Below are positions 1 to 64,000 of a DNA stretch of 64,000 bases, one piece after another. The stretch is from Acinetobacter pollinis (lineage in GTDB: Bacteria > Pseudomonadota > Gammaproteobacteria > Pseudomonadales > Moraxellaceae). The stretch covers positions 1 through 64,000 of the forward strand of contig NZ_VTDQ01000010.1 of the NCBI RefSeq assembly GCF_015627175.1, written 5' to 3'. The position numbers and the translations under genes are program-made. The notes under the pieces are model-generated. The model was given only the letters and a program-made list of their open reading frames with translations. It made no database searches and was not told the DNA's origin. How positions within the stretch are numbered: the stretch's first letter is position 1; every line of letters begins with the position of its first letter.

Positions 1-161
1 TTAAAAGGTTTGCGTGGGCGAGTTCTTTTAACCTCAATTCGTTTTTTCCAGCTCAAAATTGTATTTTTATCAATTTCAAATTGTGTCGATACCGCTCGTA
101 TGGAATATCCTTCCTCAAGCTTCGCTATCACTTTTCGTCTAAAATGTTCTGAATAACTCAT
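1..161 (-). CDS. IS630-family transposase, N-terminal fragment (cut by window edge)
   Basis: The minus strand opens with ATG at 161 and stays open for 53 codons to the window edge. The product starts MSYSEHFRRKVIAKLEEGYS and continues with a short helix-turn-helix and a basic stretch (TRPRKPF). This is the look of the N-terminal DNA-binding domain of IS630/Tc1-type transposases in Acinetobacter; the DDE catalytic part lies outside the window, and in many members it is reached by a frameshift. The gene points away from the truncated Lrp gene next to it, and the short AT-rich leader between them would hold the element's terminal repeat. Family assignment rests on pattern recall only. Confidence 0.7.
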   Translation of the reverse strand, partial: MSYSEHFRRKVIAKLEEGYSIRAVSTQFEIDKNTILSWKKRIEVKRTRPRKPF

Positions 162-196
162 TTTTAAATTGTCTTATATTTTTGATTGTTTGACTA
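1..196 (-). mobile_element. End of an IS630-type insertion sequence
   Basis: The transposase start at 161 is followed by about 35 bases of leader, then the coding sequence of an Lrp-family gene begins abruptly. The junction is a CTATAG at 194-199, which holds the TA dinucleotide that IS630 elements target and duplicate. The other end of the element is outside the window, so the terminal inverted repeat could not be confirmed. Confidence 0.6.
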
Positions 197-532
197 TAGG
201 TAGTCATATTCGCCTGTGACTAAATGTGCTTCTATAATTTCAGGAATATCTGCCAAGACTTGGCTAAATTTCTCGAGCGTTTCATCATCATGTCTTTCCA
301 ATGTAATTTCAATAAAAAACAATTCATGAATGCCTAATGCTTTACGATTAATTGTCGCTGTATATCCTTCAATAACTTTAAGGGATTCTAAACGTTTTAA
401 GCGTGTCCAACATGGGGAGGAAGACAATCCAATGGTCTCGGCAAGTTGTGCTACGGTTAATCTCCCATTGTTTTTAAGGGCAGATAATATTTTGTAATCA
501 AGTTGGTCAAGTGTATATTCTGTACTGTTCAT
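194..532 (-). pseudogene. Lrp/AsnC-family regulator, C-terminus lost to an IS insertion
   Basis: This reads as an Lrp/AsnC transcription regulator: an N-terminal winged helix-turn-helix (residues about 10-60, DYKILSALKNNGR, LSSSPCWTRLKRLE) followed by the start of the RAM ligand-binding domain, reaching the typical GEYDYL motif. Members are normally about 150-160 residues; this one stops at 112, exactly where the IS630-type element begins, and the TAG stop codon is formed at the junction. The remaining 40 or so RAM-domain residues should lie beyond the element, outside the window. The DNA-binding part is intact, so a stunted protein could still be made, but dimer or octamer assembly and effector sensing are probably lost. 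Confidence 0.8.
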
Positions 533-683
533 GAATTAAACTTTAGAAGAAATTCCTTTTAATATGCTAAATACTTTATTTTTGTTCTGTTGTAGTGTCA
601 ATATAAACTCAAATTAAGTAGATAATTTTCCTTATATTTATATAAAATAAGTACATCACATTAGTTGTCTTCGACAGCATGAT

Positions 684-724
684 GTAAAATAGCACCCTTA
701 TGGAAGGGTGACATAAGGGTGCTA
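684..724 (-). terminator. Terminator downstream of rbsK
   Basis: A 13-bp perfect inverted repeat (arms 690-702 and 712-724, TAGCACCCTTATG) sits just after the rbsK stop. On the minus strand it is followed by TTTT, as expected for an intrinsic terminator. Confidence 0.75.
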
Positions 725-728
725 TAAT

Positions 729-1661
729 TTATTGGTTTTCTAAAAAGCTATCAATTTCTTGACGCCATGGTACAGAGGGTTGTGCCCCTGAACGAGTCAC
801 TGCAAGCGCGGCAGCAGCGTTAGCAAAGCGAGCAGCATTCTGTGCTGTTTTTTCTTCTAAGAGCGCGGTTACAAAAGCGCCATTAAAGGTGTCACCTGCG
901 GCAATAGTATCGACAGCATCGACTTTGAAGCCTTGAATCAGCTGACCCTGTCCATTCTCACTGAGCCATACACCACGTGCACCCATGGTAATGACTACAG
1001 TTTTAATGCCTTTTCCATGTAAAATTTGTGCAGCTTCGTTAGCATCTTGCTCGTTATGTACAATTTTACCTGTAAGGCTGAGTGTTTCGGTTTCATTTGG
1101 TGTAATGATATCGACTAGATTTAATAGCTGTTCTGGAAGTTCACGTGCTGGCGCTGGGTTTAAAATGACACGTACATTTGATGCATTGGCAATTTTTGCA
1201 GCTTCAATAATACTTTCTAAAGGTGTCTCTAGCTGTAATAAAAGTGCGTCTGCATTTTGAATAACCGATTGATAACGATGAACATAAGATGGAGTTAAGC
1301 TTGCATTCGCACCTGCACAAATACCAATACAGTTTTCAGCCAATTGATTGACGAAAATAAGAGCAACGCCTGTCGACTCATTTGCAATAGACTCTATTGC
1401 AGAAATATTTATATGATCTTGCTGAAGTTGAGTTTTAACACTTGTTCCAATAGCATCATCTCCTACACATGCAATAAATGAAATATTTGCACCACTTCTA
1501 CCGGCTGCAACAGCTTGGTTTGCACCTTTGCCACCGAATGCAACTTGATAGTCTTTACCTGTCAGTGTCTGGCCAGGGTGAGGGAAGTGATCTAATTTCA
1601 AAATATGGTCTGCATTAATACTGCCTAAGACAACCAATTTTTTTTGAGATGTAGAATTCAT
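729..1661 (-). CDS. rbsK: Ribokinase
   Basis: PfkB-family sugar kinase of 310 residues, a normal ribokinase length. It shows the GGKGANQA substrate-binding motif (residues 43-50), NPAPA (169-173) and the C-terminal PfkB signature AAGDTFNG (254-261) with D257 as the expected catalytic base. It would phosphorylate ribose to ribose-5-phosphate in the cytoplasm. It is divergent from a nucleoside transporter and a nucleoside hydrolase, so here it most likely processes ribose released from nucleosides rather than ribose taken up free: no rbsABC genes are present. A palindromic AAACGTTT lies 18 bp upstream of the start. Other PfkB members (adenosine kinase-like) are possible but the motif set favours ribokinase. 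Confidence 0.88.
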   Translation of the reverse strand: MNSTSQKKLVVLGSINADHILKLDHFPHPGQTLTGKDYQVAFGGKGANQAVAAGRSGANISFIACVGDDAIGTSVKTQLQQDHINISAIESIANESTGVALIFVNQLAENCIGICAGANASLTPSYVHRYQSVIQNADALLLQLETPLESIIEAAKIANASNVRVILNPAPARELPEQLLNLVDIITPNETETLSLTGKIVHNEQDANEAAQILHGKGIKTVVITMGARGVWLSENGQGQLIQGFKVDAVDTIAAGDTFNGAFVTALLEEKTAQNAARFANAAAALAVTRSGAQPSVPWRQEIDSFLENQ

Positions 1662-2066
1662 GAATAACTCAAAACAGAAAACGTTTGTAAATAATAACGT
1701 GTTTTAGGAGATTTTACTTTGCGTTTAAGTAGTAAATGCCCAAAAGATCATCCTTAAACAATCTAACAAAAAACTTACACGCCAAGATAACTAAAAAAGT
1801 ATTCGATATTTTAGTAGAAATTTGTTACATTTGTCGCCAATGAGGTGGTCTAAATAAGTTTATGTTTAAATAACAGTGACTTAATTTTAACTACTTCTTT
1901 TTTGTGTCTATTGTTTGGCATAAATAGTCTGTTTAGGTAGATTTCAAAGCAATCTACTGCAACATCCAGTTTAATCTAAGTTTTGTAATATAAGAAAATG
2001 AATCTCTAATTTTCATAACCTTTTGAAAGTTAGTGGCATAGTTGTGCTTATATTACGGAGATAAGT
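1662..2066. other. Divergent intergenic region, rbsK / nucleoside transporter
   Basis: A 405-bp AT-rich spacer without a credible gene. It must carry the promoters of both divergent units. The only structured site seen is AAACGTTT at 1679-1686, flanked by A and G/T, with a CG centre as in many LacI/GalR-family operators. No regulator gene is nearby. GGAG at 2057-2060 is the ribosome binding site of the transporter. Confidence 0.5.
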
Positions 2067-3317
2067 ATGTCTGAATACCGCGGCTTAATTGGTATATTAA
2101 TTCTATTGCTCATTGGTTTTATATTTTCCAATAACAGAAGAATGATTAAGATACGCACGATTTTACCTGCATTGGGCTTGCAATTTGCATTGGGGATTCT
2201 AATTTTATATGTTCCTTTTGGTAAATATTTATTTGAACAGCTCGCGGTAGGCTTTAATAAAATTATTAGCTATTCAGATGCTGGAAGTTCATTTCTTTTT
2301 GGCCCATTGGTTGGAAACAAAATGAACACGGTATTTGATGGTGCAGGTTTTATCTTTGCTTTTAAAGTATTACCTACAATTATCTTCGTAACAGCACTTA
2401 TTACTATTTTGTACTATCTTAAGATTATGAATGTTTTTATTCGTATTTTAGGTGGTGCATTTCAAAAAATTCTAAATATTAGTAAAGTTGAATCCTTTGC
2501 TGCAGTAACGACCATTTTTATTGGACAAAATGAACTGCCTGCTGCACTCCGACCATTTTTATTAAAAATGAATAAAAATGAATTGTTCACTGTAATGTGT
2601 AGTGGAATGGCTGCTGTTTCTGGTTCGGTACTTGTTGGTTATGCCGGTCTTGGGGTGCCTATGACTTATTTACTTGCAGCTTCTTTAATGGCGATTCCAG
2701 GGGGTATCTTGTTTGCAAGGTTACTTAGTCCTGCTACGGAAGTTTCACAGGTAGAAGTTAAAGATATTTCGTTTGGTGAACATAAACCTACTAACATTAT
2801 TGAAGCTGCTGCCAGTGGTGCAATGCTTGGGTTAAAAATAGCCGCAGGGGTTGGTACAGTCATTATGGTATTTGTTGGCTTATTGGCATTATTAAATGGT
2901 TTGGTCGGTGGTATCGGTGGTCTATTTGGATTCTCGGATTTATCAATTAACTCAATCTTTGGATATATCTTATCTCCACTTGCATACCTAATGGGGGTAG
3001 ATTGGAACGATGCTTCTTTAGCAGGTGCATTACTGGGTCAAAAGCTTGCCATTAATGAGTTTGTTGCTTACCTAGGGTTAGCACCACATTTGGCAGATCA
3101 TAGTATTTCACCACATACCGCAGCTATTATTTCATTTGGGCTATGTGGTTTTGCAAACTTTAGCTCAATCGGGATTGTTATTGGTGCTTTTAGTGTTGTT
3201 GAGCCAAGTTTAACGCCAGTGCTTTCTAAACTTGCAATGCGCGCTTTATTGGCTGCGACATTATCAAATCTTATGAGTGCGACTATTGCAGGTATTTGTC
3301 TTTCTTTTACAATGTAG
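2067..3317 (+). CDS. NupC-family concentrative nucleoside transporter
   Basis: Inner-membrane protein of 416 residues with about ten hydrophobic segments, matching the concentrative nucleoside transporter (CNT/NupC) family. Recognisable pieces are the N-terminal pair of helices, the GQNELPAALRPF segment, KLAINEFVAYLGLAP, and the C-terminal GLCGFANFSSIGIVIG motif. CNT proteins import nucleosides with protons or sodium. It is followed after 155 bp, across a terminator, by a nucleoside hydrolase and is divergent from ribokinase, which fits uptake followed by cleavage and ribose phosphorylation. The exact nucleoside preference cannot be read from the sequence. Confidence 0.9.
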   Translation: MSEYRGLIGILILLLIGFIFSNNRRMIKIRTILPALGLQFALGILILYVPFGKYLFEQLAVGFNKIISYSDAGSSFLFGPLVGNKMNTVFDGAGFIFAFKVLPTIIFVTALITILYYLKIMNVFIRILGGAFQKILNISKVESFAAVTTIFIGQNELPAALRPFLLKMNKNELFTVMCSGMAAVSGSVLVGYAGLGVPMTYLLAASLMAIPGGILFARLLSPATEVSQVEVKDISFGEHKPTNIIEAAASGAMLGLKIAAGVGTVIMVFVGLLALLNGLVGGIGGLFGFSDLSINSIFGYILSPLAYLMGVDWNDASLAGALLGQKLAINEFVAYLGLAPHLADHSISPHTAAIISFGLCGFANFSSIGIVIGAFSVVEPSLTPVLSKLAMRALLAATLSNLMSATIAGICLSFTM

Positions 3318-3334
3318 CCATAAACAATAGATCT

Positions 3335-3363
3335 AAGCCAAGCTATTTCGCTTGGCTTTTTTT
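3335..3363 (+). terminator. Terminator after the nucleoside transporter
   Basis: Nine-bp perfect stem AAGCCAAGC/GCTTGGCTT (3335-3343 and 3350-3358) followed by a run of T. Confidence 0.85.
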
Positions 3364-3472
3364 ACGATAAATGTATTAGAATTATACAGCCTTAGGTTCA
3401 CTTCATAGGGGCTTCAATGTATAGTGCCCCTCCAACAGTGATGTTGATTTTCTGCAAATTAAGGGTACTTAC

Positions 3473-4423
3473 ATGTTAGCTTCAGCTCAAAAAATTATTA
3501 TTGATACTGATCCTGGTCAAGATGATGGCGTAGCAATATTACTTGCGCTTGCAAGTCCAGAGTTAGATGTAATTGGGATTACAACAGTTGCTGGCAATGT
3601 GCCATTAGATTTAACTACTAAAAATGCGCGTATTATTTGTGAACTGGCAAATCGTTCAGATATTAAAATTTTTTCAGGTTGCGACAAACCACTTAAAAAG
3701 CCGTTAGTGACTGCGGAAAATGTACATGGTAAAACAGGTTTAGATGGTATTGAATTGCCTGAGCCAACGATGCCATTACAACCTCAACACGCCGTAGATT
3801 TTATTATAGAAACATTTCGGAATGCGCCTGAGAAAACAATTACATTGTGTACATTAGGGCCAATGACAAATATTGCACAAGCTTTAATGAAAGCCCCTGA
3901 TATTGCGACACGTATTCAGAAAATTATTTCAATGGGTGGAGGATTCTTTGAAGGAGGCAACATTACACCTTCAGCAGAATTTAATATGTTTGTAGACCCT
4001 GATGCGGCAAAAGTTGTATTTGATGCAGGCATCGATTTGACTGTTGTACCTTTAGATGTGACTCATAAAGCATTAACAAATGCACAGTGGATTCAACAAT
4101 TACGTGCATTTAAAACCTCTGTGGGTGAAGCGGTCGCATCTTGGACCGATTTTTTTGAAAGATATGATAAAGAAAAATATGGTTCAGCTGGTGCACCGTT
4201 GCATGATCCGTGCGTCATGGGATATCTCATTCGCCCAGATCTATTTACAGGTAAACACATTAATGTCGAAATAGAAACAGAGAGTCCACTCACTGCAGGT
4301 GCAACAGTTGCTGACTGGTGGAAAGTGACGGGTCGAACACAAAATGCTTATTTTCTAAATACCATTGATCGAGATGGCTTTTTCGATTTGCTTACTGAAC
4401 GATTAGGTCGTTATCAGGGATAA
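3473..4423 (+). CDS. Inosine/uridine-type ribonucleoside hydrolase
   Basis: Cytoplasmic nucleoside N-ribohydrolase (IunH/RihA-B-C family), 316 residues. The N-terminal calcium-binding signature IIIDTDPGQDDGVA (residues 8-21) is intact, as are the GNVPL segment, the GGGFFEGGNITPSAEFN region and a C-terminal HDP motif (APLHDPC). The enzyme splits nucleosides into base and ribose. With the upstream CNT transporter and divergent ribokinase it completes a short salvage route. The strong terminator between transporter and hydrolase suggests the hydrolase has its own promoter in 3364-3472. Base specificity (pyrimidine, purine or both) is not decidable by eye. Confidence 0.88.
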   Translation: MLASAQKIIIDTDPGQDDGVAILLALASPELDVIGITTVAGNVPLDLTTKNARIICELANRSDIKIFSGCDKPLKKPLVTAENVHGKTGLDGIELPEPTMPLQPQHAVDFIIETFRNAPEKTITLCTLGPMTNIAQALMKAPDIATRIQKIISMGGGFFEGGNITPSAEFNMFVDPDAAKVVFDAGIDLTVVPLDVTHKALTNAQWIQQLRAFKTSVGEAVASWTDFFERYDKEKYGSAGAPLHDPCVMGYLIRPDLFTGKHINVEIETESPLTAGATVADWWKVTGRTQNAYFLNTIDRDGFFDLLTERLGRYQG

Positions 4424-4543
4424 TTTACATTTTGTGAAACTTATAGACTATATATTTTGTATAAAGTTCGTTAGAATATAAGTTTAAATTTAACCTTAAA
4501 CGGATGTGCGACCAATTAGCACATAATGATTGGAGTATTGGAC

Positions 4544-4618
4544 ATGCAATGGACGAAACCTGCATACACTGATTTACGTATTGGCTTTGAAGTAACAATG
4601 TATTTTGAACATCGTTAA
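4544..4618 (+). CDS. pqqA: PqqA, PQQ precursor peptide
   Basis: A 24-codon gene starting [10 protein letters not shown] and ending EHR. It carries E16 and Y20 in the conserved EVTMY context: the two residues that PqqE cross-links and that become the carbon skeleton of pyrroloquinoline quinone. Length and sequence match PqqA of Acinetobacter very closely, and pqqB-E follow. The ribosome binding site is the TGGAG at 4531-4535. An 8-bp hairpin directly downstream (4640-4658) may let pqqA be transcribed in excess of the enzyme genes, which makes sense because the peptide is consumed stoichiometrically. Confidence 0.96.
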
Positions 4619-4637
4619 TTTTAAAGTATTTATTGAT

Positions 4638-4670
4638 AGGCCCTAGAATTTCTAGGGCTTATGTTTTTGT
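4638..4670 (+). terminator. Attenuator-like hairpin between pqqA and pqqB
   Basis: Perfect 8-bp stem GCCCTAGA/TCTAGGGC (4640-4647, 4651-4658) with a three-base loop, extended by a G-U and an A-T pair and followed by TTATGTTTTT. The T-run is interrupted, so partial rather than full termination is likely. It separates the abundant precursor gene from the enzyme genes. Confidence 0.65.
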
Positions 4671-4688
4671 GGAATAGGTAAATAATAT

Positions 4689-5600
4689 ATGTACGTTTAT
4701 GTGTTAGGTTCAGCAGCAGGTGGTGGTTTTCCTCAATGGAACTGTAATTGCGCAAATTGTGATGGTTTAAGAAAGGGGACACTCAATGCAAAAGCAAGAA
4801 CACAGTCATCCATAGCAGTTTCTGAAAATGGTATAGATTGGGTTTTATTTAATGCTTCCCCAGATATTCGTCAGCAACTTTTTGACTTTAAAGCAGCACA
4901 ACCAGCAAGAGCATTGCGAGATACAGGTATTAAAAGTGTTGTACTTATGGATAGCCAACTTGATCATACGACAGGTTTAATTACTCTTCGAGAAGGTTGT
5001 CCAATAAATGTATGGTGTACAGATATGGTACATCAGGACTTAAGTACCGGTTTTCCACTATTTAATATGTTAAAACATTGGAATGGTGGGCTAAATCATC
5101 ATAAGATTGATCCAACAAAGCAATTTAAAATTGATGGGTTTGAAAATTTAGAGTTTATACCTTTAATTATTCGTAGCGCAGCACCGCCATATTCACCACA
5201 CAGAAATGACCCGCACGATGGTGATAATATTGCTATGATTATCAAAGATCGCAAAACACAGAAGCAATTATTTTATGCACCGGGTTTAGGAAAAGTCGAT
5301 GATGAAGTCATGCAAATCATGCAAGCTTCTGATTGTGTGATGATTGACGGTACACTGTGGACAGACCACGAAATGCAAACGCGTGGTGTTGGTACGAAAA
5401 CCGGTAAAGATATGGGGCATCTATATATTTACGGCGAGGGTGGATCTTTATCTTATTTAGACCAACTTGAAGATACTCGTAAGGTATATATTCATATTAA
5501 TAATACAAACCCAATTTTGGACGAAGATTCAGAGCAATTCGCAACATTAAAGAAACATAATGTAGAAGTCGCATTTGACGGCATGCAAATTGAGCTCTAA
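4689..5600 (+). CDS. pqqB: PqqB, metallo-hydrolase of PQQ biosynthesis
   Basis: Member of the metallo-beta-lactamase fold, 303 residues, the usual PqqB length. It has the PqqB-specific cysteine zinc site near the N-terminus ([14 protein letters not shown], Cys at residues 19, 21 and 24), and the altered metal motif [10 protein letters not shown] in place of HxHxDH. PqqB is proposed to hydroxylate the cross-linked Glu-Tyr dipeptide in PQQ synthesis. It is second in the operon, 70 bp after pqqA across the hairpin, and 22 bp before pqqC. Confidence 0.96.
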
Positions 5601-5622
5601 TACATAAGCGCAAGGAAAGAAA

Positions 5623-6381
5623 ATGAGTCAGACGCAGACAGCTTTTACGACCGAGGAATTTAAGAAAGCTATTCTAGATAAGGGAAAATACTATCATATT
5701 TATCATCCATTTCATGTCATGATGCATGAAGGACGAGCAACTCAAAAGCAAATTCAAGCATGGGTTGCCAATAGATATTATTATCAAATTAATATTCCTT
5801 TAAAAGATGCTGCGATTATGGCAAATTGTCCTGATCAACGTGTACGCCAAGAGTGGATTCAGCGTATGATTGATCAAGATGGTGAATATCCAGATGGTGG
5901 TGGGCGTGAAGCATGGCTGCGGTTAGCTAAAGCAGTCGGTCTAACACGAGAACAAGTGATTTCAGAAGAGCTTGTACTGCCGGGTGTACGTTTTGCTGTA
6001 GATGCATATGTAAATTTTGCTCGCCGTACATCTTGGCGTGAAGCAGCAAGTAGCTCTTTGACTGAGCTTTTTGCACCTAAGATTCATCAATCGCGTTTAG
6101 ACTCTTGGCCTCAGCATTATCCTTGGATTAATGAACAAGGGTATGACTATTTCCGCTCAAGACTGGGACAAGCTCGCCGTGATGTTGAGCATGGTTTAAA
6201 TATTACGTTGGATTCTTTTACAACATGTGAGTCACAACAACGTATGTTAGAAATTTTGCAATTTAAACTTGATATTTTATGGTCAATTTTAGATGCGCTG
6301 ACTTTAGCGTATGTGCACAATGAAGCACCGTATCATAGTGTGACAGACCAACCCGTATGGCATAAAGGACTATTTAAATGA
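5623..6381 (+). CDS. pqqC: PqqC, pyrroloquinoline-quinone synthase
   Basis: 252-residue all-helical oxidase of the PqqC/TenA-like fold that carries out the final ring closure and oxidation to PQQ without a metal. Typical segments are [31 protein letters not shown], a central [10 protein letters not shown] and [14 protein letters not shown]-like C-terminus. The GGAAAG before the ATG is a good ribosome binding site. Its stop overlaps the pqqD start by an ATGA, which suggests translational coupling. Confidence 0.96.
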
Positions 6382-6656
6382 GTTTAGATACAAGTATTGT
6401 ACCCGTATGGCAGCGTGGCTATCGTTTTCAGTATGAGCCATCACAACAGGCACATATCATTTTGTATCCTGAGGGAATGATTAAGCTGAATGAATCTGCC
6501 GCAGCGATTGCACAGCATATTGATGGTCAGCGTACGATTGCAGATATTATTGCAAACTTAAAACAACAGTTTGGTGATATTGAACAAATTGATACCGATG
6601 TGGTCGATTATATGCTTGTAGCGCAAAAAGAAAACTGGATTAAGTTAGACACATGA
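6378..6656 (+). CDS. pqqD: PqqD, peptide chaperone for PqqE
   Basis: 92-residue RiPP recognition element protein that binds PqqA and presents it to the radical-SAM enzyme PqqE. Recognisable pieces are [15 protein letters not shown], the [17 protein letters not shown] strand-turn segment, and [10 protein letters not shown]. It overlaps pqqC and pqqE by four bases each (ATGA), consistent with tight co-expression with its partner enzyme. Confidence 0.95.
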
Positions 6657-7777
6657 GTGAGGTTGGTTTACCGCTTTGGTTGCTTGCCGAGCTGACATAT
6701 CGCTGTCCTTTACAATGCCCATACTGTTCAAATCCGCTTGAATTTGCATCTATGCAAAATGAGCTAACAACAGAGCAGTGGTTTAATGTATTTAAACAAG
6801 CACGCGAGATGGGCGCAGTTCAGTTAGGGTTTTCGGGTGGAGAACCCTTGGTTCGCCAAGATTTACCTGAACTTATTGAATATGCACATAAATTAGGTTT
6901 TTACACTAACCTGATTACTTCAGGCCTTGGGTTTAATGAAGAAAAAATTGCTCAGTTTAAGCAAGCTGGTTTAGATCATATTCAGGTGAGTTTTCAAGCC
7001 AGTGATCCTGTCATTAATGATATGCTGGCAGGTTCAAAACGCGCTTTCGAAAAGAAAAACGAAATTGCACGGCTTGTTAAAAAATATGAATATCCGATGG
7101 TTCTGAACTTTGTGATACACAGACATAATATTGATCAGATCGAAGATATTATTCAGCTTTGTATCGAACTTGAAGCAGATCAAGTTGAACTTGCAATTTG
7201 TCAGTTTTATGGATGGGCATACTTAAATAGACAAGGCCTTCTTCCGACTAAGGAACAATTGGTACGTGCCGAGCGGATTACTAATGAATATCGTAAGAAG
7301 CTCAGTGATGCAGGAAATCCATGTAAGCTTATCTTTGTAGTACCTGACTATTATGAAGAGCGTCCAAAAGCCTGTATGAATGGTTGGGGAAGTATTTTCT
7401 TGACAATTACACCTGATGGTACGGCATTACCATGTCATGCAGCGCGTCAACTCCCAATGAATTTCCCTAATGTCAAAGATGAAAAGCTCTCTGATATATG
7501 GTATCGCTCTACAGGGTTTAATCACTTCCGAGGTGATGCATGGATGCCTGAGCCATGTAAAAGTTGCCCCGAAAAGAAAAAAGACTTTGGTGGTTGTCGC
7601 TGTCAAGCTTTTATGCTGACAGGAGATGCATCTCAGCCTGATCCTGTCTGCTCAAAGTCAGACCATCATCATTTAATTTTAAAGGCAAGAGAAGAAAGTG
7701 AACGTGAGCTTGCATTACATGAGTTGACATTTAGAAATAAAAAGAACTCTAAGTTGATCTTGGTTTCTAAAGGATAG
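6653..7777 (+). CDS. pqqE: PqqE, radical SAM PqqA Glu-Tyr cyclase
   Basis: Radical-SAM/SPASM protein of 374 residues. The SAM-cluster motif is C18-x3-C22-x2-C25 (RCPLQCPYC), followed by GFSGGEPLV. The C-terminal SPASM region has its cysteines in [14 protein letters not shown] and GGCRCQAF plus DPVC. It forms the carbon-carbon bond between Glu16 and Tyr20 of PqqA, on PqqD. The next gene, a dipeptidase, starts only 6 bp later and probably belongs to the same transcript. Confidence 0.96.
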
Positions 7778-7783
7778 CTTTAA

Positions 7784-8836
7784 ATGCAAAAACCAAAGAT
7801 ATTTGATGGTCATAATGATCTTTTAGCAAGACTTTGGTTAGCAGATGATGACGATCCATCATCTGCTTTTTTGCACACTACGCTTACAGGACAAATGGAC
7901 TGGGAGAGATGTCAAAAAGGTCATCTCATTGGTGGTCTTTTTGCTATTTTTGTTCCGCCATTTGAATATGTAAAAAAGAACTATCCACATAAAATAAATG
8001 CAACTGCACATCAAACGACATATACAATGCAGCAAGTTGAACAGATTTGTTTTGCACAAATGTCGTATTTATTGCAAATTGAAGAAAAATCAGCAGGAAA
8101 AATTAAGATTTGTCGAACTGTTGCCGAAATTAATGCTTGTATTGCAAATGGGATTTTTGCAGTGGTTATGCATATAGAAGGTGCCGAAGTACTTGATACA
8201 GATTTTCATTTACTTGATATCTTTTATGCTGCGGGACTAAGAAGTATTGGTGCACTATGGAATATGCCAAACCAGTTTGGCCATGGTTTAAATGCACCTT
8301 TTCCTCATTCGCCTGATACAGGGCATGGCTTAACAGGATTAGGAAAAGAGTTGATTCAATATTGTCAGCATAAACGCTTGGTTGTTGATGTCTCTCATAT
8401 GAATGAAAAAGCATTTTGGGACACTGCAAATATTTTACAACAACCCATTATAGCGACGCATTCTAATGTACATGAAATATGTCCTCAAGCGCGTAATCTA
8501 ACAAATATGCAGCTAGAAGAAATTGCTTCATCTAAAGGTTTTGTTGGCGTAAATTTAGATACTGCTTTTTTACGTGAGGATGGGAAGCGTAATGCAGAAA
8601 CATCATTTGACATTTTAATTCGCCATTTTGATCATCTTATTGAATATTTAGGAGAGGATCATGTTGGATTCGGCTCTGACTATGATGGTGGCTTTATGTC
8701 GAATAGATGGGCTGATATTTCTTGCTTTCCAAAAATTATAGATAAACTTTCAGCGCATGGATATAGTGACGATTTGATTGATAAAATTAGTCATAGAAAC
8801 TGGCTAAGTGTTTTAGAAAATATTTGGGGAAAATAA
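7784..8836 (+). CDS. M19 (renal-type) dipeptidase of the pqq operon
   Basis: Peptidase family M19, 350 residues, without an obvious signal peptide. Zinc-ligand motifs are visible: FDGHNDLL at the N-terminus, MHIEGAEVL (bridging Glu), THSNVHEICPQARN and GFGSDYDGG. A renal-dipeptidase homologue following pqqE is known from Acinetobacter pqq operons. No PqqF/PqqG-type M16 protease is encoded in the window, so this enzyme is a candidate for trimming the cross-linked peptide, but that role is inference. Confidence 0.88.
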   Translation: MQKPKIFDGHNDLLARLWLADDDDPSSAFLHTTLTGQMDWERCQKGHLIGGLFAIFVPPFEYVKKNYPHKINATAHQTTYTMQQVEQICFAQMSYLLQIEEKSAGKIKICRTVAEINACIANGIFAVVMHIEGAEVLDTDFHLLDIFYAAGLRSIGALWNMPNQFGHGLNAPFPHSPDTGHGLTGLGKELIQYCQHKRLVVDVSHMNEKAFWDTANILQQPIIATHSNVHEICPQARNLTNMQLEEIASSKGFVGVNLDTAFLREDGKRNAETSFDILIRHFDHLIEYLGEDHVGFGSDYDGGFMSNRWADISCFPKIIDKLSAHGYSDDLIDKISHRNWLSVLENIWGK

Positions 8837-8863
8837 AAAGAGCCTCAATCATTTGAAGCTCTT
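8830..8863 (-). terminator. Terminator of queH (convergent with the pqq operon)
   Basis: Stem formed by AAGAGCCTCAA and TTGAAGCTCTT (8838-8848, 8853-8863, one bulge). On the minus strand it is followed by TTTTTATTTT. It may also stop pqq transcripts on the plus strand. Confidence 0.7.
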
Positions 8864-8878
8864 AAACGTGATTATTCT

Positions 8879-9532
8879 TCATTGCTCATTGCTCATTGCT
8901 GAGTAGAATTTTACACCGAGCTTAATTCGGTCTCTACCTTGGCTTTTACGGAAGCGGTTTGTGTCACGTAGAGAATAAACGCAACCACAATATTCTTGTT
9001 GGTAGAATTCTTCACGTTTACTAATTTCAATCATACGGCTTGAACCACCGCCTTTACGCCAGTTGTATTCCCAATATGTCATGTCGGGATAATGAGATGC
9101 GGCACGTACACCACAGCCATTAATCTGTTTCATATCTTTCCAGCGAGAGATACCTAACGAACTTGAAATGACAGGAAACCCATGTTCGTGTGCATAAAGT
9201 GCTGTACGCTCAAAGCGCATATCGAAACACATAGTGCAACGAATTCCACGTTCAGGTTCTTCTTCCATGCCTTTTGCACGTTCGAACCAGTTGTCTGTAT
9301 CGTAGTCACAGTCGATGAAAGGAATATTATGTTTTTCAGCAAACCGAATGTTTTCTTCTTTACGAATGATATATTCTTTTACAGGGTGAATATTGGGATT
9401 ATAAAAGAAGATTGAAAAGTCAATTTCAGATTCGATGAGTGCTTCCATCACTTCACCAGAGCATGGTGCGCAACAAGAATGAAGTAATAACTTATCCGCC
9501 TTATTTGGCAACTCTAGTTTAGGTCTTTGCAT
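8879..9532 (-). CDS. queH: QueH, epoxyqueuosine reductase
   Basis: 217-residue member of the QueH (former DUF208) family, which performs the last step of queuosine tRNA modification using an iron-sulfur cluster. It has the adjacent cysteines of [13 protein letters not shown] near the N-terminus, [10 protein letters not shown] in the middle, [18 protein letters not shown], and a C-terminal [11 protein letters not shown]. The extreme C-terminus (SAMSNEQ) and the stop codon fall in a three-copy CATTGCT repeat (8880-8900), so the last residues are probably unimportant. It is monocistronic. Confidence 0.93.
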
Positions 9533-9638
9533 AATAAAAAATCGTAGAACAGTACATGATAGATAAGCGGGTCATTATACGAGAAAAATAAACATATGTT
9601 GATGGTTTTTTATGCTTTGACACTTTATTTTACGAAAC

Positions 9639-9670
9639 AACGGCGTATCTAAGCACATAGGTACGCCGTT
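9639..9670 (-). terminator. Terminator of the TonB receptor gene
   Basis: Nine-bp stem AACGGCGTA/TACGCCGTT (9639-9647, 9662-9670) immediately after the receptor stop codon; the T-rich tract TTGTTTCG follows on the minus strand. Confidence 0.7.
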
Positions 9671-9677
9671 TGATGGT

Positions 9678-11756
9678 TTAGAAATTCCAGTCAAAAGATA
9701 ACGTTGCTTTTAATGGCTCTCCGGGTTGTACCCAATAATTGGTATAACTCGATACATAGTAGGTTCTATTGAGTAAGTTAGTGATGTTTAAACGTGCTTT
9801 TAAATCAGGATTTATTTGCATACCTACCCCCAAATTAATGGTAGTAAACGCAGGTAGGCTTGTGCCATTATCAATATAATTTGCACTACGTGTACCATAA
9901 TAGTTTGCACTGAGTGATGCATCTATCGGATATTGTTTGATATTAAAATTATAATTTGCGGTAAAGTTGGCACTGTGTTTTGGAATGTTCTTTAGTCTTG
10001 CACCTTTAGCTTCTACTTCACTTTCTAAGATAGAGGCATTGGTAAAAGTATAGTTTGCGCTGATATTAAAATGATCATTAAAGTGATGTAAAAGGCTTGC
10101 TTCAATACCACGGCTTTGTGCTTTACCTGTATCTACATAACTGTCTGTAATCCCCTCTGTAAGTAGGTGCTTTTTCGTCATATCGAAGTAAGTCAGGCTC
10201 AATAAACTCATTGGATTAAATGAATACTTTCCACCTAATTCCCAGCTTCGTGTTTGTTCAGGGGAGTAAAGGGAATGGTTTTTATTTAAACCTGTATTCA
10301 TTTCAAACGCTTTTCCCCAATTGCTATAGAAAGCTAAATGTTGATTCACCTGATAGTTGAGACCTAATCTTGGGCTAAAAGGTATATATGTTTTCTTTGC
10401 TTGTATCTGATTTTTCCGATCTATAATACGTTGCTGCATTTGATCAAGTCGTGCACCAAGTAAAAGACTCCATTGATCATTGAAGAAAATCTGATCTTGT
10501 AAATTAATACCTAAAGTATTTTGTTTTTCATCAGAATACTTTGTTGTTCTTCCAAGAGTTAAAGGTGTGCTGTTGTTTGTAGGTGTATAAAAGTTAATTG
10601 AACTATTTGTTCCTGCAAGATTTCGCTTTTGGAGTTGGTGAATTTTATAAGTTCCAATTTCGGCATTAACTAAGACTTCGTGTTTTAAACCGAAAGTGTC
10701 ATTGATATGTCCCTTTAGTACACTTTGTAGTAAAAGCGTATTTGTCGAGAAGTATCTATATCTTCGGAATCGATTAAGTGTTTGTAAGTCTGTAGCGACT
10801 GATGATATTTCACTGGATGTACCAAAACGTTCGCCATCGTTGTAACTCAATGCACTTGAGCTTTCCCAATCTGGAGTAATTTGATGATTTAGCCTAATTT
10901 GATAAAAATTAGATTTTACCTGCATATTACCATCGCGAGGGTCACCATAAAAATTTCTAATATCAGCAAATTCTCCATTAATGAGTGGGATGCCGCGATC
11001 AAATAATCCAGAATATTTTGCAAACTCAGTATCTAAAAAAAGTTGTGTGTGATCAGAAATTTTCCATGTCATTTGCGGTGCAATAAAATAATGCTTTTGA
11101 GTTACATCATTTCTAAAGCTTTGGTTATTTTCATAGGCAAGACCTAAGCGATAGGCAAGACGATCATTAATTGGATCTGTAAGGTCAAGGGATGTTCGGT
11201 ATTGTTGGTCTGTGCTAGTACTCAAAGAGAGAGTATGTAAAGATGTCCATGAAGGTTTCTTGGTTGTAATATTCATCATGCCACCAATAGCACTTTGACC
11301 ATACATGGCTGCGACTGGGCCTTTTAGAAAATCAATACTTTCTACATTCACCATATTTTGTGGTGTGTGAATGCCACTAATTGTACTTAAACCATTTCTT
11401 AGACTATTTGTTCCCATATTCGGGTCTGTACTAAATCCTCTAAAGGAGTAGTTGTCCCAAAAACCACCACCATAACTGTCTTGATAAAATACACCACTAA
11501 CTTGTGAGAGTGCATCACTCACTCGTTGTATGTTTTGTTTTTCAATAACCTCTTGTGAGACGTGTGATTTATTAAAAGGAACCTCTAAGATGTCATGTTT
11601 AAAACCTGTAAGTGATTTACTTTCTAAGCTATTTTCCTGATTTACCTTTGCCGTTAACTGTATTGTAGGTAATCGTGTATCGTCTGCACAAGCGGTTTGT
11701 ATTGTGATAAAACCCAACACAATGATATAAAATTTGGGTGAAAGAAACTGAGACAT
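9678..11756 (-). CDS. TonB-dependent outer-membrane receptor
   Basis: 692-residue precursor with a Sec signal peptide (cleavage near ACA-DD, residue 24), a plug domain with the FRGFSTDP and VESIDFLKGPVAAMYGQSAIGGMMNI motifs, and a 22-strand barrel ending in aromatic FDWNF. The plug resembles ferric-siderophore receptors. It is the second gene after a small DUF2946-type protein, 70 bp apart on the same strand, and divergent from a PepSY membrane protein of the kind that reduces metal or siderophore in the periplasm. No clear Fur box is seen upstream, so iron control is not shown. The substrate could be a xenosiderophore, or copper or another metal given its His/Met-rich neighbours. Confidence 0.9.
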   Translation of the reverse strand: MSQFLSPKFYIIVLGFITIQTACADDTRLPTIQLTAKVNQENSLESKSLTGFKHDILEVPFNKSHVSQEVIEKQNIQRVSDALSQVSGVFYQDSYGGGFWDNYSFRGFSTDPNMGTNSLRNGLSTISGIHTPQNMVNVESIDFLKGPVAAMYGQSAIGGMMNITTKKPSWTSLHTLSLSTSTDQQYRTSLDLTDPINDRLAYRLGLAYENNQSFRNDVTQKHYFIAPQMTWKISDHTQLFLDTEFAKYSGLFDRGIPLINGEFADIRNFYGDPRDGNMQVKSNFYQIRLNHQITPDWESSSALSYNDGERFGTSSEISSVATDLQTLNRFRRYRYFSTNTLLLQSVLKGHINDTFGLKHEVLVNAEIGTYKIHQLQKRNLAGTNSSINFYTPTNNSTPLTLGRTTKYSDEKQNTLGINLQDQIFFNDQWSLLLGARLDQMQQRIIDRKNQIQAKKTYIPFSPRLGLNYQVNQHLAFYSNWGKAFEMNTGLNKNHSLYSPEQTRSWELGGKYSFNPMSLLSLTYFDMTKKHLLTEGITDSYVDTGKAQSRGIEASLLHHFNDHFNISANYTFTNASILESEVEAKGARLKNIPKHSANFTANYNFNIKQYPIDASLSANYYGTRSANYIDNGTSLPAFTTINLGVGMQINPDLKARLNITNLLNRTYYVSSYTNYWVQPGEPLKATLSFDWNF

Positions 11757-11826
11757 ATATTGTCTAACTCTATTGAATATGTTTAGATTTTTCTGATTTA
11801 AATTTAATCAGCACCTGATTTTGTAT

Positions 11827-12204
11827 TTATAAGAATAGAGGTGGGCCACGGCTTTGTGGGAATAAGAGAAGTTGACGTAAATAAAGAAATATATACGTAA
11901 TACTGGCTAAGAACAGTAACTTAACCTGTATTTTATATGTCACTAGCTGAGGAGCGAATGTAGTCGTATTTGTGAAATGTGAAAAAACTTGGCAAAAATG
12001 ACAGTCATTGAAATTTGATATTTGCTTTTTTTCCATATACATACGCATATCTTTTGCATGAGTATGTATATGTGATGGAGTTACTTTTTCTATTTCGATA
12101 CAGACTGCATTCATATGCATAGATTGAGGCATAAGTACCTGCCAAAACACAAGGCTTTGGAATATCAATGCAATGGTCGCAAGTGATAAAGCAAGTTTAC
12201 GCAT
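11827..12204 (-). CDS. Small DUF2946-type membrane-associated metal protein
   Basis: About 125 residues from the preferred start at 12204 (MRKLALSLAT); an upstream in-frame ATG at 12240 would add 12 residues that do not look like a signal. A hydrophobic N-terminal segment is followed by a His/Met-rich stretch (MHMNAVC, HIHTHAKDMRMYM), a DCHFCQVFSH motif with two cysteines and two histidines, a second hydrophobic segment and a C-terminal RGPP. This arrangement matches the poorly understood DUF2946 family, often found beside TonB receptors and copper or iron genes. The conserved His, Met and Cys residues suggest periplasmic metal binding. Function is inferred from context only. Confidence 0.65.
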   Translation of the reverse strand: MRKLALSLATIALIFQSLVFWQVLMPQSMHMNAVCIEIEKVTPSHIHTHAKDMRMYMEKKQISNFNDCHFCQVFSHFTNTTTFAPQLVTYKIQVKLLFLASITYIFLYLRQLLLFPQSRGPPLFL

Positions 12205-12296
12205 ACACAGAAATATATTATCAAAATATGAAAAGCACACCTATATTACTCTATAATTGTTAATATATGTAAAGTAAAAATTATGTTGCTAATAAA

Positions 12297-13667
12297 ATGC
12301 GCCGAAGCCTTCCGTTTAGAAATTTTTTAGATCAGACCTTAAGAGTCTTACATATTTATGTAGGTGTTTTGGTGGCGCCATTTATTTTTATTGCAGCACT
12401 TACAGGAACGCTTTATGGTTTGACACCTCAAATCGAAAAAACACTGTATGAGACCTATTTAGTTGCAAAACATCAATCTCACCAAGTACCTTATTTATTA
12501 AGTGAGCAAGTACAGCGTGCTCAGAAGTTTGTACCATCATCTGCGCATATTATTGCTGTTCGACCTGCAAAAGATGCCAATACAACAACACGCGTATTGT
12601 ATATGGACATGAATAACCCAAGCCAAACAACAGCTATTTTTATTAATCCTTATAATCTAACAATGCAAGGTAAATTATCTGTTTATGGTACAAGTGGAAT
12701 ATTGCCTATGCGAACGTTTTTAGATCATTTGCATAGGGATTTACTACTTGGTCAATATGGTCGCATTTATAGCGAGCTTGCGGCGAGTTGGCTAGGTATT
12801 TTTGCAATTACAGGACTTATTCAATGGTTAAGAATAAAAAGAAAAAATGTAGGTGAGCATATTAGGAGGCGTTCTATACATTGGCACAGTTTAATCGGAA
12901 TTTGTGTTTTACCCATGCTTCTCTTTTTTTCGGTAACAGGGTTAACATGGTCAAACTGGGCAGGGGGAAATATTGCAAAATTTAGGCATTGGATTAATAG
13001 TGACACGCCATCTTTAAATACTCAACTGGGTACACATCAACGGGTACAGCCAGATGAACATGCTGAGCATCGTATGGGAATGATGATGCATCATAACAGT
13101 GAAATGAAATTAAAAAACCTTACTGATTTTGATGAAATATTAAATATTGCACGTGCAAGTGGATTAAATGCGTCTGCACTACAAATTAAACCAAGTTACG
13201 ATGAAAAGCGTGCTTGGGTCATTGAAGAGTTGCAACACCAGTGGCCTATAAAAATAGATGCTTTAGCTGTAGATATAAAACAACAAAAGATTATAGATCG
13301 TATTTATTTTAAAGATTTTCCACTGTCTGCAAAGTTAACCCGTTGGGGAGTGGATTTACATATTGGTATTTTATTTGGATGGATTAATCAACTATTTTTA
13401 GTCTTGGCAGGACTTGCATTACTGATGATTATTTTCTTTGCATATCGAGCTTGGTTTAGTTATATGAAGCCGTGGCAGACATTATATCAGTGTAACCATC
13501 AATTGATGCACTGGTGGCGCCGTGCAAGTTATATGCAGTTAAGTGTATGTATAGTCATACTAATAATGCTGTATTTTATCGTACCTGTTTGGGCTATAAG
13601 TATCGTATTATTAAATATATTTGTAGCTATACACTGGTTATTTTTAAAAGATAAGAAGCAAAGTTAA
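12297..13667 (+). CDS. PepSY-associated membrane protein (putative periplasmic metal/siderophore reductase)
   Basis: 456 residues with four to five transmembrane segments (about residues 15-40, 160-180, 200-220, 350-380 and 410-450) separated by large periplasmic loops, the PepSY_TM architecture of PiuB/FoxB-like proteins. The motif LHIYVGVLVAPFIFIAALTG is the first helix with its conserved histidine; WHSLIG, LDHLHRDLLLG and VDLHIGILFGW supply further helix histidines expected to bind heme. The second loop contains an unusual His/Met cluster (HAEHRMGMMMHHNSEM, about residue 255-270), pointing to metal contact. It is divergent from the receptor and DUF2946 genes. Family members reduce ferric siderophores in the periplasm; copper reduction is a possible alternative here. 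Confidence 0.85.
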   Translation: MRRSLPFRNFLDQTLRVLHIYVGVLVAPFIFIAALTGTLYGLTPQIEKTLYETYLVAKHQSHQVPYLLSEQVQRAQKFVPSSAHIIAVRPAKDANTTTRVLYMDMNNPSQTTAIFINPYNLTMQGKLSVYGTSGILPMRTFLDHLHRDLLLGQYGRIYSELAASWLGIFAITGLIQWLRIKRKNVGEHIRRRSIHWHSLIGICVLPMLLFFSVTGLTWSNWAGGNIAKFRHWINSDTPSLNTQLGTHQRVQPDEHAEHRMGMMMHHNSEMKLKNLTDFDEILNIARASGLNASALQIKPSYDEKRAWVIEELQHQWPIKIDALAVDIKQQKIIDRIYFKDFPLSAKLTRWGVDLHIGILFGWINQLFLVLAGLALLMIIFFAYRAWFSYMKPWQTLYQCNHQLMHWWRRASYMQLSVCIVILIMLYFIVPVWAISIVLLNIFVAIHWLFLKDKKQS

Positions 13668-13685
13668 GTTGGATTAACTTTGCTT
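13656..13685. terminator. Bidirectional terminator between PepSY gene and lptB
   Basis: Perfect 12-bp inverted repeat AAGCAAAGTTAA/TTAACTTTGCTT (13656-13667, 13674-13685) that includes the stop codon of the PepSY gene. It serves two convergent genes; T-tracts are weak. Confidence 0.6.
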
Positions 13686-13696
13686 GAAATAATGAA

Positions 13697-14440
13697 CTAT
13701 ACTGTGAAGTCATCACCCAAATAAACTTCGCGAACAGTACTGTTGGCAAGAACTTCTTCTGCTGTTCCTTCTGCGATGACAGCGCCTTCGCTGACGATGT
13801 AAGCCTTTTCACAAATTGCAAGTGTTTCACGTACATTATGGTCGGTAATAAGAACACCAATACCACGATCTTTTAATGTTTGAATAATATCTTTAATATC
13901 GCCTACAGAGATTGGGTCTACACCTGCAAAAGGTTCATCTAACAACATAAATTTAGGATCTGCTGCTAAAGCGCGTGCAATTTCTGCACGACGGCGCTCA
14001 CCGCCTGAAACACTCATACCCAAAGAGTCTTTAATATGCGTAATTTTGAAATCTTCGAGTAATTCTTTTAAACGCTCTTCTCTCTGAGCTTTGTTTAAAG
14101 ACTTACGTGTTTCCAAAATTGCCATAATATTTTCCCCAATCGTCAGTTTGCGGAAAATAGATGCTTCTTGAGGAAGGTAGCCTAAGCCTTTGCGTGCGCG
14201 CTCATGCATAGCAAAGTTTGATAAGTCTTGGTCATCTAAATAAATTTCACCTTTATCCATGCGGACAAGACCAACGACCATATAGAAACTGGTTGTTTTA
14301 CCTGCACCATTTGGACCAAGTAATCCTACAATTTGTCCACTCTGCATTTCAAATGAAACATCTTTTACAACCCAACGTTTACTATAGTTTTTTGCAAGGT
14401 GTTTAATTCGAAGTGTTTGTGGTGTCATTGCTGTATTCAT
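13697..14440 (-). CDS. lptB: LptB, ATPase of the LPS export ABC transporter
   Basis: 247-residue ABC ATPase with Walker [11 protein letters not shown]-loop in YLPQEASIF, signature VSGGERRR, Walker [14 protein letters not shown] and switch histidine in [10 protein letters not shown]. The [15 protein letters not shown] and [14 protein letters not shown] sequences are characteristic of LptB. It powers lipopolysaccharide extraction from the inner membrane together with LptF and LptG. Its start overlaps the lptA stop by four bases. It is the last gene of kdsD-kdsC-lptC-lptA-lptB. Confidence 0.97.
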
Positions 14441-15024
14441 TGACCAACAGCTCCAGGTGTTGCTTTTGATGTATTTGGTGGAATAACAATTTGTACACGG
14501 CCACGATTTTCAGAAGCACTGGTGTTCGTTGCGCTAGAGTTGCTACTACCAATAGCCTCGATGTCACCTTTGTTCATGCTGTAGCGTAAAGTTTCACCCT
14601 TAACACTTGCACCATCTTGATCAACAAAAGCATTTCCAGTGAGGGTAATAATTCCCGAGTCGGCATTGTAGACAATTTTTTGTCCTTGCCCTTTGGCGAG
14701 GCCTTTATTGACATCCATCTTTTGTTGGAAGCGAGCAGGGCTACCTGTTGCCGTTACAGTACTGATTTGGCGGTTTTTATTCAGTTGCGCAACGACAGAA
14801 GCAGCTTGTAGCTTCATTGTACCTTGTTCAATGATAACATTACCTGTGTAAGTCGTAACGCCTGTTTTGTCGTTATATGTCGCTCGGTCTGCGACTAGAG
14901 AAATGGGTTGGTTACGATCGCTAGGTAGAGCAAATGTTGCCATTGCTGTAAATGATATAGCTCCAGCCATGGCGCATTTTAGGAAAGTTTTATAATGAGA
15001 TTGTTTTTTAGGATTTAGGTGCAT
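14437..15024 (-). CDS. lptA: LptA, periplasmic LPS bridge protein
   Basis: Periplasmic OstA/LptA beta-jellyroll protein that forms the LPS bridge between LptC and LptD. The start at 15024 (MHLNPKKQ) is preferred: it follows a strong GAGGAAAG ribosome binding site and precedes a Sec signal peptide ending ATFALP; an upstream ATG at 15075 would bury the signal. The mature protein shows the family pattern [22 protein letters not shown] and repeated GxAxxxxxQ strands. It overlaps the end of lptC by 17 bases. The C-terminal tail is Ser/Asn-rich and low in complexity. Confidence 0.95.
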
Positions 15025-15556
15025 ACTTTCCTCGAATATTAAAAAACTCATATTGTCCTGAATTGAGATCTGCATTTAGACCCTGACTCACAAATTGACT
15101 TTGTGCAGAATCAACATGTACATCATGCTTTGTTTCTACACGTTTTTCTTTTGGATAACCTGTAAGTTCATCAGTTTTAAATGTGATCGTACCTTGAGGA
15201 GAGTTCCTATGAACGACAACATCATCTCTTAGAACAAGTTTTTGGTTGTCATTATAGCCATCACCACGTGGGGCATAATATGTACCATTTTCTTGTCCTT
15301 TGCTATAAGTTGTAGCATGTAAATTATACATTTGTGTGGTTGCATCTTGTTTATTTTGTATAATTTGGTCTACAGATGCGCGTACTGAAACATCTCCCTT
15401 CTCATCAGTTTGAGTCAGTTGAACGTTTTGTGCAGCGTACGTCATATTACGTGATGCATTGGTATCTAGCTTTTTACTATTTCCACTATAGTAATAGTAA
15501 CCACCGCTTACGGTTGCAATCACAAGTGCTATAACATATAAGTTTTTTGTTTCCAT
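15008..15556 (-). CDS. lptC: LptC, inner-membrane LPS export protein
   Basis: 182 residues: one N-terminal transmembrane anchor (residues 6-25) and a periplasmic LptC fold with KLVLRDDVVVHRN and FKTDELTGYPKEKRVETKHDV. LptC takes LPS from LptBFG and passes it to LptA. It lies between kdsC (34 bp upstream) and lptA (overlapping), the standard proteobacterial order. Confidence 0.95.
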   Translation of the reverse strand: METKNLYVIALVIATVSGGYYYYSGNSKKLDTNASRNMTYAAQNVQLTQTDEKGDVSVRASVDQIIQNKQDATTQMYNLHATTYSKGQENGTYYAPRGDGYNDNQKLVLRDDVVVHRNSPQGTITFKTDELTGYPKEKRVETKHDVHVDSAQSQFVSQGLNADLNSGQYEFFNIRGKYAPKS

Positions 15557-15590
15557 AAGCGTAGTTTATCAAACTAAATCGTTAAGAGCT

Positions 15591-16130
15591 TTAATGAGAT
15601 GTTGCTAAATATTTTTTTAGAAGCTGTTCGTAATGACCATTTGCCTCAAGCAATATGTCGCATACTTCCCGTACAGCCCCTCGGCCACCCATGGCCTGTG
15701 TGACAAAATCTGCACGTTTACGAACTTCTATATGACCGTTAGGAACGGTTACTTTCATGCCTGCAATTGAGAAAGCGGAAAGGTCAGGCCAATCATCTCC
15801 CATATATAAACAGTCTTCAGGGTTTAAAGAAAGTCGTTTACAAGCTTCTTGTAAAGCAGTTCCTTTGTCTTCACGTCCTTGGTAAATGAGATCTACCCCC
15901 AAATCGGTCATTCTTTTAGTGACAATCTGGCTTTGACGACCTGTAATAATAATAACCTTTAGACCTGCTTGTTGTACAAGCTTCATTCCAAGTCCATCAC
16001 GAATATCAAAAGATTTAATTTCATCTCCTGAGTTTGTGAGAGTAACAAAGCCGTCGCTGAGGATACCATCTACATCTAGTACAAGTGCTTGTATATTTTT
16101 AGCTTTTTCAAATTGTACTTGCGAAGTCAT
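15591..16130 (-). CDS. kdsC: KdsC, Kdo-8-phosphate phosphatase
   Basis: HAD-superfamily phosphatase of 179 residues, without a cap domain. Motif I is LDVDGILSDG (D19 and D21), motif II IITGRQ, motif III Lys in the EDKGTAL region and motif IV YMGDDWPDL. It releases inorganic phosphate from Kdo-8-phosphate in LPS core synthesis. The gene starts one base after the kdsD stop, so the two are surely co-transcribed. Confidence 0.96.
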   Translation of the reverse strand: MTSQVQFEKAKNIQALVLDVDGILSDGFVTLTNSGDEIKSFDIRDGLGMKLVQQAGLKVIIITGRQSQIVTKRMTDLGVDLIYQGREDKGTALQEACKRLSLNPEDCLYMGDDWPDLSAFSIAGMKVTVPNGHIEVRKRADFVTQAMGGRGAVREVCDILLEANGHYEQLLKKYLATSH

Positions 16131-16131
16131 A

Positions 16132-17124
16132 TTATGCTACTCCCGCGCGAATAAGGTCATGCATACCCAATACACCAATGACTTTATTTGCATCATCTAC
16201 AACAACAAATTGATTAATTTTTTTTGTATTTAATTGCGTAAGTGCTTCTACAGCACGCTCATTTTCTGAAATTGTTGCAGGGTTTTGAATCATAACTTCA
16301 GAGATAGGTAAGTTTACATCAAAACCTTGTTGCTTATCGATTAAGCGACGTAAATCTCCATCTGTGAAAATACCAAGCAGAGTATTGTTTTTGTCAACTA
16401 CTGTGGTTAATCCCAAGCGTTTTTCTGTAATCTCAAATAAAACCTGTCCCATTTTAGTTTCAGGAGCTACACGTGGAAGATCATTACCAGTATGCATGAG
16501 GTGTTTTACATGTAATAGTAAACGTTTACCTAGTGCACCTGCAGGATGAGATCTTGCAAAATCGTCTGAAGTAAAACCACGGGCATCTAATAGAGCAACC
16601 GCAAGTGCATCGCCAAGCACAAGCGTTGCTGTTGTGCTTGATGTAGGTGCTAGACCAAGTGGGCATGCTTCTTGTGCATGACCAAGTGTAAGCGCTACAT
16701 TTGCATTTTGGGGCATAGGACCTTGATTTGTTGCACTAATTGTAATGAGTGGAATTTCTAAGTGTTTAATCAAAGGCATAAGCATCATAATTTCATCACT
16801 TTTTCCTGAGTTGGAAATTGCAATGAGAACATCGCCTTTGACGAGCATACCTAGGTCGCCATGACCTGCTTCACCTGGGTGCATAAAGAATGAAGGTGTA
16901 CCTGTAGAAGCAAACGTTGCTGCCATTTTTCTGCCAATATGTCCAGATTTCCCCATGCCTGTAACGACCAAACGGCCTTTACATTCAAGAATAATTTGGC
17001 AGGCGTGAACAAAGCGATCGTCAATTTCATTGGCAAGAATGTCGAGTGTTTGTTGTTCTATTTTTAGCGTTTCTAACGCAACCTTTTTAAAATCAACTTC
17101 GTTGGGTAGATTTGGAAAATTCAA
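16132..17124 (-). CDS. kdsD: KdsD, arabinose-5-phosphate isomerase
   Basis: 330 residues: an N-terminal SIS sugar-isomerase domain (TGMGKSGHIGRKMAATFASTGTPSFF and the GEAGHGDLG motif) followed by a pair of CBS domains (about residues 205-330). It converts ribulose-5-phosphate to arabinose-5-phosphate, the first step towards Kdo. It is the promoter-proximal gene of the LPS block, divergent from cysS across 193 bp that must hold both promoters. Confidence 0.95.
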   Translation of the reverse strand: MNFPNLPNEVDFKKVALETLKIEQQTLDILANEIDDRFVHACQIILECKGRLVVTGMGKSGHIGRKMAATFASTGTPSFFMHPGEAGHGDLGMLVKGDVLIAISNSGKSDEIMMLMPLIKHLEIPLITISATNQGPMPQNANVALTLGHAQEACPLGLAPTSSTTATLVLGDALAVALLDARGFTSDDFARSHPAGALGKRLLLHVKHLMHTGNDLPRVAPETKMGQVLFEITEKRLGLTTVVDKNNTLLGIFTDGDLRRLIDKQQGFDVNLPISEVMIQNPATISENERAVEALTQLNTKKINQFVVVDDANKVIGVLGMHDLIRAGVA

Positions 17125-17317
17125 AGCAGATTACCTTATGCAACAACGGGTATGTGGATATACCAAAAAATCATGTGCATAGTATCATATAACAAACAAA
17201 TACATGTTTTTAAATGTATATCTTTTCACAAACTTATCATTTTTATTGTATAAGCCTTTGTGAAAAACAGCGGATCAGTTATGATGGAATATCTTTCGTT
17301 TAAACAAATTAAGATCT

Positions 17318-18739
17318 ATGCAACCATTTGTTTTATATAACTCAGAGCAACGTAAAAAAGTTGAATTTGTCCCACGTAAAGATGGCCATATTGATATTTA
17401 TGTCTGTGGTATGACAGTTTATGACTACTGTCATATAGGGCATGCTCGTACAGTGGTTGCATTTGACTACATTATTCGCTTTCTACGTAGCCAAGGTTGG
17501 AAAGTCCAATATATTCGTAATATTACAGACATTGATGACAAAATTATCCAACGTGCTAATGAGCGTGGAGAAAGTATTGGTGAGTTAACCAACAAGTTTA
17601 TTGATGCAATGAATGAAGACTTTGCTGCATTAGGCTGTGTGCCACCAGACCAATCGCCAAAAGCAACTGATTATATTGATGAAATGCAAAATATGATTGG
17701 TACACTTGTGAACAATGGTACGGCTTATGCTGCAAATAATGGCGACGTATATTTTGAAGTAGATAAGTTTAAGCGTTATGGCCGATTATCGGGTCGTAAG
17801 CTTGAAGATATGCAAGCGGGTGCAAGTGACCGTGTAGATGTTGAAGTAGAGAAAAAGCATCCATTTGATTTTGTACTGTGGAAACATGCGAAGCCAAGTG
17901 AACCATTTTGGAATTCTCCATGGGGTAACGGGCGCCCAGGTTGGCATATTGAATGCTCAGCAATGTCTACATGCTGCTTAGGAAATCATTTCGATATTCA
18001 TGGTGGAGGCGGTGATTTACCATTTCCACACCACGAAAATGAAATTGCACAAAGCGAAGCTGCAACAGGCGAGCAATATGTAAACTATTGGATGCATGTT
18101 GGGTTTGTTAATGTTGATGGCGAGAAGATGTCGAAGTCTTTAGGAAACTTTTTCACAATTCGTGATGTGATAAAGAAGTTTCATCCTGAAGTGATTCGTT
18201 ATTTTATTATGTCTTCACATTATCGTAGTCCAATTAATTTTTCGGATACTGCACTAAAAGAGTCGAAGGCTGCACTGACACGGTTTTACAATGCTTTTAA
18301 AGTATTTGAACAACGCTATGGTATGGCGGTCTCTGAGTCTGTAGAGCAAACTTATATTGACCGCTTTAATCAGGTCATGAGAGATGACTTTAATACAGCT
18401 GAAGCACTTGCTGTTATCTTTGAAGTATCTCGTGAATTAAATCGTGCAGTGAAAGAAGAGGCTGAAAACGAGGCTCGTCGTTATCATGCTACGCTAAGAT
18501 ATTTAGTGGATATTCTCGGTCTAGTCCAACATTCTGTTGATGATTTCTTGAAGTCTGATATTGGTCAAACAGCACTTGAACTATCTGATGCTGAAATTGA
18601 AGAGCTCATTTCACAACGTGTAGATGCAAAAAAATTGAAAGATTTTGCAAAAGCAGATGAAGTTCGTCAGCATTTATTGGATAAAGGTATTGTATTAGAG
18701 GATACACGTCAGGGCACAGTATGGCGTAGAGCAGATTAA
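17318..18739 (+). CDS. cysS: Cysteinyl-tRNA synthetase
   Basis: Class I synthetase of 473 residues. The HIGH signature is CHIGHAR (residues 37-43), the KMSKS loop is EKMSKSLGN, and zinc ligands appear in [17 protein letters not shown] and HHENEIAQ. The C-terminal DALR-like helical domain is present ([16 protein letters not shown]-like segment). The stop lies 8 bp before the tRNA-Gly promoter. Confidence 0.98.
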
Positions 18740-18746
18740 AAAATCC

Positions 18747-18774
18747 TTGACAAAGGTTTTTTAACTCCTATAAT
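18747..18774 (+). promoter_or_regulatory. Consensus sigma-70 promoter of tRNA-Gly
   Basis: TTGACA (18747-18752) and TATAAT (18769-18774) with a 16-bp spacer; both hexamers are perfect. The -10 box ends 11 bp before the first tRNA base, so transcription starts nearly at the mature 5' end. Confidence 0.88.
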
Positions 18775-18785
18775 ATTTCTTCATT

Positions 18786-18861
<76 letters not shown>

Positions 18862-18870
18862 AAATTCTAA

Positions 18871-18900
18871 AAGCCTCAAGATTTATCTTGAGGCTTTTTT
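18871..18900 (+). terminator. Terminator of tRNA-Gly
   Basis: Twelve-bp perfect stem AAGCCTCAAGAT/ATCTTGAGGCTT with a two-base gap, followed by TTTTT. Confidence 0.92.
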
Positions 18901-19114
18901 TATGTAATAAAACTTACTCTTTTCCGATTAAAAGATTAAATTGTCTTGACTATGAAAGGCTTATCTTAAGTATTAAACTTTATCTTTTAAAATAAAAAAA
19001 TAGTTCTCTAAAAATAGTTCTTTTTAAGTTCCATTTCACATATTAATTTAGTATATTAACTCAAAATTTTAAAATAGAAATTTGATTTTTTATATCTTAC
19101 TTTAGGGGAAAAAC

Positions 19115-19999
19115 ATGAGACTTTTATTGCTTACAACAGCAATTTTAACAGCCTTAACCGCAACACAAGTAAATGCAGAAAGTACTTTAGACCGTATAAA
19201 AACATCTGGAAAGATAACGATTGGTTATAGAGAAAATGCAGAACCTATTTCTTATACCGTTGATGGCAAAGCAATGGGTTATGCGATTGATGTTTGTAGT
19301 AATGTTGCAAATGAAATTAAGAAAACACTTAATAATCCAAATATTAAAGTCGAATATAAAATTGAACACCCAATGATTCGTATCCCTGATCTAATTACAG
19401 GTGCAATCGACTTAGAATGTGGAACCAGTACACATATCAAACAAAGAGATGAAGTTGTAGATTTCTCAACAACTTATTTTATTACAGATGTTGGCGTAGC
19501 AGTTAAAAAAAGCTCCAAGATTAATCACTTGAATGAGTTGAAGGGTCGTCCTATCGTGCTAACGAAGGGAACGACATCTGAAAAGTTTATGACATCTTTA
19601 AGACGCAATGATGAATTAGATTTTAAAGCAGTGTATGGTTCTGATAATAAAGAATCGGCAGAATTACTTGCATCAGATAGAATGGTTGGATGGGCAATGG
19701 ATGAAGTGTCATTAACGACCTTTATTGCGAAATCTAAAAACCCAAGCGATTATAAAATTATTGATGGTGGGCTTTCAAAAGAACCATATGGCATTATGAT
19801 GGCAAAAGATAGTCCTAAGCTCAAAGCAATTGCTGACCATGTCATTACAAATATGTGGCATTCAGGTGAAATGAGTAAGCTCTATAAGAAATGGTTCCAA
19901 TCTCCTATTCCACCAAGCAATATAAACTTAAATGTTCAGCCAAGTGCTTCTTTCAAAGATCTTGAAAAGAATCCGACAGACAAAGGGATTGATTTATAA
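19115..19999 (+). CDS. GltI-like glutamate/aspartate-type periplasmic binding protein
   Basis: 294 residues with a Sec signal peptide (cleavage after VNA, residue 21) and a type II periplasmic binding fold: ISYTVDGKAMGYAIDVCSN, DLECGTSTHIKQRD, VLTKGTTSEKF and a C-terminal SPIPPSNINLN motif typical of E. coli GltI-like proteins. It should bind an acidic or polar amino acid. No permease or ATPase genes are beside it, so it either works with a transporter encoded elsewhere or senses a ligand. Upstream are two direct copies of AAAATAGTTCT 14 bp apart. A bidirectional terminator separates it from the siderophore cluster. Confidence 0.85.
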   Translation: MRLLLLTTAILTALTATQVNAESTLDRIKTSGKITIGYRENAEPISYTVDGKAMGYAIDVCSNVANEIKKTLNNPNIKVEYKIEHPMIRIPDLITGAIDLECGTSTHIKQRDEVVDFSTTYFITDVGVAVKKSSKINHLNELKGRPIVLTKGTTSEKFMTSLRRNDELDFKAVYGSDNKESAELLASDRMVGWAMDEVSLTTFIAKSKNPSDYKIIDGGLSKEPYGIMMAKDSPKLKAIADHVITNMWHSGEMSKLYKKWFQSPIPPSNINLNVQPSASFKDLEKNPTDKGIDL

Positions 20000-20031
20000 T
20001 AAAATTATTTTAATTTTATGACTTCAATTGT

Positions 20032-20062
20032 AAAAAAGCTTCATTAAGAATGAAGCTTTTTT
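20032..20062. terminator. Bidirectional terminator between gltI-like gene and PPTase gene
   Basis: Fourteen-bp perfect inverted repeat (20032-20045 and 20049-20062, AAAAAAGCTTCATT) with A and T runs at both ends, placed between convergent genes. Confidence 0.9.
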
Positions 20063-20063
20063 A

Positions 20064-20786
20064 TTAAGTCACCATACAATAGGTAATAATTTCTAAACTT
20101 AAGATAAGATAGTGTACTTCTACTTTTATTATTAGATTTGACAAATTAATCTCAAAGTAAAGCTTCTTATTTTCCTTACAATAATCCATAAGCTGAATTT
20201 CAAGAAAGTTTAAAATTTTACCGTATTTGCTATATACCGCTTTGATGATACTTTCTTTTGCCGAAAAAATGATTAAATATAATAAAGAACTTATAGGGGA
20301 AAACACTTCAATATTTTTAATTTCTAAGCTATTCAAAAACTGATTTATCATATTTGGCTGTTGGTTGAATAAGAGTTGATTCTTTTTAAACTCAATATCT
20401 ATGCCAACATGTTGATTAATGATGTTAATCGTTGCAATTGCACTGCCAAAAAAACTATTGTCGATAGTATGACTCAAACTACCATGTAACGGTTCTGGCC
20501 AAATAGGTGCACCTAATTTGTCATTTACTAAATTAAAGTATTTAATTCCTTGAGCATTCAAAGCAGATTTAAGTGCTAGACGCCCTATCAAAAATTCAAG
20601 TTTTCTTTTTTTAGCTGCTTGAATAATTCTATTTGGTATTTGAATTGCATAATATTGATATAGCTCTTCTATATTTTGATTATCATAACCTTCTATAGAT
20701 ACTTTATGTAATGATAAAGTATTAGATAAAATGACCTCTTTTCTTAAGTTGTGGTGTTTTATCTGTTTTGAATTATCTGTGATCAT
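20064..20786 (-). CDS. fbsL: 4'-phosphopantetheinyl transferase (EntD-like)
   Basis: 240-residue EntD/Sfp-type PPTase that would install the phosphopantetheine arm on the carrier domains of the siderophore NRPS. The motifs are GSLSHT (P1 region), VGIDIE (magnesium-binding Asp and Glu) and FSAKESIIKAVYSKYG. It overlaps the preceding thioesterase gene by 14 bases and forms a two-gene unit divergent from the receptor operon. The sequence is very AT-rich compared with the flanking housekeeping genes. The symbol follows the published fimsbactin cluster by function and position; the letter is less certain than the function. Confidence 0.88.
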   Translation of the reverse strand: MITDNSKQIKHHNLRKEVILSNTLSLHKVSIEGYDNQNIEELYQYYAIQIPNRIIQAAKKRKLEFLIGRLALKSALNAQGIKYFNLVNDKLGAPIWPEPLHGSLSHTIDNSFFGSAIATINIINQHVGIDIEFKKNQLLFNQQPNMINQFLNSLEIKNIEVFSPISSLLYLIIFSAKESIIKAVYSKYGKILNFLEIQLMDYCKENKKLYFEINLSNLIIKVEVHYLILSLEIITYCMVT

Positions 20787-21525
20787 TTTTTATTAATTTA
20801 AAAATCTGTGTTGAAATAATGCTCAAAGATTCTTTTAAAATATCTTCATCTAGAAAATAAAAATGATCACCTTCTACAGCATAGGCATCTAGCCATTGAG
20901 ATGTATAATTTTTCCAGTCTGTCATCATATGATGTTGTGAAATAAAAGGATCTTCTTTTCCATAAATACACATGACAGGTTTATTTGTAAGTAATGGCTG
21001 ATCATTTAGCATAGCATCACTGAGTTTAAAATCGTTTTTTAAGATGTTGATAAAAAAATTCAGTGCATCTTTATTGTTTAGAATTTCTGAAGGAAAGTTA
21101 TTATAAGATTTTACTTCTTCAAGAAGTTGATGGTCAGTCAGGTTGCTTTTTTTATGCATGTTTTTTAGATGAGAGGGTGCAGGCCGCCCACTTACAATGA
21201 GCATTGTGAGTTTTTGATAGAGTGCTGTATTTTTCCTTAATTGTTCTTCTATTCGCCATAAGACAGAACCACCGACACTATGCCCAAATATCGCATACGG
21301 TTTATTTGTATATTTCTCAATTTCACTGATCAGGTGCGTAGCAATGACAGTAGGATCATAGCTGAGAGGAAATTTAATGTTTTTACCATGTCCCAGATAA
21401 TCTAAAGGTATGATATTTATTTTTTGATGGCTGTATTCCTTCCAGCGAAAGTAGATAGATGAACTACTTCCAGCAGGCGGTAAGCAGAAAATATTAAAAT
21501 CATCACAATATTTATTTATTTCCAT
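20773..21525 (-). CDS. fbsM: Type II (editing) thioesterase of the siderophore NRPS
   Basis: 250-residue alpha/beta hydrolase of the GrsT/EntH-like type II thioesterase family. Catalytic elements are the nucleophile Ser in FGHSVGG, an Asp in YGKEDPF and His in VEGDHFYF; the N-terminal LPPAGSSSSIYFRW is also typical. In the fimsbactin system the corresponding FbsM clears carrier domains and yields the DHB-oxazoline shunt product. It is the first gene of the minus-strand unit; a Fur-box-like site lies about 80 bp upstream of its start. Confidence 0.88.
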   Translation of the reverse strand: MEINKYCDDFNIFCLPPAGSSSSIYFRWKEYSHQKINIIPLDYLGHGKNIKFPLSYDPTVIATHLISEIEKYTNKPYAIFGHSVGGSVLWRIEEQLRKNTALYQKLTMLIVSGRPAPSHLKNMHKKSNLTDHQLLEEVKSYNNFPSEILNNKDALNFFINILKNDFKLSDAMLNDQPLLTNKPVMCIYGKEDPFISQHHMMTDWKNYTSQWLDAYAVEGDHFYFLDEDILKESLSIISTQIFKLIKNDHR

Positions 21526-21602
21526 AAATTATTCACTATTTTTATAACATTGGTATCTTGGTTTATATATTCCTTATATTATATCTTAATCCATGATTTT
21601 TA

Positions 21603-21621
21603 GTTAATAATTCTTATTCTC
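21603..21621. promoter_or_regulatory. Fur-box-like site proximal to the thioesterase/PPTase unit
   Basis: On the minus strand this 19-mer agrees with the Fur consensus GATAATGATAATCATTATC at 14 of 19 positions (counted by eye). It lies 78 bp before the thioesterase start, in the spacer shared with the receptor operon. Confidence 0.6.
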
Positions 21622-21701
21622 ATTTATTTTTTTACTTAAATCTAATTTTTTCAATGACTTTTCTAATTTTATAAATTTATTTCCAATATTTTCTATAAGT
21701 T

Positions 21702-21720
21702 GATAATGATTATTAGTAAG
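21702..21720. promoter_or_regulatory. Fur-box-like site proximal to the receptor operon
   Basis: GATAATGAT followed by TATTAGTAAG: 14 of 19 positions match the Fur consensus, with the first nine perfect. It lies 42 bp before the receptor start, where it would block a promoter when iron-bound Fur is present. Confidence 0.7.
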
Positions 21721-21761
21721 CTTATGTAAATTTTTATGCTTGAACAGTTACAAGGCTCAAA

Positions 21762-23915
21762 ATGAATAACGTATTAGGTTTTAAACTTTCGGTATTAGGG
21801 ATAAGTATTACATGTGTGATGCTATCTCAAATAGTACAAGCATCAACAGAAGTAAGTGATAACTATCAAGTTTTACCGGCAATTAATCTTGAAGCAACAA
21901 AAAATACAACAGATACAATTTCAGCGGGTCAAGTCAGTCGAAAAAGTCAAATTGGCATCTTGGGAAATAAAGATGCTATGGATACACCGTTTAGTACAGC
22001 AAGTTATACAGCAAAGTACATAGAGGATCATCAAGCAAAAAGTGTTGCAGAAGCATTGGCAAGTGAACCTTCTGTGCGTAACTATTTTGGTGCAAATGGC
22101 CTAGGAGAATACTTTAATATTCGCGGTTTAAATGTAACGACTGAAGAGTTTGCATGGAATGGCTTATATGGTTTAAGCCCACATAATCGTACGCCAACTG
22201 AGTTTTTAGAGCGTGTAGAGGTCTTACGTGGAACAAGTGCCATGCTTTATGGTATGTCCCTTGGTGGAAGTGTAGGGGGTACGATAAATCTGGTACCTAA
22301 ACGCGCAACAGATGAGCCTATTACACGTTTGACAACAAGTTATACATCAAAATCTAATGTTGATGCGCATTTAGATGTTGGGCGTCGATTTGGTGAAGGT
22401 AATAAGTTTGGTATCCGTGTAAATGCAGTTAAAGGCCATGGAGATACGACGCTTAAGGGGCAAACTGAAGATCGAACACTCGGATCAATTGCTTTGGATT
22501 ATCGTGGTGAAAAATTACGAACGTCACTAGATGCCTATTATATTAAAGAAAAGTATGAGGGTGGTATGCCATTAATGGCATACTTTAGAACATCATCTAT
22601 TTTGACAGCACCTAAGGCCTCTACAAATATTATGCAGGGTGCATATGCAACCAGTGAAACCAAAGCAGTTATAGGACATGCAGAGTATGACTTCATACCG
22701 AATTGGACTGTATATGCAAGTGGAGGTACCAAAGAGCAAGAGTCGCATGGTGCAATTGCAAATAATGCGCTGTGTATAGTAACGAGTACAGATGGGAGTT
22801 GTACCGCAAATGGACGTAATATCACGAACATTACGCATACAAGTTCAGGTGAGTTAGGTGTACGTGGGCAGTTCAAAACTGGTGTTGTTGATCATAATCT
22901 TGTATTAAGCGGAAATGTTGAAAAACAAGATACCGATTCTGGATATAGTACTGTTTCTTGGAAATCTAATATTTATTCGCCAGTCAGTAATACTTTATTT
23001 GCAAGTGACCCAACGTTTGTACCAAGAACAAAAGAAGTGACGCTTTCAGGTATTGCTCTTGCTGATAATCTATCTTTCGTAGATGGAAAGTATCAGCTAA
23101 TGTTAGGCGCACGATTCCAAAATGTAAATACGCATAGTTGGACAAATAGCGGTACCGCAATTACAGGAAGCGCATCTTATAAGAAAAGTGCAGTTACACC
23201 TGCTGTAGGATTTGTAGTTAAACCTTGGAATAATTCAATTTCCCTTTATGGCAATTATATTGAGGGCCTTAGTCAAGGCGACCAAGTTACTGCAACAACA
23301 GCATCAAATTATGGTCAAGTGTTCGCACCGTATAAAACTAAGCAATATGAGCTTGGTACAAAATGGGAAAATGGGACATTTAGAAATACATTAAGTATTT
23401 ATCAAATCGATAAACCAAGCATGATTTATGACAAATCAACCAATAGCTATAATGCTGATGGTGAGCAACGAAATCGTGGTATTGAGTGGACGACTGCAGG
23501 AAATATAACAAAAGATGTGCGTCTTTTAGGTGGTGTGACTTATATAGATGCAATTACAACCAAGACATCATCTGGAACATATAATGGAAACAGAGCTTAC
23601 GGCGTTCCTCATTGGCAGTCTAACCTTGGTTTAGAGTGGGATGTTCCTCAGTTAGAGGGATTAACACTTATGACAAATACAATTTATACCGGTAGTGAAT
23701 ATGTAGATACAGCCAATACGCAAAAAATTCCAAGTTGGTTCCGTTGGGATTTAGGTGCACGCTATAACACGTCTATTGCAGGATATAAAACTACCTTTAT
23801 GGGTAGTGTTGAAAATGTAATGAATAAGAACTATTGGACAGGCGTCTATGCTGGCTATTACGTAGGTGAAGGTGCACCACGTACACTCAAACTTTCTATG
23901 TCATTTAATTTCTAA
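21762..23915 (+). CDS. fbsN: TonB-dependent ferric-siderophore receptor
   Basis: 717-residue outer-membrane receptor with a signal peptide (about 26 residues, ending VQA), a plug domain with YFNIRGLNVTTEEFAWNG and VEVLRGTSAMLYGMSLGGSVGGTINLVPKR, and a beta-barrel ending in LSMSFNF with the terminal Phe. It is the first gene of a four-gene unit with an MFS importer, a reductase and a MATE exporter, divergent from the PPTase/thioesterase genes. The position inside the siderophore locus makes the cluster's own ferric product the likely ligand. A Fur-box-like site precedes it. Confidence 0.93.
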   Translation: MNNVLGFKLSVLGISITCVMLSQIVQASTEVSDNYQVLPAINLEATKNTTDTISAGQVSRKSQIGILGNKDAMDTPFSTASYTAKYIEDHQAKSVAEALASEPSVRNYFGANGLGEYFNIRGLNVTTEEFAWNGLYGLSPHNRTPTEFLERVEVLRGTSAMLYGMSLGGSVGGTINLVPKRATDEPITRLTTSYTSKSNVDAHLDVGRRFGEGNKFGIRVNAVKGHGDTTLKGQTEDRTLGSIALDYRGEKLRTSLDAYYIKEKYEGGMPLMAYFRTSSILTAPKASTNIMQGAYATSETKAVIGHAEYDFIPNWTVYASGGTKEQESHGAIANNALCIVTSTDGSCTANGRNITNITHTSSGELGVRGQFKTGVVDHNLVLSGNVEKQDTDSGYSTVSWKSNIYSPVSNTLFASDPTFVPRTKEVTLSGIALADNLSFVDGKYQLMLGARFQNVNTHSWTNSGTAITGSASYKKSAVTPAVGFVVKPWNNSISLYGNYIEGLSQGDQVTATTASNYGQVFAPYKTKQYELGTKWENGTFRNTLSIYQIDKPSMIYDKSTNSYNADGEQRNRGIEWTTAGNITKDVRLLGGVTYIDAITTKTSSGTYNGNRAYGVPHWQSNLGLEWDVPQLEGLTLMTNTIYTGSEYVDTANTQKIPSWFRWDLGARYNTSIAGYKTTFMGSVENVMNKNYWTGVYAGYYVGEGAPRTLKLSMSFNF

Positions 23916-23943
23916 TAAACGCTTAAAATATGGAATGTTGTGT

Positions 23944-25167
23944 ATGAATGATAATAAAAAACCGTGGCCACTATTAATTAGTGTGTATACCACACAATAT
24001 ATTGGTATTGCTTTTATTATTTCTGCAGCATTTGCGATTTTAAGGCAAAGTGGTATTGCACTGGATAAATTAGCTTTAATTAACTTAGTTGCATTACCAC
24101 TGTTAGGAAAGGTGCTGTATGCGCCCTTGGTAGATAGTTTTCGGCTTTATTTCCAAGGGCAATATCGCTCTTGGTTGCTTACCGCACAATCGATGATGAC
24201 GCTATTATTATTTATTTGTGGATTTTTAGATATACAGCATCATTTTTCTACCATTTTAATATTGTTTATTATTTATACTTTTTTTATGAGTGTGCAGGAT
24301 GTTGCAGTCGATGCACTTGCATGTAAGATTTTTATTGCGTCTGAACGACAGTTTGCTAATAGTATTCAGTACTCAAGCAACTTAATGGGAAATATTATTG
24401 GTGGTGGGATATTACTTATTTTATATCCATGGTTGCAGTGGAAAGGGGCACTATGGATTTTAGCAATTTTGACAGCAGTATCAAATGTACAAATTGCACT
24501 TTATCGTGAGCCTGAAAGCGATTATAAAAATCCACATAAAAAAGCTTCTGGACAGTTTAAGAGCTTAGTTCAACAAATTCGAGTTTTTGTAAAACAACAT
24601 AGAACATGGTTTTTTCTGTTGTTCATTTATCCAATTGGTTTTACCGCCGTTTTTGGCATGCTAAACCCTTTATTGGTTGATGCTAAATGGTCACTTATGG
24701 ACATTGGTTTTGCAACAAAAATATTTGGTTCGATTGTTGGTGTTTTTTCAGCATTTTTGGCTAGTTTTCTAATTAATAAATTACGCCGTAAATTTGCCTT
24801 GCTCACATTAACTTTGCTGCAGGGAGCTGCACTGCTGTTATTTGTTCCGATCACTTTGGGATATACACAAAAGTGGATAGTTTATACAGCAATCTTTGCC
24901 TATTTCATTGCAAATCCCGGATTAATGTCTGCATTGTCTACGTTAATTATGGATAGAGCATCTTTAATGCCTGCTAAAGCTACTTTCTTTAGCTTACAGT
25001 TTAGTCTTGTGGTGTTTATGGGATTTGCTTATTCAGCCATAGGCTTGGCCCTTGCACAGCATATTGGGTATACAACTGTTGTCATACTCACATTTATTTG
25101 TGCACTCATTGTGACGACACTGACATGGAAGCTATTGCCAGATCATACCGAAGGGTCACAGACCTAA
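23944..25167 (+). CDS. fbsO: MFS inner-membrane siderophore importer (RhtX/AmpG-like)
   Basis: About 407 residues and twelve hydrophobic segments. The sequence LLGKVLYAPLVDSF and SVQDVAVDALACKIF (with charged residues in helices) is typical of the RhtX/FptX/AmpG branch of the major facilitator superfamily, single-protein importers of siderophores. The start at 23944 is chosen because the longer reading frame would run back through the end of the receptor gene. No ABC importer is encoded in the locus, so this protein probably carries ferric siderophore across the inner membrane. The letter O is by gene order only. Confidence 0.78.
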   Translation: MNDNKKPWPLLISVYTTQYIGIAFIISAAFAILRQSGIALDKLALINLVALPLLGKVLYAPLVDSFRLYFQGQYRSWLLTAQSMMTLLLFICGFLDIQHHFSTILILFIIYTFFMSVQDVAVDALACKIFIASERQFANSIQYSSNLMGNIIGGGILLILYPWLQWKGALWILAILTAVSNVQIALYREPESDYKNPHKKASGQFKSLVQQIRVFVKQHRTWFFLLFIYPIGFTAVFGMLNPLLVDAKWSLMDIGFATKIFGSIVGVFSAFLASFLINKLRRKFALLTLTLLQGAALLLFVPITLGYTQKWIVYTAIFAYFIANPGLMSALSTLIMDRASLMPAKATFFSLQFSLVVFMGFAYSAIGLALAQHIGYTTVVILTFICALIVTTLTWKLLPDHTEGSQT

Positions 25168-25197
25168 TCTAAAAATTTGGAAAGATGAAGATTAAAT

Positions 25198-26313
25198 ATG
25201 ATTAAAAAGTATACCCCTATTCAGGAGAAAGACCGTAAGCTCGATATTGTTGATCATGTCAATCAGGATCATACGAAAGAACTACGTATGATTGCTCAGA
25301 GCTATGGAAAAAATATGCATATCGATCATGCATATATTGTTGATATTTTTGAAGAGGGCATTTTACTTAAGGTACACGATTCCGAGTTAAAAAAATACGC
25401 TGAATTATTCGTTGCGTTTGAATTAAATGGCGATCTTGAGGAACAAATTTTATATTTGGCCTATAACTCATTTGTTAAGCAAAAAATTGAATTTAGTAAT
25501 AATACCAAACAGTATTTTGAAGTCACTCAGAAGTCGCAAATCACTAAAAATATCACACGCTTAACCATTAAAAGTCAATTGCCTTTGCCTCATGACTATG
25601 CAGGTTATGCTTATGGTCTAGTATTGAAAGTTTTAGAGAAATCTCAGCCTCTAAAAGTGAAATCATCAAATAAGAGTGGTTTGATAAAAAATACTTTTGA
25701 TCGAGGATTTTTATGGGTAATGAAACATCTATCGAGTCAAAAAAGACAAAAGCTATTAGAGACGATGAATAAAGATGTTCGTTTATATACGTTGCGAAAA
25801 TCTTTTAGTCAGAGTGATGATACAGTATTGAATTATGGTTATATTGATATTTTTACGCATGGCAATAGCGCTGGCAGTGAATGGGTCAAACAACTAGATT
25901 CTGGCTCTATGATTTCGAGCCGAACTGAAACAGACGATAAACATACACATTTACACGACGGTCGTGCTGTATTAATTGCAGACGAAACAGCTTATCCCGC
26001 TCTCGCAGGTATTTTAGAGTTTTGGAAAAATGAATACCCACCGACAGTGATTTTATTGTGTGCCGATGAGGCAGATCTTGACTATTTTAACAACTTTTCT
26101 TTTCCACGAAATACTGTATTAAAGCACGTTCATGGTGATGTGATATATCAAGCACAGCAAGTCATTCAAGTATTGGAAGAAGTTGAACATATAGAAAATG
26201 TTTGGGGTGCTTTAGAAAATAATGCAGCCAAAAGAGTAAGACATTATTTACGTAATCAGAGACAGCTTCTTGGAAAAAATAACCATATTAAAGGATACTG
26301 GCGTTTACAGTAA
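25198..26313 (+). CDS. fbsP: DUF2470-SIP fusion, ferric-siderophore reductase
   Basis: 371-residue cytoplasmic protein with two parts. Residues about 15-95 look like a DUF2470 domain (IVDHVNQDHTKELRMIAQSYG, as in heme-binding HugZ-type proteins). Residues about 105-371 are a siderophore-interacting protein: an FAD-binding barrel with RLYTLRKSF in the place of the RxYTxR motif, then the SIP domain (IFTHGNSAGSEWVKQL, VLIADETAYPAL, VWGALENNAAKRVRHYLR). It would release iron by reducing the imported ferric complex. The next gene starts 7 bp after its stop. The DUF2470 fusion is uncommon among textbook SIPs. Confidence 0.82.
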   Translation: MIKKYTPIQEKDRKLDIVDHVNQDHTKELRMIAQSYGKNMHIDHAYIVDIFEEGILLKVHDSELKKYAELFVAFELNGDLEEQILYLAYNSFVKQKIEFSNNTKQYFEVTQKSQITKNITRLTIKSQLPLPHDYAGYAYGLVLKVLEKSQPLKVKSSNKSGLIKNTFDRGFLWVMKHLSSQKRQKLLETMNKDVRLYTLRKSFSQSDDTVLNYGYIDIFTHGNSAGSEWVKQLDSGSMISSRTETDDKHTHLHDGRAVLIADETAYPALAGILEFWKNEYPPTVILLCADEADLDYFNNFSFPRNTVLKHVHGDVIYQAQQVIQVLEEVEHIENVWGALENNAAKRVRHYLRNQRQLLGKNNHIKGYWRLQ

Positions 26314-26320
26314 ATATAAA

Positions 26321-27667
26321 ATGAAAGTATTAGATCATATTTCTCTTCCTATTTTAAAATTGGCATTACCCCTAATCTTAATCCAGCTTTGTCAGGCTTC
26401 TCTTGGACTTATTAATACGCTTGTTGCAGGGAAATTTAATTATCAAGATTTAGCAGCGATTGGATTGGGTAGTAGTATTTGGACACCAGTATTTATTTTA
26501 TTTACAGGTATTTTATATGTACTTGTACCTAAGACCTCAATGTTGCAACAGAATAATGAGCACTCCAAAATTCAGTATTTGTTTCAGCAGGGTAAAAATA
26601 TATCGCTTCTCTTATCTATATTTGGCTTTGTAATTGTTCATATTTTGGCATTTTTATGCCCAGTGATAATTTCAGATCATTATGTTGCGCACATTACACA
26701 AAATTATCTTCATTGTGTTGCTTTTGCTATGCCTGGATTGGTTTATATGACGCTTTACCGTTTTATGAGTGAGGGAAGTAGCCAATTAAAACCAATCATG
26801 CTTACATTTATTGTTTTACTTTTATCTGATGCAATTTTGAGTTATTTATTGGTAAATGGTATTGGTAATTTACCACCACTTGGTGGTGCAGGAACAGGTT
26901 TAGCGAATGTTTTTAGTGCGTATATTGCATGTTTTGTTATGCGATATTTGGTTAGAAAAGCTGTACCCGCAATAAAAAGAGATCATCATCAAGTCGTCAG
27001 TACTTCTGAAAGTTTACAAATTTTAAAGCAAGGATTACCTATAGGGGTAACACTCGTTTTACAAATTTTAGCTTTATCTACTTTAGCATTTTTTGCATCT
27101 GAATTAGGTACACGAACAATTGCAGCTCATCAAATTTTGATTAATATTGCAATGGTGATTATTATGATTCCTGTTGCTATTAGTAGTGCCACAACGATTC
27201 GCATAGCAACATTTTCAGCACAAAGGAATCAGAAGGGTAAACAACTGACAGGGCTTACGGTTGCTGTAATCACATTATGCTATGGCATGTTTATGGCACT
27301 TATACTCATATTATGTGGAGGTCAAATTACCGCACTCTTTTCGCAAGATGAACAGGTGATTGTATTGGCCACGGGACTCATTCATTATGTTGCAATTTTC
27401 TTAATCTTTGATGCATTACAAACTGTGGCAGCAGGCGTACTTCGTGGTTTACAGCAGTTTATGCAACCACTTGCCGTCATTCTATTTTGTTATTGGATTA
27501 TCATTATTCCATTGAGCTATTTTATGGGTGTCAAAGGATGGTTACAGATCACTGCTAATGTGGATATTATTTGGCAAATTCTTGCATGTGGTATGTGTTT
27601 AGCTGCATTGGCAATGATTATACAAAGCTATAGGAAGGTACAAAGTAGTCATCTAGTTTCAGAGTAG
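26321..27667 (+). CDS. fbsQ: MATE-family exporter (putative siderophore export)
   Basis: About 448 residues and twelve transmembrane segments with MATE features (LALPLILIQLCQASLGLINTLVAG at the start; GLPIGVTLVLQI in the second half). The start at 26321 is taken because it follows the SIP stop by 7 bp; the longer frame overlaps SIP by 44 bases. MATE proteins pump organic molecules out with cation exchange. Placement at the end of the uptake unit makes it the best candidate to export the newly made siderophore to the periplasm; an outer-membrane channel is not in the cluster. Confidence 0.8.
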   Translation: MKVLDHISLPILKLALPLILIQLCQASLGLINTLVAGKFNYQDLAAIGLGSSIWTPVFILFTGILYVLVPKTSMLQQNNEHSKIQYLFQQGKNISLLLSIFGFVIVHILAFLCPVIISDHYVAHITQNYLHCVAFAMPGLVYMTLYRFMSEGSSQLKPIMLTFIVLLLSDAILSYLLVNGIGNLPPLGGAGTGLANVFSAYIACFVMRYLVRKAVPAIKRDHHQVVSTSESLQILKQGLPIGVTLVLQILALSTLAFFASELGTRTIAAHQILINIAMVIIMIPVAISSATTIRIATFSAQRNQKGKQLTGLTVAVITLCYGMFMALILILCGGQITALFSQDEQVIVLATGLIHYVAIFLIFDALQTVAAGVLRGLQQFMQPLAVILFCYWIIIIPLSYFMGVKGWLQITANVDIIWQILACGMCLAALAMIIQSYRKVQSSHLVSE

Positions 27668-27679
27668 GAGACTGATACG

Positions 27680-27710
27680 CAAGATGCTTTTTAAAAAGCA
27701 TCTTGTTTTT
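27680..27710. terminator. Bidirectional terminator between MATE gene and AraC gene
   Basis: Perfect 26-bp palindrome centred at 27692/27693 (arms CAAGATGCTTTTT) followed by TTTTT on the plus strand, between convergent genes. Confidence 0.88.
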
Positions 27711-27721
27711 ACTTCAAAGAT

Positions 27722-28657
27722 TTAAGGCTGATAGCCATAATATTCTTCATAGATACGTTTAAAATATTGAGAACTGCTATAACCAATTTTATTGGTTACA
27801 CTTTCTATAGAAGCACCTTCTTTTAAGAGGATCTGTGCATATTTCATACGTATATTTAGTAAGTAATTTCCAATAGTATGACCTGTAGTTTCCTTAAATA
27901 AGCGTTTTAGATAGCACTCATTCATACCTACCTGTTTCGATAAATAGCGTATGGTAATTTTTTCTTCGAAATTTGTTTCTAAAATTTGGATTGCTTTTTT
28001 TATAGGCGGAGAAATTTTATCTTCTTTATTATTTTTTTGTAGTAATAAGCTCATCAGCTCAAGTGTTGCACCTTCTAAATGCAATAAATCTAACATCGTT
28101 TTTGCTGTGGGTAGATTAAGCAGATATTGTGCATGATGTAGTACATCTTTATGCGGAATATCTATTGCTTTTATTTCAGGGGTATCGTTGTCTAAAAAAA
28201 AATGAATAAGAGGGTTGTCTGACTTGGAGGGTTCCAAAGTTGTTAACAGACGTTCATCAAAATCTAAAGTGATGAGCGACATTTGTTTTTTTTCTTGTAA
28301 ATAAATCGTTTGTGAACCGAGTACGCCTTTTCTTAAAATTAAAGTAGGGGATTCAAAAATATATTCCTGATTAATCTGATTATTTTTAAGCTTATGTGTT
28401 CCAGAAAGTAATAGTGTGATACCTAACGAAAACATTTTTCTGTTGCCATTCAGTTGAATGGGATGGTCTAACCAGTAGCGACCTTTACCAACGCATAAAC
28501 GTTCAAAATCATAAATTTCTGTATATCCCTGACCATCTGCTGGATTAAAGATATTCAAGTGATGATTAGGTAGCTTAGAACCTGTTTCTAAATATAAATC
28601 TCCTGCATCCTTCAAAATTGCTTTATGAATATCGATAAATTTAGACATCGTTGTCAT
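27722..28657 (-). CDS. AraC/PchR-like regulator of the siderophore locus
   Basis: 311 residues. The C-terminal 95 residues are a double helix-turn-helix AraC DNA-binding domain (IRYLSKQVGMNECYLKRLFKETTG and VTNKIGYSSSQYFKRIYEEYYGYQP). The N-terminal part is an effector domain resembling PchR/YbtA-type siderophore sensors. It lies between the transport and biosynthetic units, divergent from the latter, with its own Fur-box-like site. By analogy with PchR it would activate the cluster when the ferric siderophore enters the cytoplasm. The C-terminus ends soon after the last helix, slightly shorter than usual but complete. It is probably the gene called fbsA, but that letter was not verified. Confidence 0.85.
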   Translation of the reverse strand: MTTMSKFIDIHKAILKDAGDLYLETGSKLPNHHLNIFNPADGQGYTEIYDFERLCVGKGRYWLDHPIQLNGNRKMFSLGITLLLSGTHKLKNNQINQEYIFESPTLILRKGVLGSQTIYLQEKKQMSLITLDFDERLLTTLEPSKSDNPLIHFFLDNDTPEIKAIDIPHKDVLHHAQYLLNLPTAKTMLDLLHLEGATLELMSLLLQKNNKEDKISPPIKKAIQILETNFEEKITIRYLSKQVGMNECYLKRLFKETTGHTIGNYLLNIRMKYAQILLKEGASIESVTNKIGYSSSQYFKRIYEEYYGYQP

Positions 28658-28678
28658 CTACTATTATAAGCTTTTAAT

Positions 28679-28697
28679 GATAATGATTTTTATTTAA
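28679..28697. promoter_or_regulatory. Fur-box-like site upstream of the AraC regulator
   Basis: GATAATGAT followed by TTTTATTTAA matches the Fur consensus at 13 of 19 positions, with a perfect first half. It begins 22 bp before the regulator start. Confidence 0.6.
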
Positions 28698-28871
28698 GTT
28701 GCACTAAATTGTCAATCTTAAAATTGTGCTATGGCTAAAAAAATCTTTAGATATCATATATGTAAAAAATATATTGTATGTATAAAGTACGATTGAAAAT
28801 AAATTTAAAATATTAAAAAACAATTACTTTCCTCTATGTTTATAAAATACTCCCTTTTTTTTCTATTAAAT

Positions 28872-28890
28872 GAGAATGGTTATTATTACA
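28872..28890. promoter_or_regulatory. Fur-box-like site upstream of the biosynthetic operon
   Basis: GAGAATGGTTATTATTACA matches the Fur consensus at 13 of 19 positions. It lies 61 bp before the isochorismate synthase start and would place the whole ten-gene operon under iron control. Confidence 0.6.
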
Positions 28891-28950
28891 ATTCGAGAAA
28901 TTGGTGATCTCCCACCAAAATTATACCTTTAAATTTAGAAAGGACGTTTT

Positions 28951-30099
28951 ATGCAAAGCATCGATACAGAAAATGATGAGCTCTTTGACAATAAAACTGC
29001 TTGTTTTTTCACAAAAGAATATCATTTGGTCGCTAATGATTTATTTGAAACGCTATCTTTACCAGCAAAAAATCTTGATCAATTACAGCAACAAATTACA
29101 CAATCTTTTAATACGTTAAAGCACGAATCAGGGGCTAAGCCTATCCTGATTGGTGCAATTCCTTTTGATACCAGTCAACCATCATCTTTAAATATTTATC
29201 GTCAACATACAAAGAATACTGCACGGTTTGATACCGAAATTGCAAAGCTGAAGCCTTTAGAAGTAAGAAATAAAAAACAGGTTGTTGAGTATAGTTACTT
29301 TACTAAAATGATTGAAACGGCACTAAATCATTTTTCACAGCAACGTCTGGATAAAATTGTAATTTCTCAAGTAGCAGATTTTGAGTTATTAAATCAGAAA
29401 AAAGCAACAGATTTAGCAATGACACTCTCTGTTCAAAATCCATTTGCATATAGTTTCGTTGTTCCTGTCGATCAGGGGCGTTATTTATTTGGTGCAAGCC
29501 CTGAGTTACTGCTTGCAAAAGAGAATTTAAATGTTCGTAGCAATCCTTTAGCGGGTTCTAGACCCCGTAGTGAAGATAAAGAAGTCAATGAGTGTTTAGA
29601 AGAAGAGCTTAGAAATTCAGATAAAGATTTATATGAACATAAAATTGTTGTCGACAGCATTTTAAAAAATTTGACACCGTGGTGTCATCAACTGAATTAT
29701 TCAAAACAACCTGAAATTTTAAAAACACCAACCATGCTGCATTTATCTTCTGTTTTTCAAGGAACTTTGAAAAATAATCAGAATCAAAATGATGCACTTA
29801 GTATTGCCTTAGCACTTCACCCAACACCTGCTATATGTGGTTCACCAACGCATCTTGCAAAGGATTTTATCTTGGCGCATGAAGGTTACGACCGTGAATA
29901 TTACGCAGGTCTTGTGGGGTGGATGGATGCTGAGGGAAATGGTGAATGGGTAGTAACCATTCGCTGTGGTCTACTAAATAAAAGCAGTATCCGTTTATAT
30001 GCAGGTGCAGGAATTGTTGCTGGTTCAGATGCAGACCTAGAGTGGAATGAAACTGAAGCGAAAATGCAAACAATGCTAAATACGCTAAGTGGCAATTAA
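28951..30099 (+). CDS. fbsB: Isochorismate synthase (EntC-like)
   Basis: 382-residue chorismate-binding enzyme converting chorismate to isochorismate, the first step of 2,3-dihydroxybenzoate synthesis. Family signatures include GASPELLLAKE, NPLAGSRPR, ELRNSDKDLYEHKIVVDSI, HPTPAICGSP and a C-terminal CGLL..IRLYAGAGIVAGSD with magnesium-binding acidic residues. AGAAAGGACG is its ribosome binding site. It opens the operon, 293 bp from the divergent regulator gene, and isochorismatase follows 18 bp later. Confidence 0.95.
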   Translation: MQSIDTENDELFDNKTACFFTKEYHLVANDLFETLSLPAKNLDQLQQQITQSFNTLKHESGAKPILIGAIPFDTSQPSSLNIYRQHTKNTARFDTEIAKLKPLEVRNKKQVVEYSYFTKMIETALNHFSQQRLDKIVISQVADFELLNQKKATDLAMTLSVQNPFAYSFVVPVDQGRYLFGASPELLLAKENLNVRSNPLAGSRPRSEDKEVNECLEEELRNSDKDLYEHKIVVDSILKNLTPWCHQLNYSKQPEILKTPTMLHLSSVFQGTLKNNQNQNDALSIALALHPTPAICGSPTHLAKDFILAHEGYDREYYAGLVGWMDAEGNGEWVVTIRCGLLNKSSIRLYAGAGIVAGSDADLEWNETEAKMQTMLNTLSGN

Positions 30100-30117
30100 T
30101 ATTTTAGGAAAATTATT

Positions 30118-30747
30118 ATGACGATTAAAAAAATTAGTAATTATCATCTTCCATTAAAACAAGACTATGCTGAAGCTAAAGTAAATTGGGTGGTAGATAA
30201 AAAGCGAGCAGCTTTATTAATACATGATATGCAAGATTATTTTGTAGATTTTTATGGTCATGACTCCTCGTTAATTGAAATAGTCATTCATCATATTAGT
30301 CAGCTTAAAGCATGGTGTGTACAAAATGACATTCCCGTATATTACACAGCACAGCCTGCTATACAAGATGAAAAAGATCGCGCGTTATTAAACGATATGT
30401 GGGGCGCAGGATTAACGGCATTTCCAGAAAAAGCAGAAATTGTGAAAGCATTGGTACCAACCAAGCATGATGTTGTACTTACTAAATGGCGGTATAGTGC
30501 ATATTTTAGATCTGATTTGAAACAAAGACTTGAAGAACAAGGGCGTGACCAACTAATTATATGTGGTGTATATGCGCATATAGGTGTTTTACAAACTGCT
30601 GCCGAATCATTTATGCATGGTATACAACCATTTGTTGTTTCAGATGCAGTTGCCGACTTTAGCCTAAAAGATCATATTTTTGCTTTGGACTATGTTCAGC
30701 GCAATTTAGGCGTAGTGAATCAAGCTCATCAACTTATTCGTTCTTAA
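30118..30747 (+). CDS. fbsC: Isochorismatase without an aryl carrier domain
   Basis: 209-residue isochorismatase (EntB N-terminal domain type): KKRAALLIHDMQDYFVDF carries the catalytic Asp, and ICGVYAHIGVLQTAAESFMHGIQPFVVSDAVADFS is typical. It hydrolyses isochorismate to 2,3-dihydro-2,3-dihydroxybenzoate. E. coli EntB is a fusion with a C-terminal aryl carrier protein; here that domain is missing and its job is taken by the N-terminal carrier domain of the NRPS protein encoded two genes downstream. Confidence 0.94.
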   Translation: MTIKKISNYHLPLKQDYAEAKVNWVVDKKRAALLIHDMQDYFVDFYGHDSSLIEIVIHHISQLKAWCVQNDIPVYYTAQPAIQDEKDRALLNDMWGAGLTAFPEKAEIVKALVPTKHDVVLTKWRYSAYFRSDLKQRLEEQGRDQLIICGVYAHIGVLQTAAESFMHGIQPFVVSDAVADFSLKDHIFALDYVQRNLGVVNQAHQLIRS

Positions 30748-30763
30748 AAAGAGGACGAAGCAC

Positions 30764-31510
30764 ATGAAAAAACAAAAAACCGCATGGGTTACTGGTGTTA
30801 ATCAGGGTATTGGTGCAGCAGTAATGCAGCAATTACACGAAAGAAATATTCATGTAGTAGGGTTTGATCTTTCTACGGAACATGTTCCATCTATATATAA
30901 GTCACACGTTCATTGTTGTGATATTAGTGACGCATCACAAGTCGACACACTTTGCCAGCGTTTATTAGAAGTTGAACCACCAGATTATTTTATTCATGTT
31001 GCAGGCGTGCTTTATCTTTCTGAACATGAAAATTTGTCTATTGATGATTGGTTAAAGACTTTTGCAGTAAATGTTTATGCACCATTTTATTTTCTTAGAT
31101 TTTTAACACCTTATTTTAAGAAAAAAAGAGCTGGCTCAATGGTTATGGTGTCATCTAATGCCGCTCATGTACCTAGAATAAATATGGCTGCTTATGGTGC
31201 TTCTAAAGCTGCACTAACGAGTTTTAGCAAAACGGTAGCATTAGAAATGGCTGAGTACGGTGTGCGTGTCAATATTGTTTCACCAGGGTCAACAGCTACA
31301 CCGATGCAATATCAGCTTTGGAAAGATAGTTCAGGTGAAAAAGTAACAATTCAGGGCAATTTGAAAAATTATAAGGTTGGAATTCCATTAAAGAAAATTG
31401 CAAAACCAGAAGAAGTTGCAAACGCTATTTTATTTTTTATAAGTGATCAGGCAACACATATTACGATGCACGATTTAGTCGTTGACGGTGGTGCAACCTT
31501 AGGTCAATAG
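30764..31510 (+). CDS. fbsD: 2,3-dihydro-2,3-dihydroxybenzoate dehydrogenase (EntA-like)
   Basis: 248-residue short-chain dehydrogenase. NAD-binding motif TGVNQGIGAAV (residues 10-20), the N-A-A-H segment SSNAAHVP and catalytic YGASKAA (Tyr and Lys) are present. The product is 2,3-dihydroxybenzoate, the catechol unit of the siderophore. It sits 16 bp after the isochorismatase and 20 bp before the NRPS gene. Confidence 0.94.
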   Translation: MKKQKTAWVTGVNQGIGAAVMQQLHERNIHVVGFDLSTEHVPSIYKSHVHCCDISDASQVDTLCQRLLEVEPPDYFIHVAGVLYLSEHENLSIDDWLKTFAVNVYAPFYFLRFLTPYFKKKRAGSMVMVSSNAAHVPRINMAAYGASKAALTSFSKTVALEMAEYGVRVNIVSPGSTATPMQYQLWKDSSGEKVTIQGNLKNYKVGIPLKKIAKPEEVANAILFFISDQATHITMHDLVVDGGATLGQ

Positions 31511-31530
31511 CCTAAGTAGTAGGTAAAATT

Positions 31531-33975
31531 ATGAAATTAGAGCACCAAATTGGAAAACATGTTCAACATGTGTTGGATCTTCCAGACAGTAAAATTTCTC
31601 CCCAAGATAATCTTATTGAATACGGGCTACATTCGCTAGCAATTATGCGTTTGGTAGATATTTTTGAAAAAGAATATGAGGCAAAATTATCTTATATTGA
31701 TTTTGCTATGGCACCCTCTATTGAAGATTGGGTCAAAATTATTGATGATACAAAAGAGAGTAAGACAAAAAAATTAATTGATTTTCCAACGCCTTATGTA
31801 AATTTATCAGAAATGCAGTATGCACATTGGGTAGGGCGACAAGGCGAAAATGTATCTTCTCATTTGTATATTGAATTTGCAGGAAAATATTTAAATATAG
31901 AAAAGCTACAGCAAGCATATACACAGTTATTACAGTGTCATCCCATGTTAAGTGTATCAATTGCACAAGGTCAGCAATCTATTCAAAAGTTGACTGAAAC
32001 GGGTATACGTATAAATGACTTAACAAAAGTTGATGAAATAAAAGTTAGTGAGTTTCTAGCACAACAACGTCAAAACATGACACATCAAAAACTTGATATA
32101 GAGTCAGGTCAGGTTATTGATGTTCGAGTGACAGTTCTACCTAATCAACATCATGTATTGCATATTGATACAGATATGTCAGCAATTGATCCACAGAGTT
32201 GCTTTATCTTAATTCAGCATTTATCTGATTTATATTCAGAAAATGAGAAAGATTTATTATTTATGAGTAATAAATCGAGTGTACCTTATTTTGAATATAT
32301 TCAAGCAAAAGATACGCAGCGAGAACAACAAAAGAAATATGATGAAAAATGGTGGAAATCACGTTTAGAAAATATTTCAGACATTCCCGCATTACCTTAT
32401 ATTGCAGAAGGGTTAAGAGATCAGCCTAATTTATTTACAAGAGAGGCATTTAGTTTTAATGCCTCCGATACGCAAGTTTTAGTAAATATTGCCTCTGAAT
32501 ACAACATATCAGTAGAGTTAATCTGTTTAACATTATTTGCAGAAACAGTTGCTTTGTGGTCATCTGAAAATCAATTTCGTTTGAATCTGCCATTTTTTTC
32601 TCGTGAGAAATACGGAACCTGTACTGACCAAGAAATAAGTCATATGGTTGGTGATTTTTCTAATATGTGCTTATTGGATATTCATGCAAAAGCAGGTGAA
32701 AAATTCTCGGAGAGTTTAAGTCGTATTAAACAAAATTTAGAAGAGGTGTATCTACATTCAACGTATACAGGAGTAGAGGTTTTACGTGATTTATCTAAAT
32801 ATCATCAACAATTAGAAACTGCACCGATTGTATTTACCTCAGGATTAAATTACGGCGAAATCATTTCAAATCAGGTACAAAAGCACTTTGGCCAACCTAT
32901 TTGGTGTATTTCTCAAGGTTCTAAAGTTGATCTAGATGTGCAAGTTGCGTTAATCAATGAGAAATTAGTCATTAATTGGGATATTCGAAAGAACGCATTT
33001 CAGCAAAAAGTTATTCCTGAAATGTTTAAATACTATATTTCAAGGATTCAGTCATTTATCTTAGATAAAGAGAAAATTCATTCAATTCCTGAGTATATAT
33101 TACCTACACCTCACACGCTGTTAAATGAAGATGAATTAAATTTACCCTTCAAAGGTGAACACTACAGTGTAATTCATGGATTAGATACATGTTGTCCATG
33201 TTGGGTGATTGGATATTTGGGTATCCAAGTTTCAGAAGAAAATTTATATAAATTTGATCCATCAGATCTTATAAATATTCATGGCCAATATTGGTATAAG
33301 ACAACACATCAAGCTTACTTTAACGATCAAAAAGATATCTGTGTGGTTTCTGAACTTAACCCACAAATAAAGCGAAATGGCTACTGGTTAAACCCAAATG
33401 ATATTGCAGAAAAAATTGCAGTACACCCAGCAATTCAAAAAGTAAAACTATTTCCTATTACGAAGGGTGAAAAAAATACACTTGTTGCATTGCTTGTATG
33501 TGCATTGGAGGAATCTCTAAGCTATACAAACCTTTTGTCTATTTATACAGCATGTCTAAATACACAGGCACTTCAACCTGAGCAGTCGTATATCGTTTCT
33601 GAAGATGAAATTGATCAAGTAAACACTGAAAACATAGAAGCTCTTTTAGCAAAAAAAATACCTATTGAGAGTCAAAAAGATATATCAGCTTTAGAAAAGG
33701 TTATTTATTTCATGATGTGTAGTGTTATTGGCATATCTACTGAGCAAGAAGATGACATAAATATCGACTTTTTTGAATATGGTGGTGATTCATTATTAGC
33801 AACTCATTTAATTGCTGTGATCCAAAAATATTTCAAAGATAGTGGTTTGACGATCGTTGATATTTTTTCTCAACGTACCGTATGTAATATCGCTCATATT
33901 ATTGAAGAAAATTTACCAAATACTGCACACAAGATTGCAAGTGTATTTCTACAAGTAATGGAGGGGAAAAAATGA
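31531..33975 (+). CDS. fbsE: NRPS protein: aryl carrier - cyclization - peptidyl carrier
   Basis: 814 residues with three domains. An aryl carrier domain occupies about 1-75, with the phosphopantetheine serine at S35 in IEYGLHSLA. A condensation-fold domain spans about 85-520 and carries the cyclization signature DxxxxDxxS (D215, D220, S223: DMSAIDPQS) instead of HHxxxDG. After a linker region of uncertain fold a peptidyl carrier follows, with S754 in FEYGGDSLL. There is no adenylation domain. The carrier at the N-terminus is expected to receive DHB from the AMP ligase, and the C-terminal carrier to receive serine from the adenylation domain in the next protein. It overlaps that gene by four bases (ATGA). 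Confidence 0.88.
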   Translation: MKLEHQIGKHVQHVLDLPDSKISPQDNLIEYGLHSLAIMRLVDIFEKEYEAKLSYIDFAMAPSIEDWVKIIDDTKESKTKKLIDFPTPYVNLSEMQYAHWVGRQGENVSSHLYIEFAGKYLNIEKLQQAYTQLLQCHPMLSVSIAQGQQSIQKLTETGIRINDLTKVDEIKVSEFLAQQRQNMTHQKLDIESGQVIDVRVTVLPNQHHVLHIDTDMSAIDPQSCFILIQHLSDLYSENEKDLLFMSNKSSVPYFEYIQAKDTQREQQKKYDEKWWKSRLENISDIPALPYIAEGLRDQPNLFTREAFSFNASDTQVLVNIASEYNISVELICLTLFAETVALWSSENQFRLNLPFFSREKYGTCTDQEISHMVGDFSNMCLLDIHAKAGEKFSESLSRIKQNLEEVYLHSTYTGVEVLRDLSKYHQQLETAPIVFTSGLNYGEIISNQVQKHFGQPIWCISQGSKVDLDVQVALINEKLVINWDIRKNAFQQKVIPEMFKYYISRIQSFILDKEKIHSIPEYILPTPHTLLNEDELNLPFKGEHYSVIHGLDTCCPCWVIGYLGIQVSEENLYKFDPSDLINIHGQYWYKTTHQAYFNDQKDICVVSELNPQIKRNGYWLNPNDIAEKIAVHPAIQKVKLFPITKGEKNTLVALLVCALEESLSYTNLLSIYTACLNTQALQPEQSYIVSEDEIDQVNTENIEALLAKKIPIESQKDISALEKVIYFMMCSVIGISTEQEDDINIDFFEYGGDSLLATHLIAVIQKYFKDSGLTIVDIFSQRTVCNIAHIIEENLPNTAHKIASVFLQVMEGKK

Positions 33976-36900
33976 GTAAACATATCCCTTTAACTGCAAT
34001 GCAAAAAGCATATCTGCTTGGAAAATCAAAACAATTTCCATTAAGTCATTCATCTATGCATGATTTTAGAGAGTTTAGAGGTACGCTTAGCTATAAGGCA
34101 TTTATTGAGTCTTTAACACGTTTAATTTCTTGCTTTTCAACACTTAGAACAAAAATTGATGAGAACTCTTTAACTCAAACAGTATTAGATAAGATTTCAA
34201 TTAAAGATCACGTTGATTTCATTGATTTAAGTTTGCTGAATTCAATTGAAGCCAATAATAAACTAGATGTCATTCAGCATGAATATAAACATTATTTACA
34301 TCAGCTAGGTACTCCACCATGGCGTATGGCATTTATACAAATGCCTCAAGATGTGGAAGATAAAACAGTTATTTTTACAAGTTTTGACGGACTGATTATT
34401 GATGGATTTTCAATTTCTTTATGTTTAGAGCATTTGTTTAATCCTAAAATAGAGCCGTTGGAGATGGATAATGGTGAGATTACTCATTTAAAAACAGAAG
34501 TTAAAGAAGTCGATAAACAGTTTTGGCAGACTGAGTTAGGACACTTAACAGATATACCGCAATTTCGATGGGAAATACCTTTAGAAAAAATTGCAAACCC
34601 TAGATATTTACGTTCTAGTACATACGTTGAATATTATATATGGCAAAAATTTTCAAAAATAGCGTCTCAGCAACGTATATTACCGAATGCATTATTGACG
34701 ACGATCATTTTAGAAACTTTATCTAAGTGGAATGAAGATCGTGAAGTTTTAGTTTCTATACCTATTTCTAATACTGCTATACAAGATACAGTTTCAAATC
34801 ATTCATCTTTTGTTGTCTTATACTATAAGCATGAAGAGCGCCTTTTCTTAAATAGTCAAAATGTGCAGAAAAAAATAATGCAGGCGATGGCACATAGCTC
34901 ATTTTCAGGTGTAGATATTTCAAAACAACTCATTCAACAAACACAGGCTTCAATTGTTTTACCTATTGCGTTGACGAATGGCTTCGCTTGGAAGAAGCCT
35001 GTAGATCATCAAGAAATTCGTTATATTGCAGGACAAACACAGACACCACAATTGGCTTTAGATATTCGTTTAAGTTTTGCATCGAATAATGATTTAGTTA
35101 TAGATCTAGACTATGTAGAACAAGCAATTTCAAAAAACACAGTGGATGAATTACGAAATGCTTTAAGAACGAGAATTATTGAGCTAACTGGTTTTGAAAG
35201 TTTAGAAAATGTTCAGGCTAAACCGCGTATTCTGCCGCCGTTAGAAATATCTGAGGTATCTCAGTTACCTATACCTTCTATAGAAAGTTATTTGGAACGT
35301 ATTGAAAGAAACCTATTTACTTCTTCATTACATAAAACAGCATTGGTTTATAACGGCAAAAATATTTCTTATGAGGAATTGGCAAATAATATCTTAAAAA
35401 TTCGTCAGGCCTTTGAAACACTAGGTTTAAAAGAAAAACAAGTCGTTGCCATTTGTTTATCTAAATGCCCTGAACATATTTATGTGATGCTTGCATGTGC
35501 ACTTTCTAACATTATTTGGCTACCTGTAGACATGGATTCTCCAGAAGTACGCCGTAAATATATTTTAGAAAATAGCAGAGTTGATTTAGTGGTGGGGGAG
35601 CAACCATTTGAAAATCTACCATTTTTAAATATTCATGATGCTTTAGAGTTGCAACATAGTGGTTCTTATCCTCATTGGACGTATTTAAATGATAATTCTC
35701 CAGCTTATTATTTATATACTTCAGGAAGTACAGGCATACCCAAATGTGTCGTACTGAACAATTTAGCTACATCGAATACGATTCAACAATCTATTGATTT
35801 GTGGGCTATTGATTCTAAAGACGTCCATTTGGCTGCAACACCATTTCATCATGACATGTCATTGTTCGATATATTTGTACCTTTGTCTGTTGGTGGAACT
35901 TTAATTATTCCTACTTTAGAACAAGCAAAAAGTGCCATTGATTGGGGAGTATTAATTGAACAATATTGTGTAAGTATCTGGTGTACTGTTCCTGCAATGG
36001 CAGACATGCTTTTGACAGCAACCGAGCCACATCAATTAAAAAGTTTACGTTTAATTAGTCAAGGGGGTGACTATGTTAAACCTTCTGTCATTCAAAAATT
36101 TAGACAAATATTGCCGACAGCGAGGCTAATTTCGATTGGTGGGCCAACGGAAACAACAATCTTAAGCATATGGCATGATATTACTCTAGAGGATCAAAAT
36201 ATTATTCCGTACGGTAAACCGATTGCTCACAATACTTACTATATTTTAAATCATAAAGGTGAACCTTGTCCTATTGGTGTTGTAGGACAGATGTATATGA
36301 CAGGGGTAAATCTTTCAAATGGCTATTTATTAAATGGAGAACTTAAACAACAAGATTTTTGCCAACTTAATACAGAAGATGGTGAGTTTAAACGTGCATA
36401 TCGTACGAGCGATCGTGGTTACGTAAATAAAGAGGGTGTCATTATTTTTGCAGGTCGTAATGACGGTTATTTAAAGATACGCGGGGTACGTATCGCTGCA
36501 TCCGAAGTTGAAAATGCGTTGATGAAGCATACAAAAATTAAAGATTGTGTGGTAATGACGTGTACTAATCCAATGTTTGATGGTAATGAATTGGTTGCAG
36601 TTTATCAGTGTACTGATGTTGAAATACATGAAGCCAATACACTTCAATTGAGATCTTTTTTATTAAAAGCTGTACCTAACTCCCATGTGCCGACGCGTTG
36701 GTTATGCCTTACTGAGTTTCCTATCACTCGCAATGGTAAGGTCGATCGGAAAGAGCTACAAAGAATAGCGCAAGAGACCATATATAAGAAATACGTGCAA
36801 GATGAACCAACTAAAGATCATCAGCTCCATGAAGTGATTACTTTAATTGAGAGTGTAATTAAAAAGCCAATAGCAATGGATGAGCAAATTTTATCTGTAG

Positions 36901-37046
36901 GTTTAACGCCACAGTATATCAATCAAGTGGCAAAGCGTTGTACATCGCATTTTAACTGTTTTATCGACTATTACACTTTAGCGAAATCCAACACTGTAAA
37001 TGAGGTTGTCACTTCTATTCGTCATCAACTTAAGTTAAACCACTAA
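33972..37046 (+). CDS. fbsF: NRPS protein: cyclization - serine adenylation - degenerate carrier
   Basis: 1024 residues. The N-terminal domain (about 1-430) is a second cyclization domain with D139, D144 and S147 (DGLIIDGFS). The adenylation domain (about 450-930) has YTSGSTGIPK, GGPTETTI, YRTSDRGYV (normally TGD), GRNDGYLKIRGVRI and NGKVDRKEL. Serine is the substrate established for FbsF in the fimsbactin system. The C-terminal 80 residues align with a carrier domain, but where FxxxGGxS should be the sequence is ILSVGLTP (P980 at the serine position), so it cannot be pantetheinylated. The serine is therefore probably loaded in trans onto the carrier of the preceding protein. Confidence 0.87.
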   Translation: MSKHIPLTAMQKAYLLGKSKQFPLSHSSMHDFREFRGTLSYKAFIESLTRLISCFSTLRTKIDENSLTQTVLDKISIKDHVDFIDLSLLNSIEANNKLDVIQHEYKHYLHQLGTPPWRMAFIQMPQDVEDKTVIFTSFDGLIIDGFSISLCLEHLFNPKIEPLEMDNGEITHLKTEVKEVDKQFWQTELGHLTDIPQFRWEIPLEKIANPRYLRSSTYVEYYIWQKFSKIASQQRILPNALLTTIILETLSKWNEDREVLVSIPISNTAIQDTVSNHSSFVVLYYKHEERLFLNSQNVQKKIMQAMAHSSFSGVDISKQLIQQTQASIVLPIALTNGFAWKKPVDHQEIRYIAGQTQTPQLALDIRLSFASNNDLVIDLDYVEQAISKNTVDELRNALRTRIIELTGFESLENVQAKPRILPPLEISEVSQLPIPSIESYLERIERNLFTSSLHKTALVYNGKNISYEELANNILKIRQAFETLGLKEKQVVAICLSKCPEHIYVMLACALSNIIWLPVDMDSPEVRRKYILENSRVDLVVGEQPFENLPFLNIHDALELQHSGSYPHWTYLNDNSPAYYLYTSGSTGIPKCVVLNNLATSNTIQQSIDLWAIDSKDVHLAATPFHHDMSLFDIFVPLSVGGTLIIPTLEQAKSAIDWGVLIEQYCVSIWCTVPAMADMLLTATEPHQLKSLRLISQGGDYVKPSVIQKFRQILPTARLISIGGPTETTILSIWHDITLEDQNIIPYGKPIAHNTYYILNHKGEPCPIGVVGQMYMTGVNLSNGYLLNGELKQQDFCQLNTEDGEFKRAYRTSDRGYVNKEGVIIFAGRNDGYLKIRGVRIAASEVENALMKHTKIKDCVVMTCTNPMFDGNELVAVYQCTDVEIHEANTLQLRSFLLKAVPNSHVPTRWLCLTEFPITRNGKVDRKELQRIAQETIYKKYVQDEPTKDHQLHEVITLIESVIKKPIAMDEQILSVGLTPQYINQVAKRCTSHFNCFIDYYTLAKSNTVNEVVTSIRHQLKLNH

Positions 37047-37058
37047 AATTTTTAAGGT

Positions 37059-40000
37059 ATGAATATTATGAATAACCATCAAATGATGATGAGTGATGAT
37101 CTATTCGCACGCTTTGAAAAAGAGTTAAATATTCAAGGTCTATCCAAATCACCTGTAAATAATAATGATCTTAATGTCGATCTGAATTTAAATAACATCT
37201 CTATTGCAGAAGAAAGAGCATGGATGTTACATCAACAGAATCCACTTTCTGGTTCTGGCCCATTTGTTACGGCATTTCATCTTAAAGGTACGATCAATAT
37301 TGACCGTCTGATACAAGGCATTAAGTCTTTATATCGGGATAAATCAAATTTAAATCTTTCGTATTTTGTAGATGAATTGGGTCATCTTAAAAAACGACAT
37401 CAAGATTTATCGCATCTAGAGGTTCTGGTTGAGCCGATTCAACATGACGTAGACGCAATTGATAGATTATTGGCCGAAATTGAAGTGCCTATGGATTTAA
37501 CTACGAATCCTCCAGTTCGGTTTATTTTATTTCCTAAAACAGAACGCGAGCTTGTTTTAGGAATTGTAGGGCATCATATTTTATTAGATGATACCGCTTG
37601 GAAACCTATATTTGATCATTTAAGCTATTATTATTCATTACAAAAAAACCTGAAAGTTGAACATTTAGGTCATGTCAAAACATTTGAGAATGCTAATCTC
37701 GATCATACATCCTATTGGCAGCAGCAATTCGAAAGTGGGTTAAAAAAAGTCTCTTGGCCCAGAATGTTTCTTCATTTAATGCAACCTCAGAGTATCATCA
37801 AGACCTATGGCGTTCAGCAGGAAACTATACACAAGAAAGTAAATCGTGTTGTTACACATGTAGATGGAACAGAACTAAAGGCATTAAGTGATAAAGCCCA
37901 AGCATCTGTAGTACATACTATGACCTCATTATTTGGTTGTTATATCCAATCCATTTTAGGTTTAGATGATATAGATCTATTTATTCCTGTTGTAGAGAAT
38001 TATGACATTACAGGATTGGATCAAATTTGTTCGAGCTCTAATGTTATTCCAATTCGTTTAAGTGGAGTTGAGCAGGGTATTGAAGCGCATATTAGAAATA
38101 CACGTAACCAAATATTAGAAGGGATTTCGCACAATTTATCTATTGAACAAATTTTGTCAATTACAAAAACAAAACGTCAAGATATTCCCAATATCTTAGT
38201 TACACAGTTCACAGATGCAACAACCTACTTAAATCTAGAGGGTGTTGAAGCAACATCTATTCTGATTCCACCTATAGATGCTGACTATGACCTCACATTG
38301 GCATTCCAAATTCAGGGTAATCAATTACAAATTGAATTAACCACTGGAGAAAAACTATCTAGACATATTGCACCTTGGTTATTAGAGCAATTTATTCAGT
38401 TTTTTACCCAAAGTGATTATGCAAAAAAAGATTCTATTTTTCAGTTAAATGCTTCTGTAGAGCCTGCGTCTAAAGCAGATATCTACCATGCTGTGCCTTT
38501 GCAAGAAAAATTGTTAACAGATAGTCAGACACGTATTGCAAATATTATTCTTGATGAGTTTAGGAATGTTTTGGCAATGCCTGAACTTTCACTACAAGAT
38601 AATTTTTTTGATCAGGGCGGTCATTCTATTCTAGCGACACGTGTGATTGGAAAATTACAGAGCCAACATCAGATTGAAGTAAAAATAGCTGACTTTTTTA
38701 ATGCACCAACTGCGTTTGATTTGGTGCAGTATGCTTCTTATCGTGAAGATGCAGATCAGAAAGGTCGACGTTATTTCGATCCCAAAGAGGAAATTCATGC
38801 ACCCATTACAATATTACAAAAAGAATTTATGGGATTCTCTGATCAAGGGCGTGATGCCATTTTTAACATTCCTTTTGCATTTCGCTTAAGTGAATGGGTA
38901 AATGAAGATGCATTTGAGTTGGCATTTAAGGATATTTTAGAAAGACATCATGCCTTGCGCAGTATCTTTATTTTTCATACCCAAGATGATATTTCACAAA
39001 CTGTTATTCCAATTACACAGTTAGATCAGTACCCTTGGTTCTTTAACTCTAATGCTCAGGGACAGCAAAGTGCGAATGATGTTCTTAAGCAGGAGGCTAA
39101 TCATAGCTTTGATTTAGAAAAAGAGTTTCCAATTCGTGTTAGGTTTTTGAAAGATGAAGATGGTCAGCATATTCTATCTTTACTTATTTATCATATTGCA
39201 ATGGATGAATGGTCTACAGGAATTTTAATTCAAGAGCTATTTGAAGCATATAAGAGCAGATTAGTCAATCAAGCGCCTATGTGGCAGAAAACCCCAAAGC
39301 AATTTCATGAGTATGCTGTAGAACAAGATGATCTAGAGTTAAAAGCACATTTGGCACATTGGGTTAAAACCATTGGTAAGTTAAAAAAACAACCACCTTT
39401 ACTCCATGAAATGAATGTAGATACAGATTTTCTAGATGATGTCACAGGTTCAGCAGTCGAATTTAGCCTCAATAATTTACAAGTAGATGAGTTATATCAA
39501 CTTGCAAAACAGAATCAATCTTCAATTTTTTATGTTGTCTATGCCGCAATTGTTTTAGCAATTCACTTTATAGATGGGAATGAAAAAATACTAACAGGTA
39601 CGTCTGTCGCATGCCGAGATCATGCGGATTACCAAGATACTATTGGATATTTTACCAACGTTGTCATGCATCATACTCAATTTGATGAAACCATGTCTAT
39701 TTCACAGCTTATACAGCAAGTACAAAATAATATTTTTAATACGCTTCCTTATGCAGATGTTCCTTTTGCAATGGTAGAAGCCCATGTTCGTGATGAGAGC
39801 GAAACTTCCACAGATAGCCCTTATGAAGTTTATATACAACTTCATGCGAAAAATTTGCTCACAGGGACTTTTGCAACAGCAGATAATCATCAAATTGGTT
39901 TTGAGCTTATTGAACCTGAAAGAAGTAGTTCAAAGTTTGGTTTACATTTTGAAGTTTATGAAGAGCTACTGTCTGAAAAAGAGAGATTACGCGTTGTCAT

Positions 40001-40181
40001 TAACTATCGTACACAGCGCTATAACAACGCACAAATTGAATGTATTCAGCAAGTAACGTCCCATGTATTAAACGGTTTTCTGCAAAAAAAATCTATAGAA
40101 GAGCTGGATGTGATGCAATTAAGAAGATATTTAGCAATCCATATGACATCGCACGATCAAGGAGCACATCATGTTTCTTAA
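37059..40181 (+). CDS. fbsG: NRPS protein: condensation - carrier - condensation (C-T-C)
   Basis: 1040 residues in C-T-C order. The first condensation domain (about 45-470) has HHILLDD at 172-178. The carrier (about 490-570) has its serine at S523 in FFDQGGHSILA. The second condensation domain (about 590-1030) has YHIAMDE at 711-717, where Tyr replaces the first His. Such a terminal C-T-C protein was proposed as the signature of branching in fimsbactin assembly, the last condensation domain releasing the chain onto N-acetyl-N-hydroxyputrescine. No thioesterase domain is present, in line with amine-mediated release. The next gene starts 11 bp before this one ends. Confidence 0.88.
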   Translation: MNIMNNHQMMMSDDLFARFEKELNIQGLSKSPVNNNDLNVDLNLNNISIAEERAWMLHQQNPLSGSGPFVTAFHLKGTINIDRLIQGIKSLYRDKSNLNLSYFVDELGHLKKRHQDLSHLEVLVEPIQHDVDAIDRLLAEIEVPMDLTTNPPVRFILFPKTERELVLGIVGHHILLDDTAWKPIFDHLSYYYSLQKNLKVEHLGHVKTFENANLDHTSYWQQQFESGLKKVSWPRMFLHLMQPQSIIKTYGVQQETIHKKVNRVVTHVDGTELKALSDKAQASVVHTMTSLFGCYIQSILGLDDIDLFIPVVENYDITGLDQICSSSNVIPIRLSGVEQGIEAHIRNTRNQILEGISHNLSIEQILSITKTKRQDIPNILVTQFTDATTYLNLEGVEATSILIPPIDADYDLTLAFQIQGNQLQIELTTGEKLSRHIAPWLLEQFIQFFTQSDYAKKDSIFQLNASVEPASKADIYHAVPLQEKLLTDSQTRIANIILDEFRNVLAMPELSLQDNFFDQGGHSILATRVIGKLQSQHQIEVKIADFFNAPTAFDLVQYASYREDADQKGRRYFDPKEEIHAPITILQKEFMGFSDQGRDAIFNIPFAFRLSEWVNEDAFELAFKDILERHHALRSIFIFHTQDDISQTVIPITQLDQYPWFFNSNAQGQQSANDVLKQEANHSFDLEKEFPIRVRFLKDEDGQHILSLLIYHIAMDEWSTGILIQELFEAYKSRLVNQAPMWQKTPKQFHEYAVEQDDLELKAHLAHWVKTIGKLKKQPPLLHEMNVDTDFLDDVTGSAVEFSLNNLQVDELYQLAKQNQSSIFYVVYAAIVLAIHFIDGNEKILTGTSVACRDHADYQDTIGYFTNVVMHHTQFDETMSISQLIQQVQNNIFNTLPYADVPFAMVEAHVRDESETSTDSPYEVYIQLHAKNLLTGTFATADNHQIGFELIEPERSSSKFGLHFEVYEELLSEKERLRVVINYRTQRYNNAQIECIQQVTSHVLNGFLQKKSIEELDVMQLRRYLAIHMTSHDQGAHHVS

Positions 40182-41787
40182 AGATGATATTAGTCATGGT
40201 TATGTTCCATTTCCAGAGAAACGAGCAGCATTTTATAAAGAGCAAGGCTGTTGGGAAAATAGGACTCACTTTGACCTTTTGAAAGAAAATGCAAATAAAT
40301 TTAGCGATAAAGTAGCAGTCATACAAAATGAAAAACAGCTTACTTATCAGATGCTGTACGAATATGCCATACATTATGGCAGCTATTTAAAGCAAAAAGG
40401 TATTAAAGAAACTGATTTTATACTGGTGCAATCAGCAAATGTTATTGAAGTATTTGTTGTTATATTCGCCCTATATTATATCGGTGCACGTCCAGTCTTT
40501 TGTTTAGATGGCCATGGCTCGTATGAAATTGAAAATATTGCGAAACAAAGTCGGGCTGTCGGTTATATTCGTACTGTTGATCAGAATAATCAAAAAGATG
40601 CTCGCCTTATTACAACACAGTTTAAACAGCCTAATTTCTCTTTATGGTTTCGTCAAACAATAGTCAGTCAAAACACACTCTCTGAATCTTTTTCAATGTT
40701 GGCAGATATTCCTAAAGACTTTAATTTAGGTGCTCAAGCGACATCTACAGATATTGCTTTTCTACAACTCTCAGGTGGCACAACAGGGTTACCTAAGTTA
40801 ATTCCAAGGACGCATGCAGATTATATTTACTCTGTGAAAGAGAGTGTTATTGCTGCTCATTTGCATGATCAGATTAAACAGTTGATTGTGCTTCCTGTAA
40901 TGCACAATTTCACAATGAGTTCACCAGGATTTTTAGGTGTATTTTATGTAGGTGGAACTGTTGTTCTCAGTCAGCAATCTCATCCTAGAGTATGTTTTGA
41001 AATTATTGAAAAATATAAGATTAATCAGGTTTCAGTTGTGCCAGCTATAGCAAATTTGTGGGTAAACTCTGAAAGTAGATCTGAATACGATTGTTCAAGT
41101 CTAAATGTAATTCAGGTCGGAGGTGCAAAATTATTGCCTACACTTGCACAAAAGATTGTAGATATTTTTGATGTAAAACTTCAGCAAGTATACGGTATGG
41201 CAGAAGGACTTGTGAATTTTACTTCCTTAGATGACAGTTTAGAAATTATTTTAAACACTCAAGGCAAAAAACTTTCTATATACGATGAAATTCGTATTGT
41301 AAATCATAAGGATGAGATGGTCGAATTAGGGCAGCAAGGTCTGATTCAAACGAGAGGACCTTATACGATTAATGGTTATTATAATTTGCCTGAAATTAAT
41401 CGCCGTGCATTTACGGAAGATGGTTTTTACAAAACAGGTGATATTGGGTATCTGGATAACTTAGGAAATATTATTGTTACTGGTCGAGAAAAAGAGCAGA
41501 TTAATCGTTCTGGTGAAAAGATAACTCCAAGTGAAATCGAAGAATTTTTATTACATCACCCTGTCATTAAAGATGTTTGTGTCATTGGTGTTGAAGATCA
41601 ATATCTAGGTGAGCGTATAAAAGCACTTATTATTCCAAAACAAAATGATGACCAAATTACACTACGAGATATTCGTAAGTTTTTGATCAATAAAAATATA
41701 TCAAATTTTAAAATTCCAGATGAAATTGAGATTGTTACAGATTTTCAATATACCCATGTTGGGAAAGTTAACAGACAAAAACTGTAA
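40171..41787 (+). CDS. fbsH: 2,3-dihydroxybenzoate-AMP ligase (EntE/DhbE-like)
   Basis: 538-residue stand-alone adenylating enzyme. The phosphate-binding loop LSGGTTGLPKLIPRTH and the aryl-acid pocket MHNFTMSSPGFLG with its Asn are as in DhbE/EntE; GMAEGLVNFT, FYKTGDIGYL and GREKEQINRSGEKI complete the core motifs. It activates DHB and loads the aryl carrier domain of the first NRPS protein. The start codon lies within the end of fbsG, so the two are coupled in translation. Confidence 0.94.
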   Translation: MFLKDDISHGYVPFPEKRAAFYKEQGCWENRTHFDLLKENANKFSDKVAVIQNEKQLTYQMLYEYAIHYGSYLKQKGIKETDFILVQSANVIEVFVVIFALYYIGARPVFCLDGHGSYEIENIAKQSRAVGYIRTVDQNNQKDARLITTQFKQPNFSLWFRQTIVSQNTLSESFSMLADIPKDFNLGAQATSTDIAFLQLSGGTTGLPKLIPRTHADYIYSVKESVIAAHLHDQIKQLIVLPVMHNFTMSSPGFLGVFYVGGTVVLSQQSHPRVCFEIIEKYKINQVSVVPAIANLWVNSESRSEYDCSSLNVIQVGGAKLLPTLAQKIVDIFDVKLQQVYGMAEGLVNFTSLDDSLEIILNTQGKKLSIYDEIRIVNHKDEMVELGQQGLIQTRGPYTINGYYNLPEINRRAFTEDGFYKTGDIGYLDNLGNIIVTGREKEQINRSGEKITPSEIEEFLLHHPVIKDVCVIGVEDQYLGERIKALIIPKQNDDQITLRDIRKFLINKNISNFKIPDEIEIVTDFQYTHVGKVNRQKL

Positions 41788-41806
41788 TAATCAGGATGAA
41801 TACAAA

Positions 41807-43108
41807 ATGAATAAAGAAATTATATATGACATTATCGGTGTCGGTATTGGCCCATTTAACCTAAGTCTAGCGTGCTTAACAGATGATATAGATGACCTAA
41901 AAACGGTTTTTTTTGATAGGAAAGCATGCTTCGATTGGCATAGTGGCATTATGCCAGAATGGAGTACGTTACAGATTCCTTTTATTGCCGATTTAGTGAG
42001 TTTTGCAGATCCTACAAATAGATTCTCCTTTTTAAATTATTTAAAAGAGACGAATAATTTATATCAGTTTTTTATTCGAGAAAGCTTTTATATGTTGCGA
42101 TCTGAATATAATCAATATTGTAAATGGGCATCTCAACAACTGCATAATCTTCACTTTAAAACTAATGTTGAATGCATACAATACGATACCGACCTTCAGC
42201 ACTACATATTGACTGTGAAGCAAGAAAATAGTCAAAATACTTCACAATATTATGCAAAAAATCTAGTTCTAGGTACTGGTACAACGCCTATTATTCCAGA
42301 GTTTTGTAAAGGAATGTCTCATAAAGTCCATTCAAGTGCAGACTATATGCATCATAAAGAAGATTATGGCAATAAAAAGTCAATTACCATTGTCGGTGGG
42401 GGACAAAGTGGTGCTGAGATTTATTATGATCTCTTATCGAATATAGATACAAGCCAATATCAATTAAATTGGATGACACGATCTGCACATTTCTTTTCAA
42501 TGGATTTAGGGAAGCTTACGTTAGAGTATACCTCGCCAGATTATACGAATCATTTTTATTCTCTTCCTCAGCAGAAAAGAGATGATGTCATCAAATCTCA
42601 AAGTGCATTGTATAAAGGCATTGAAATTGGTTTAGTCAATCGTATATATGACCAACTTTATTTAAAATCTCGTCCTTCACCATTATCGACACGATTAATG
42701 CCAAACAGTACTTTAGAGTCTGTAACAGAAACAGAAAGTGGTTTGGCACTTGTTTTTTATAACTCAGATACAGATCAGAAATTTAAAATTCAATCAGATA
42801 TTCTTATCTTGGCATTGGGTTATGAATATAAAATTCCTAAATTCTTAGAGCCTATTCGCCATCTAATTTACTGGGATAAAAAAGGCAGAATGGAGGTGAA
42901 TCATCATTATGCAATTAACGCTATTGAAAATATTTTTGTTCAAAACGTAGGTCTATATTCACACGGATTTACAGTGCCAGATTTAAATATGGGTTGCTAT
43001 CGTAACGCAATAATTATTAATCAAATTTTAGGGAAAACGGTCTTTCCTATAGAGCAAAGAATTGCTTATCAAGAATTTAAGCCATTACCTGAAGAAATTA
43101 TTAATTAA
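41807..43108 (+). CDS. fbsI: Flavin-dependent ornithine/putrescine N-monooxygenase
   Basis: About 433 residues of the SidA/IucD/PvdA class. Motifs: FAD-binding GVGIGPFNLSLACL, the substrate region WHSGIMPEWSTLQIPFIADLVSFADPTN, NADPH-binding GGGQSGAEIYYDLL, and LALGYEYKIP near the C-terminus. The start at 41807, 19 bp after fbsH, follows a CAGGA site; the longer frame reads back into fbsH. In the fimsbactin pathway the amine hydroxylated is putrescine, made by the next gene product, so the preferred substrate is probably putrescine rather than ornithine. Confidence 0.92.
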   Translation: MNKEIIYDIIGVGIGPFNLSLACLTDDIDDLKTVFFDRKACFDWHSGIMPEWSTLQIPFIADLVSFADPTNRFSFLNYLKETNNLYQFFIRESFYMLRSEYNQYCKWASQQLHNLHFKTNVECIQYDTDLQHYILTVKQENSQNTSQYYAKNLVLGTGTTPIIPEFCKGMSHKVHSSADYMHHKEDYGNKKSITIVGGGQSGAEIYYDLLSNIDTSQYQLNWMTRSAHFFSMDLGKLTLEYTSPDYTNHFYSLPQQKRDDVIKSQSALYKGIEIGLVNRIYDQLYLKSRPSPLSTRLMPNSTLESVTETESGLALVFYNSDTDQKFKIQSDILILALGYEYKIPKFLEPIRHLIYWDKKGRMEVNHHYAINAIENIFVQNVGLYSHGFTVPDLNMGCYRNAIIINQILGKTVFPIEQRIAYQEFKPLPEEIIN

Positions 43109-43133
43109 TATTTATTAACTTTTGGACAAACTT

Positions 43134-44294
43134 ATGAAACTCCCATCTTATTTTTCACCTCATATTTATGATTTTATAGAAAATTTATCAGAAGAAAGAG
43201 AAACACCATTTTTAGTACTTGACTTAAATGTAATTGAAAGTCGTTATCATGAGCTCAGACAGGGTTTTAACAATACACATATTTATTATGCTGTTAAGGC
43301 AAACCCAGCAGATGAAATTATTGAGCGTTTGGTTCATTTAGGTTCAAATTTCGATTTGGCCTCAGTCAATGAATTAAATAAAGTTTTAAAATTTAAAGTA
43401 GAGCCATCTCGTCTTGCATACGGTAATACAATTAAGAAAAAACAAGACATTCAATATTTTTACGATCATGGAGTGAGGTTATTTGTAACAGATGCAGAGG
43501 CAGATTTACGAAATATAGCAACATATGCTCCTCATTCTAAAGTTTTTTTTAGACTCTCAATTGATTGTGCTGAAACTGCTGATTGGCCATTATCAAAAAA
43601 GTTTGGCTGTGATAGTGATGCTTTAATACGACTGGCCATTTTGGCAAAAGAGTTAGGTTTAACACCTTATGGAATTTCATTCCATGTAGGGTCACAGCAA
43701 AGAGATATTCAGTCTTGGCAACATGCAATTACTGAAACAAAGGCCATATTCGATCAATTACGTGATAAACACGATATTCATCTAAGTATGCTTAATTTAG
43801 GAGGAGGTCTGCCTGCACATTATCGCCAGAAAACTGAAACTTTTAATAAATATACATCCGAAATAAATGAATATTTAAAAGTATTTGATGAATATGAACT
43901 TGAACAAATTATGATTGAACCTGGTCGCTCATTGGTTGGCGATGCGGGTATTCTTATCTCAGAAATTATTCTTATTTCTCATCGTCCGAAATTGGGCTGT
44001 AAGCGTTGGATTTATACCGATGTAGGTGTATTTAATGGACTCATTGAAACCATTGGAGAGTCTGTGGAATATCCTGTTTTATCTAACAGAACAGGAGAGG
44101 TTGGCTCAGTCATTATTGCAGGGCCAACTTGCGACAGCATGGATATTATGTATCAAGACAAGGATTATGCATTGCCTACCTCATTAGAAATTGGAGACCA
44201 TTTGTATTGGGTGTCTACAGGCGCTTATACAACCAGTTATAGCTCAATTGAATTCAATGGATTTTCTCCTTTGAACTATTATGTATTGAAATAA
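43134..44294 (+). CDS. fbsJ: PLP-dependent ornithine decarboxylase (alanine-racemase fold)
   Basis: About 386 residues, fold type III decarboxylase of the eukaryotic-ODC/LysA group. The PLP lysine is in YYAVKANP; HVGSQ, LGGGLPAHY, EPGRSLVGDAG and the catalytic-cysteine region GPTCDSMDIMY follow. The ATG at 43134 is chosen over a TTG at 43122. It converts ornithine to putrescine for the hydroxamate arm of the siderophore. A 73-bp spacer with a hairpin separates it from the acetyltransferase gene, the longest gap in the operon. Confidence 0.92.
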   Translation: MKLPSYFSPHIYDFIENLSEERETPFLVLDLNVIESRYHELRQGFNNTHIYYAVKANPADEIIERLVHLGSNFDLASVNELNKVLKFKVEPSRLAYGNTIKKKQDIQYFYDHGVRLFVTDAEADLRNIATYAPHSKVFFRLSIDCAETADWPLSKKFGCDSDALIRLAILAKELGLTPYGISFHVGSQQRDIQSWQHAITETKAIFDQLRDKHDIHLSMLNLGGGLPAHYRQKTETFNKYTSEINEYLKVFDEYELEQIMIEPGRSLVGDAGILISEIILISHRPKLGCKRWIYTDVGVFNGLIETIGESVEYPVLSNRTGEVGSVIIAGPTCDSMDIMYQDKDYALPTSLEIGDHLYWVSTGAYTTSYSSIEFNGFSPLNYYVLK

Positions 44295-44299
44295 TGATA

Positions 44300-44336
44300 T
44301 GACATTCGGAGGAAATAGTGACTCTCCCGAATGTCA
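44300..44336 (+). other. Hairpin in the fbsJ-fbsK spacer
   Basis: Perfect 10-bp inverted repeat TGACATTCGG/CCGAATGTCA (44300-44309, 44327-44336) with a 17-base loop. There is no T-run after it, so it is not a standard terminator; mRNA processing or 3'-end protection is more likely. The loop region holds a GGAGG and a GTG-initiated 12-codon frame (44319-44357). Confidence 0.6.
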
Positions 44337-44367
44337 AAGTTCTATGTTGTATTTAAGGATATTTTAA

Positions 44368-44952
44368 ATGGAAACAATTTCTCAAAAATTACCTCAGCGC
44401 TTTATTTATCATGAAAAAAATATACGATATGGCCTAAGGGAAGTCGTTTTAAATCAGGATTTTCCACTTTTATATAAATGGATGCATGAACCTCATGTGA
44501 TTCAACAGTGGCAAATGGATAAACCAGAGCTAGAATTAAAAGTATATTTTGAAAGAATGTCTGTAGATGACCATCAAAGGTTATATATTATTCAGATTAA
44601 TGATAGAGATATTGGTTATTTAGAAATATATGAGGCAGCAAGAGATCGGCTGGGTTTATATTATTCTGCAGATTCATCCGATTTGGGTTGGCATATTTTA
44701 TTCGGTGAAACTGATGTGGTTGGCCAGGGACATTTTCGTGCAGTAATGCGTATGATGAGTTACTTTATTTTTGAAAATTCATCTGCAAAAAAGATTGTAG
44801 GTGAACCAGACGAAAATGTGAAATCATATTCCTATGTTGAAAAAGAAATTGCGTTTGAACCTCAATGTAAAATTCAGTTGCCAGAAAAAGTAGCGGTTTT
44901 ATATCATTGTTTTAGAGAGAAATTTTATCAAAAAAACGGCCATTTAAGTTGA
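44368..44952 (+). CDS. fbsK: N-hydroxyputrescine acetyltransferase (IucB-like GNAT)
   Basis: 194-residue GNAT acyltransferase of the siderophore group (Acetyltransf_8, IucB/RhbD type): LLYKWMHEPHVIQQWQM, RLYIIQINDRDIGYLEIYEAARDRLG, DLGWHILFGE and GQGHFRAVMRMMSYFIFE are its hallmarks. It would acetylate N-hydroxyputrescine with acetyl-CoA to give the hydroxamate building block used by the terminal condensation domain. It is the last gene of the operon; a terminator shared with thiG follows after about 125 bp. Confidence 0.92.
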   Translation: METISQKLPQRFIYHEKNIRYGLREVVLNQDFPLLYKWMHEPHVIQQWQMDKPELELKVYFERMSVDDHQRLYIIQINDRDIGYLEIYEAARDRLGLYYSADSSDLGWHILFGETDVVGQGHFRAVMRMMSYFIFENSSAKKIVGEPDENVKSYSYVEKEIAFEPQCKIQLPEKVAVLYHCFREKFYQKNGHLS

Positions 44953-45077
44953 AATTTAATTGTAGATGTTTAAATGCAAGAAATTGAAGGACAGGTAAAG
45001 CGCATAACGATAAGGTAACATTCATTAGCTTTAGAATAATAAGTAATAATAAAGCTACTTTTTGATAGAGAAAACAT

Positions 45078-45106
45078 AAAAAGAGAGCAAGGTAAGCTCT
45101 CTTTTT
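45078..45106. terminator. Bidirectional terminator between siderophore operon and thiG
   Basis: Eleven-bp perfect stem AAAAAGAGAGC/GCTCTCTTTTT (45078-45088, 45096-45106), A/T tracts on both sides, between convergent genes. Confidence 0.9.
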
Positions 45107-45113
45107 AGTTAGA

Positions 45114-45911
45114 TTACTTAAAGAAATATCCAGTTTCTGGAGAGCTCGCATTTGCCATACGTTTTCTTTGCATGCGCCCAGCTAAATAAGCTTCTCGCCC
45201 AGCTTCCACAGCTTTTTTCATGGCAGATGCCATTAAAATAGGATGTTGTGCTTGAGCAATTGCAGTGTTCATCAATACACCATCACATCCTAACTCCATT
45301 GCAATCGCTGCATCACTTGCTGTACCTACGCCAGCATCTACCAACACCGGAACCTTTGCGTTCTCTTTAATAATTGAAATAGTATGTGGGTTAAGGATTC
45401 CCAACCCTGATCCAATCAGGCTACCAAGAGGCATAATGGCAACACAACCCATACTCTCAAGTTCTTGAGCAACAATAGGATCGTCAGATGTGTAGACCAT
45501 GACTTCGAATCCATCATCAATCAGAGTCTGTGCTGCTTTTAAAGTATGTGTAATATTTGGATATAGAGTTTTTTCATCACCTAAGACTTCAAGTTTTACC
45601 AGATTATGGCCATCTAGCAGTTCACGAGCAAGCATACATGTGCGTATGGCTGTATCTGCATCGAAACAACCTGCTGTATTGGGCAAAATAGTATATTTTT
45701 CTGGTGGAATTACTGAAAGTAAGTTAGGTTGATTGGGATCTTGTCCAATATTTACACGGCGGATTGCTACGGTAACGATTTCTGCACCGCTCGCTTGAAT
45801 TGCTAAATCTGTTTCTTGTAAATCTTTATATTTTCCCGTGCCAACTAGAAGTCTAGAGTTAAAAGTACGAGAGCCGATTTGAAGTGAAGTATCTTGAAAT
45901 TGATTTTCCAT
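45114..45911 (-). CDS. thiG: Thiazole synthase ThiG
   Basis: 265-residue TIM-barrel enzyme that makes the thiamine thiazole phosphate from deoxyxylulose-5-phosphate, dehydroglycine (or iminoacetate) and ThiS thiocarboxylate. Typical segments are [12 protein letters not shown] (with the Schiff-base lysine region), [47 protein letters not shown] and [29 protein letters not shown]. It is 14 bp after thiS on the same strand. Confidence 0.97.
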
Positions 45912-45925
45912 GAATGAACCTTTAA

Positions 45926-46126
45926 TTAACCACCACCAACTGCTTGAATGATCTCAATTTTATCTTGAGCCTGAATGGTAACGTATTGTAGTTTAGATTT
46001 GGGGATGATTTGTGCATTTACTTCAATAGCAAAGCGCTTTTTTTCAAGTTGAAGGGTATGAACTAGGTCTTGAAGTGTTTCACATGGTGTTTCAGTTGCT
46101 TCACCATTTAATATAATGTGTTTCAT
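45926..46126 (-). CDS. thiS: Sulfur carrier protein ThiS
   Basis: 66-residue ubiquitin-fold protein that ends in VGGG with the C-terminal diglycine needed for thiocarboxylation; the N-terminal MKHIILNGE and central [16 protein letters not shown] are typical. It donates sulfur to ThiG, encoded immediately downstream. Confidence 0.93.
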
Positions 46127-46132
46127 ATCATC

Positions 46133-46498
46133 TTATCCTTTAAATTTAAGTGCATTCCATGCCAGTACAAGCCAGCCTGAAATCATAAATAGGCCACCAA
46201 TAGGGGTAATTGCACCTAAGATACGGGGAAGTCCAAAACTCATAAGATAAAGAGAACCACAGAAAAAAATAATTCCAGTTTGAATAAGAATAAAACTTAT
46301 TTTTATAGGGAACATGGGCGCTGCTTTTACTAAAATTCCCAAAGCAAGCAATCCCAGTGCATGGTAAAAGAAGTACTCCGTAGAAGTATGCCACCATGTA
46401 AGCTGTTCAGCAGTCGCTCTCGATTTTAAACCATGTGCACCGAAAGCACCGACAATTACAGCAAAGGCCAAATTAAATGCAGCAATTGCTAGCCACAT
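46133..46498 (-). CDS. DUF423 membrane protein
   Basis: 121 residues and four hydrophobic helices. The pattern AIAAFNLAFAVIVGAFGAHGLK at the start and a Gly-rich GGLFMISGWLVLAWNAL at the end match the DUF423 (YgdD) family of small inner-membrane proteins of unknown function. It is 6 bp upstream of thiS and probably shares its transcript, which may be accidental rather than functional. Confidence 0.88.
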   Translation of the reverse strand: MWLAIAAFNLAFAVIVGAFGAHGLKSRATAEQLTWWHTSTEYFFYHALGLLALGILVKAAPMFPIKISFILIQTGIIFFCGSLYLMSFGLPRILGAITPIGGLFMISGWLVLAWNALKFKG

Positions 46499-46564
46499 AA
46501 TAAGGTATCCTCTAAAGGTTATAATAAAGAATTATAACTCAATTTAGCTTTACCTTGGAGACAT

Positions 46565-46591
46565 AAAAAAGACCGTCATAAAGACAGTCTT
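46565..46591 (-). terminator. Terminator of rpoH
   Basis: Nine-bp stem (one G-U pair in the RNA) AAGACTGTC/GACGGTCTT read on the minus strand, followed by TTTTTT. Confidence 0.8.
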
Positions 46592-46599
46592 AAATAAAA

Positions 46600-47472
46600 T
46601 TAATTTGAGGACATAGCAACTTTAATTTTTTCCATTGCATTTTTCTCAAGCTGACGTATACGTTCAGCAGAAACATTATATTCAGATGCGAGTTCGTGTA
46701 ATGTTGATTTATCATCATCAAGCCAACGGCGCTGAAGAATATTTCTAGAACGGTCATCTAATTGTCCCATAGCATTTTTCAGGGCTGATGTACTTTGTTC
46801 TTCCCAATCTTCATCTTCAACTAAACGTGCTGGGTCGTAGCGATTATCTTCTAAATACAATGATGGTGAGTAAGATTGTGCTGAGCTATCATCTTCATCA
46901 TCATTTTGAGTTTCAAAAGCTGCATCATAGGCGGTAAGACGACCTTCCATTTCTAAGACTTGTTCTGGGGTAACATTTAAGTCATTAGCGATAGATTGTG
47001 CTTCTTCTAATGTTAATTTTTTACTGGATTTTTTTAGGCTACGAAGATTAAAAAATAATTTTCGCTGAGCTTTTGTTGTCGCAATTTTAACAATACGCCA
47101 ATTACGAATGACGTATTCGTGAATCTCGGCTTTAATCCAGTGTACAGCAAAAGAAACTAAACGAACGCCCATGCTTGGGTCAAAACGTTTTACTGCTTTC
47201 ATGAGTCCAAGATTTCCTTCTTGAATAAGGTCACCTTGGGGTAAGCCATAGCCTGCATATGTACGTGCAATATGTACGACAAAACGTAGATGAGACATTA
47301 CTAGCATTTTTGCAGCATCTAAATCTTGATCGTAAAAATATCGTTCTGCTAACTCTTTTTCTTGGTCGGCAGAAAGTATAGGAATTTGATTGACAGTACT
47401 TATGTATGCACCGAGATTCACACCTGGTGCAGACAATGACAGGGGCATCAATTGATTGCTGCTGTCAGTCAT
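46600..47472 (-). CDS. rpoH: RNA polymerase heat-shock sigma factor sigma-32
   Basis: 290-residue group 3 sigma factor. Region 2 is [39 protein letters not shown], followed by the RpoH-specific box QRKLFFNLR, and region 4.2 has [23 protein letters not shown]. It directs transcription of chaperone and protease genes. It is a single-gene unit with its own terminator. Thermosensor base-pairing of the 5' region was not evaluated. Confidence 0.97.
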
Positions 47473-47596
47473 GAACGCTCCTTATAAGGATTAGTCGTAC
47501 CAATGGTAATTATGATAAATCTGTTTGTGGATAGAATTAAGACGAAAAGCGTAGAGAAATGTAAAAATATACATTCATATTCGAAATCGATACCAA

Positions 47597-47836
47597 TTAG
47601 ACTTTTCGTTGAATAATGTAGCAATATTCGTATTCGGAAATTTGTTGAGTATCACATATCAGTTTATGAATTTGACAATACCTCAGAATATCTATTTCAC
47701 TATTTGGATCGGAGGCATGTAAACGAATCTTTTGTTCTGGTAAAGCATGTTTTAATGCGCGTTTGAGCATAAGTAAGGGCATAGGACAGGGTTTGTCCAT
47801 AGCATCGATATATAATGAGTCTTCGCTTAGATTCAT
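47597..47836 (-). CDS. TusA/SirA-family sulfur carrier protein
   Basis: 79 residues with the family motif DKPCPMPLLMLKRAL, in which the Cys of CPxP carries persulfide sulfur. TusA proteins pass sulfur to tRNA thiolation or other acceptors. The C-terminal half differs from E. coli TusA, so it may be a TusA-like relative with another acceptor. It is transcribed away from the cold-shock gene. Confidence 0.85.
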   Translation of the reverse strand: MNLSEDSLYIDAMDKPCPMPLLMLKRALKHALPEQKIRLHASDPNSEIDILRYCQIHKLICDTQQISEYEYCYIIQRKV

Positions 47837-48188
47837 ACAGCATAATATGAATATTTATGGGTTGGCTTTTATCTTAACAAAAAATATAGCATTACAAAAG
47901 AGAGAAAATTAAAAGTATATCAGTATGTTGTTAGATATTTGAATATTTATTGAAAATATTGTACCAATTAAATGAGAAGCATGTTACTCTCGAAAAGTAC
48001 TTAGGGGGTTGTTGTACGATTATCGTATACATAAGCTTAAGGCAATTTTGGATGTAACCGGATTTTGTTGATAGTTTTACAGAATGATTACAAGCTTAGA
48101 AATTATAAATTTTTTTAAACCTTGTTTTGTTTACTCTGCTGTTTGCAACACCGGGTGGTCCTTTTTTTATATCACTGAGGATTGACTT
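47837..48188. other. Long leader upstream of the cold-shock gene
   Basis: 352 bp without a credible gene. It contains the divergent promoters of the TusA-like gene and the cold-shock gene. The length is consistent with the long, structured 5' untranslated leaders common in csp mRNAs. ACACCGGGTGG at 48148-48158 forms a small hairpin (CACC/GGTG). Confidence 0.45.
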
Positions 48189-48401
48189 ATGACAGTACGT
48201 GAACAAGGCGTAGTAAAATGGTTTAACGACACTAAAGGTTTTGGTTTTATCCAACGCACTGGTGGTGATGATGTATTTGTTCACTTCCGCGCAATTCAAG
48301 GCGACGGCCACCGTTCTTTACGTGACGGCCAACGTGTTGAATTCAGCGTTGTACAAGGTCAAAAAGGTTTTCAGGCTGAAGAAGTTCAACCTTTAGACTA
48401 A
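48189..48401 (+). CDS. Cold-shock protein (CspA family)
   Basis: 70-residue single cold-shock domain, an OB fold that binds single-stranded nucleic acid. RNP1 is KGFGFIQ and RNP2 [17 protein letters not shown] at the N-terminus is diagnostic. TGAGGATTGACTT precedes the ATG. An intrinsic terminator follows; the helicase gene after it may also be a cold-response gene. Confidence 0.95.
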
Positions 48402-48429
48402 TTCATATTTAGTAAATCACTAAATATAG

Positions 48430-48462
48430 CGCTCCAATTGTTATTTAATTGGGGCGTTTTTG
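48430..48462 (+). terminator. Terminator of the cold-shock gene
   Basis: Ten-bp stem CGCTCCAATT/AATTGGGGCG (one G-U pair) followed by TTTTT. A TATAAT at 48464-48469 just beyond it is a plausible -10 box for the helicase gene. Confidence 0.85.
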
Positions 48463-48506
48463 CTATAATAAGGCTTTGTTTTTGCCGACTTAGGGATAAA
48501 TGCGTA

Positions 48507-49658
48507 ATGTCATCTGGTTTTGAAACCTTAAATTTACATCCACAGTTACAACAAGCGATTCATGCGCTTGGTTTTAAATCTATGACACCCATTCAGGAAA
48601 AGGTTTTAAAGTTTACACTTGCAGGCCATGACGCGATTGGTCGTGCGCAAACAGGAACGGGGAAAACTGCTGCATTTTTAATAAGTATTATTAATGATTT
48701 ACTGAATAATCCGATTCAAGAGAAAAGATACCGTGGTGAACCAAGAGCACTTATTTTGGCACCAACACGCGAATTGGCCTTACAGATTGAGCAAGACGCA
48801 AAAGACCTGATCAAGTTTAGCCAATTAAATGTAATGACATTACTGGGGGGTGTAGATTTTGACAAGCAACGCAAACAGCTTGATGCAAACCCTATTGATA
48901 TCATGGTTGCTACGCCAGGGCGTTTGATTGATTTTGCAGAGCAAAAAGAAATTTGGTTAGATCAAGTTGAATTTCTTGTGATTGACGAAGCAGATCGTCT
49001 ATTGGATATGGGGTTTATCCCGAGTGTGAAAAAGATTGTCCGTTTCTCACCTAAAAAAGAGCAACGCCAAACTTTAATGTTTTCTGCAACATTTAGTTAT
49101 GATGTTTTAAATTTGGCAAGACAATGGTTATTTGAACCAGTGACTGTTGAAATTGAGCCAGAGAAGAAAACAAATGCAGATGTCGAGCAACGTATATATG
49201 TAGTGGCGGTAGAAGATAAGTACAAACTTCTACAAGAAATTTTACACCAAGAACCCATTGAAAAAGTGGTTATTTTTGCAAATAGAAGAGATCAAGTCAG
49301 AACAGTTTACGATCAACTTAAAAAAGATAAATATAAAGTTGTTATGCTATCTGGTGAAATTGCACAAGATAAGCGTCTTAAGATGTTGGACCAGTTTAAA
49401 AATGGTCAGCACAACATTATGATTGCAACAGATGTCGCTGGACGCGGAATCCATGTAGATGGTGTATCTCATGTTGTTAATTACACACTTCCTGAACAAT
49501 CTGATGATTATGTTCATCGTATTGGTCGTACAGGTCGTGCTGGGACTCGTGGCGTTAGTATAAGCTTTCTTTCTGAAGAAGATGCTTTTTACTTATCAGA
49601 TATTGAAAAAGCGATTGGGCAGAAATTACCTCTAACTCGATTAGATGGTTATTGTTAA
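48507..49658 (+). CDS. DEAD-box ATP-dependent RNA helicase, RhlB-like
   Basis: About 383 residues. Motifs: Q motif FKSMTPIQ, Walker A AQTGTGKT, PTRELA, TPGRLID, DEAD box VIDEADRLLDMGF, SAT (MFSATF), and the C-terminal HRIGRTGRAG. The start at 48507 (MSSGFETLNLHPQ) is preferred over an upstream in-frame ATG at 48438 that lies in the terminator and promoter region. Sequence is nearest in pattern to RhlB, the degradosome helicase; it lacks the long basic C-terminal tail of RhlE or DeaD. It is monocistronic. Confidence 0.9.
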   Translation: MSSGFETLNLHPQLQQAIHALGFKSMTPIQEKVLKFTLAGHDAIGRAQTGTGKTAAFLISIINDLLNNPIQEKRYRGEPRALILAPTRELALQIEQDAKDLIKFSQLNVMTLLGGVDFDKQRKQLDANPIDIMVATPGRLIDFAEQKEIWLDQVEFLVIDEADRLLDMGFIPSVKKIVRFSPKKEQRQTLMFSATFSYDVLNLARQWLFEPVTVEIEPEKKTNADVEQRIYVVAVEDKYKLLQEILHQEPIEKVVIFANRRDQVRTVYDQLKKDKYKVVMLSGEIAQDKRLKMLDQFKNGQHNIMIATDVAGRGIHVDGVSHVVNYTLPEQSDDYVHRIGRTGRAGTRGVSISFLSEEDAFYLSDIEKAIGQKLPLTRLDGYC

Positions 49659-49663
49659 TACAT

Positions 49664-49690
49664 AAAATCCCAGAGAAATCTGGGTTTTTA
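49664..49690 (+). terminator. Terminator of the helicase gene
   Basis: Stem AAATCCCAGA/TCTGGGTTTT with a four-base loop and a T-run. Confidence 0.85.
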
Positions 49691-49804
49691 TTTTTAAATA
49701 CATGTATTTATATTAAAATGTTTTTTCTTGCGAATTAGGGTAGAGTATATTTTTAGGAGTATGCTACTCTAAATTAATCAATTTATTTTCTCAAGATTTA
49801 TAAA

Positions 49805-50383
49805 ATGACATCAGCTATTGACGTAGTACATCAGAATATTCATGAACGCCAATCTATCGGGCATTTAGTAACGCCAGCACCAAATACACAACAGTTGGAA
49901 ATGGCTTTTCAAGCAGCACTGGCTGCACCAGATCATCATCGTTTAAAACCAACGCGTTTTGTTATTGTGGAAGATGAACAACGTACTAAATTCGGAGAGT
50001 TACTTTCACAGTCAATGGGCGACTTCGACGGTATAGACCCTGTTCAGGTTGAGCGTGTTAAAAATCATCCTTTTCGTGCACCTACTTTAGTGTTAGCACT
50101 GACGGAATTGGTCGATCATCCAAAAGTACCACATTATGAGCAGATTCTAAGTACAGGCGCAGCAGTACAAAACTTTTTACTTTCGTTACAAGTACAGGGT
50201 TTTTCTACAATATGGCGTACAGGGGCAGTTGTCGAGTCAAGCACCCTGAAGCAAGCACTTGGACTTCAGGAGCGCGATTTAATTTCTGCAATTATTTATA
50301 TTGGAACCACGGATAAAAATATCGCCCCACGTAGTGATATCGATACAGCACCTTTTGTATCAAAATGGAATTTAAGCGAGTAG
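49805..50383 (+). CDS. Nitroreductase family protein (YdjA-like)
   Basis: 192-residue FMN-dependent nitroreductase-fold protein of the minimal YdjA type: INERQSIGHL-like N-terminus, AAPDHHRLKPTRFVIVE, and GFSTIWRTGAVVESSTLKQALGL. Such enzymes reduce nitro compounds or quinones; the natural substrate is unknown. It ends 9 bp before gpsA and probably shares a transcript with it. Confidence 0.88.
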   Translation: MTSAIDVVHQNIHERQSIGHLVTPAPNTQQLEMAFQAALAAPDHHRLKPTRFVIVEDEQRTKFGELLSQSMGDFDGIDPVQVERVKNHPFRAPTLVLALTELVDHPKVPHYEQILSTGAAVQNFLLSLQVQGFSTIWRTGAVVESSTLKQALGLQERDLISAIIYIGTTDKNIAPRSDIDTAPFVSKWNLSE

Positions 50384-50392
50384 AGCAAATAT

Positions 50393-51478
50393 ATGTCAGA
50401 GATTAATTTTTCTAATTTTGTAGTGCCTACGACTATACAAGACAACCATGATTCGAAAGTGAAGTTGCGTGTTACAGTCTTAGGTGGTGGAAGCTTTGGT
50501 ACGGCTATCGCCAATACTGCTGCAAAAAATGGGTGTGATACAACACTTTGGATTAGAGATGAGCAGACTGCTCAAGAAATTAATCAAACGCATATAAATG
50601 CTCGTTATCTGCCTGATTTTAAACTTGATGAAAGTTTAAATGTATCTTCAGATATAGAAACTGCAATTCGAGAGAAAGACTTAATTCTTGTAACTATACC
50701 GAGTCATTCTTTCCGTACTGTACTTCAGAAAATAAAACCTTTTATTACCTCTCAGGCAGTAATTTCGCTTACTAAAGGAATTGAGATTGATTCTTTTAAA
50801 TTTATGAGCGAGATTATTCGTGAAGAGTTGCCTCAAGTACCTTATGGCGTGCTATCTGGACCAAATTTAGCAAAAGAAATTGTTGCTGGCATGCCGGCAG
50901 GTACTGTGGTTGCAAGTCATTCTGAACTGGTACGTTATGCGGTACAAAAAGCTTTACATAGTGCATTATTTAGAGTTTTTGCAAGTGATGATGTGCATGG
51001 GGTTGAGTTGGGTGGAGCGTTAAAAAACATTTATGCAGTTGCAATGGGTATGGCTGCGGCACATAAAGTTGGTGAAAATACACGAAGTATGATTTTGACG
51101 CGGGCATTGGCCGAAATGAGTCGATTTGCGGTAAAACTTGGTGCAAACCCACTGACATTTTTAGGTCTGTCAGGTGTGGGTGATCTATTTGCAACATGTA
51201 ATAGTCCTCTAAGCCGCAATTATCAAATTGGTTTTGCATTAGGCCAAGGTAAAACACTAGATCAGGCAGTAAAAGATTTAGGTCAAACCGCAGAGGGTAT
51301 AAACACAATTATTCAGGTAAGAAAGCGCGCCCTTGAGTTAGATGTATATATGCCGATTACAAATGCTCTGTATGAAGTGATTTTTGAACATGCACCTCCA
51401 TTAAATATTGCATTATCTTTAATGAAAAATGGTCATCGAAGTGATGTAGAATTTGTTTTGCCACATAGTGATGTGTAG
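50393..51478 (+). CDS. gpsA: NAD(P)-dependent glycerol-3-phosphate dehydrogenase
   Basis: 361 residues, somewhat longer than the usual 330-340 because of an N-terminal extension of about 27 residues before the Rossmann motif VTVLGGGSFGTAIANTAAKNG. Other motifs are PSHSFRTVL, SLTKGIE, VLSGPNLAKEI and the catalytic-lysine region GGALKNIYAVAMGMAAA, then LSGVGDLFATCNS. It makes sn-glycerol-3-phosphate for phospholipids. A shorter start would lose the extension, but no internal ATG with a good ribosome binding site was seen before the Rossmann fold. Confidence 0.95.
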   Translation: MSEINFSNFVVPTTIQDNHDSKVKLRVTVLGGGSFGTAIANTAAKNGCDTTLWIRDEQTAQEINQTHINARYLPDFKLDESLNVSSDIETAIREKDLILVTIPSHSFRTVLQKIKPFITSQAVISLTKGIEIDSFKFMSEIIREELPQVPYGVLSGPNLAKEIVAGMPAGTVVASHSELVRYAVQKALHSALFRVFASDDVHGVELGGALKNIYAVAMGMAAAHKVGENTRSMILTRALAEMSRFAVKLGANPLTFLGLSGVGDLFATCNSPLSRNYQIGFALGQGKTLDQAVKDLGQTAEGINTIIQVRKRALELDVYMPITNALYEVIFEHAPPLNIALSLMKNGHRSDVEFVLPHSDV

Positions 51479-51502
51479 GTATAATTTAAAAGGATTGAAT
51501 AT

Positions 51503-51967
51503 ATGCAATTGACGCTCATTAGACATGGTGAGGCGAAACCACCAGTTTCAGGAAATGATATACAGAGACCTTTGACAAACAAAGGGCATCTTCAAGCGAA
51601 AGAAACAGCGAATTTTCTCAAAAAAATAATAAATCAACCCGATATTTTGATCGTAAGTCCATTATTGCGTGCACAAGAAACGTTATCTTATTTAGAGGAA
51701 ATTTATCCTGCTGTTCCTATTCAGATTTGTGATTTTATTAAACCAGATGATGACGCAGGGGAAGCCATTGAGTGGTTGTCAAATTTAACAGCTGAAAATA
51801 TTGTGGTGGTCTGCCACATGAATGTTATTGGTTATATGGATGAAAAACTTACAAATGGTTCTTTCCATCCTTTTCATCTTGCAGAGGCTAGAGTTTATCA
51901 ACAGGCAGTCGTTGCGCAAGGATTAAGTATATTAACGCATAGTTTTATTCCTCAGATCGGTGATTAG
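51503..51967 (+). CDS. sixA: SixA-type phosphohistidine phosphatase
   Basis: 154-residue small histidine phosphatase. The catalytic RHG motif is in LTLIRHGEAKPP (residues 3-14) and the second His in VVCHMNVIGY. SixA removes phosphate from histidine on proteins such as phosphotransfer proteins. It follows gpsA by 24 bp, an arrangement that suggests co-transcription. Confidence 0.88.
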   Translation: MQLTLIRHGEAKPPVSGNDIQRPLTNKGHLQAKETANFLKKIINQPDILIVSPLLRAQETLSYLEEIYPAVPIQICDFIKPDDDAGEAIEWLSNLTAENIVVVCHMNVIGYMDEKLTNGSFHPFHLAEARVYQQAVVAQGLSILTHSFIPQIGD

Positions 51968-52104
51968 TAGAATGATTGAGTCTAAAAGCGCTTAATTGAA
52001 AGTACATATTTCATTTTTATGAAAATAAATGGAGCAGGGCATGGTATTTATCTAATGAGATGCCCTATAATAAAGCAGTTCAAAACCAATAGATTTGATA
52101 GCAT

Positions 52105-53109
52105 ATGATGTATTCACTGGCTCGCCCTTTGTTGTTTTCCGTAGCACCAGAGCGTGCACATGAACTTACATTATCTTGGTTACAGAAGGCTTACTCTTTG
52201 GGTCTCGTGAGTCCAAAACTTATTGAAAAACCTGTAACCTGTATGGGAATTGAGTTTCCAAATCCTGTGGGTCTTGCTGCGGGTTTAGATAAAAATGGTG
52301 CACATATTGATGCATTGGCCGCACTTGGCTTTGGTTTTATTGAAGTTGGCACTGTCACGCCAAGACCGCAAGCGGGAAATGAACAACCAAGATTATTTCG
52401 CATTCCAAAAGCAAAAGCAATTATTAACCGCATGGGTTTTAATAATGACGGTGTTGATCAATTGATCGAAAACGTGAAAGCATCAAATTATAAAGGTGTG
52501 CTAGGAATAAATATTGGTAAAAATGCGGATACGCCTGTAGAGCAAGCTGTTGATGACTATCTTCACTGCTTTGAAAAGGTATACAATTATGCATCATATG
52601 TTACAGTAAATATCTCTTCCCCAAATACGAAGAATCTTAGAAGCTTACAAAATGGCGAAGCACTTGCACATCTATTAGAAACACTAAAGCGTCGTCAAGC
52701 AGAGCTTGCTGAAGAACATCAACACTATGTACCTCTTGTTTTAAAAGTCGCTCCCGATCTCTCAACAGATGAAATTGCATTTATTGCAAAACAATTATTA
52801 CACTATAAAGTGGATGGCCTAATTGTCACAAATACCACACTTGCACGTGATGGTGTTGTAGATTTACCTTTTGGAAATGAAGCAGGTGGGCTATCTGGTG
52901 CGCCTGTATTTGAAAAAAGTACAACTTGTCTGAGAAGTTTTTCGGCAGTTCTTAAAAATCAAATTCCACTTATTGGTGTTGGTGGTATTTTATCTGGCGA
53001 ACAAGCTTTGGCGAAACAAAATGCAGGTGCAAGCCTTGTACAATTGTATAGTGGCCTTATATATACAGGACCTAAATTGGTAAAAGATTGTATTCACACT
53101 ATGACATAA
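52105..53109 (+). CDS. pyrD: Dihydroorotate dehydrogenase (quinone), class 2
   Basis: 334-residue FMN enzyme of pyrimidine synthesis attached to the inner membrane and using quinone. The class 2 N-terminal helical extension ([24 protein letters not shown]) is present, followed by [40 protein letters not shown] with the catalytic serine, and [36 protein letters not shown] codons at 52105 and 52108 are both possible starts. cvpA follows after 5 bp. Confidence 0.97.
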
Positions 53110-53114
53110 TTTAA

Positions 53115-53705
53115 ATGAATATTTTAGATGTTATTGTTGTCATTATTGTGGTGCTTGGAGGAATAAACGGTTTGCGACAAGGACTCATACAAGCCTTGGC
53201 GAACCTTGTAGGTTGGGTATTAGCGCTATTTATGGGTGCTAAATACGCCAATGACTTGGCGCCAATGATGTCAGGATTAAGTCACGATCTTGTTGTACAA
53301 AAAATTGCTGGATTTGCATTTGTTGTACTCGTAGTGATGTCATTGACATGGTTGGTCTCGACAATTTTAAACAAAATTCTGAAGTCGTTAAAGCTAGGCC
53401 CACTAAATAGGTTGGCTGGTGGTGCCTTAGGGTGTTTAAAAAGTTTATTTATTGTGCTGATTGCAATGCAAGGTGCTGAACCTTGGGTCTATACTGCACA
53501 AAGTTGGAAACAGTCTAAAATGGTACAAATGCTTATGCCTTATGCACCAATTGCGACGGAAGTTTCTAAAGAGGTTGCAACGGAGGCAATCCAACATTTT
53601 CATGATAATGAGGCTCAAGTAGAGCAACGGTCAAAGGAAATTGCTGAAAAAGTCTCTGCGCGAAAAGGTTCTACGGAACATTCAGCGCAAAACCCTTTTA
53701 ATTAA
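53115..53705 (+). CDS. cvpA: CvpA family membrane protein
   Basis: 196 residues with four transmembrane segments in the first 150 residues and a charged C-terminal tail. ILDVIVVIIVVLGGINGLRQGLIQ and the GWVLALF segment are typical of CvpA. It stands directly before purF, the same neighbourhood as in E. coli, where it was linked to colicin V production; the general role is unclear (envelope homeostasis). Confidence 0.92.
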   Translation: MNILDVIVVIIVVLGGINGLRQGLIQALANLVGWVLALFMGAKYANDLAPMMSGLSHDLVVQKIAGFAFVVLVVMSLTWLVSTILNKILKSLKLGPLNRLAGGALGCLKSLFIVLIAMQGAEPWVYTAQSWKQSKMVQMLMPYAPIATEVSKEVATEAIQHFHDNEAQVEQRSKEIAEKVSARKGSTEHSAQNPFN

Positions 53706-53729
53706 TCCAAGCTTGTCTGCGAGGTTGCT

Positions 53730-55268
53730 ATGTGTGGAGTTGTTGGGATCGCTGGAAAATCACCAGTAAACCAATTGTTGTTTGATGCTTTGACGATGTT
53801 ACAACATCGTGGACAAGATGCAGCAGGCATTGTTACCTGTGAAAATGATCGTTTATTCCTAAGAAAAGATAACGGCCTTGTTCGTGATGTTTTTCATACG
53901 AGACATATGCGTGCCCTACGTGGTAACTATGGAATTGGGCATGTACGTTATCCAACAGCAGGTTCTTCAAGCAGTGCAGAAGCACAGCCTTTTTATGTAA
54001 ACTCACCTTATGGCATTACACTTGCTCATAATGGTAATTTAACAAATGCTGATGAAATCCGTCATTCATTATTTGAAACTGACTTACGTCATATGAATAC
54101 TGATTCTGACTCTGAAGTGTTGTTAAATGTTTTTGCACATGAGTTGCAAAAGCTTAGAACATTACATCCAACAGCAGAAGATATTTTTTATGCTGTACAT
54201 CGTGTTCACCAACGTTGTCGTGGTGCATATGGTGTAGTCGCAATGATTACTGGGCAAGGATTAGTTGCATTTAGAGACCCTAACGGAATTCGCCCTTTAA
54301 TTTATGGTTCGCGTTTAAGCGATTGTGGCAAGACTGAGTATATTGTTGCTTCTGAATCTGTGGCAATTACTGCTTTAGGTTTTAAAGTAGAAAGAGATAT
54401 TGAGCCAGGTGAAGCGATTTACATTGATGTAAATGGCAATTTATTCACAAAACAATGTGCTAAAGATCCAAAATATTTCCCTTGTATTTTTGAATATGTG
54501 TATTTTGCACGTCCAGATGCAATTATAGATGGAATTTCTGTTTATAAAGCACGTTTGAAAATGGGTGAAAAGCTTGCACATCACATTTTAAAAGAATGGG
54601 GTGAGGAGCATGATATTGATGTTGTGATCCCAATTCCAGATACAAGTCGTACTTCTGCTCTAGAACTTGCGAATGTACTTGGCGTTAAATTCCGTGAAGG
54701 ATTTATGAAAAACCGTTATATCGGTCGTACCTTCATTATGCCTGGGCAGCAACAACGTAAAAAATCTGTACGTCAAAAACTTAACCCTGTAGAGTTAGAG
54801 TTTAAAGGGAAAAATGTATTATTGGTTGATGACTCTATTGTCCGTGGTACAACCTGTAATGAAATTATTCAAATGGCGCGAGATGCGGGTGCTAAAAAAG
54901 TGTTCTTTGCTTCTGCAGCTCCTATGGTGAAATATCCAAATGTATATGGGATTGATATGCCTGCAAAAGCAGAGCTTATCGCGTCTGAACGTACAGTTGA
55001 AGAAATTCGTGAGATCATAGGTGCTGATCGTCTTGTATTCCAAGATCTTGATGATCTAAAAGATGCAATTCGTGTGCCTAAAGTTCCAGAGGTTCAAGAG
55101 TTTGATTGCTCTGTATTTGATGGTCACTATGTAACAGGTGACATTAACTTGCAGTACTTAACGGAATTAGAGCAAAGTCGTTCAGATCATGCAAAAAAAG
55201 AAGATAAATATATTGATGTCAATATTGATGCTTCATCTGTAGATTTAACAGGCGTCACAGAAGCATAA
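53730..55268 (+). CDS. purF: Amidophosphoribosyltransferase
   Basis: 512 residues. The N-terminal Ntn glutaminase begins MCGVVGIAG, with Cys2 as the nucleophile after Met removal. The phosphoribosyltransferase half has the PRPP-binding motif [14 protein letters not shown]. It catalyses the first committed step of purine synthesis. It follows cvpA by 24 bp and ends at a strong terminator. Confidence 0.97.
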
Positions 55269-55286
55269 CTTTTTGTTTTTTGTTAT

Positions 55287-55313
55287 AAAAAGGTGGGATT
55301 TTCCCGCCTTTTT
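55287..55313 (+). terminator. Terminator of purF
   Basis: Stem AAAAAGGTGGGA/TCCCGCCTTTTT (one G-U type pair) followed by T-rich sequence. Confidence 0.9.
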
Positions 55314-55363
55314 ATTTTATGATAGGTTGAAGACTATTCGGTACGCTAGCAAGGCTATAGACA

Positions 55364-57253
55364 TTGGCATCAAGTACATTTTCCTATAATCATCAGAAGA
55401 ATTTATTTGTCGCAACAGTCATTTGCTTGTTCGCCATTTTTTTAACCATTATGGTTTTAAATTTTTCTTTTGGTCTCATCGTTTATTATTTAGATCAAGG
55501 TCAATCGATTTGGTGGAATGAGCATAGCCCTGTATTTTTAAGCTGTGTACTATTCATTATGATGATCTCTTTATGTTATGAACTCTATATTTTTAGAGAA
55601 GGTGGTCATTCTTTAGCAAAGCAAATGAGAGCAAGGCATCTTCATGCATTAGAATGTACACCGGAAGAGATTAGAGCTGTAAAATTAACTGAGCAGTTGG
55701 CAGATAAATTTCAGATAGAGATCCCCGCAGTCTATGTATTACCCGATGAAATAGGCGTAAATGCTTTAACTGCAGGAGAAAATAGAAAAGATACAGTGAT
55801 TATTTTAACTTGGGGTGCCTTACAGAACCTAGATGAATTAGAGTTATATGGGCTACTCAGTTATGCTTTTAATCAAATTATTAGTGGTGAAACCAGACAG
55901 AATATCCGACTTAAAATTCTTTTTAGTGCCCTGACTAGCTTTAACCAGTGGGGAAGCAAAATTGCCCGAAGAGGATTTAAACCCTACCGTGGTAATGAGA
56001 AAAATAAATTTGAAACTGTATTGGTCGCAGTTGGCGGTATCATCTGGCTGATGGGGAGTTTAGGCCTTCTTATTTCTAGGTTGGTAAAGTTTCTTACCCT
56101 TTCAGGAAGAACGTTCAAAAATGATATTCATACTCAAGCATTAATAGAAAATAATACCAATTTACAAACATTACTTAGAATCTATGTGCATCATGCTGGT
56201 TCTCAAATTCATAGTTCGTATTCTGAGTCAATCGCTCATATGTGTTTTGCAAATTCATTAAGCCCTCAAAGTTGGTTAAATATTCATCCAAATATTGAAA
56301 GAAGAATTTATAGGTTAAATCCAAATGTGCTTCAAGAGATACAGCTAGAAAATTTAAGAAAAGTACAGCTACAACCTTTATTGGGTTTATTTAAACCATT
56401 TGGTGATGAACAAACAGAAATGAATATTTCATGGATGCCACCTCAGCCATTGCCGTTGATTCGTTTAACACCCATGGGATTTCCATCTAAAGATGAAATT
56501 AGACCACTGAATCCTTCAGTAAGAAAATCTATAAAACAGCCTGAACTCGTTAAGCGAGCATTGCAAACCAATACAGGTGCAAGAGAAGTACTTGTTGCTG
56601 TACTTATGATTAGACAGTACAAAGAATTTATACCAAAAAATGCGTTAGTGAGTCATGCTATTGTTGATGCTTTATTGGGCATCGATGCTAGATTACATGT
56701 ACAAATATTTCTAGATGCCTGTGATACATTAAGCACAATGCCACAGAGTATAGCTAGACAGTTCTTAACTAAACTTGCGCAGATTGCTCAATCTGATGGT
56801 AAAATTGGCCTATTAGATGCATTGTTATTAGATAAAGTAAAAAACCAATTAAATTTACTACCTGTACATATGCCTACTGCTTATGATGATATTCAATTTA
56901 ATATTGTTCGTTTAGTCGATGCTCTAGTGTATATCGATCAGATAGATATAGAAAATAGTCTTAGTCGTAGAAATAAAATTATTCAACAGCTAATCTCTGA
57001 AAAAGAGGTATATAAATATGAATTTGTCTCCGACGAGCATATCGATTTTGGAAATATATTGCATTCTATATCTGGGCTTTTATTGAGAGACCGATTAAAA
57101 ATACTTGGTATTATAGAGCATTCTATTTGCAGTGATAGGGTAATGACTCAAGATGAGTTAGATGTACTGGCATTATTGTATTGGCGATTTGGATTTGAAA
57201 ATGATGAAATTGTTGAACAAATTTTAAACCAAAATAGTTTAATGATTGTATAG
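55364..57253 (+). CDS. M48-peptidase-like membrane protein without the HExxH site
   Basis: 629 residues; the start is TTG at 55364 with AAGG nine bases upstream. Two N-terminal transmembrane helices (residues 16-42 and 56-76) are followed by a region that reads like an HtpX/M48 core: IPAVYVLPDEIGVNALTAG, then DTVIILTWGALQNLDELELYGLLSYAFNQI. In active HtpX-type enzymes the last segment contains HELAH; here residues 167-171 are YAFNQ, so both zinc histidines and the catalytic glutamate are lost. A further hydrophobic segment lies near 225-240 and the remaining 380 residues are a mostly helical soluble domain that I do not recognise. It may be a structural or regulatory pseudopeptidase. Confidence 0.7.
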   Translation: MASSTFSYNHQKNLFVATVICLFAIFLTIMVLNFSFGLIVYYLDQGQSIWWNEHSPVFLSCVLFIMMISLCYELYIFREGGHSLAKQMRARHLHALECTPEEIRAVKLTEQLADKFQIEIPAVYVLPDEIGVNALTAGENRKDTVIILTWGALQNLDELELYGLLSYAFNQIISGETRQNIRLKILFSALTSFNQWGSKIARRGFKPYRGNEKNKFETVLVAVGGIIWLMGSLGLLISRLVKFLTLSGRTFKNDIHTQALIENNTNLQTLLRIYVHHAGSQIHSSYSESIAHMCFANSLSPQSWLNIHPNIERRIYRLNPNVLQEIQLENLRKVQLQPLLGLFKPFGDEQTEMNISWMPPQPLPLIRLTPMGFPSKDEIRPLNPSVRKSIKQPELVKRALQTNTGAREVLVAVLMIRQYKEFIPKNALVSHAIVDALLGIDARLHVQIFLDACDTLSTMPQSIARQFLTKLAQIAQSDGKIGLLDALLLDKVKNQLNLLPVHMPTAYDDIQFNIVRLVDALVYIDQIDIENSLSRRNKIIQQLISEKEVYKYEFVSDEHIDFGNILHSISGLLLRDRLKILGIIEHSICSDRVMTQDELDVLALLYWRFGFENDEIVEQILNQNSLMIV

Positions 57254-57318
57254 GTTTTCTACATGTAAATAATTACATCAATGTTAGAATAGTCGTCTTC
57301 TTAAATTGAACCTTAAAT

Positions 57319-58050
57319 ATGAGTGAGCAGCAACAGTCATCAGTACATCATCGTAATATCCTTTCACATTTGGGAATTGATCTTTGGATTCCTAGAGATG
57401 TTGCCGTTGAAGAAAATGATGCGTCTGTTTTTTGGCGTGACCAAGTATCATGTGCTGAAATTAATTTAAATGAAGAAGCTGAATTAAACGTTGAGAGTAT
57501 TTCAATTGAACGAGAAGTGAAGCTTGAAAATATAGAGCCTCAATCTATTATTTCTTTAGAAAAACTAGAAAAACTAGAAAAACTAGAAAAACTAGAAAAA
57601 CTAGAAAAACTAGAAAAACTAGAAAAACTAGAAAAACTAGAAAAACTAGAAAAACTAGAAAAACTAGAAAAACTAGAAAAACTAGAAAAAGAGATAGATC
57701 CTTTTATACTTACCGTATTGGTTTCAGTAAAAAAAATTATTTTTATCAATACATTTGATATTTCTAGCGAAGAGAGAACTTTACTCAATAATATGATTCA
57801 TACACTTGAATTGGTGCAATATGAGTTAAAGTGGCCAATACTTGAAACCTTAAAAGATTCAAATTTTCTTCAGTTTTATTTGGATGGTTTTATCGACGCG
57901 AAATGTAATGAGTTTGAATGTGCTGTTCTTGTAGGAAATAGACCGAAAGGCTTAGTATTTACCTTCAACAAAGAATTTCCATCTTTAAGTCAATTGTTGA
58001 ATAGTGCTCAAGACAAAAGAGATTTATGGGAGTATTGGAAAAGCGTTTAG
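57319..58050 (+). CDS. HolD-like protein (DNA polymerase III psi?) with a LEK-repeat insert
   Basis: 243 residues. The N-terminal RNILSHLGIDLWIPR resembles the tau/gamma-binding start of the DNA polymerase III psi subunit; FILTVLVSVKKIIFINTFDIS and the C-terminal LLNSAQDKRDLWEYWKSV would match its central strand and last helix. E. coli HolD has 137 residues; here an acidic linker and 15 consecutive Leu-Glu-Lys triplets (residues 80-124) are inserted. Because the insert has a three-residue period, it should form one long charged helix rather than a normal heptad coiled coil. The psi assignment is a pattern match by eye and needs a profile search. The gene is 65 bp after the M48-like gene. Confidence 0.5.
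   Translation: MSEQQQSSVHHRNILSHLGIDLWIPRDVAVEENDASVFWRDQVSCAEINLNEEAELNVESISIEREVKLENIEPQSIISLEKLEKLEKLEKLEKLEKLEKLEKLEKLEKLEKLEKLEKLEKLEKEIDPFILTVLVSVKKIIFINTFDISSEERTLLNNMIHTLELVQYELKWPILETLKDSNFLQFYLDGFIDAKCNEFECAVLVGNRPKGLVFTFNKEFPSLSQLLNSAQDKRDLWEYWKSV
57556..57690 (+). repeat. 9-bp tandem repeat, 15 copies (LEK)
   Basis: Fourteen perfect CTAGAAAAA units (57565-57690) preceded by one TTAGAAAAA (57556-57564). The array is in frame, so gain or loss of a unit changes protein length by one LEK without a frameshift. Perfect identity of the units points to recent expansion by slippage. Confidence 0.97.
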
Positions 58051-58069
58051 AAAACGTTAAACGCTTTTT
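58039..58069. terminator. Bidirectional terminator between the HolD-like gene and yqeY
   Basis: Ten-bp perfect stem AAAAGCGTTT/AAACGCTTTT (58039-58048, 58059-58068) with A and T runs, overlapping the stop codon of the HolD-like gene. Confidence 0.8.
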
Positions 58070-58089
58070 ACGAGTGATTTAGATAAGTG

Positions 58090-58536
58090 TTAGTTAAGTT
58101 TTGCTTTAACTTTAGCTGATGCAATTGCAGCATCGGCACGTCCGGCTATGATCGGACGTAGAGAATTCATCACCTTACCCATATCTTTCATGCTAGTAGC
58201 ACTTTGATCAGCAATAATCTGATCAATGACAGAATCAAGTTCTTCCTCAGTCATAGCGGCTGGTAGAAATTGAGATAGAATCTCAATTTCGGCTTGTTCT
58301 TTACTAGCTAAATCGTCTCGGCCAGCACCGGCAAAAGCCTTTACTGACTCTTTACGTTGTTTAACTTGCTTCTCAACAATTGCAAGGACTTGATTATTAT
58401 CAAGTTCTATGCGTTCATCGACTTCAATTTGCTTAATTGCAGCTTGCAGACTACGAATAACAGTTACAGTTGCCATTTCTTTAGCACGCATGGCACTTTT
58501 AAGAGCATCAGTAATTTGGTTTTTTAAATTAGTCAT
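58090..58536 (-). CDS. yqeY: YqeY/GatB-tail-like protein
   Basis: 148-residue helical protein of the YqeY family (related to the tail domain of GatB): MTNLKNQITDALKSAMRAKEMATVTVIRSLQAAIKQIE-type start, VEKQVKQRKESVKAFAGAGRDDLA and GKVMNSLRPIIAGRADA. The biochemical role is not established; tRNA-linked functions have been suggested from homology. It follows rpsU by 27 bp, a common pairing. Confidence 0.92.
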   Translation of the reverse strand: MTNLKNQITDALKSAMRAKEMATVTVIRSLQAAIKQIEVDERIELDNNQVLAIVEKQVKQRKESVKAFAGAGRDDLASKEQAEIEILSQFLPAAMTEEELDSVIDQIIADQSATSMKDMGKVMNSLRPIIAGRADAAIASAKVKAKLN

Positions 58537-58563
58537 AGTCTTTCAGCTTCAATCACAAATTAA

Positions 58564-58779
58564 TTAGTAAAGGCGAGTAGTACGTACAGATTCGCGAGCC
58601 AATTTCTTTTGGTAGCGCTTAACAGCAGCAGCTTTTTTACGCTTACGCTCTTGAGTTGGTTTTTCGTAGAATTCACGTTTACGAACATCAGCTAAAACAC
58701 CAGCTTTTTCGCAAGAACGTTTGAAACGACGGATAGCTACGTCTACTGGTTCGCCTTCTTTCAATTTAACTTGTGGCAT
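58564..58779 (-). CDS. rpsU: 30S ribosomal protein S21
   Basis: 71-residue, highly basic protein: [28 protein letters not shown] and the Arg/Lys-rich [20 protein letters not shown] are diagnostic of bS21. It is divergent from tsaD across 144 bp, the classical macromolecular-synthesis neighbourhood, here with yqeY rather than dnaG and rpoD downstream. Confidence 0.98.
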
Positions 58780-58923
58780 GAAGAATCCTCAATATTTATG
58801 GATAAATCTAAAGCGGAATTGCTTTAGAAAACAAGTGAAGTGCAGTATTTTACTCATTTACTTCTCATATCACAAGTCTATAATGGTGATTGTCGTAAAT
58901 TGGACTCATAAATAGGCACTTAA

Positions 58924-59940
58924 ATGATTGTTTTAGGCTTGGAAACCTCTTGTGATGAAACAGGATTAGCACTCTATGACAGTGAGAAGGGGCTACTTGG
59001 TCAAGTGTTATATAGTCAAATTCAGTTACATGCTGAATATGGTGGTGTGGTGCCCGAGTTGGCATCGCGTGATCATGTGAGAAAGTTGATTCCTTTACTT
59101 GATGAATTGCTTGCACAGTCAAAGGTAACTAAAAAGCAAATTGATGCAGTAGCATATACACGTGGTCCAGGATTAATGGGTGCATTAATGACAGGCGCAC
59201 TTTTTGGGCGCACGTTAGCATTTGCTTTAGATAAACCAGCAATTGGTGTACATCATATGGAAGGTCATATGTTGGCTCCTTTACTTTCTGAAACTCCACC
59301 TAAATTTCCTTTTGTTGCATTACTTGTTTCTGGTGGACATACACAATTAATGGCAGCTTATGGCATTGGTGAGTATGAAATATTGGGGGAATCGATTGAC
59401 GATGCAGCTGGTGAAGCATTTGATAAAGTGGCTAAGATGATGGGACTGGCATATCCAGGGGGACCAAACATTGCAAAACTTGCTTTAGATGGTAACCCAC
59501 AAGCATTCGATTTTCCGCGTCCAATGCTACATAAAGATTTAGTATTCTCTTTTAGTGGTTTGAAAACTGCCGTTTCAGTGCAACTGAAAAAAATAGAGGG
59601 ACAAGATAGAGATGCCGATATTGCAGCCTCTTTTCAAGAAGCAATTGTAGATACACTTGTGAAAAAGTCAGTGAAAGCCTTGAAGCAGACCAACCTAAAA
59701 CGATTAGTGATCGCAGGTGGGGTAAGTGCAAATTTAAGACTGCGAGAAAAACTTGAAGCGGAACTGGCTAAAATAAAAGCACATGTTTACTATGCAGAAC
59801 CCGCATTGTGTACAGATAACGGTGCAATGATTGCTTTTGCAGGTTATCAGCGCTTAAAAGGTGGAGCTAGTGATGGATTGGCTGTTACAACAACACCAAG
59901 ATGGCCAATGACTGAACTTGAGGTACCTACACAGGTTTAA
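58924..59940 (+). CDS. tsaD: tRNA N6-threonylcarbamoyladenosine transferase TsaD
   Basis: 338-residue ASKHA-fold protein that transfers threonylcarbamoyl to A37 of ANN-decoding tRNAs, with TsaB, TsaE and TsaC elsewhere. Motifs: [16 protein letters not shown], the metal-binding [38 protein letters not shown] and [12 protein letters not shown]. It ends at a convergent inverted repeat shared with the DUF1653 gene. Confidence 0.98.
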
Positions 59941-59943
59941 AAG

Positions 59944-59967
59944 TAAGGTGAGTGATTGCTCACCTTA
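59944..59967. terminator. Inverted repeat between tsaD and the DUF1653 gene
   Basis: Nine-bp perfect stem TAAGGTGAG/CTCACCTTA with a six-base loop between convergent genes; there are no good T-runs, so termination strength is uncertain. Confidence 0.55.
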
Positions 59968-59975
59968 GTTACATG

Positions 59976-60197
59976 CTAGAAGTTTGGCTTCAAAAATGCA
60001 AAGCGAGGCTGTTTTGTTTGATCAGGTAAATTTACTTCTTCTAGAAACATACTTGCTGGGCGTACCCATAGAGAAAAGTCATCATATAAACATTGATACA
60101 CAACTAAAACTTCTTGGGTTTCGCTATGTTTGGCTGTACCTATAACTTGGTAAAGTTGGCCTTTGTAGTGTTTATAAATACCGTGTGGAATTTGCAT
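59976..60197 (-). CDS. DUF1653 small protein
   Basis: 73 residues from the ATG at 60197, which follows GGGATG; a start 12 bases earlier at 60209 lacks a ribosome binding site. [30 protein letters not shown] and a conserved LWVRP segment identify DUF1653, a small beta-rich family of unknown function. It is 25 bp downstream of a GFA-type gene on the same strand. Confidence 0.88.
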
Positions 60198-60233
60198 AAT
60201 GCATCCCATAATAAATAATGGAATATAGTAAAG

Positions 60234-60641
60234 CTAAACGGTATGTTGAGTAAATAAATCCTCTTGTGTGAGTTTAATTGTTGTATTTGCAAAACTATAA
60301 TAACTAGGCTTTTCTTCAATAAACACTTCGGTATCTAATGTGAGTTGATTGTGGTTCATTTCAAGTAAATTACAATTTACATTACAGTAAGAGCAGTCTT
60401 TTTTTTGCCAAAAAATAAATGTGCCACATCCTTTGCAGAAACCTCTGTGAGCCCATTCAGATGAGTTAAAAACAGTAAGCATTGCTATGTTTTGTATAAT
60501 TAAACTTTTCGGTTCGACTTCTATGGATAATGAAATACCTCCAGATTGTTTTCGGCAAATTGAACAGTGACATGCTGTGACATTTAAAGATTTGGGGTCT
60601 GCACTAAAAGTGATTTCTCCACATAAACATTTTCCTTCCAT
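60234..60641 (-). CDS. GFA/CENP-V-type zinc protein
   Basis: 135 residues with the zinc-binding cysteine set of the Gfa (glutathione-dependent formaldehyde-activating enzyme-like) family: GKCLCGEITF, ACHCSICRKQSGG and FCKGCGTFIFW. Two additional cysteines (CSYCNVNC) lie in the C-terminal half. Family members vary in function and few have proven formaldehyde activity, so only the fold is claimed. Confidence 0.88.
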   Translation of the reverse strand: MEGKCLCGEITFSADPKSLNVTACHCSICRKQSGGISLSIEVEPKSLIIQNIAMLTVFNSSEWAHRGFCKGCGTFIFWQKKDCSYCNVNCNLLEMNHNQLTLDTEVFIEEKPSYYSFANTTIKLTQEDLFTQHTV

Positions 60642-60784
60642 TAAATTATCTCATTCAACTTATATGTTTGAAGCTTAGCCTAATTTGTTTAAATCTACGA
60701 TTATTTAACAGTATTCCATAAGTGACATTTTGTGTTTTGATATAAAACGTTATAATTATTTGAAATTCAATGTAATGGGTGAGT

Positions 60785-61375
60785 ATGCCATTTACCATTA
60801 AAGAAACAGTTGTTTATGAAGAAGACGTGAAAAAAAGTCGTTTCCAAGCATTTGCGATTCCTGTTGAAACGGAAGAAGAGATCAAAACAGTTTTAGAAAC
60901 TTATAAAGATATTTCGACAACACACCAGTGTTGGGCATGGAAGATAGGGCATAATGTTCGGTTTAATGATGACGGTGAGCCCTCAGGAACAGCAGGTCGT
61001 CCTATTTTGGCAACAATTGAGGGTAATGAGTTAACCAATATATTGGTATTGGTTAATCGGTGGTATGGCGGTGTGAAGTTGGGCACGGGTGGATTAGTAC
61101 GTGCCTATGGTGGTACAGCAGGAAAAGCCTTACTTCTAGTAGATAAAATAGAACTCATAGAAAAGATAGATGTATATTTTGAGTGTAATTTTAGTGAGTG
61201 GCCAATTTTGCAGTATGAACTGGTGCAAAACCAAATAACCTTTTCTGAAGAATATACAGCCACAGGTGTGAGTGTTAACGCAAAAATACAGATACATCAG
61301 CGCATTGAACTTGCGAAAAAAGTACAGGATGTCACACGTGGTAGAGAAGAATTAAAAGGAACTCATGATGACTGA
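60785..61375 (+). CDS. YigZ/IMPACT family protein
   Basis: About 196 residues from ATG 60785 (a GTG at 60779 is an alternative). The N-terminal IMPACT domain shows KKSRFQAFAIP, HQCWAWKIG, FNDDGEPSGTAGRPIL and LVNRWYGGVKLGTGGLVRAYG; the C-terminal DUF1949-like half is beta-rich. In eukaryotes IMPACT proteins inhibit GCN2; the bacterial role is not settled. It overlaps the next gene by 11 bases. Confidence 0.92.
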   Translation: MPFTIKETVVYEEDVKKSRFQAFAIPVETEEEIKTVLETYKDISTTHQCWAWKIGHNVRFNDDGEPSGTAGRPILATIEGNELTNILVLVNRWYGGVKLGTGGLVRAYGGTAGKALLLVDKIELIEKIDVYFECNFSEWPILQYELVQNQITFSEEYTATGVSVNAKIQIHQRIELAKKVQDVTRGREELKGTHDD

Positions 61376-61979
61376 TCCTTTACTTAAATATAGAGAACAA
61401 CATAAGCACCGTTTAAACTATATGCCATGGTTATACTGGCGGTTAAAAGACAAACATAAAGTTTGGGCGGAGGCTTGGCAAAAAGAATATCAAGAATATT
61501 TGCAAACTATGGAAACAGTTGAAATAGGAAAGAATTGCTTTATTTCGCCGTTAGCACATATCTTTGCGGAGCCTGGACGTAAAATTATTATTGGCGATCA
61601 TACATTTATTGCTGCTGACGCTACATTACATGGTCCTTTACAGATAGGTAGTGAAGTTGCGATCAACCATCATTGTATTTTAGATGGGGGAAAAGCGGGA
61701 ATCGTTATTCATGATCAGGCACGATTGGCTGCATATACACATTTATATGCATTTGATCATGGTGTGAATTTAGAAAACCCAATTTATCAGCAACCTGTTC
61801 GCTCACAAGGTATTGAGATTGGGAAAGATGTTTGGTTAGGAGCACATGTTGGTGTGAAAGATGGTATTAAAATAGGAAATCATGCTGTGGTGGGTATGAA
61901 TAGCATGGTCACTAAAGATGTTGAAAGTGCACACGTTGTTGCAGGAAATCCTGCAAAATTTATTCGTATTCGGGAATAA
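61365..61979 (+). CDS. Hexapeptide-repeat acyltransferase (maltose O-acetyltransferase type)
   Basis: 204 residues. The last 140 are left-handed beta-helix repeats ([LIV]-G-x4) such as IGDHTFIAADATLHGPLQIGSEVAINHHCIL, with the probable catalytic His in FDHG, and the acetyltransferase-type ending GAHVGVKDGIKIGNHAVVGMNSMVTKDVE. The acceptor (sugar or other) cannot be read. ATGs at 61365 and 61368 are both possible; AAAAGGA precedes them. It overlaps the YigZ gene and is probably in its operon. Confidence 0.88.
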   Translation: MMTDPLLKYREQHKHRLNYMPWLYWRLKDKHKVWAEAWQKEYQEYLQTMETVEIGKNCFISPLAHIFAEPGRKIIIGDHTFIAADATLHGPLQIGSEVAINHHCILDGGKAGIVIHDQARLAAYTHLYAFDHGVNLENPIYQQPVRSQGIEIGKDVWLGAHVGVKDGIKIGNHAVVGMNSMVTKDVESAHVVAGNPAKFIRIRE

Positions 61980-62281
61980 TAATACTTCTTGTTAAGAATA
62001 ATTTAATTGTTATAGCATAACATTTTTTGATTCATCATATAATGATAAATTATCATATCATGTCACTAAATTTTAAAAGATATTTGCTAATTTATTATTA
62101 GGTTGAATGGGCAAGATCCCTGTAAAAGAAACAGAGATATACATTTTTAAATGTACGTAAATTACAGTGCATTTGTAAAATAAACTATGCCTTTTGCGGG
62201 TGGATAAGCTTAAATTGCTTCTTAGGTCTAAGATTTGAATAAACTCATCAAAAATACTATTTCACTTTTAATGGAAAAAAT
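61980..62281. other. Intergenic region upstream of pgaB
   Basis: 302 bp without a gene. It holds a 7-1-7 AT-rich palindrome ATGATAA-A-TTATCAT (62042-62056), and a second inverted repeat TACATTT/AAATGTA (62140-62146, 62149-62155). No pgaA remnant is seen. The pgaB promoter must lie here, and the palindromes are candidate operators. Confidence 0.5.
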
Positions 62282-64000
62282 ATGCTTAATCAATTTCTGA
62301 AGTCGGTACTCACGGGGTGTATGGCAACAGCACTTTTTGGAGCAGCAGTCGTTACGCATGCAGAAGAACAAGCACAAATACGTCCAGATACATTAACGGT
62401 GATTGGTTATCATGAAGTCACAAATCAGGCTAACGATGCAATTATTCCACTATATGCAGTGACTACAGAAAATTTTGAGAGTCAGGTGAGATGGTTACAA
62501 CAAGATGGGTTTCATTTTATTTCTGTCAATGATTTAATTCAGGCAAATGCAGGTAAATTAAAACTACCAAGTAAACCTGTATTACTTACTGTTGATGATG
62601 GTTATGAATCATTTTACAGTAATATTTATCCGTTCGTAAAAGAAAACAAAATACCAGTTGTACTGGCTGTAGTAGGTTCGTGGGTAGATACACCATCCGA
62701 TAAGGATGTACATTTTGGTGATGCTGAAGTTAAGCGAAATAAAATACTAACATGGTCACAAATTAAAGAAATGAGTGATAGTGGTTATGTTGAGATCGCA
62801 AGTCATAGTTATGACTTACACCGTGGTGTATTGGGGAACCCTCAAGGAAACTCAGAGCCAGCAGCCACAACAAGAATTTATGATCCAAGAACCAATAAAT
62901 ACGAATCAGATAAAGCATATCATCAACGGATATATAATGATTTAAAGAAAAATAATGAAGCATTTAAGTCACATGGTATTCCAACACCAAGAGTTATGGT
63001 GTGGCCATATGGGCGTTATAATATGGAAGGTGTGAGTGTTGCTAAAGCATTAGGAATGCCTGTCACTATTACATTAGATGATGGGCCAGCAGATTATAAA
63101 AAATCATTAAACTCCTTAAATCGTATTTTAATTGAACACAACATGACAACAAGCGATCTTGAGCGAGAAATTGAGAACCGCGAGAAAAATTTGGGTGACA
63201 ATTATCGACCTCAAAAGATTATGCATGTTGATCTAGACTATATTTATGATAAAGATCTTGCTCAGGAAGAAAGAAATTTAGGTGCATTATTAGATCGAAT
63301 TCAAAAAATGAATGTGAATACAGTATATTTACAAGCATTTTCTGATACGGATGCAAATGGTTCGGCAGATATGGTGTATTTCCCGAATCGCTATATTCCG
63401 ATGCGTCAAGATTTATTTAATCGAGTTGCTTGGCAAATTGCAAAGCGTACACAGGTTAGACGTATATATGCTTGGATGCCTCTTTATGCATGGGAGTTAC
63501 CTAAGTCAAATTCTGCTTCTAAAGATCTGGTTGTAACAGAGCAACCTAAAAATAGCGATCATTTAAATATGGGATATATTCGTTTATCTCCATTTTCACC
63601 CAAAGCACAAAAAGTGATTGAAGGGATTTATGAGGATCTAGGAAAATCTGCAAGTTTCAATGGTGTACTATTTCATGATGATACGACACTGTCTGATTAT
63701 GAGGATTCAAGTCCTGAGGCATTAAAAGCTTATAAGGATGCAGGTTTGTCGACCGACTTAGATGCTGTTCGTAAAGATGACCAAAGCTTACAGAAGTGGA
63801 CGGCGTTTAAAACAAAAACTATTGATGATTTTGCAATGAAAGTTGCTGGAGATTTACGTCAATATCAACCTGCTTTATTAACTGCCAGAAATATGTATGC
63901 ACAAGTGGTACTCAATCCTTATGCAGAAAATTGGTATTCACAATCATTAGAACAATCTTTAAATCGCTATGACTTTACCGCAATTATGGCCATGCCATAT
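62282..64000 (+). CDS. pgaB: PgaB, poly-beta-1,6-N-acetylglucosamine N-deacetylase (3' end cut by window)
   Basis: 573 codons are visible with no stop before the window edge. The N-terminus is a signal peptide (residues 1-27, cleavage near THA-EE); an LTGC sequence at 10-13 resembles a lipobox but sits too early. The polysaccharide-deacetylase domain (about 40-290) carries LLTVDDGYESF and EIASHSYDLHRG with the metal ligands. The C-terminal glycoside-hydrolase-like domain begins near 310 (MHVDLDYIYD) and runs through FHDDTTLSDYE to DFTAIMAMPY at the edge. PgaB trims acetyl groups from PNAG during export. pgaA is not upstream; pgaC and pgaD may follow outside. Confidence 0.92.
   Translation, partial: MLNQFLKSVLTGCMATALFGAAVVTHAEEQAQIRPDTLTVIGYHEVTNQANDAIIPLYAVTTENFESQVRWLQQDGFHFISVNDLIQANAGKLKLPSKPVLLTVDDGYESFYSNIYPFVKENKIPVVLAVVGSWVDTPSDKDVHFGDAEVKRNKILTWSQIKEMSDSGYVEIASHSYDLHRGVLGNPQGNSEPAATTRIYDPRTNKYESDKAYHQRIYNDLKKNNEAFKSHGIPTPRVMVWPYGRYNMEGVSVAKALGMPVTITLDDGPADYKKSLNSLNRILIEHNMTTSDLEREIENREKNLGDNYRPQKIMHVDLDYIYDKDLAQEERNLGALLDRIQKMNVNTVYLQAFSDTDANGSADMVYFPNRYIPMRQDLFNRVAWQIAKRTQVRRIYAWMPLYAWELPKSNSASKDLVVTEQPKNSDHLNMGYIRLSPFSPKAQKVIEGIYEDLGKSASFNGVLFHDDTTLSDYEDSSPEALKAYKDAGLSTDLDAVRKDDQSLQKWTAFKTKTIDDFAMKVAGDLRQYQPALLTARNMYAQVVLNPYAENWYSQSLEQSLNRYDFTAIMAMPY

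Follow-up and report, generated by a model that had tools for sequence, protein, structure and literature searches.

In E. coli, the psi subunit (HolD) binds the DnaX ring of the clamp loader through its N terminus and links the ring to chi, the subunit that contacts SSB (PMC3197488, PMC3290774). The psi of Pseudomonas aeruginosa, like that of Acinetobacter, has a long disordered region before its core (PMC3197488). The P. aeruginosa region is reported to help bind ssDNA and to have positive residues in a conserved part (PMC3197488), whereas the Acinetobacter linker is mostly acidic. In A. baylyi, psi is reported to be essential and to be longer than E. coli psi (PMC3290774). In A. baumannii, GO593_00140, a homologue of the protein described here, was proposed to be HolD from modeling and knock-down phenotypes; it falls in a cluster with replication genes, and its N-terminal end is long and unstructured (PMC11975115). 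With its long, unstructured N-terminal part and its apparent link to replication, our protein resembles both of these (PMC11975115, PMC3290774).

Tandem repeats are used to type A. baumannii, and the typing schemes include two 9-bp VNTRs, Abaum_0017 and Abaum_0826 (PMC3440325). Of the A. baumannii regions studied in PMC8357709, the gamma/tau gene was the most polymorphic in length, and the Abaum_2396 locus is reported to vary between strains (PMC3440325, PMC8357709). In-frame VNTRs are already known, and one of them, in DnaX, is a typing locus. Among the open-access papers that we searched, we found none that describes psi arrays or the recurrence of different arrays at both tethers of the clamp loader.

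Here, we describe a 9-bp array encoding 15 consecutive Leu-Glu-Lys (LEK) triplets in the probable psi gene of one Acinetobacter genome. We use "the window" for the whole 64-kb stretch of DNA that was analyzed. The window's psi differs from 171 of the 173 psi genes of the genus in having this array. Its repeat size is like that of Abaum_0017 and Abaum_0826 (PMC3440325). Like the strain-polymorphic Abaum_2396, it is a perfect in-frame array in a clamp-loader linker, but Abaum_2396 has a 6-bp Glu-Pro (EP) unit and lies in DnaX (PMC3440325, PMC8357709).

A perfect coding minisatellite

The sequence-only reading had described 15 LEK triplets from a 9-bp array that is perfect but for its first base, and this is what we find. 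The array (residues 80-124) consists of one copy of TTAGAAAAA followed by 14 copies of CTAGAAAAA. Its sole imperfection is that the first Leu codon is TTA and the remaining 14 are CTA. TRF places the array at 57557-57690, with a period of 9, 14.9 copies, 100% matches, and 0 indels, and this is the sole TRF row in the window at the default score. Runs of period 9 reach 125 bases in the window, whereas in 60 shuffles of it they do not exceed 10. At the DNA level, the array occurs once in the genome. It has the properties of a coding minisatellite: perfect head-to-tail units, a period that is a multiple of three, and an open frame.

Table 1. Features at the psi locus (window coordinates)
Feature	Position	Strand	Evidence or remark
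HtpX/M48-like membrane protein gene	55364..57253	+	65 bp upstream of psi
Probable psi (HolD) gene, divergent Acinetobacter type, 243 aa	57319..58050	+	two-part HolD profile match
N-terminal DnaX-binding motif, residues 11-26 (HRNILSHLGIDLWIPR)	57349..57396	+	conservation, HolD profile match
Unconserved linker, residues 43-128 (86 aa, 45 of them LEK)	57445..57702	+	conservation
LEK x15 minisatellite	57556..57690	+	9-bp unit CTAGAAAAA, first copy TTAGAAAAA
Probable psi core, residues 129-243, presumably the chi-binding side	57703..58047	+	pLDDT, HolD profile match
YqeY gene	58090..58536	-	

CTA makes up 11% of the Leu codons in the two neighboring genes that we counted. Given the codon usage of those two genes, the rough probability of choosing 14 CTA, 15 GAA, and 15 AAA codons independently is 9e-18. 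Because this rare codon is identical across the copies, we infer that the repeat arose by DNA duplication rather than by selection on the protein, and that it did so recently.

Could the copy number be an assembly artifact, with the array collapsed or inflated? The host assembly is a draft of 90 contigs (2.75 Mb, G+C about 36%), and in other genomes the DnaX arrays discussed below interrupt the assembly, so that an N gap or the end of a contig falls at the array. Also, in G144 (our label for the genome with the other psi array, which is 137 bp), contig ends overlap by 127 bases at two pairs, so in that genome the array may have collapsed. In the host, however, four pairs among the contig ends that we sampled share 198-199 bases (a fifth pair shares 169), pointing to an assembly word that exceeds the 134 bp of the LEK array. 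Collapse of the LEK array is therefore unlikely. Assembly error had been raised as a concern in the sequence-only reading, and we now consider an artifact of this kind very improbable. We had looked at collapse at k = 127 in particular, as a 134-bp array seemed suspicious, and rejected it because of the four pairs that share 198-199 bases.

We also rejected a genome-wide boom in repeats. In 218 kb of host contigs, TRF shows just one other perfect array with a unit of up to 12 bp and a length of at least 100 bp, and in 257 kb of G144 (some of which, a small fraction, was masked) it shows one perfect array with a unit of up to 9 bp, an 8-bp one. Both samples are made up of contig starts and many small contigs. 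As there are so few other arrays in them, the psi array is not one among hundreds. The other host array is a perfect 6-bp one that encodes PQ x17 in a lipoprotein-like protein (L253 9559-9660, G000:C1). The 8-bp array of G144, ACTCATTA x7.8 (G144:C4, L276 1887-1948), is crossed by no frame of more than 80 aa; its unit is not divisible by three and could act as a switch.

The protein is probably a divergent psi

The standard models gave little help in naming this protein. Pfam's PF03603 (DNA_III_psi) matches residues 139-238 at 15.5 bits, below its cutoff of 22.2, and a search of the host genome with PF03603 found no psi gene. Among 29 relatives, 9 match at E <= 1 (best 9.5e-4). The Pfam model is narrow, because it matches just 4 of the 114 genomes in a sample of the class. 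NCBIfam has no family that matches the window's psi, and PDB sequence searches with the window protein or the genus profile returned no psi. An earlier comparison of a 29-row genus profile to the single E. coli HolD sequence gave a probability of 2.8 over 23 columns.

A comparison of larger profiles matched in two separate parts. We used hhalign with a query profile of 173 genus and 20 family sequences (Moraxellaceae) and a target made from E. coli HolD and five proteins above the Pfam cutoff. The core matched over 88 columns (E = 1.1e-7). Collinear with this, the N-terminal DnaX-binding motif matched over 25 columns (E = 1.3e-5). The two scores (52.2 and 39.7) are above the best of 150 column shuffles (25.6) and above the reversed alignment (15.4). 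Thus, the suggestion from the sequence-only reading that the protein is HolD-like gains support from the profile search that it had proposed, as well as from the reports on the homologues in A. baumannii and A. baylyi (PMC11975115, PMC3290774). Also, the host genome encodes chi (PF04364, 97.5 bits, G000:C36), as do all seven genomes of the genus that we searched.

Structural comparisons were ambiguous. For the core of the window's AlphaFold model, the E. coli psi chains 3sxu_B and 1em8_B lead, with Z (VIA) of 4.5 and 4.1 over 76 residues, and unrelated folds lie within 1 Z. With the A. nectaris model, psi is tied with or slightly exceeded by other folds, uracil-DNA glycosylases among them. Foldseek found no match in the PDB at E <= 0.001 with either model.

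If the protein were not psi, the array would lie in a Moraxellaceae protein with some other function. The subthreshold Pfam match, the lack of a PF03603 hit to any psi in the host genome, the ties with unrelated folds in both models, and the fact that the E. coli neighbor rimI was not seen when downstream frames were listed in 10 relatives would all fit with this. They are outweighed by the match to HolD in two separate parts and by the A. baumannii homologue, which is reported to cluster with replication genes and to model as HolD (PMC11975115). We consider it extremely unlikely that the protein is something else, and its identification as a divergent HolD/psi, which comes from profile similarity, is well supported if not proven.

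The array lies in an unconserved linker

We derived the motif R..L..[LM]G[IV]..W..R from the sequences in this analysis, and it is present at residues 12-26 of the window protein. Within the DnaX-binding motif, R12, G19, and W23 are invariant in 29 sequences. Across 173 sequences, the mean majority fraction is 0.67 in the N-terminal part, 0.28 in the linker, and 0.61 in the C-terminal core. These data bear out the earlier placement of the array between a clamp-loader-binding N terminus and the rest of the protein. In the genus, the linker is 58-107 residues long (median 66, n = 173) and mostly acidic, with a median net charge of -6 (range -17 to +1). The commonest residues in the other linkers are V, E, and P, so an EPV array, as found in G144, fits the usual composition, but LEK does not.

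The sequence-only reading also proposed that the array forms a long charged helix. The AlphaFold model of the window protein does have a helix at residues 87-121, with weak to moderate confidence: the 10-residue blocks across 91-120 have pLDDT of 58, 72, and 65. Residues 37-91 are below pLDDT 50, while blocks across the core (131-240) have pLDDT of 88-96. A long charged helix across the LEK array is thus possible rather than firmly predicted.

A stronger version of this idea is that the array was selected as a rigid rod, a single alpha-helix that fixes the distance from the clamp loader to chi-SSB. The predicted 35-residue helix would suit such a rod, as would the contrast with the array-free linker of A. 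nectaris (residues 34-82), which has pLDDT below 50 and no helix and is predicted to be disordered. A fully helical LEK x15 would span about 67 A. But the pLDDT is just 58-72 over residues 91-120 and below 50 up to residue 91, and long repeats of E, K, and L are readily modeled as helices. Furthermore, the 37 linker residues that precede the array are predicted to be disordered, so the reach would stay flexible, and another species has EPV in the same place. Selection for a rigid rod therefore seems quite improbable to us.

Two arrays among 173 psi genes

We searched 175 genomes of the genus, one per species, with a profile; 173 of them yielded a psi gene, including 169 of 169 good ones, and we scanned all 173 genes for exact tandem runs. 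(In 10 of the 173, our pattern missed the N-terminal motif and the start may be wrong; these were kept in the counts.) Just two have long arrays: the window's (LEK) and G144's (EPV). The other 171 have no long array, including that of A. nectaris CIP 110549, which has the nearest psi to the window's. The next best tandem run is a two-copy repeat of 18 bp. Outside the genus, we examined 20 family members, of many found, with frames of 252-376 residues. They have no long array, and their longest exact run is 17 bases with a period of 6.

The EPV array lies in the same linker as LEK and encodes EPV x15 (9-bp unit, 15.2 copies, 100%). The psi tree requires two gains of an array (50 of the 173 rows, with the linkers left out), and on this basis the LEK and EPV arrays appear to be independent in origin. 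The EPV linker is 59 aa long, which is equal to the array-free A. nectaris linker and inside the array-free range. Because of this equality, the EPV array seems to have replaced linker sequence at constant length.

The two arrays fall within 2 of the 7 species of the A. nectaris clade, versus 0 of 166 others (Fisher p 0.0014), but we drew this clade after seeing the arrays, from a tree of 50 of the 173 rows, so the enrichment is only a hint.

Perfect 9-bp arrays recur elsewhere in the genus. Eleven loci in other genomes (L326-L336) have 9-bp arrays that are perfect or 99% perfect, with 11-39 copies in the longest array of each locus. Some of these arrays are within frames (EVA, VEA, SET), and others are outside. 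We hand-picked the eleven loci from matches to the window protein outside of psi, and they are biased toward three-residue periods. Two of the arrays, in G141 and G068, are located roughly 17.7 kb into their records and, judging from position and name only, may represent Abaum_0017. Unlike the psi array, these two have no frame of at least 100 aa across them.

Arrays in the DnaX tether

The DnaX domain PF12169 was matched in 173 of 175 genomes, and we inspected 70 DnaX loci. These are not a random sample: 29 came from 30 genomes that we picked by hand, 21 were taken from the best-scoring ones, and 20 were chosen partly for cut frames. An exact repeat run of at least 24 bases is present in 42 of the 70 (L345, L347, L349, L352, L354, L357-L367, L372, L376, L377, L380, L381, L386, L387, L392, L394-L404, and L406-L412). 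All 42 arrays share the reading frame of DnaX and are located 25-136 residues downstream of the QEQGFEM motif, which marks the end of domain III. (In four of the 70 rows this landmark was not found, and none of those four has an array.) The sequence around the arrays is poorly conserved up to the C-terminal part, where conservation resumes. The unit is EP in 35 loci, TTD in G005, G009, and G079, VES in G154 and G155, SE in A. nectaris, and SEP in G003. EP copy number ranges from 5 to 23 among the species examined. Because several of the arrays coincide with N gaps or the ends of contigs, array lengths taken from draft genomes call for caution; in G012 (EP), the frame beyond a gap reads differently.

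When up to 3 mismatches are allowed, 15 of the 70 loci contain sites for at least two of the primers for Abaum_2396 or from PMC8357709. In L360 and L365, the Abaum_2396 primer pair is exact and flanks the EP array, so this typing locus is the DnaX array.

The DnaX of the window genome has no array, and this is the one member of the seven-species A. nectaris clade without one. G144 has arrays in both psi and DnaX. With seven species, and with both arrays present in G144, we do not claim that psi and DnaX arrays are complementary.

How the arrays might arise and what they might do

We propose that the N-terminal peptide of psi docks on DnaX while the core binds chi and chi holds SSB, as in E. 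coli. In Acinetobacter, the docking peptide and the core would be joined by a tether of 58-107 residues that is usually acidic and barely conserved, and replication slippage probably turned about half of the window's tether into LEK x15. As the unit is three codons, a change in copy number would alter the tether in steps of three residues and would never shift the frame, which would explain why an array is tolerated in a gene that is reported to be essential in A. baylyi. In another species, the unrelated EPV x15 seems to have arisen in the same tether. The DnaX tether, from domain III to the conserved C-terminal part, would be a similar case, with EP, SE, TTD, SEP, or VES arrays. Because the psi and DnaX tethers have such different arrays, their length and charge, and not their sequence, look constrained, and slippage would provide the raw sequence. 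Overall, it seems likely that psi is a clamp-loader subunit with a tether built by slippage, one whose exact sequence is less important than its length and charge. Within this proposal, we infer the tether's function, slippage as the cause, and variation in psi between strains. Counting against it, ordinary tolerance of linkers would explain rare arrays in psi (2 of 173) without any special role.

A second possibility, which goes back to the sequence-only reading, is adaptive tuning: array length would be a contingency trait whose hypermutability is kept by selection, and variants with shorter or longer tethers would differ in SSB engagement and in replication behavior. The 9-bp unit stays in frame, arrays recur in the same psi linker and in DnaX, and DnaX EP copies range from 5 to 23 among the species examined, all of which favors this idea. 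Also, E. coli chi mutants are reported to show more local rearrangements (PMC8092217), so changes in the tether could feed back on slippage. Yet 171 of 173 psi genes have no long array, so relatives manage without one, and the chemically different LEK and EPV fill the same place; together, these disfavor a specific need for LEK. We give adaptive tuning a small chance of being correct.

A broader form of this idea covers both tethers, that of tau (to the polymerase) and that of psi (to chi-SSB). These might have been repeatedly rebuilt as slippage-prone arrays under diversifying or tuning selection on length, as hypermutable length dials of the replisome whose settings perhaps alter slippage itself. 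This is speculative, and we think it unlikely.

Returning to a tether that is built by slippage and constrained in length and charge, a subunit that is reported to be essential in A. baylyi carries linker sequence that could change in length by slippage without a frameshift. If this is tolerated, then the psi and tau tethers specify little beyond length and charge. The arrays provide a natural series of tether lengths: LEK or EPV in psi, and EP x5 to x23 in DnaX. They also offer a direct way to ask whether slippage-prone repeats in replisome genes work as adjustable parts or are carried along neutrally. For Abaum_2396, used routinely as a marker for typing, the question becomes one of replisome mechanics.

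Neighboring genes

The gene upstream of psi, which is also found upstream of psi in A. nectaris, encodes an HtpX/M48-like protein with matches to NCBIfam HtpX models of up to 6.8e-14, under the cutoff. It is presumably co-transcribed with psi. HExxH is missing from the window's protein, which has LLSYAFN where relatives have LLSHEFNK, and is present in 0 of the 45 loci that have a long upstream frame (some of these frames are other genes). Perhaps it is a conserved pseudoprotease beside psi.

Downstream of psi, 9 of the 10 named loci that we inspected have a putative hydroxyacid dehydrogenase-like gene. In the window and in A. nectaris (L191), psi is followed by YqeY on the opposite strand.
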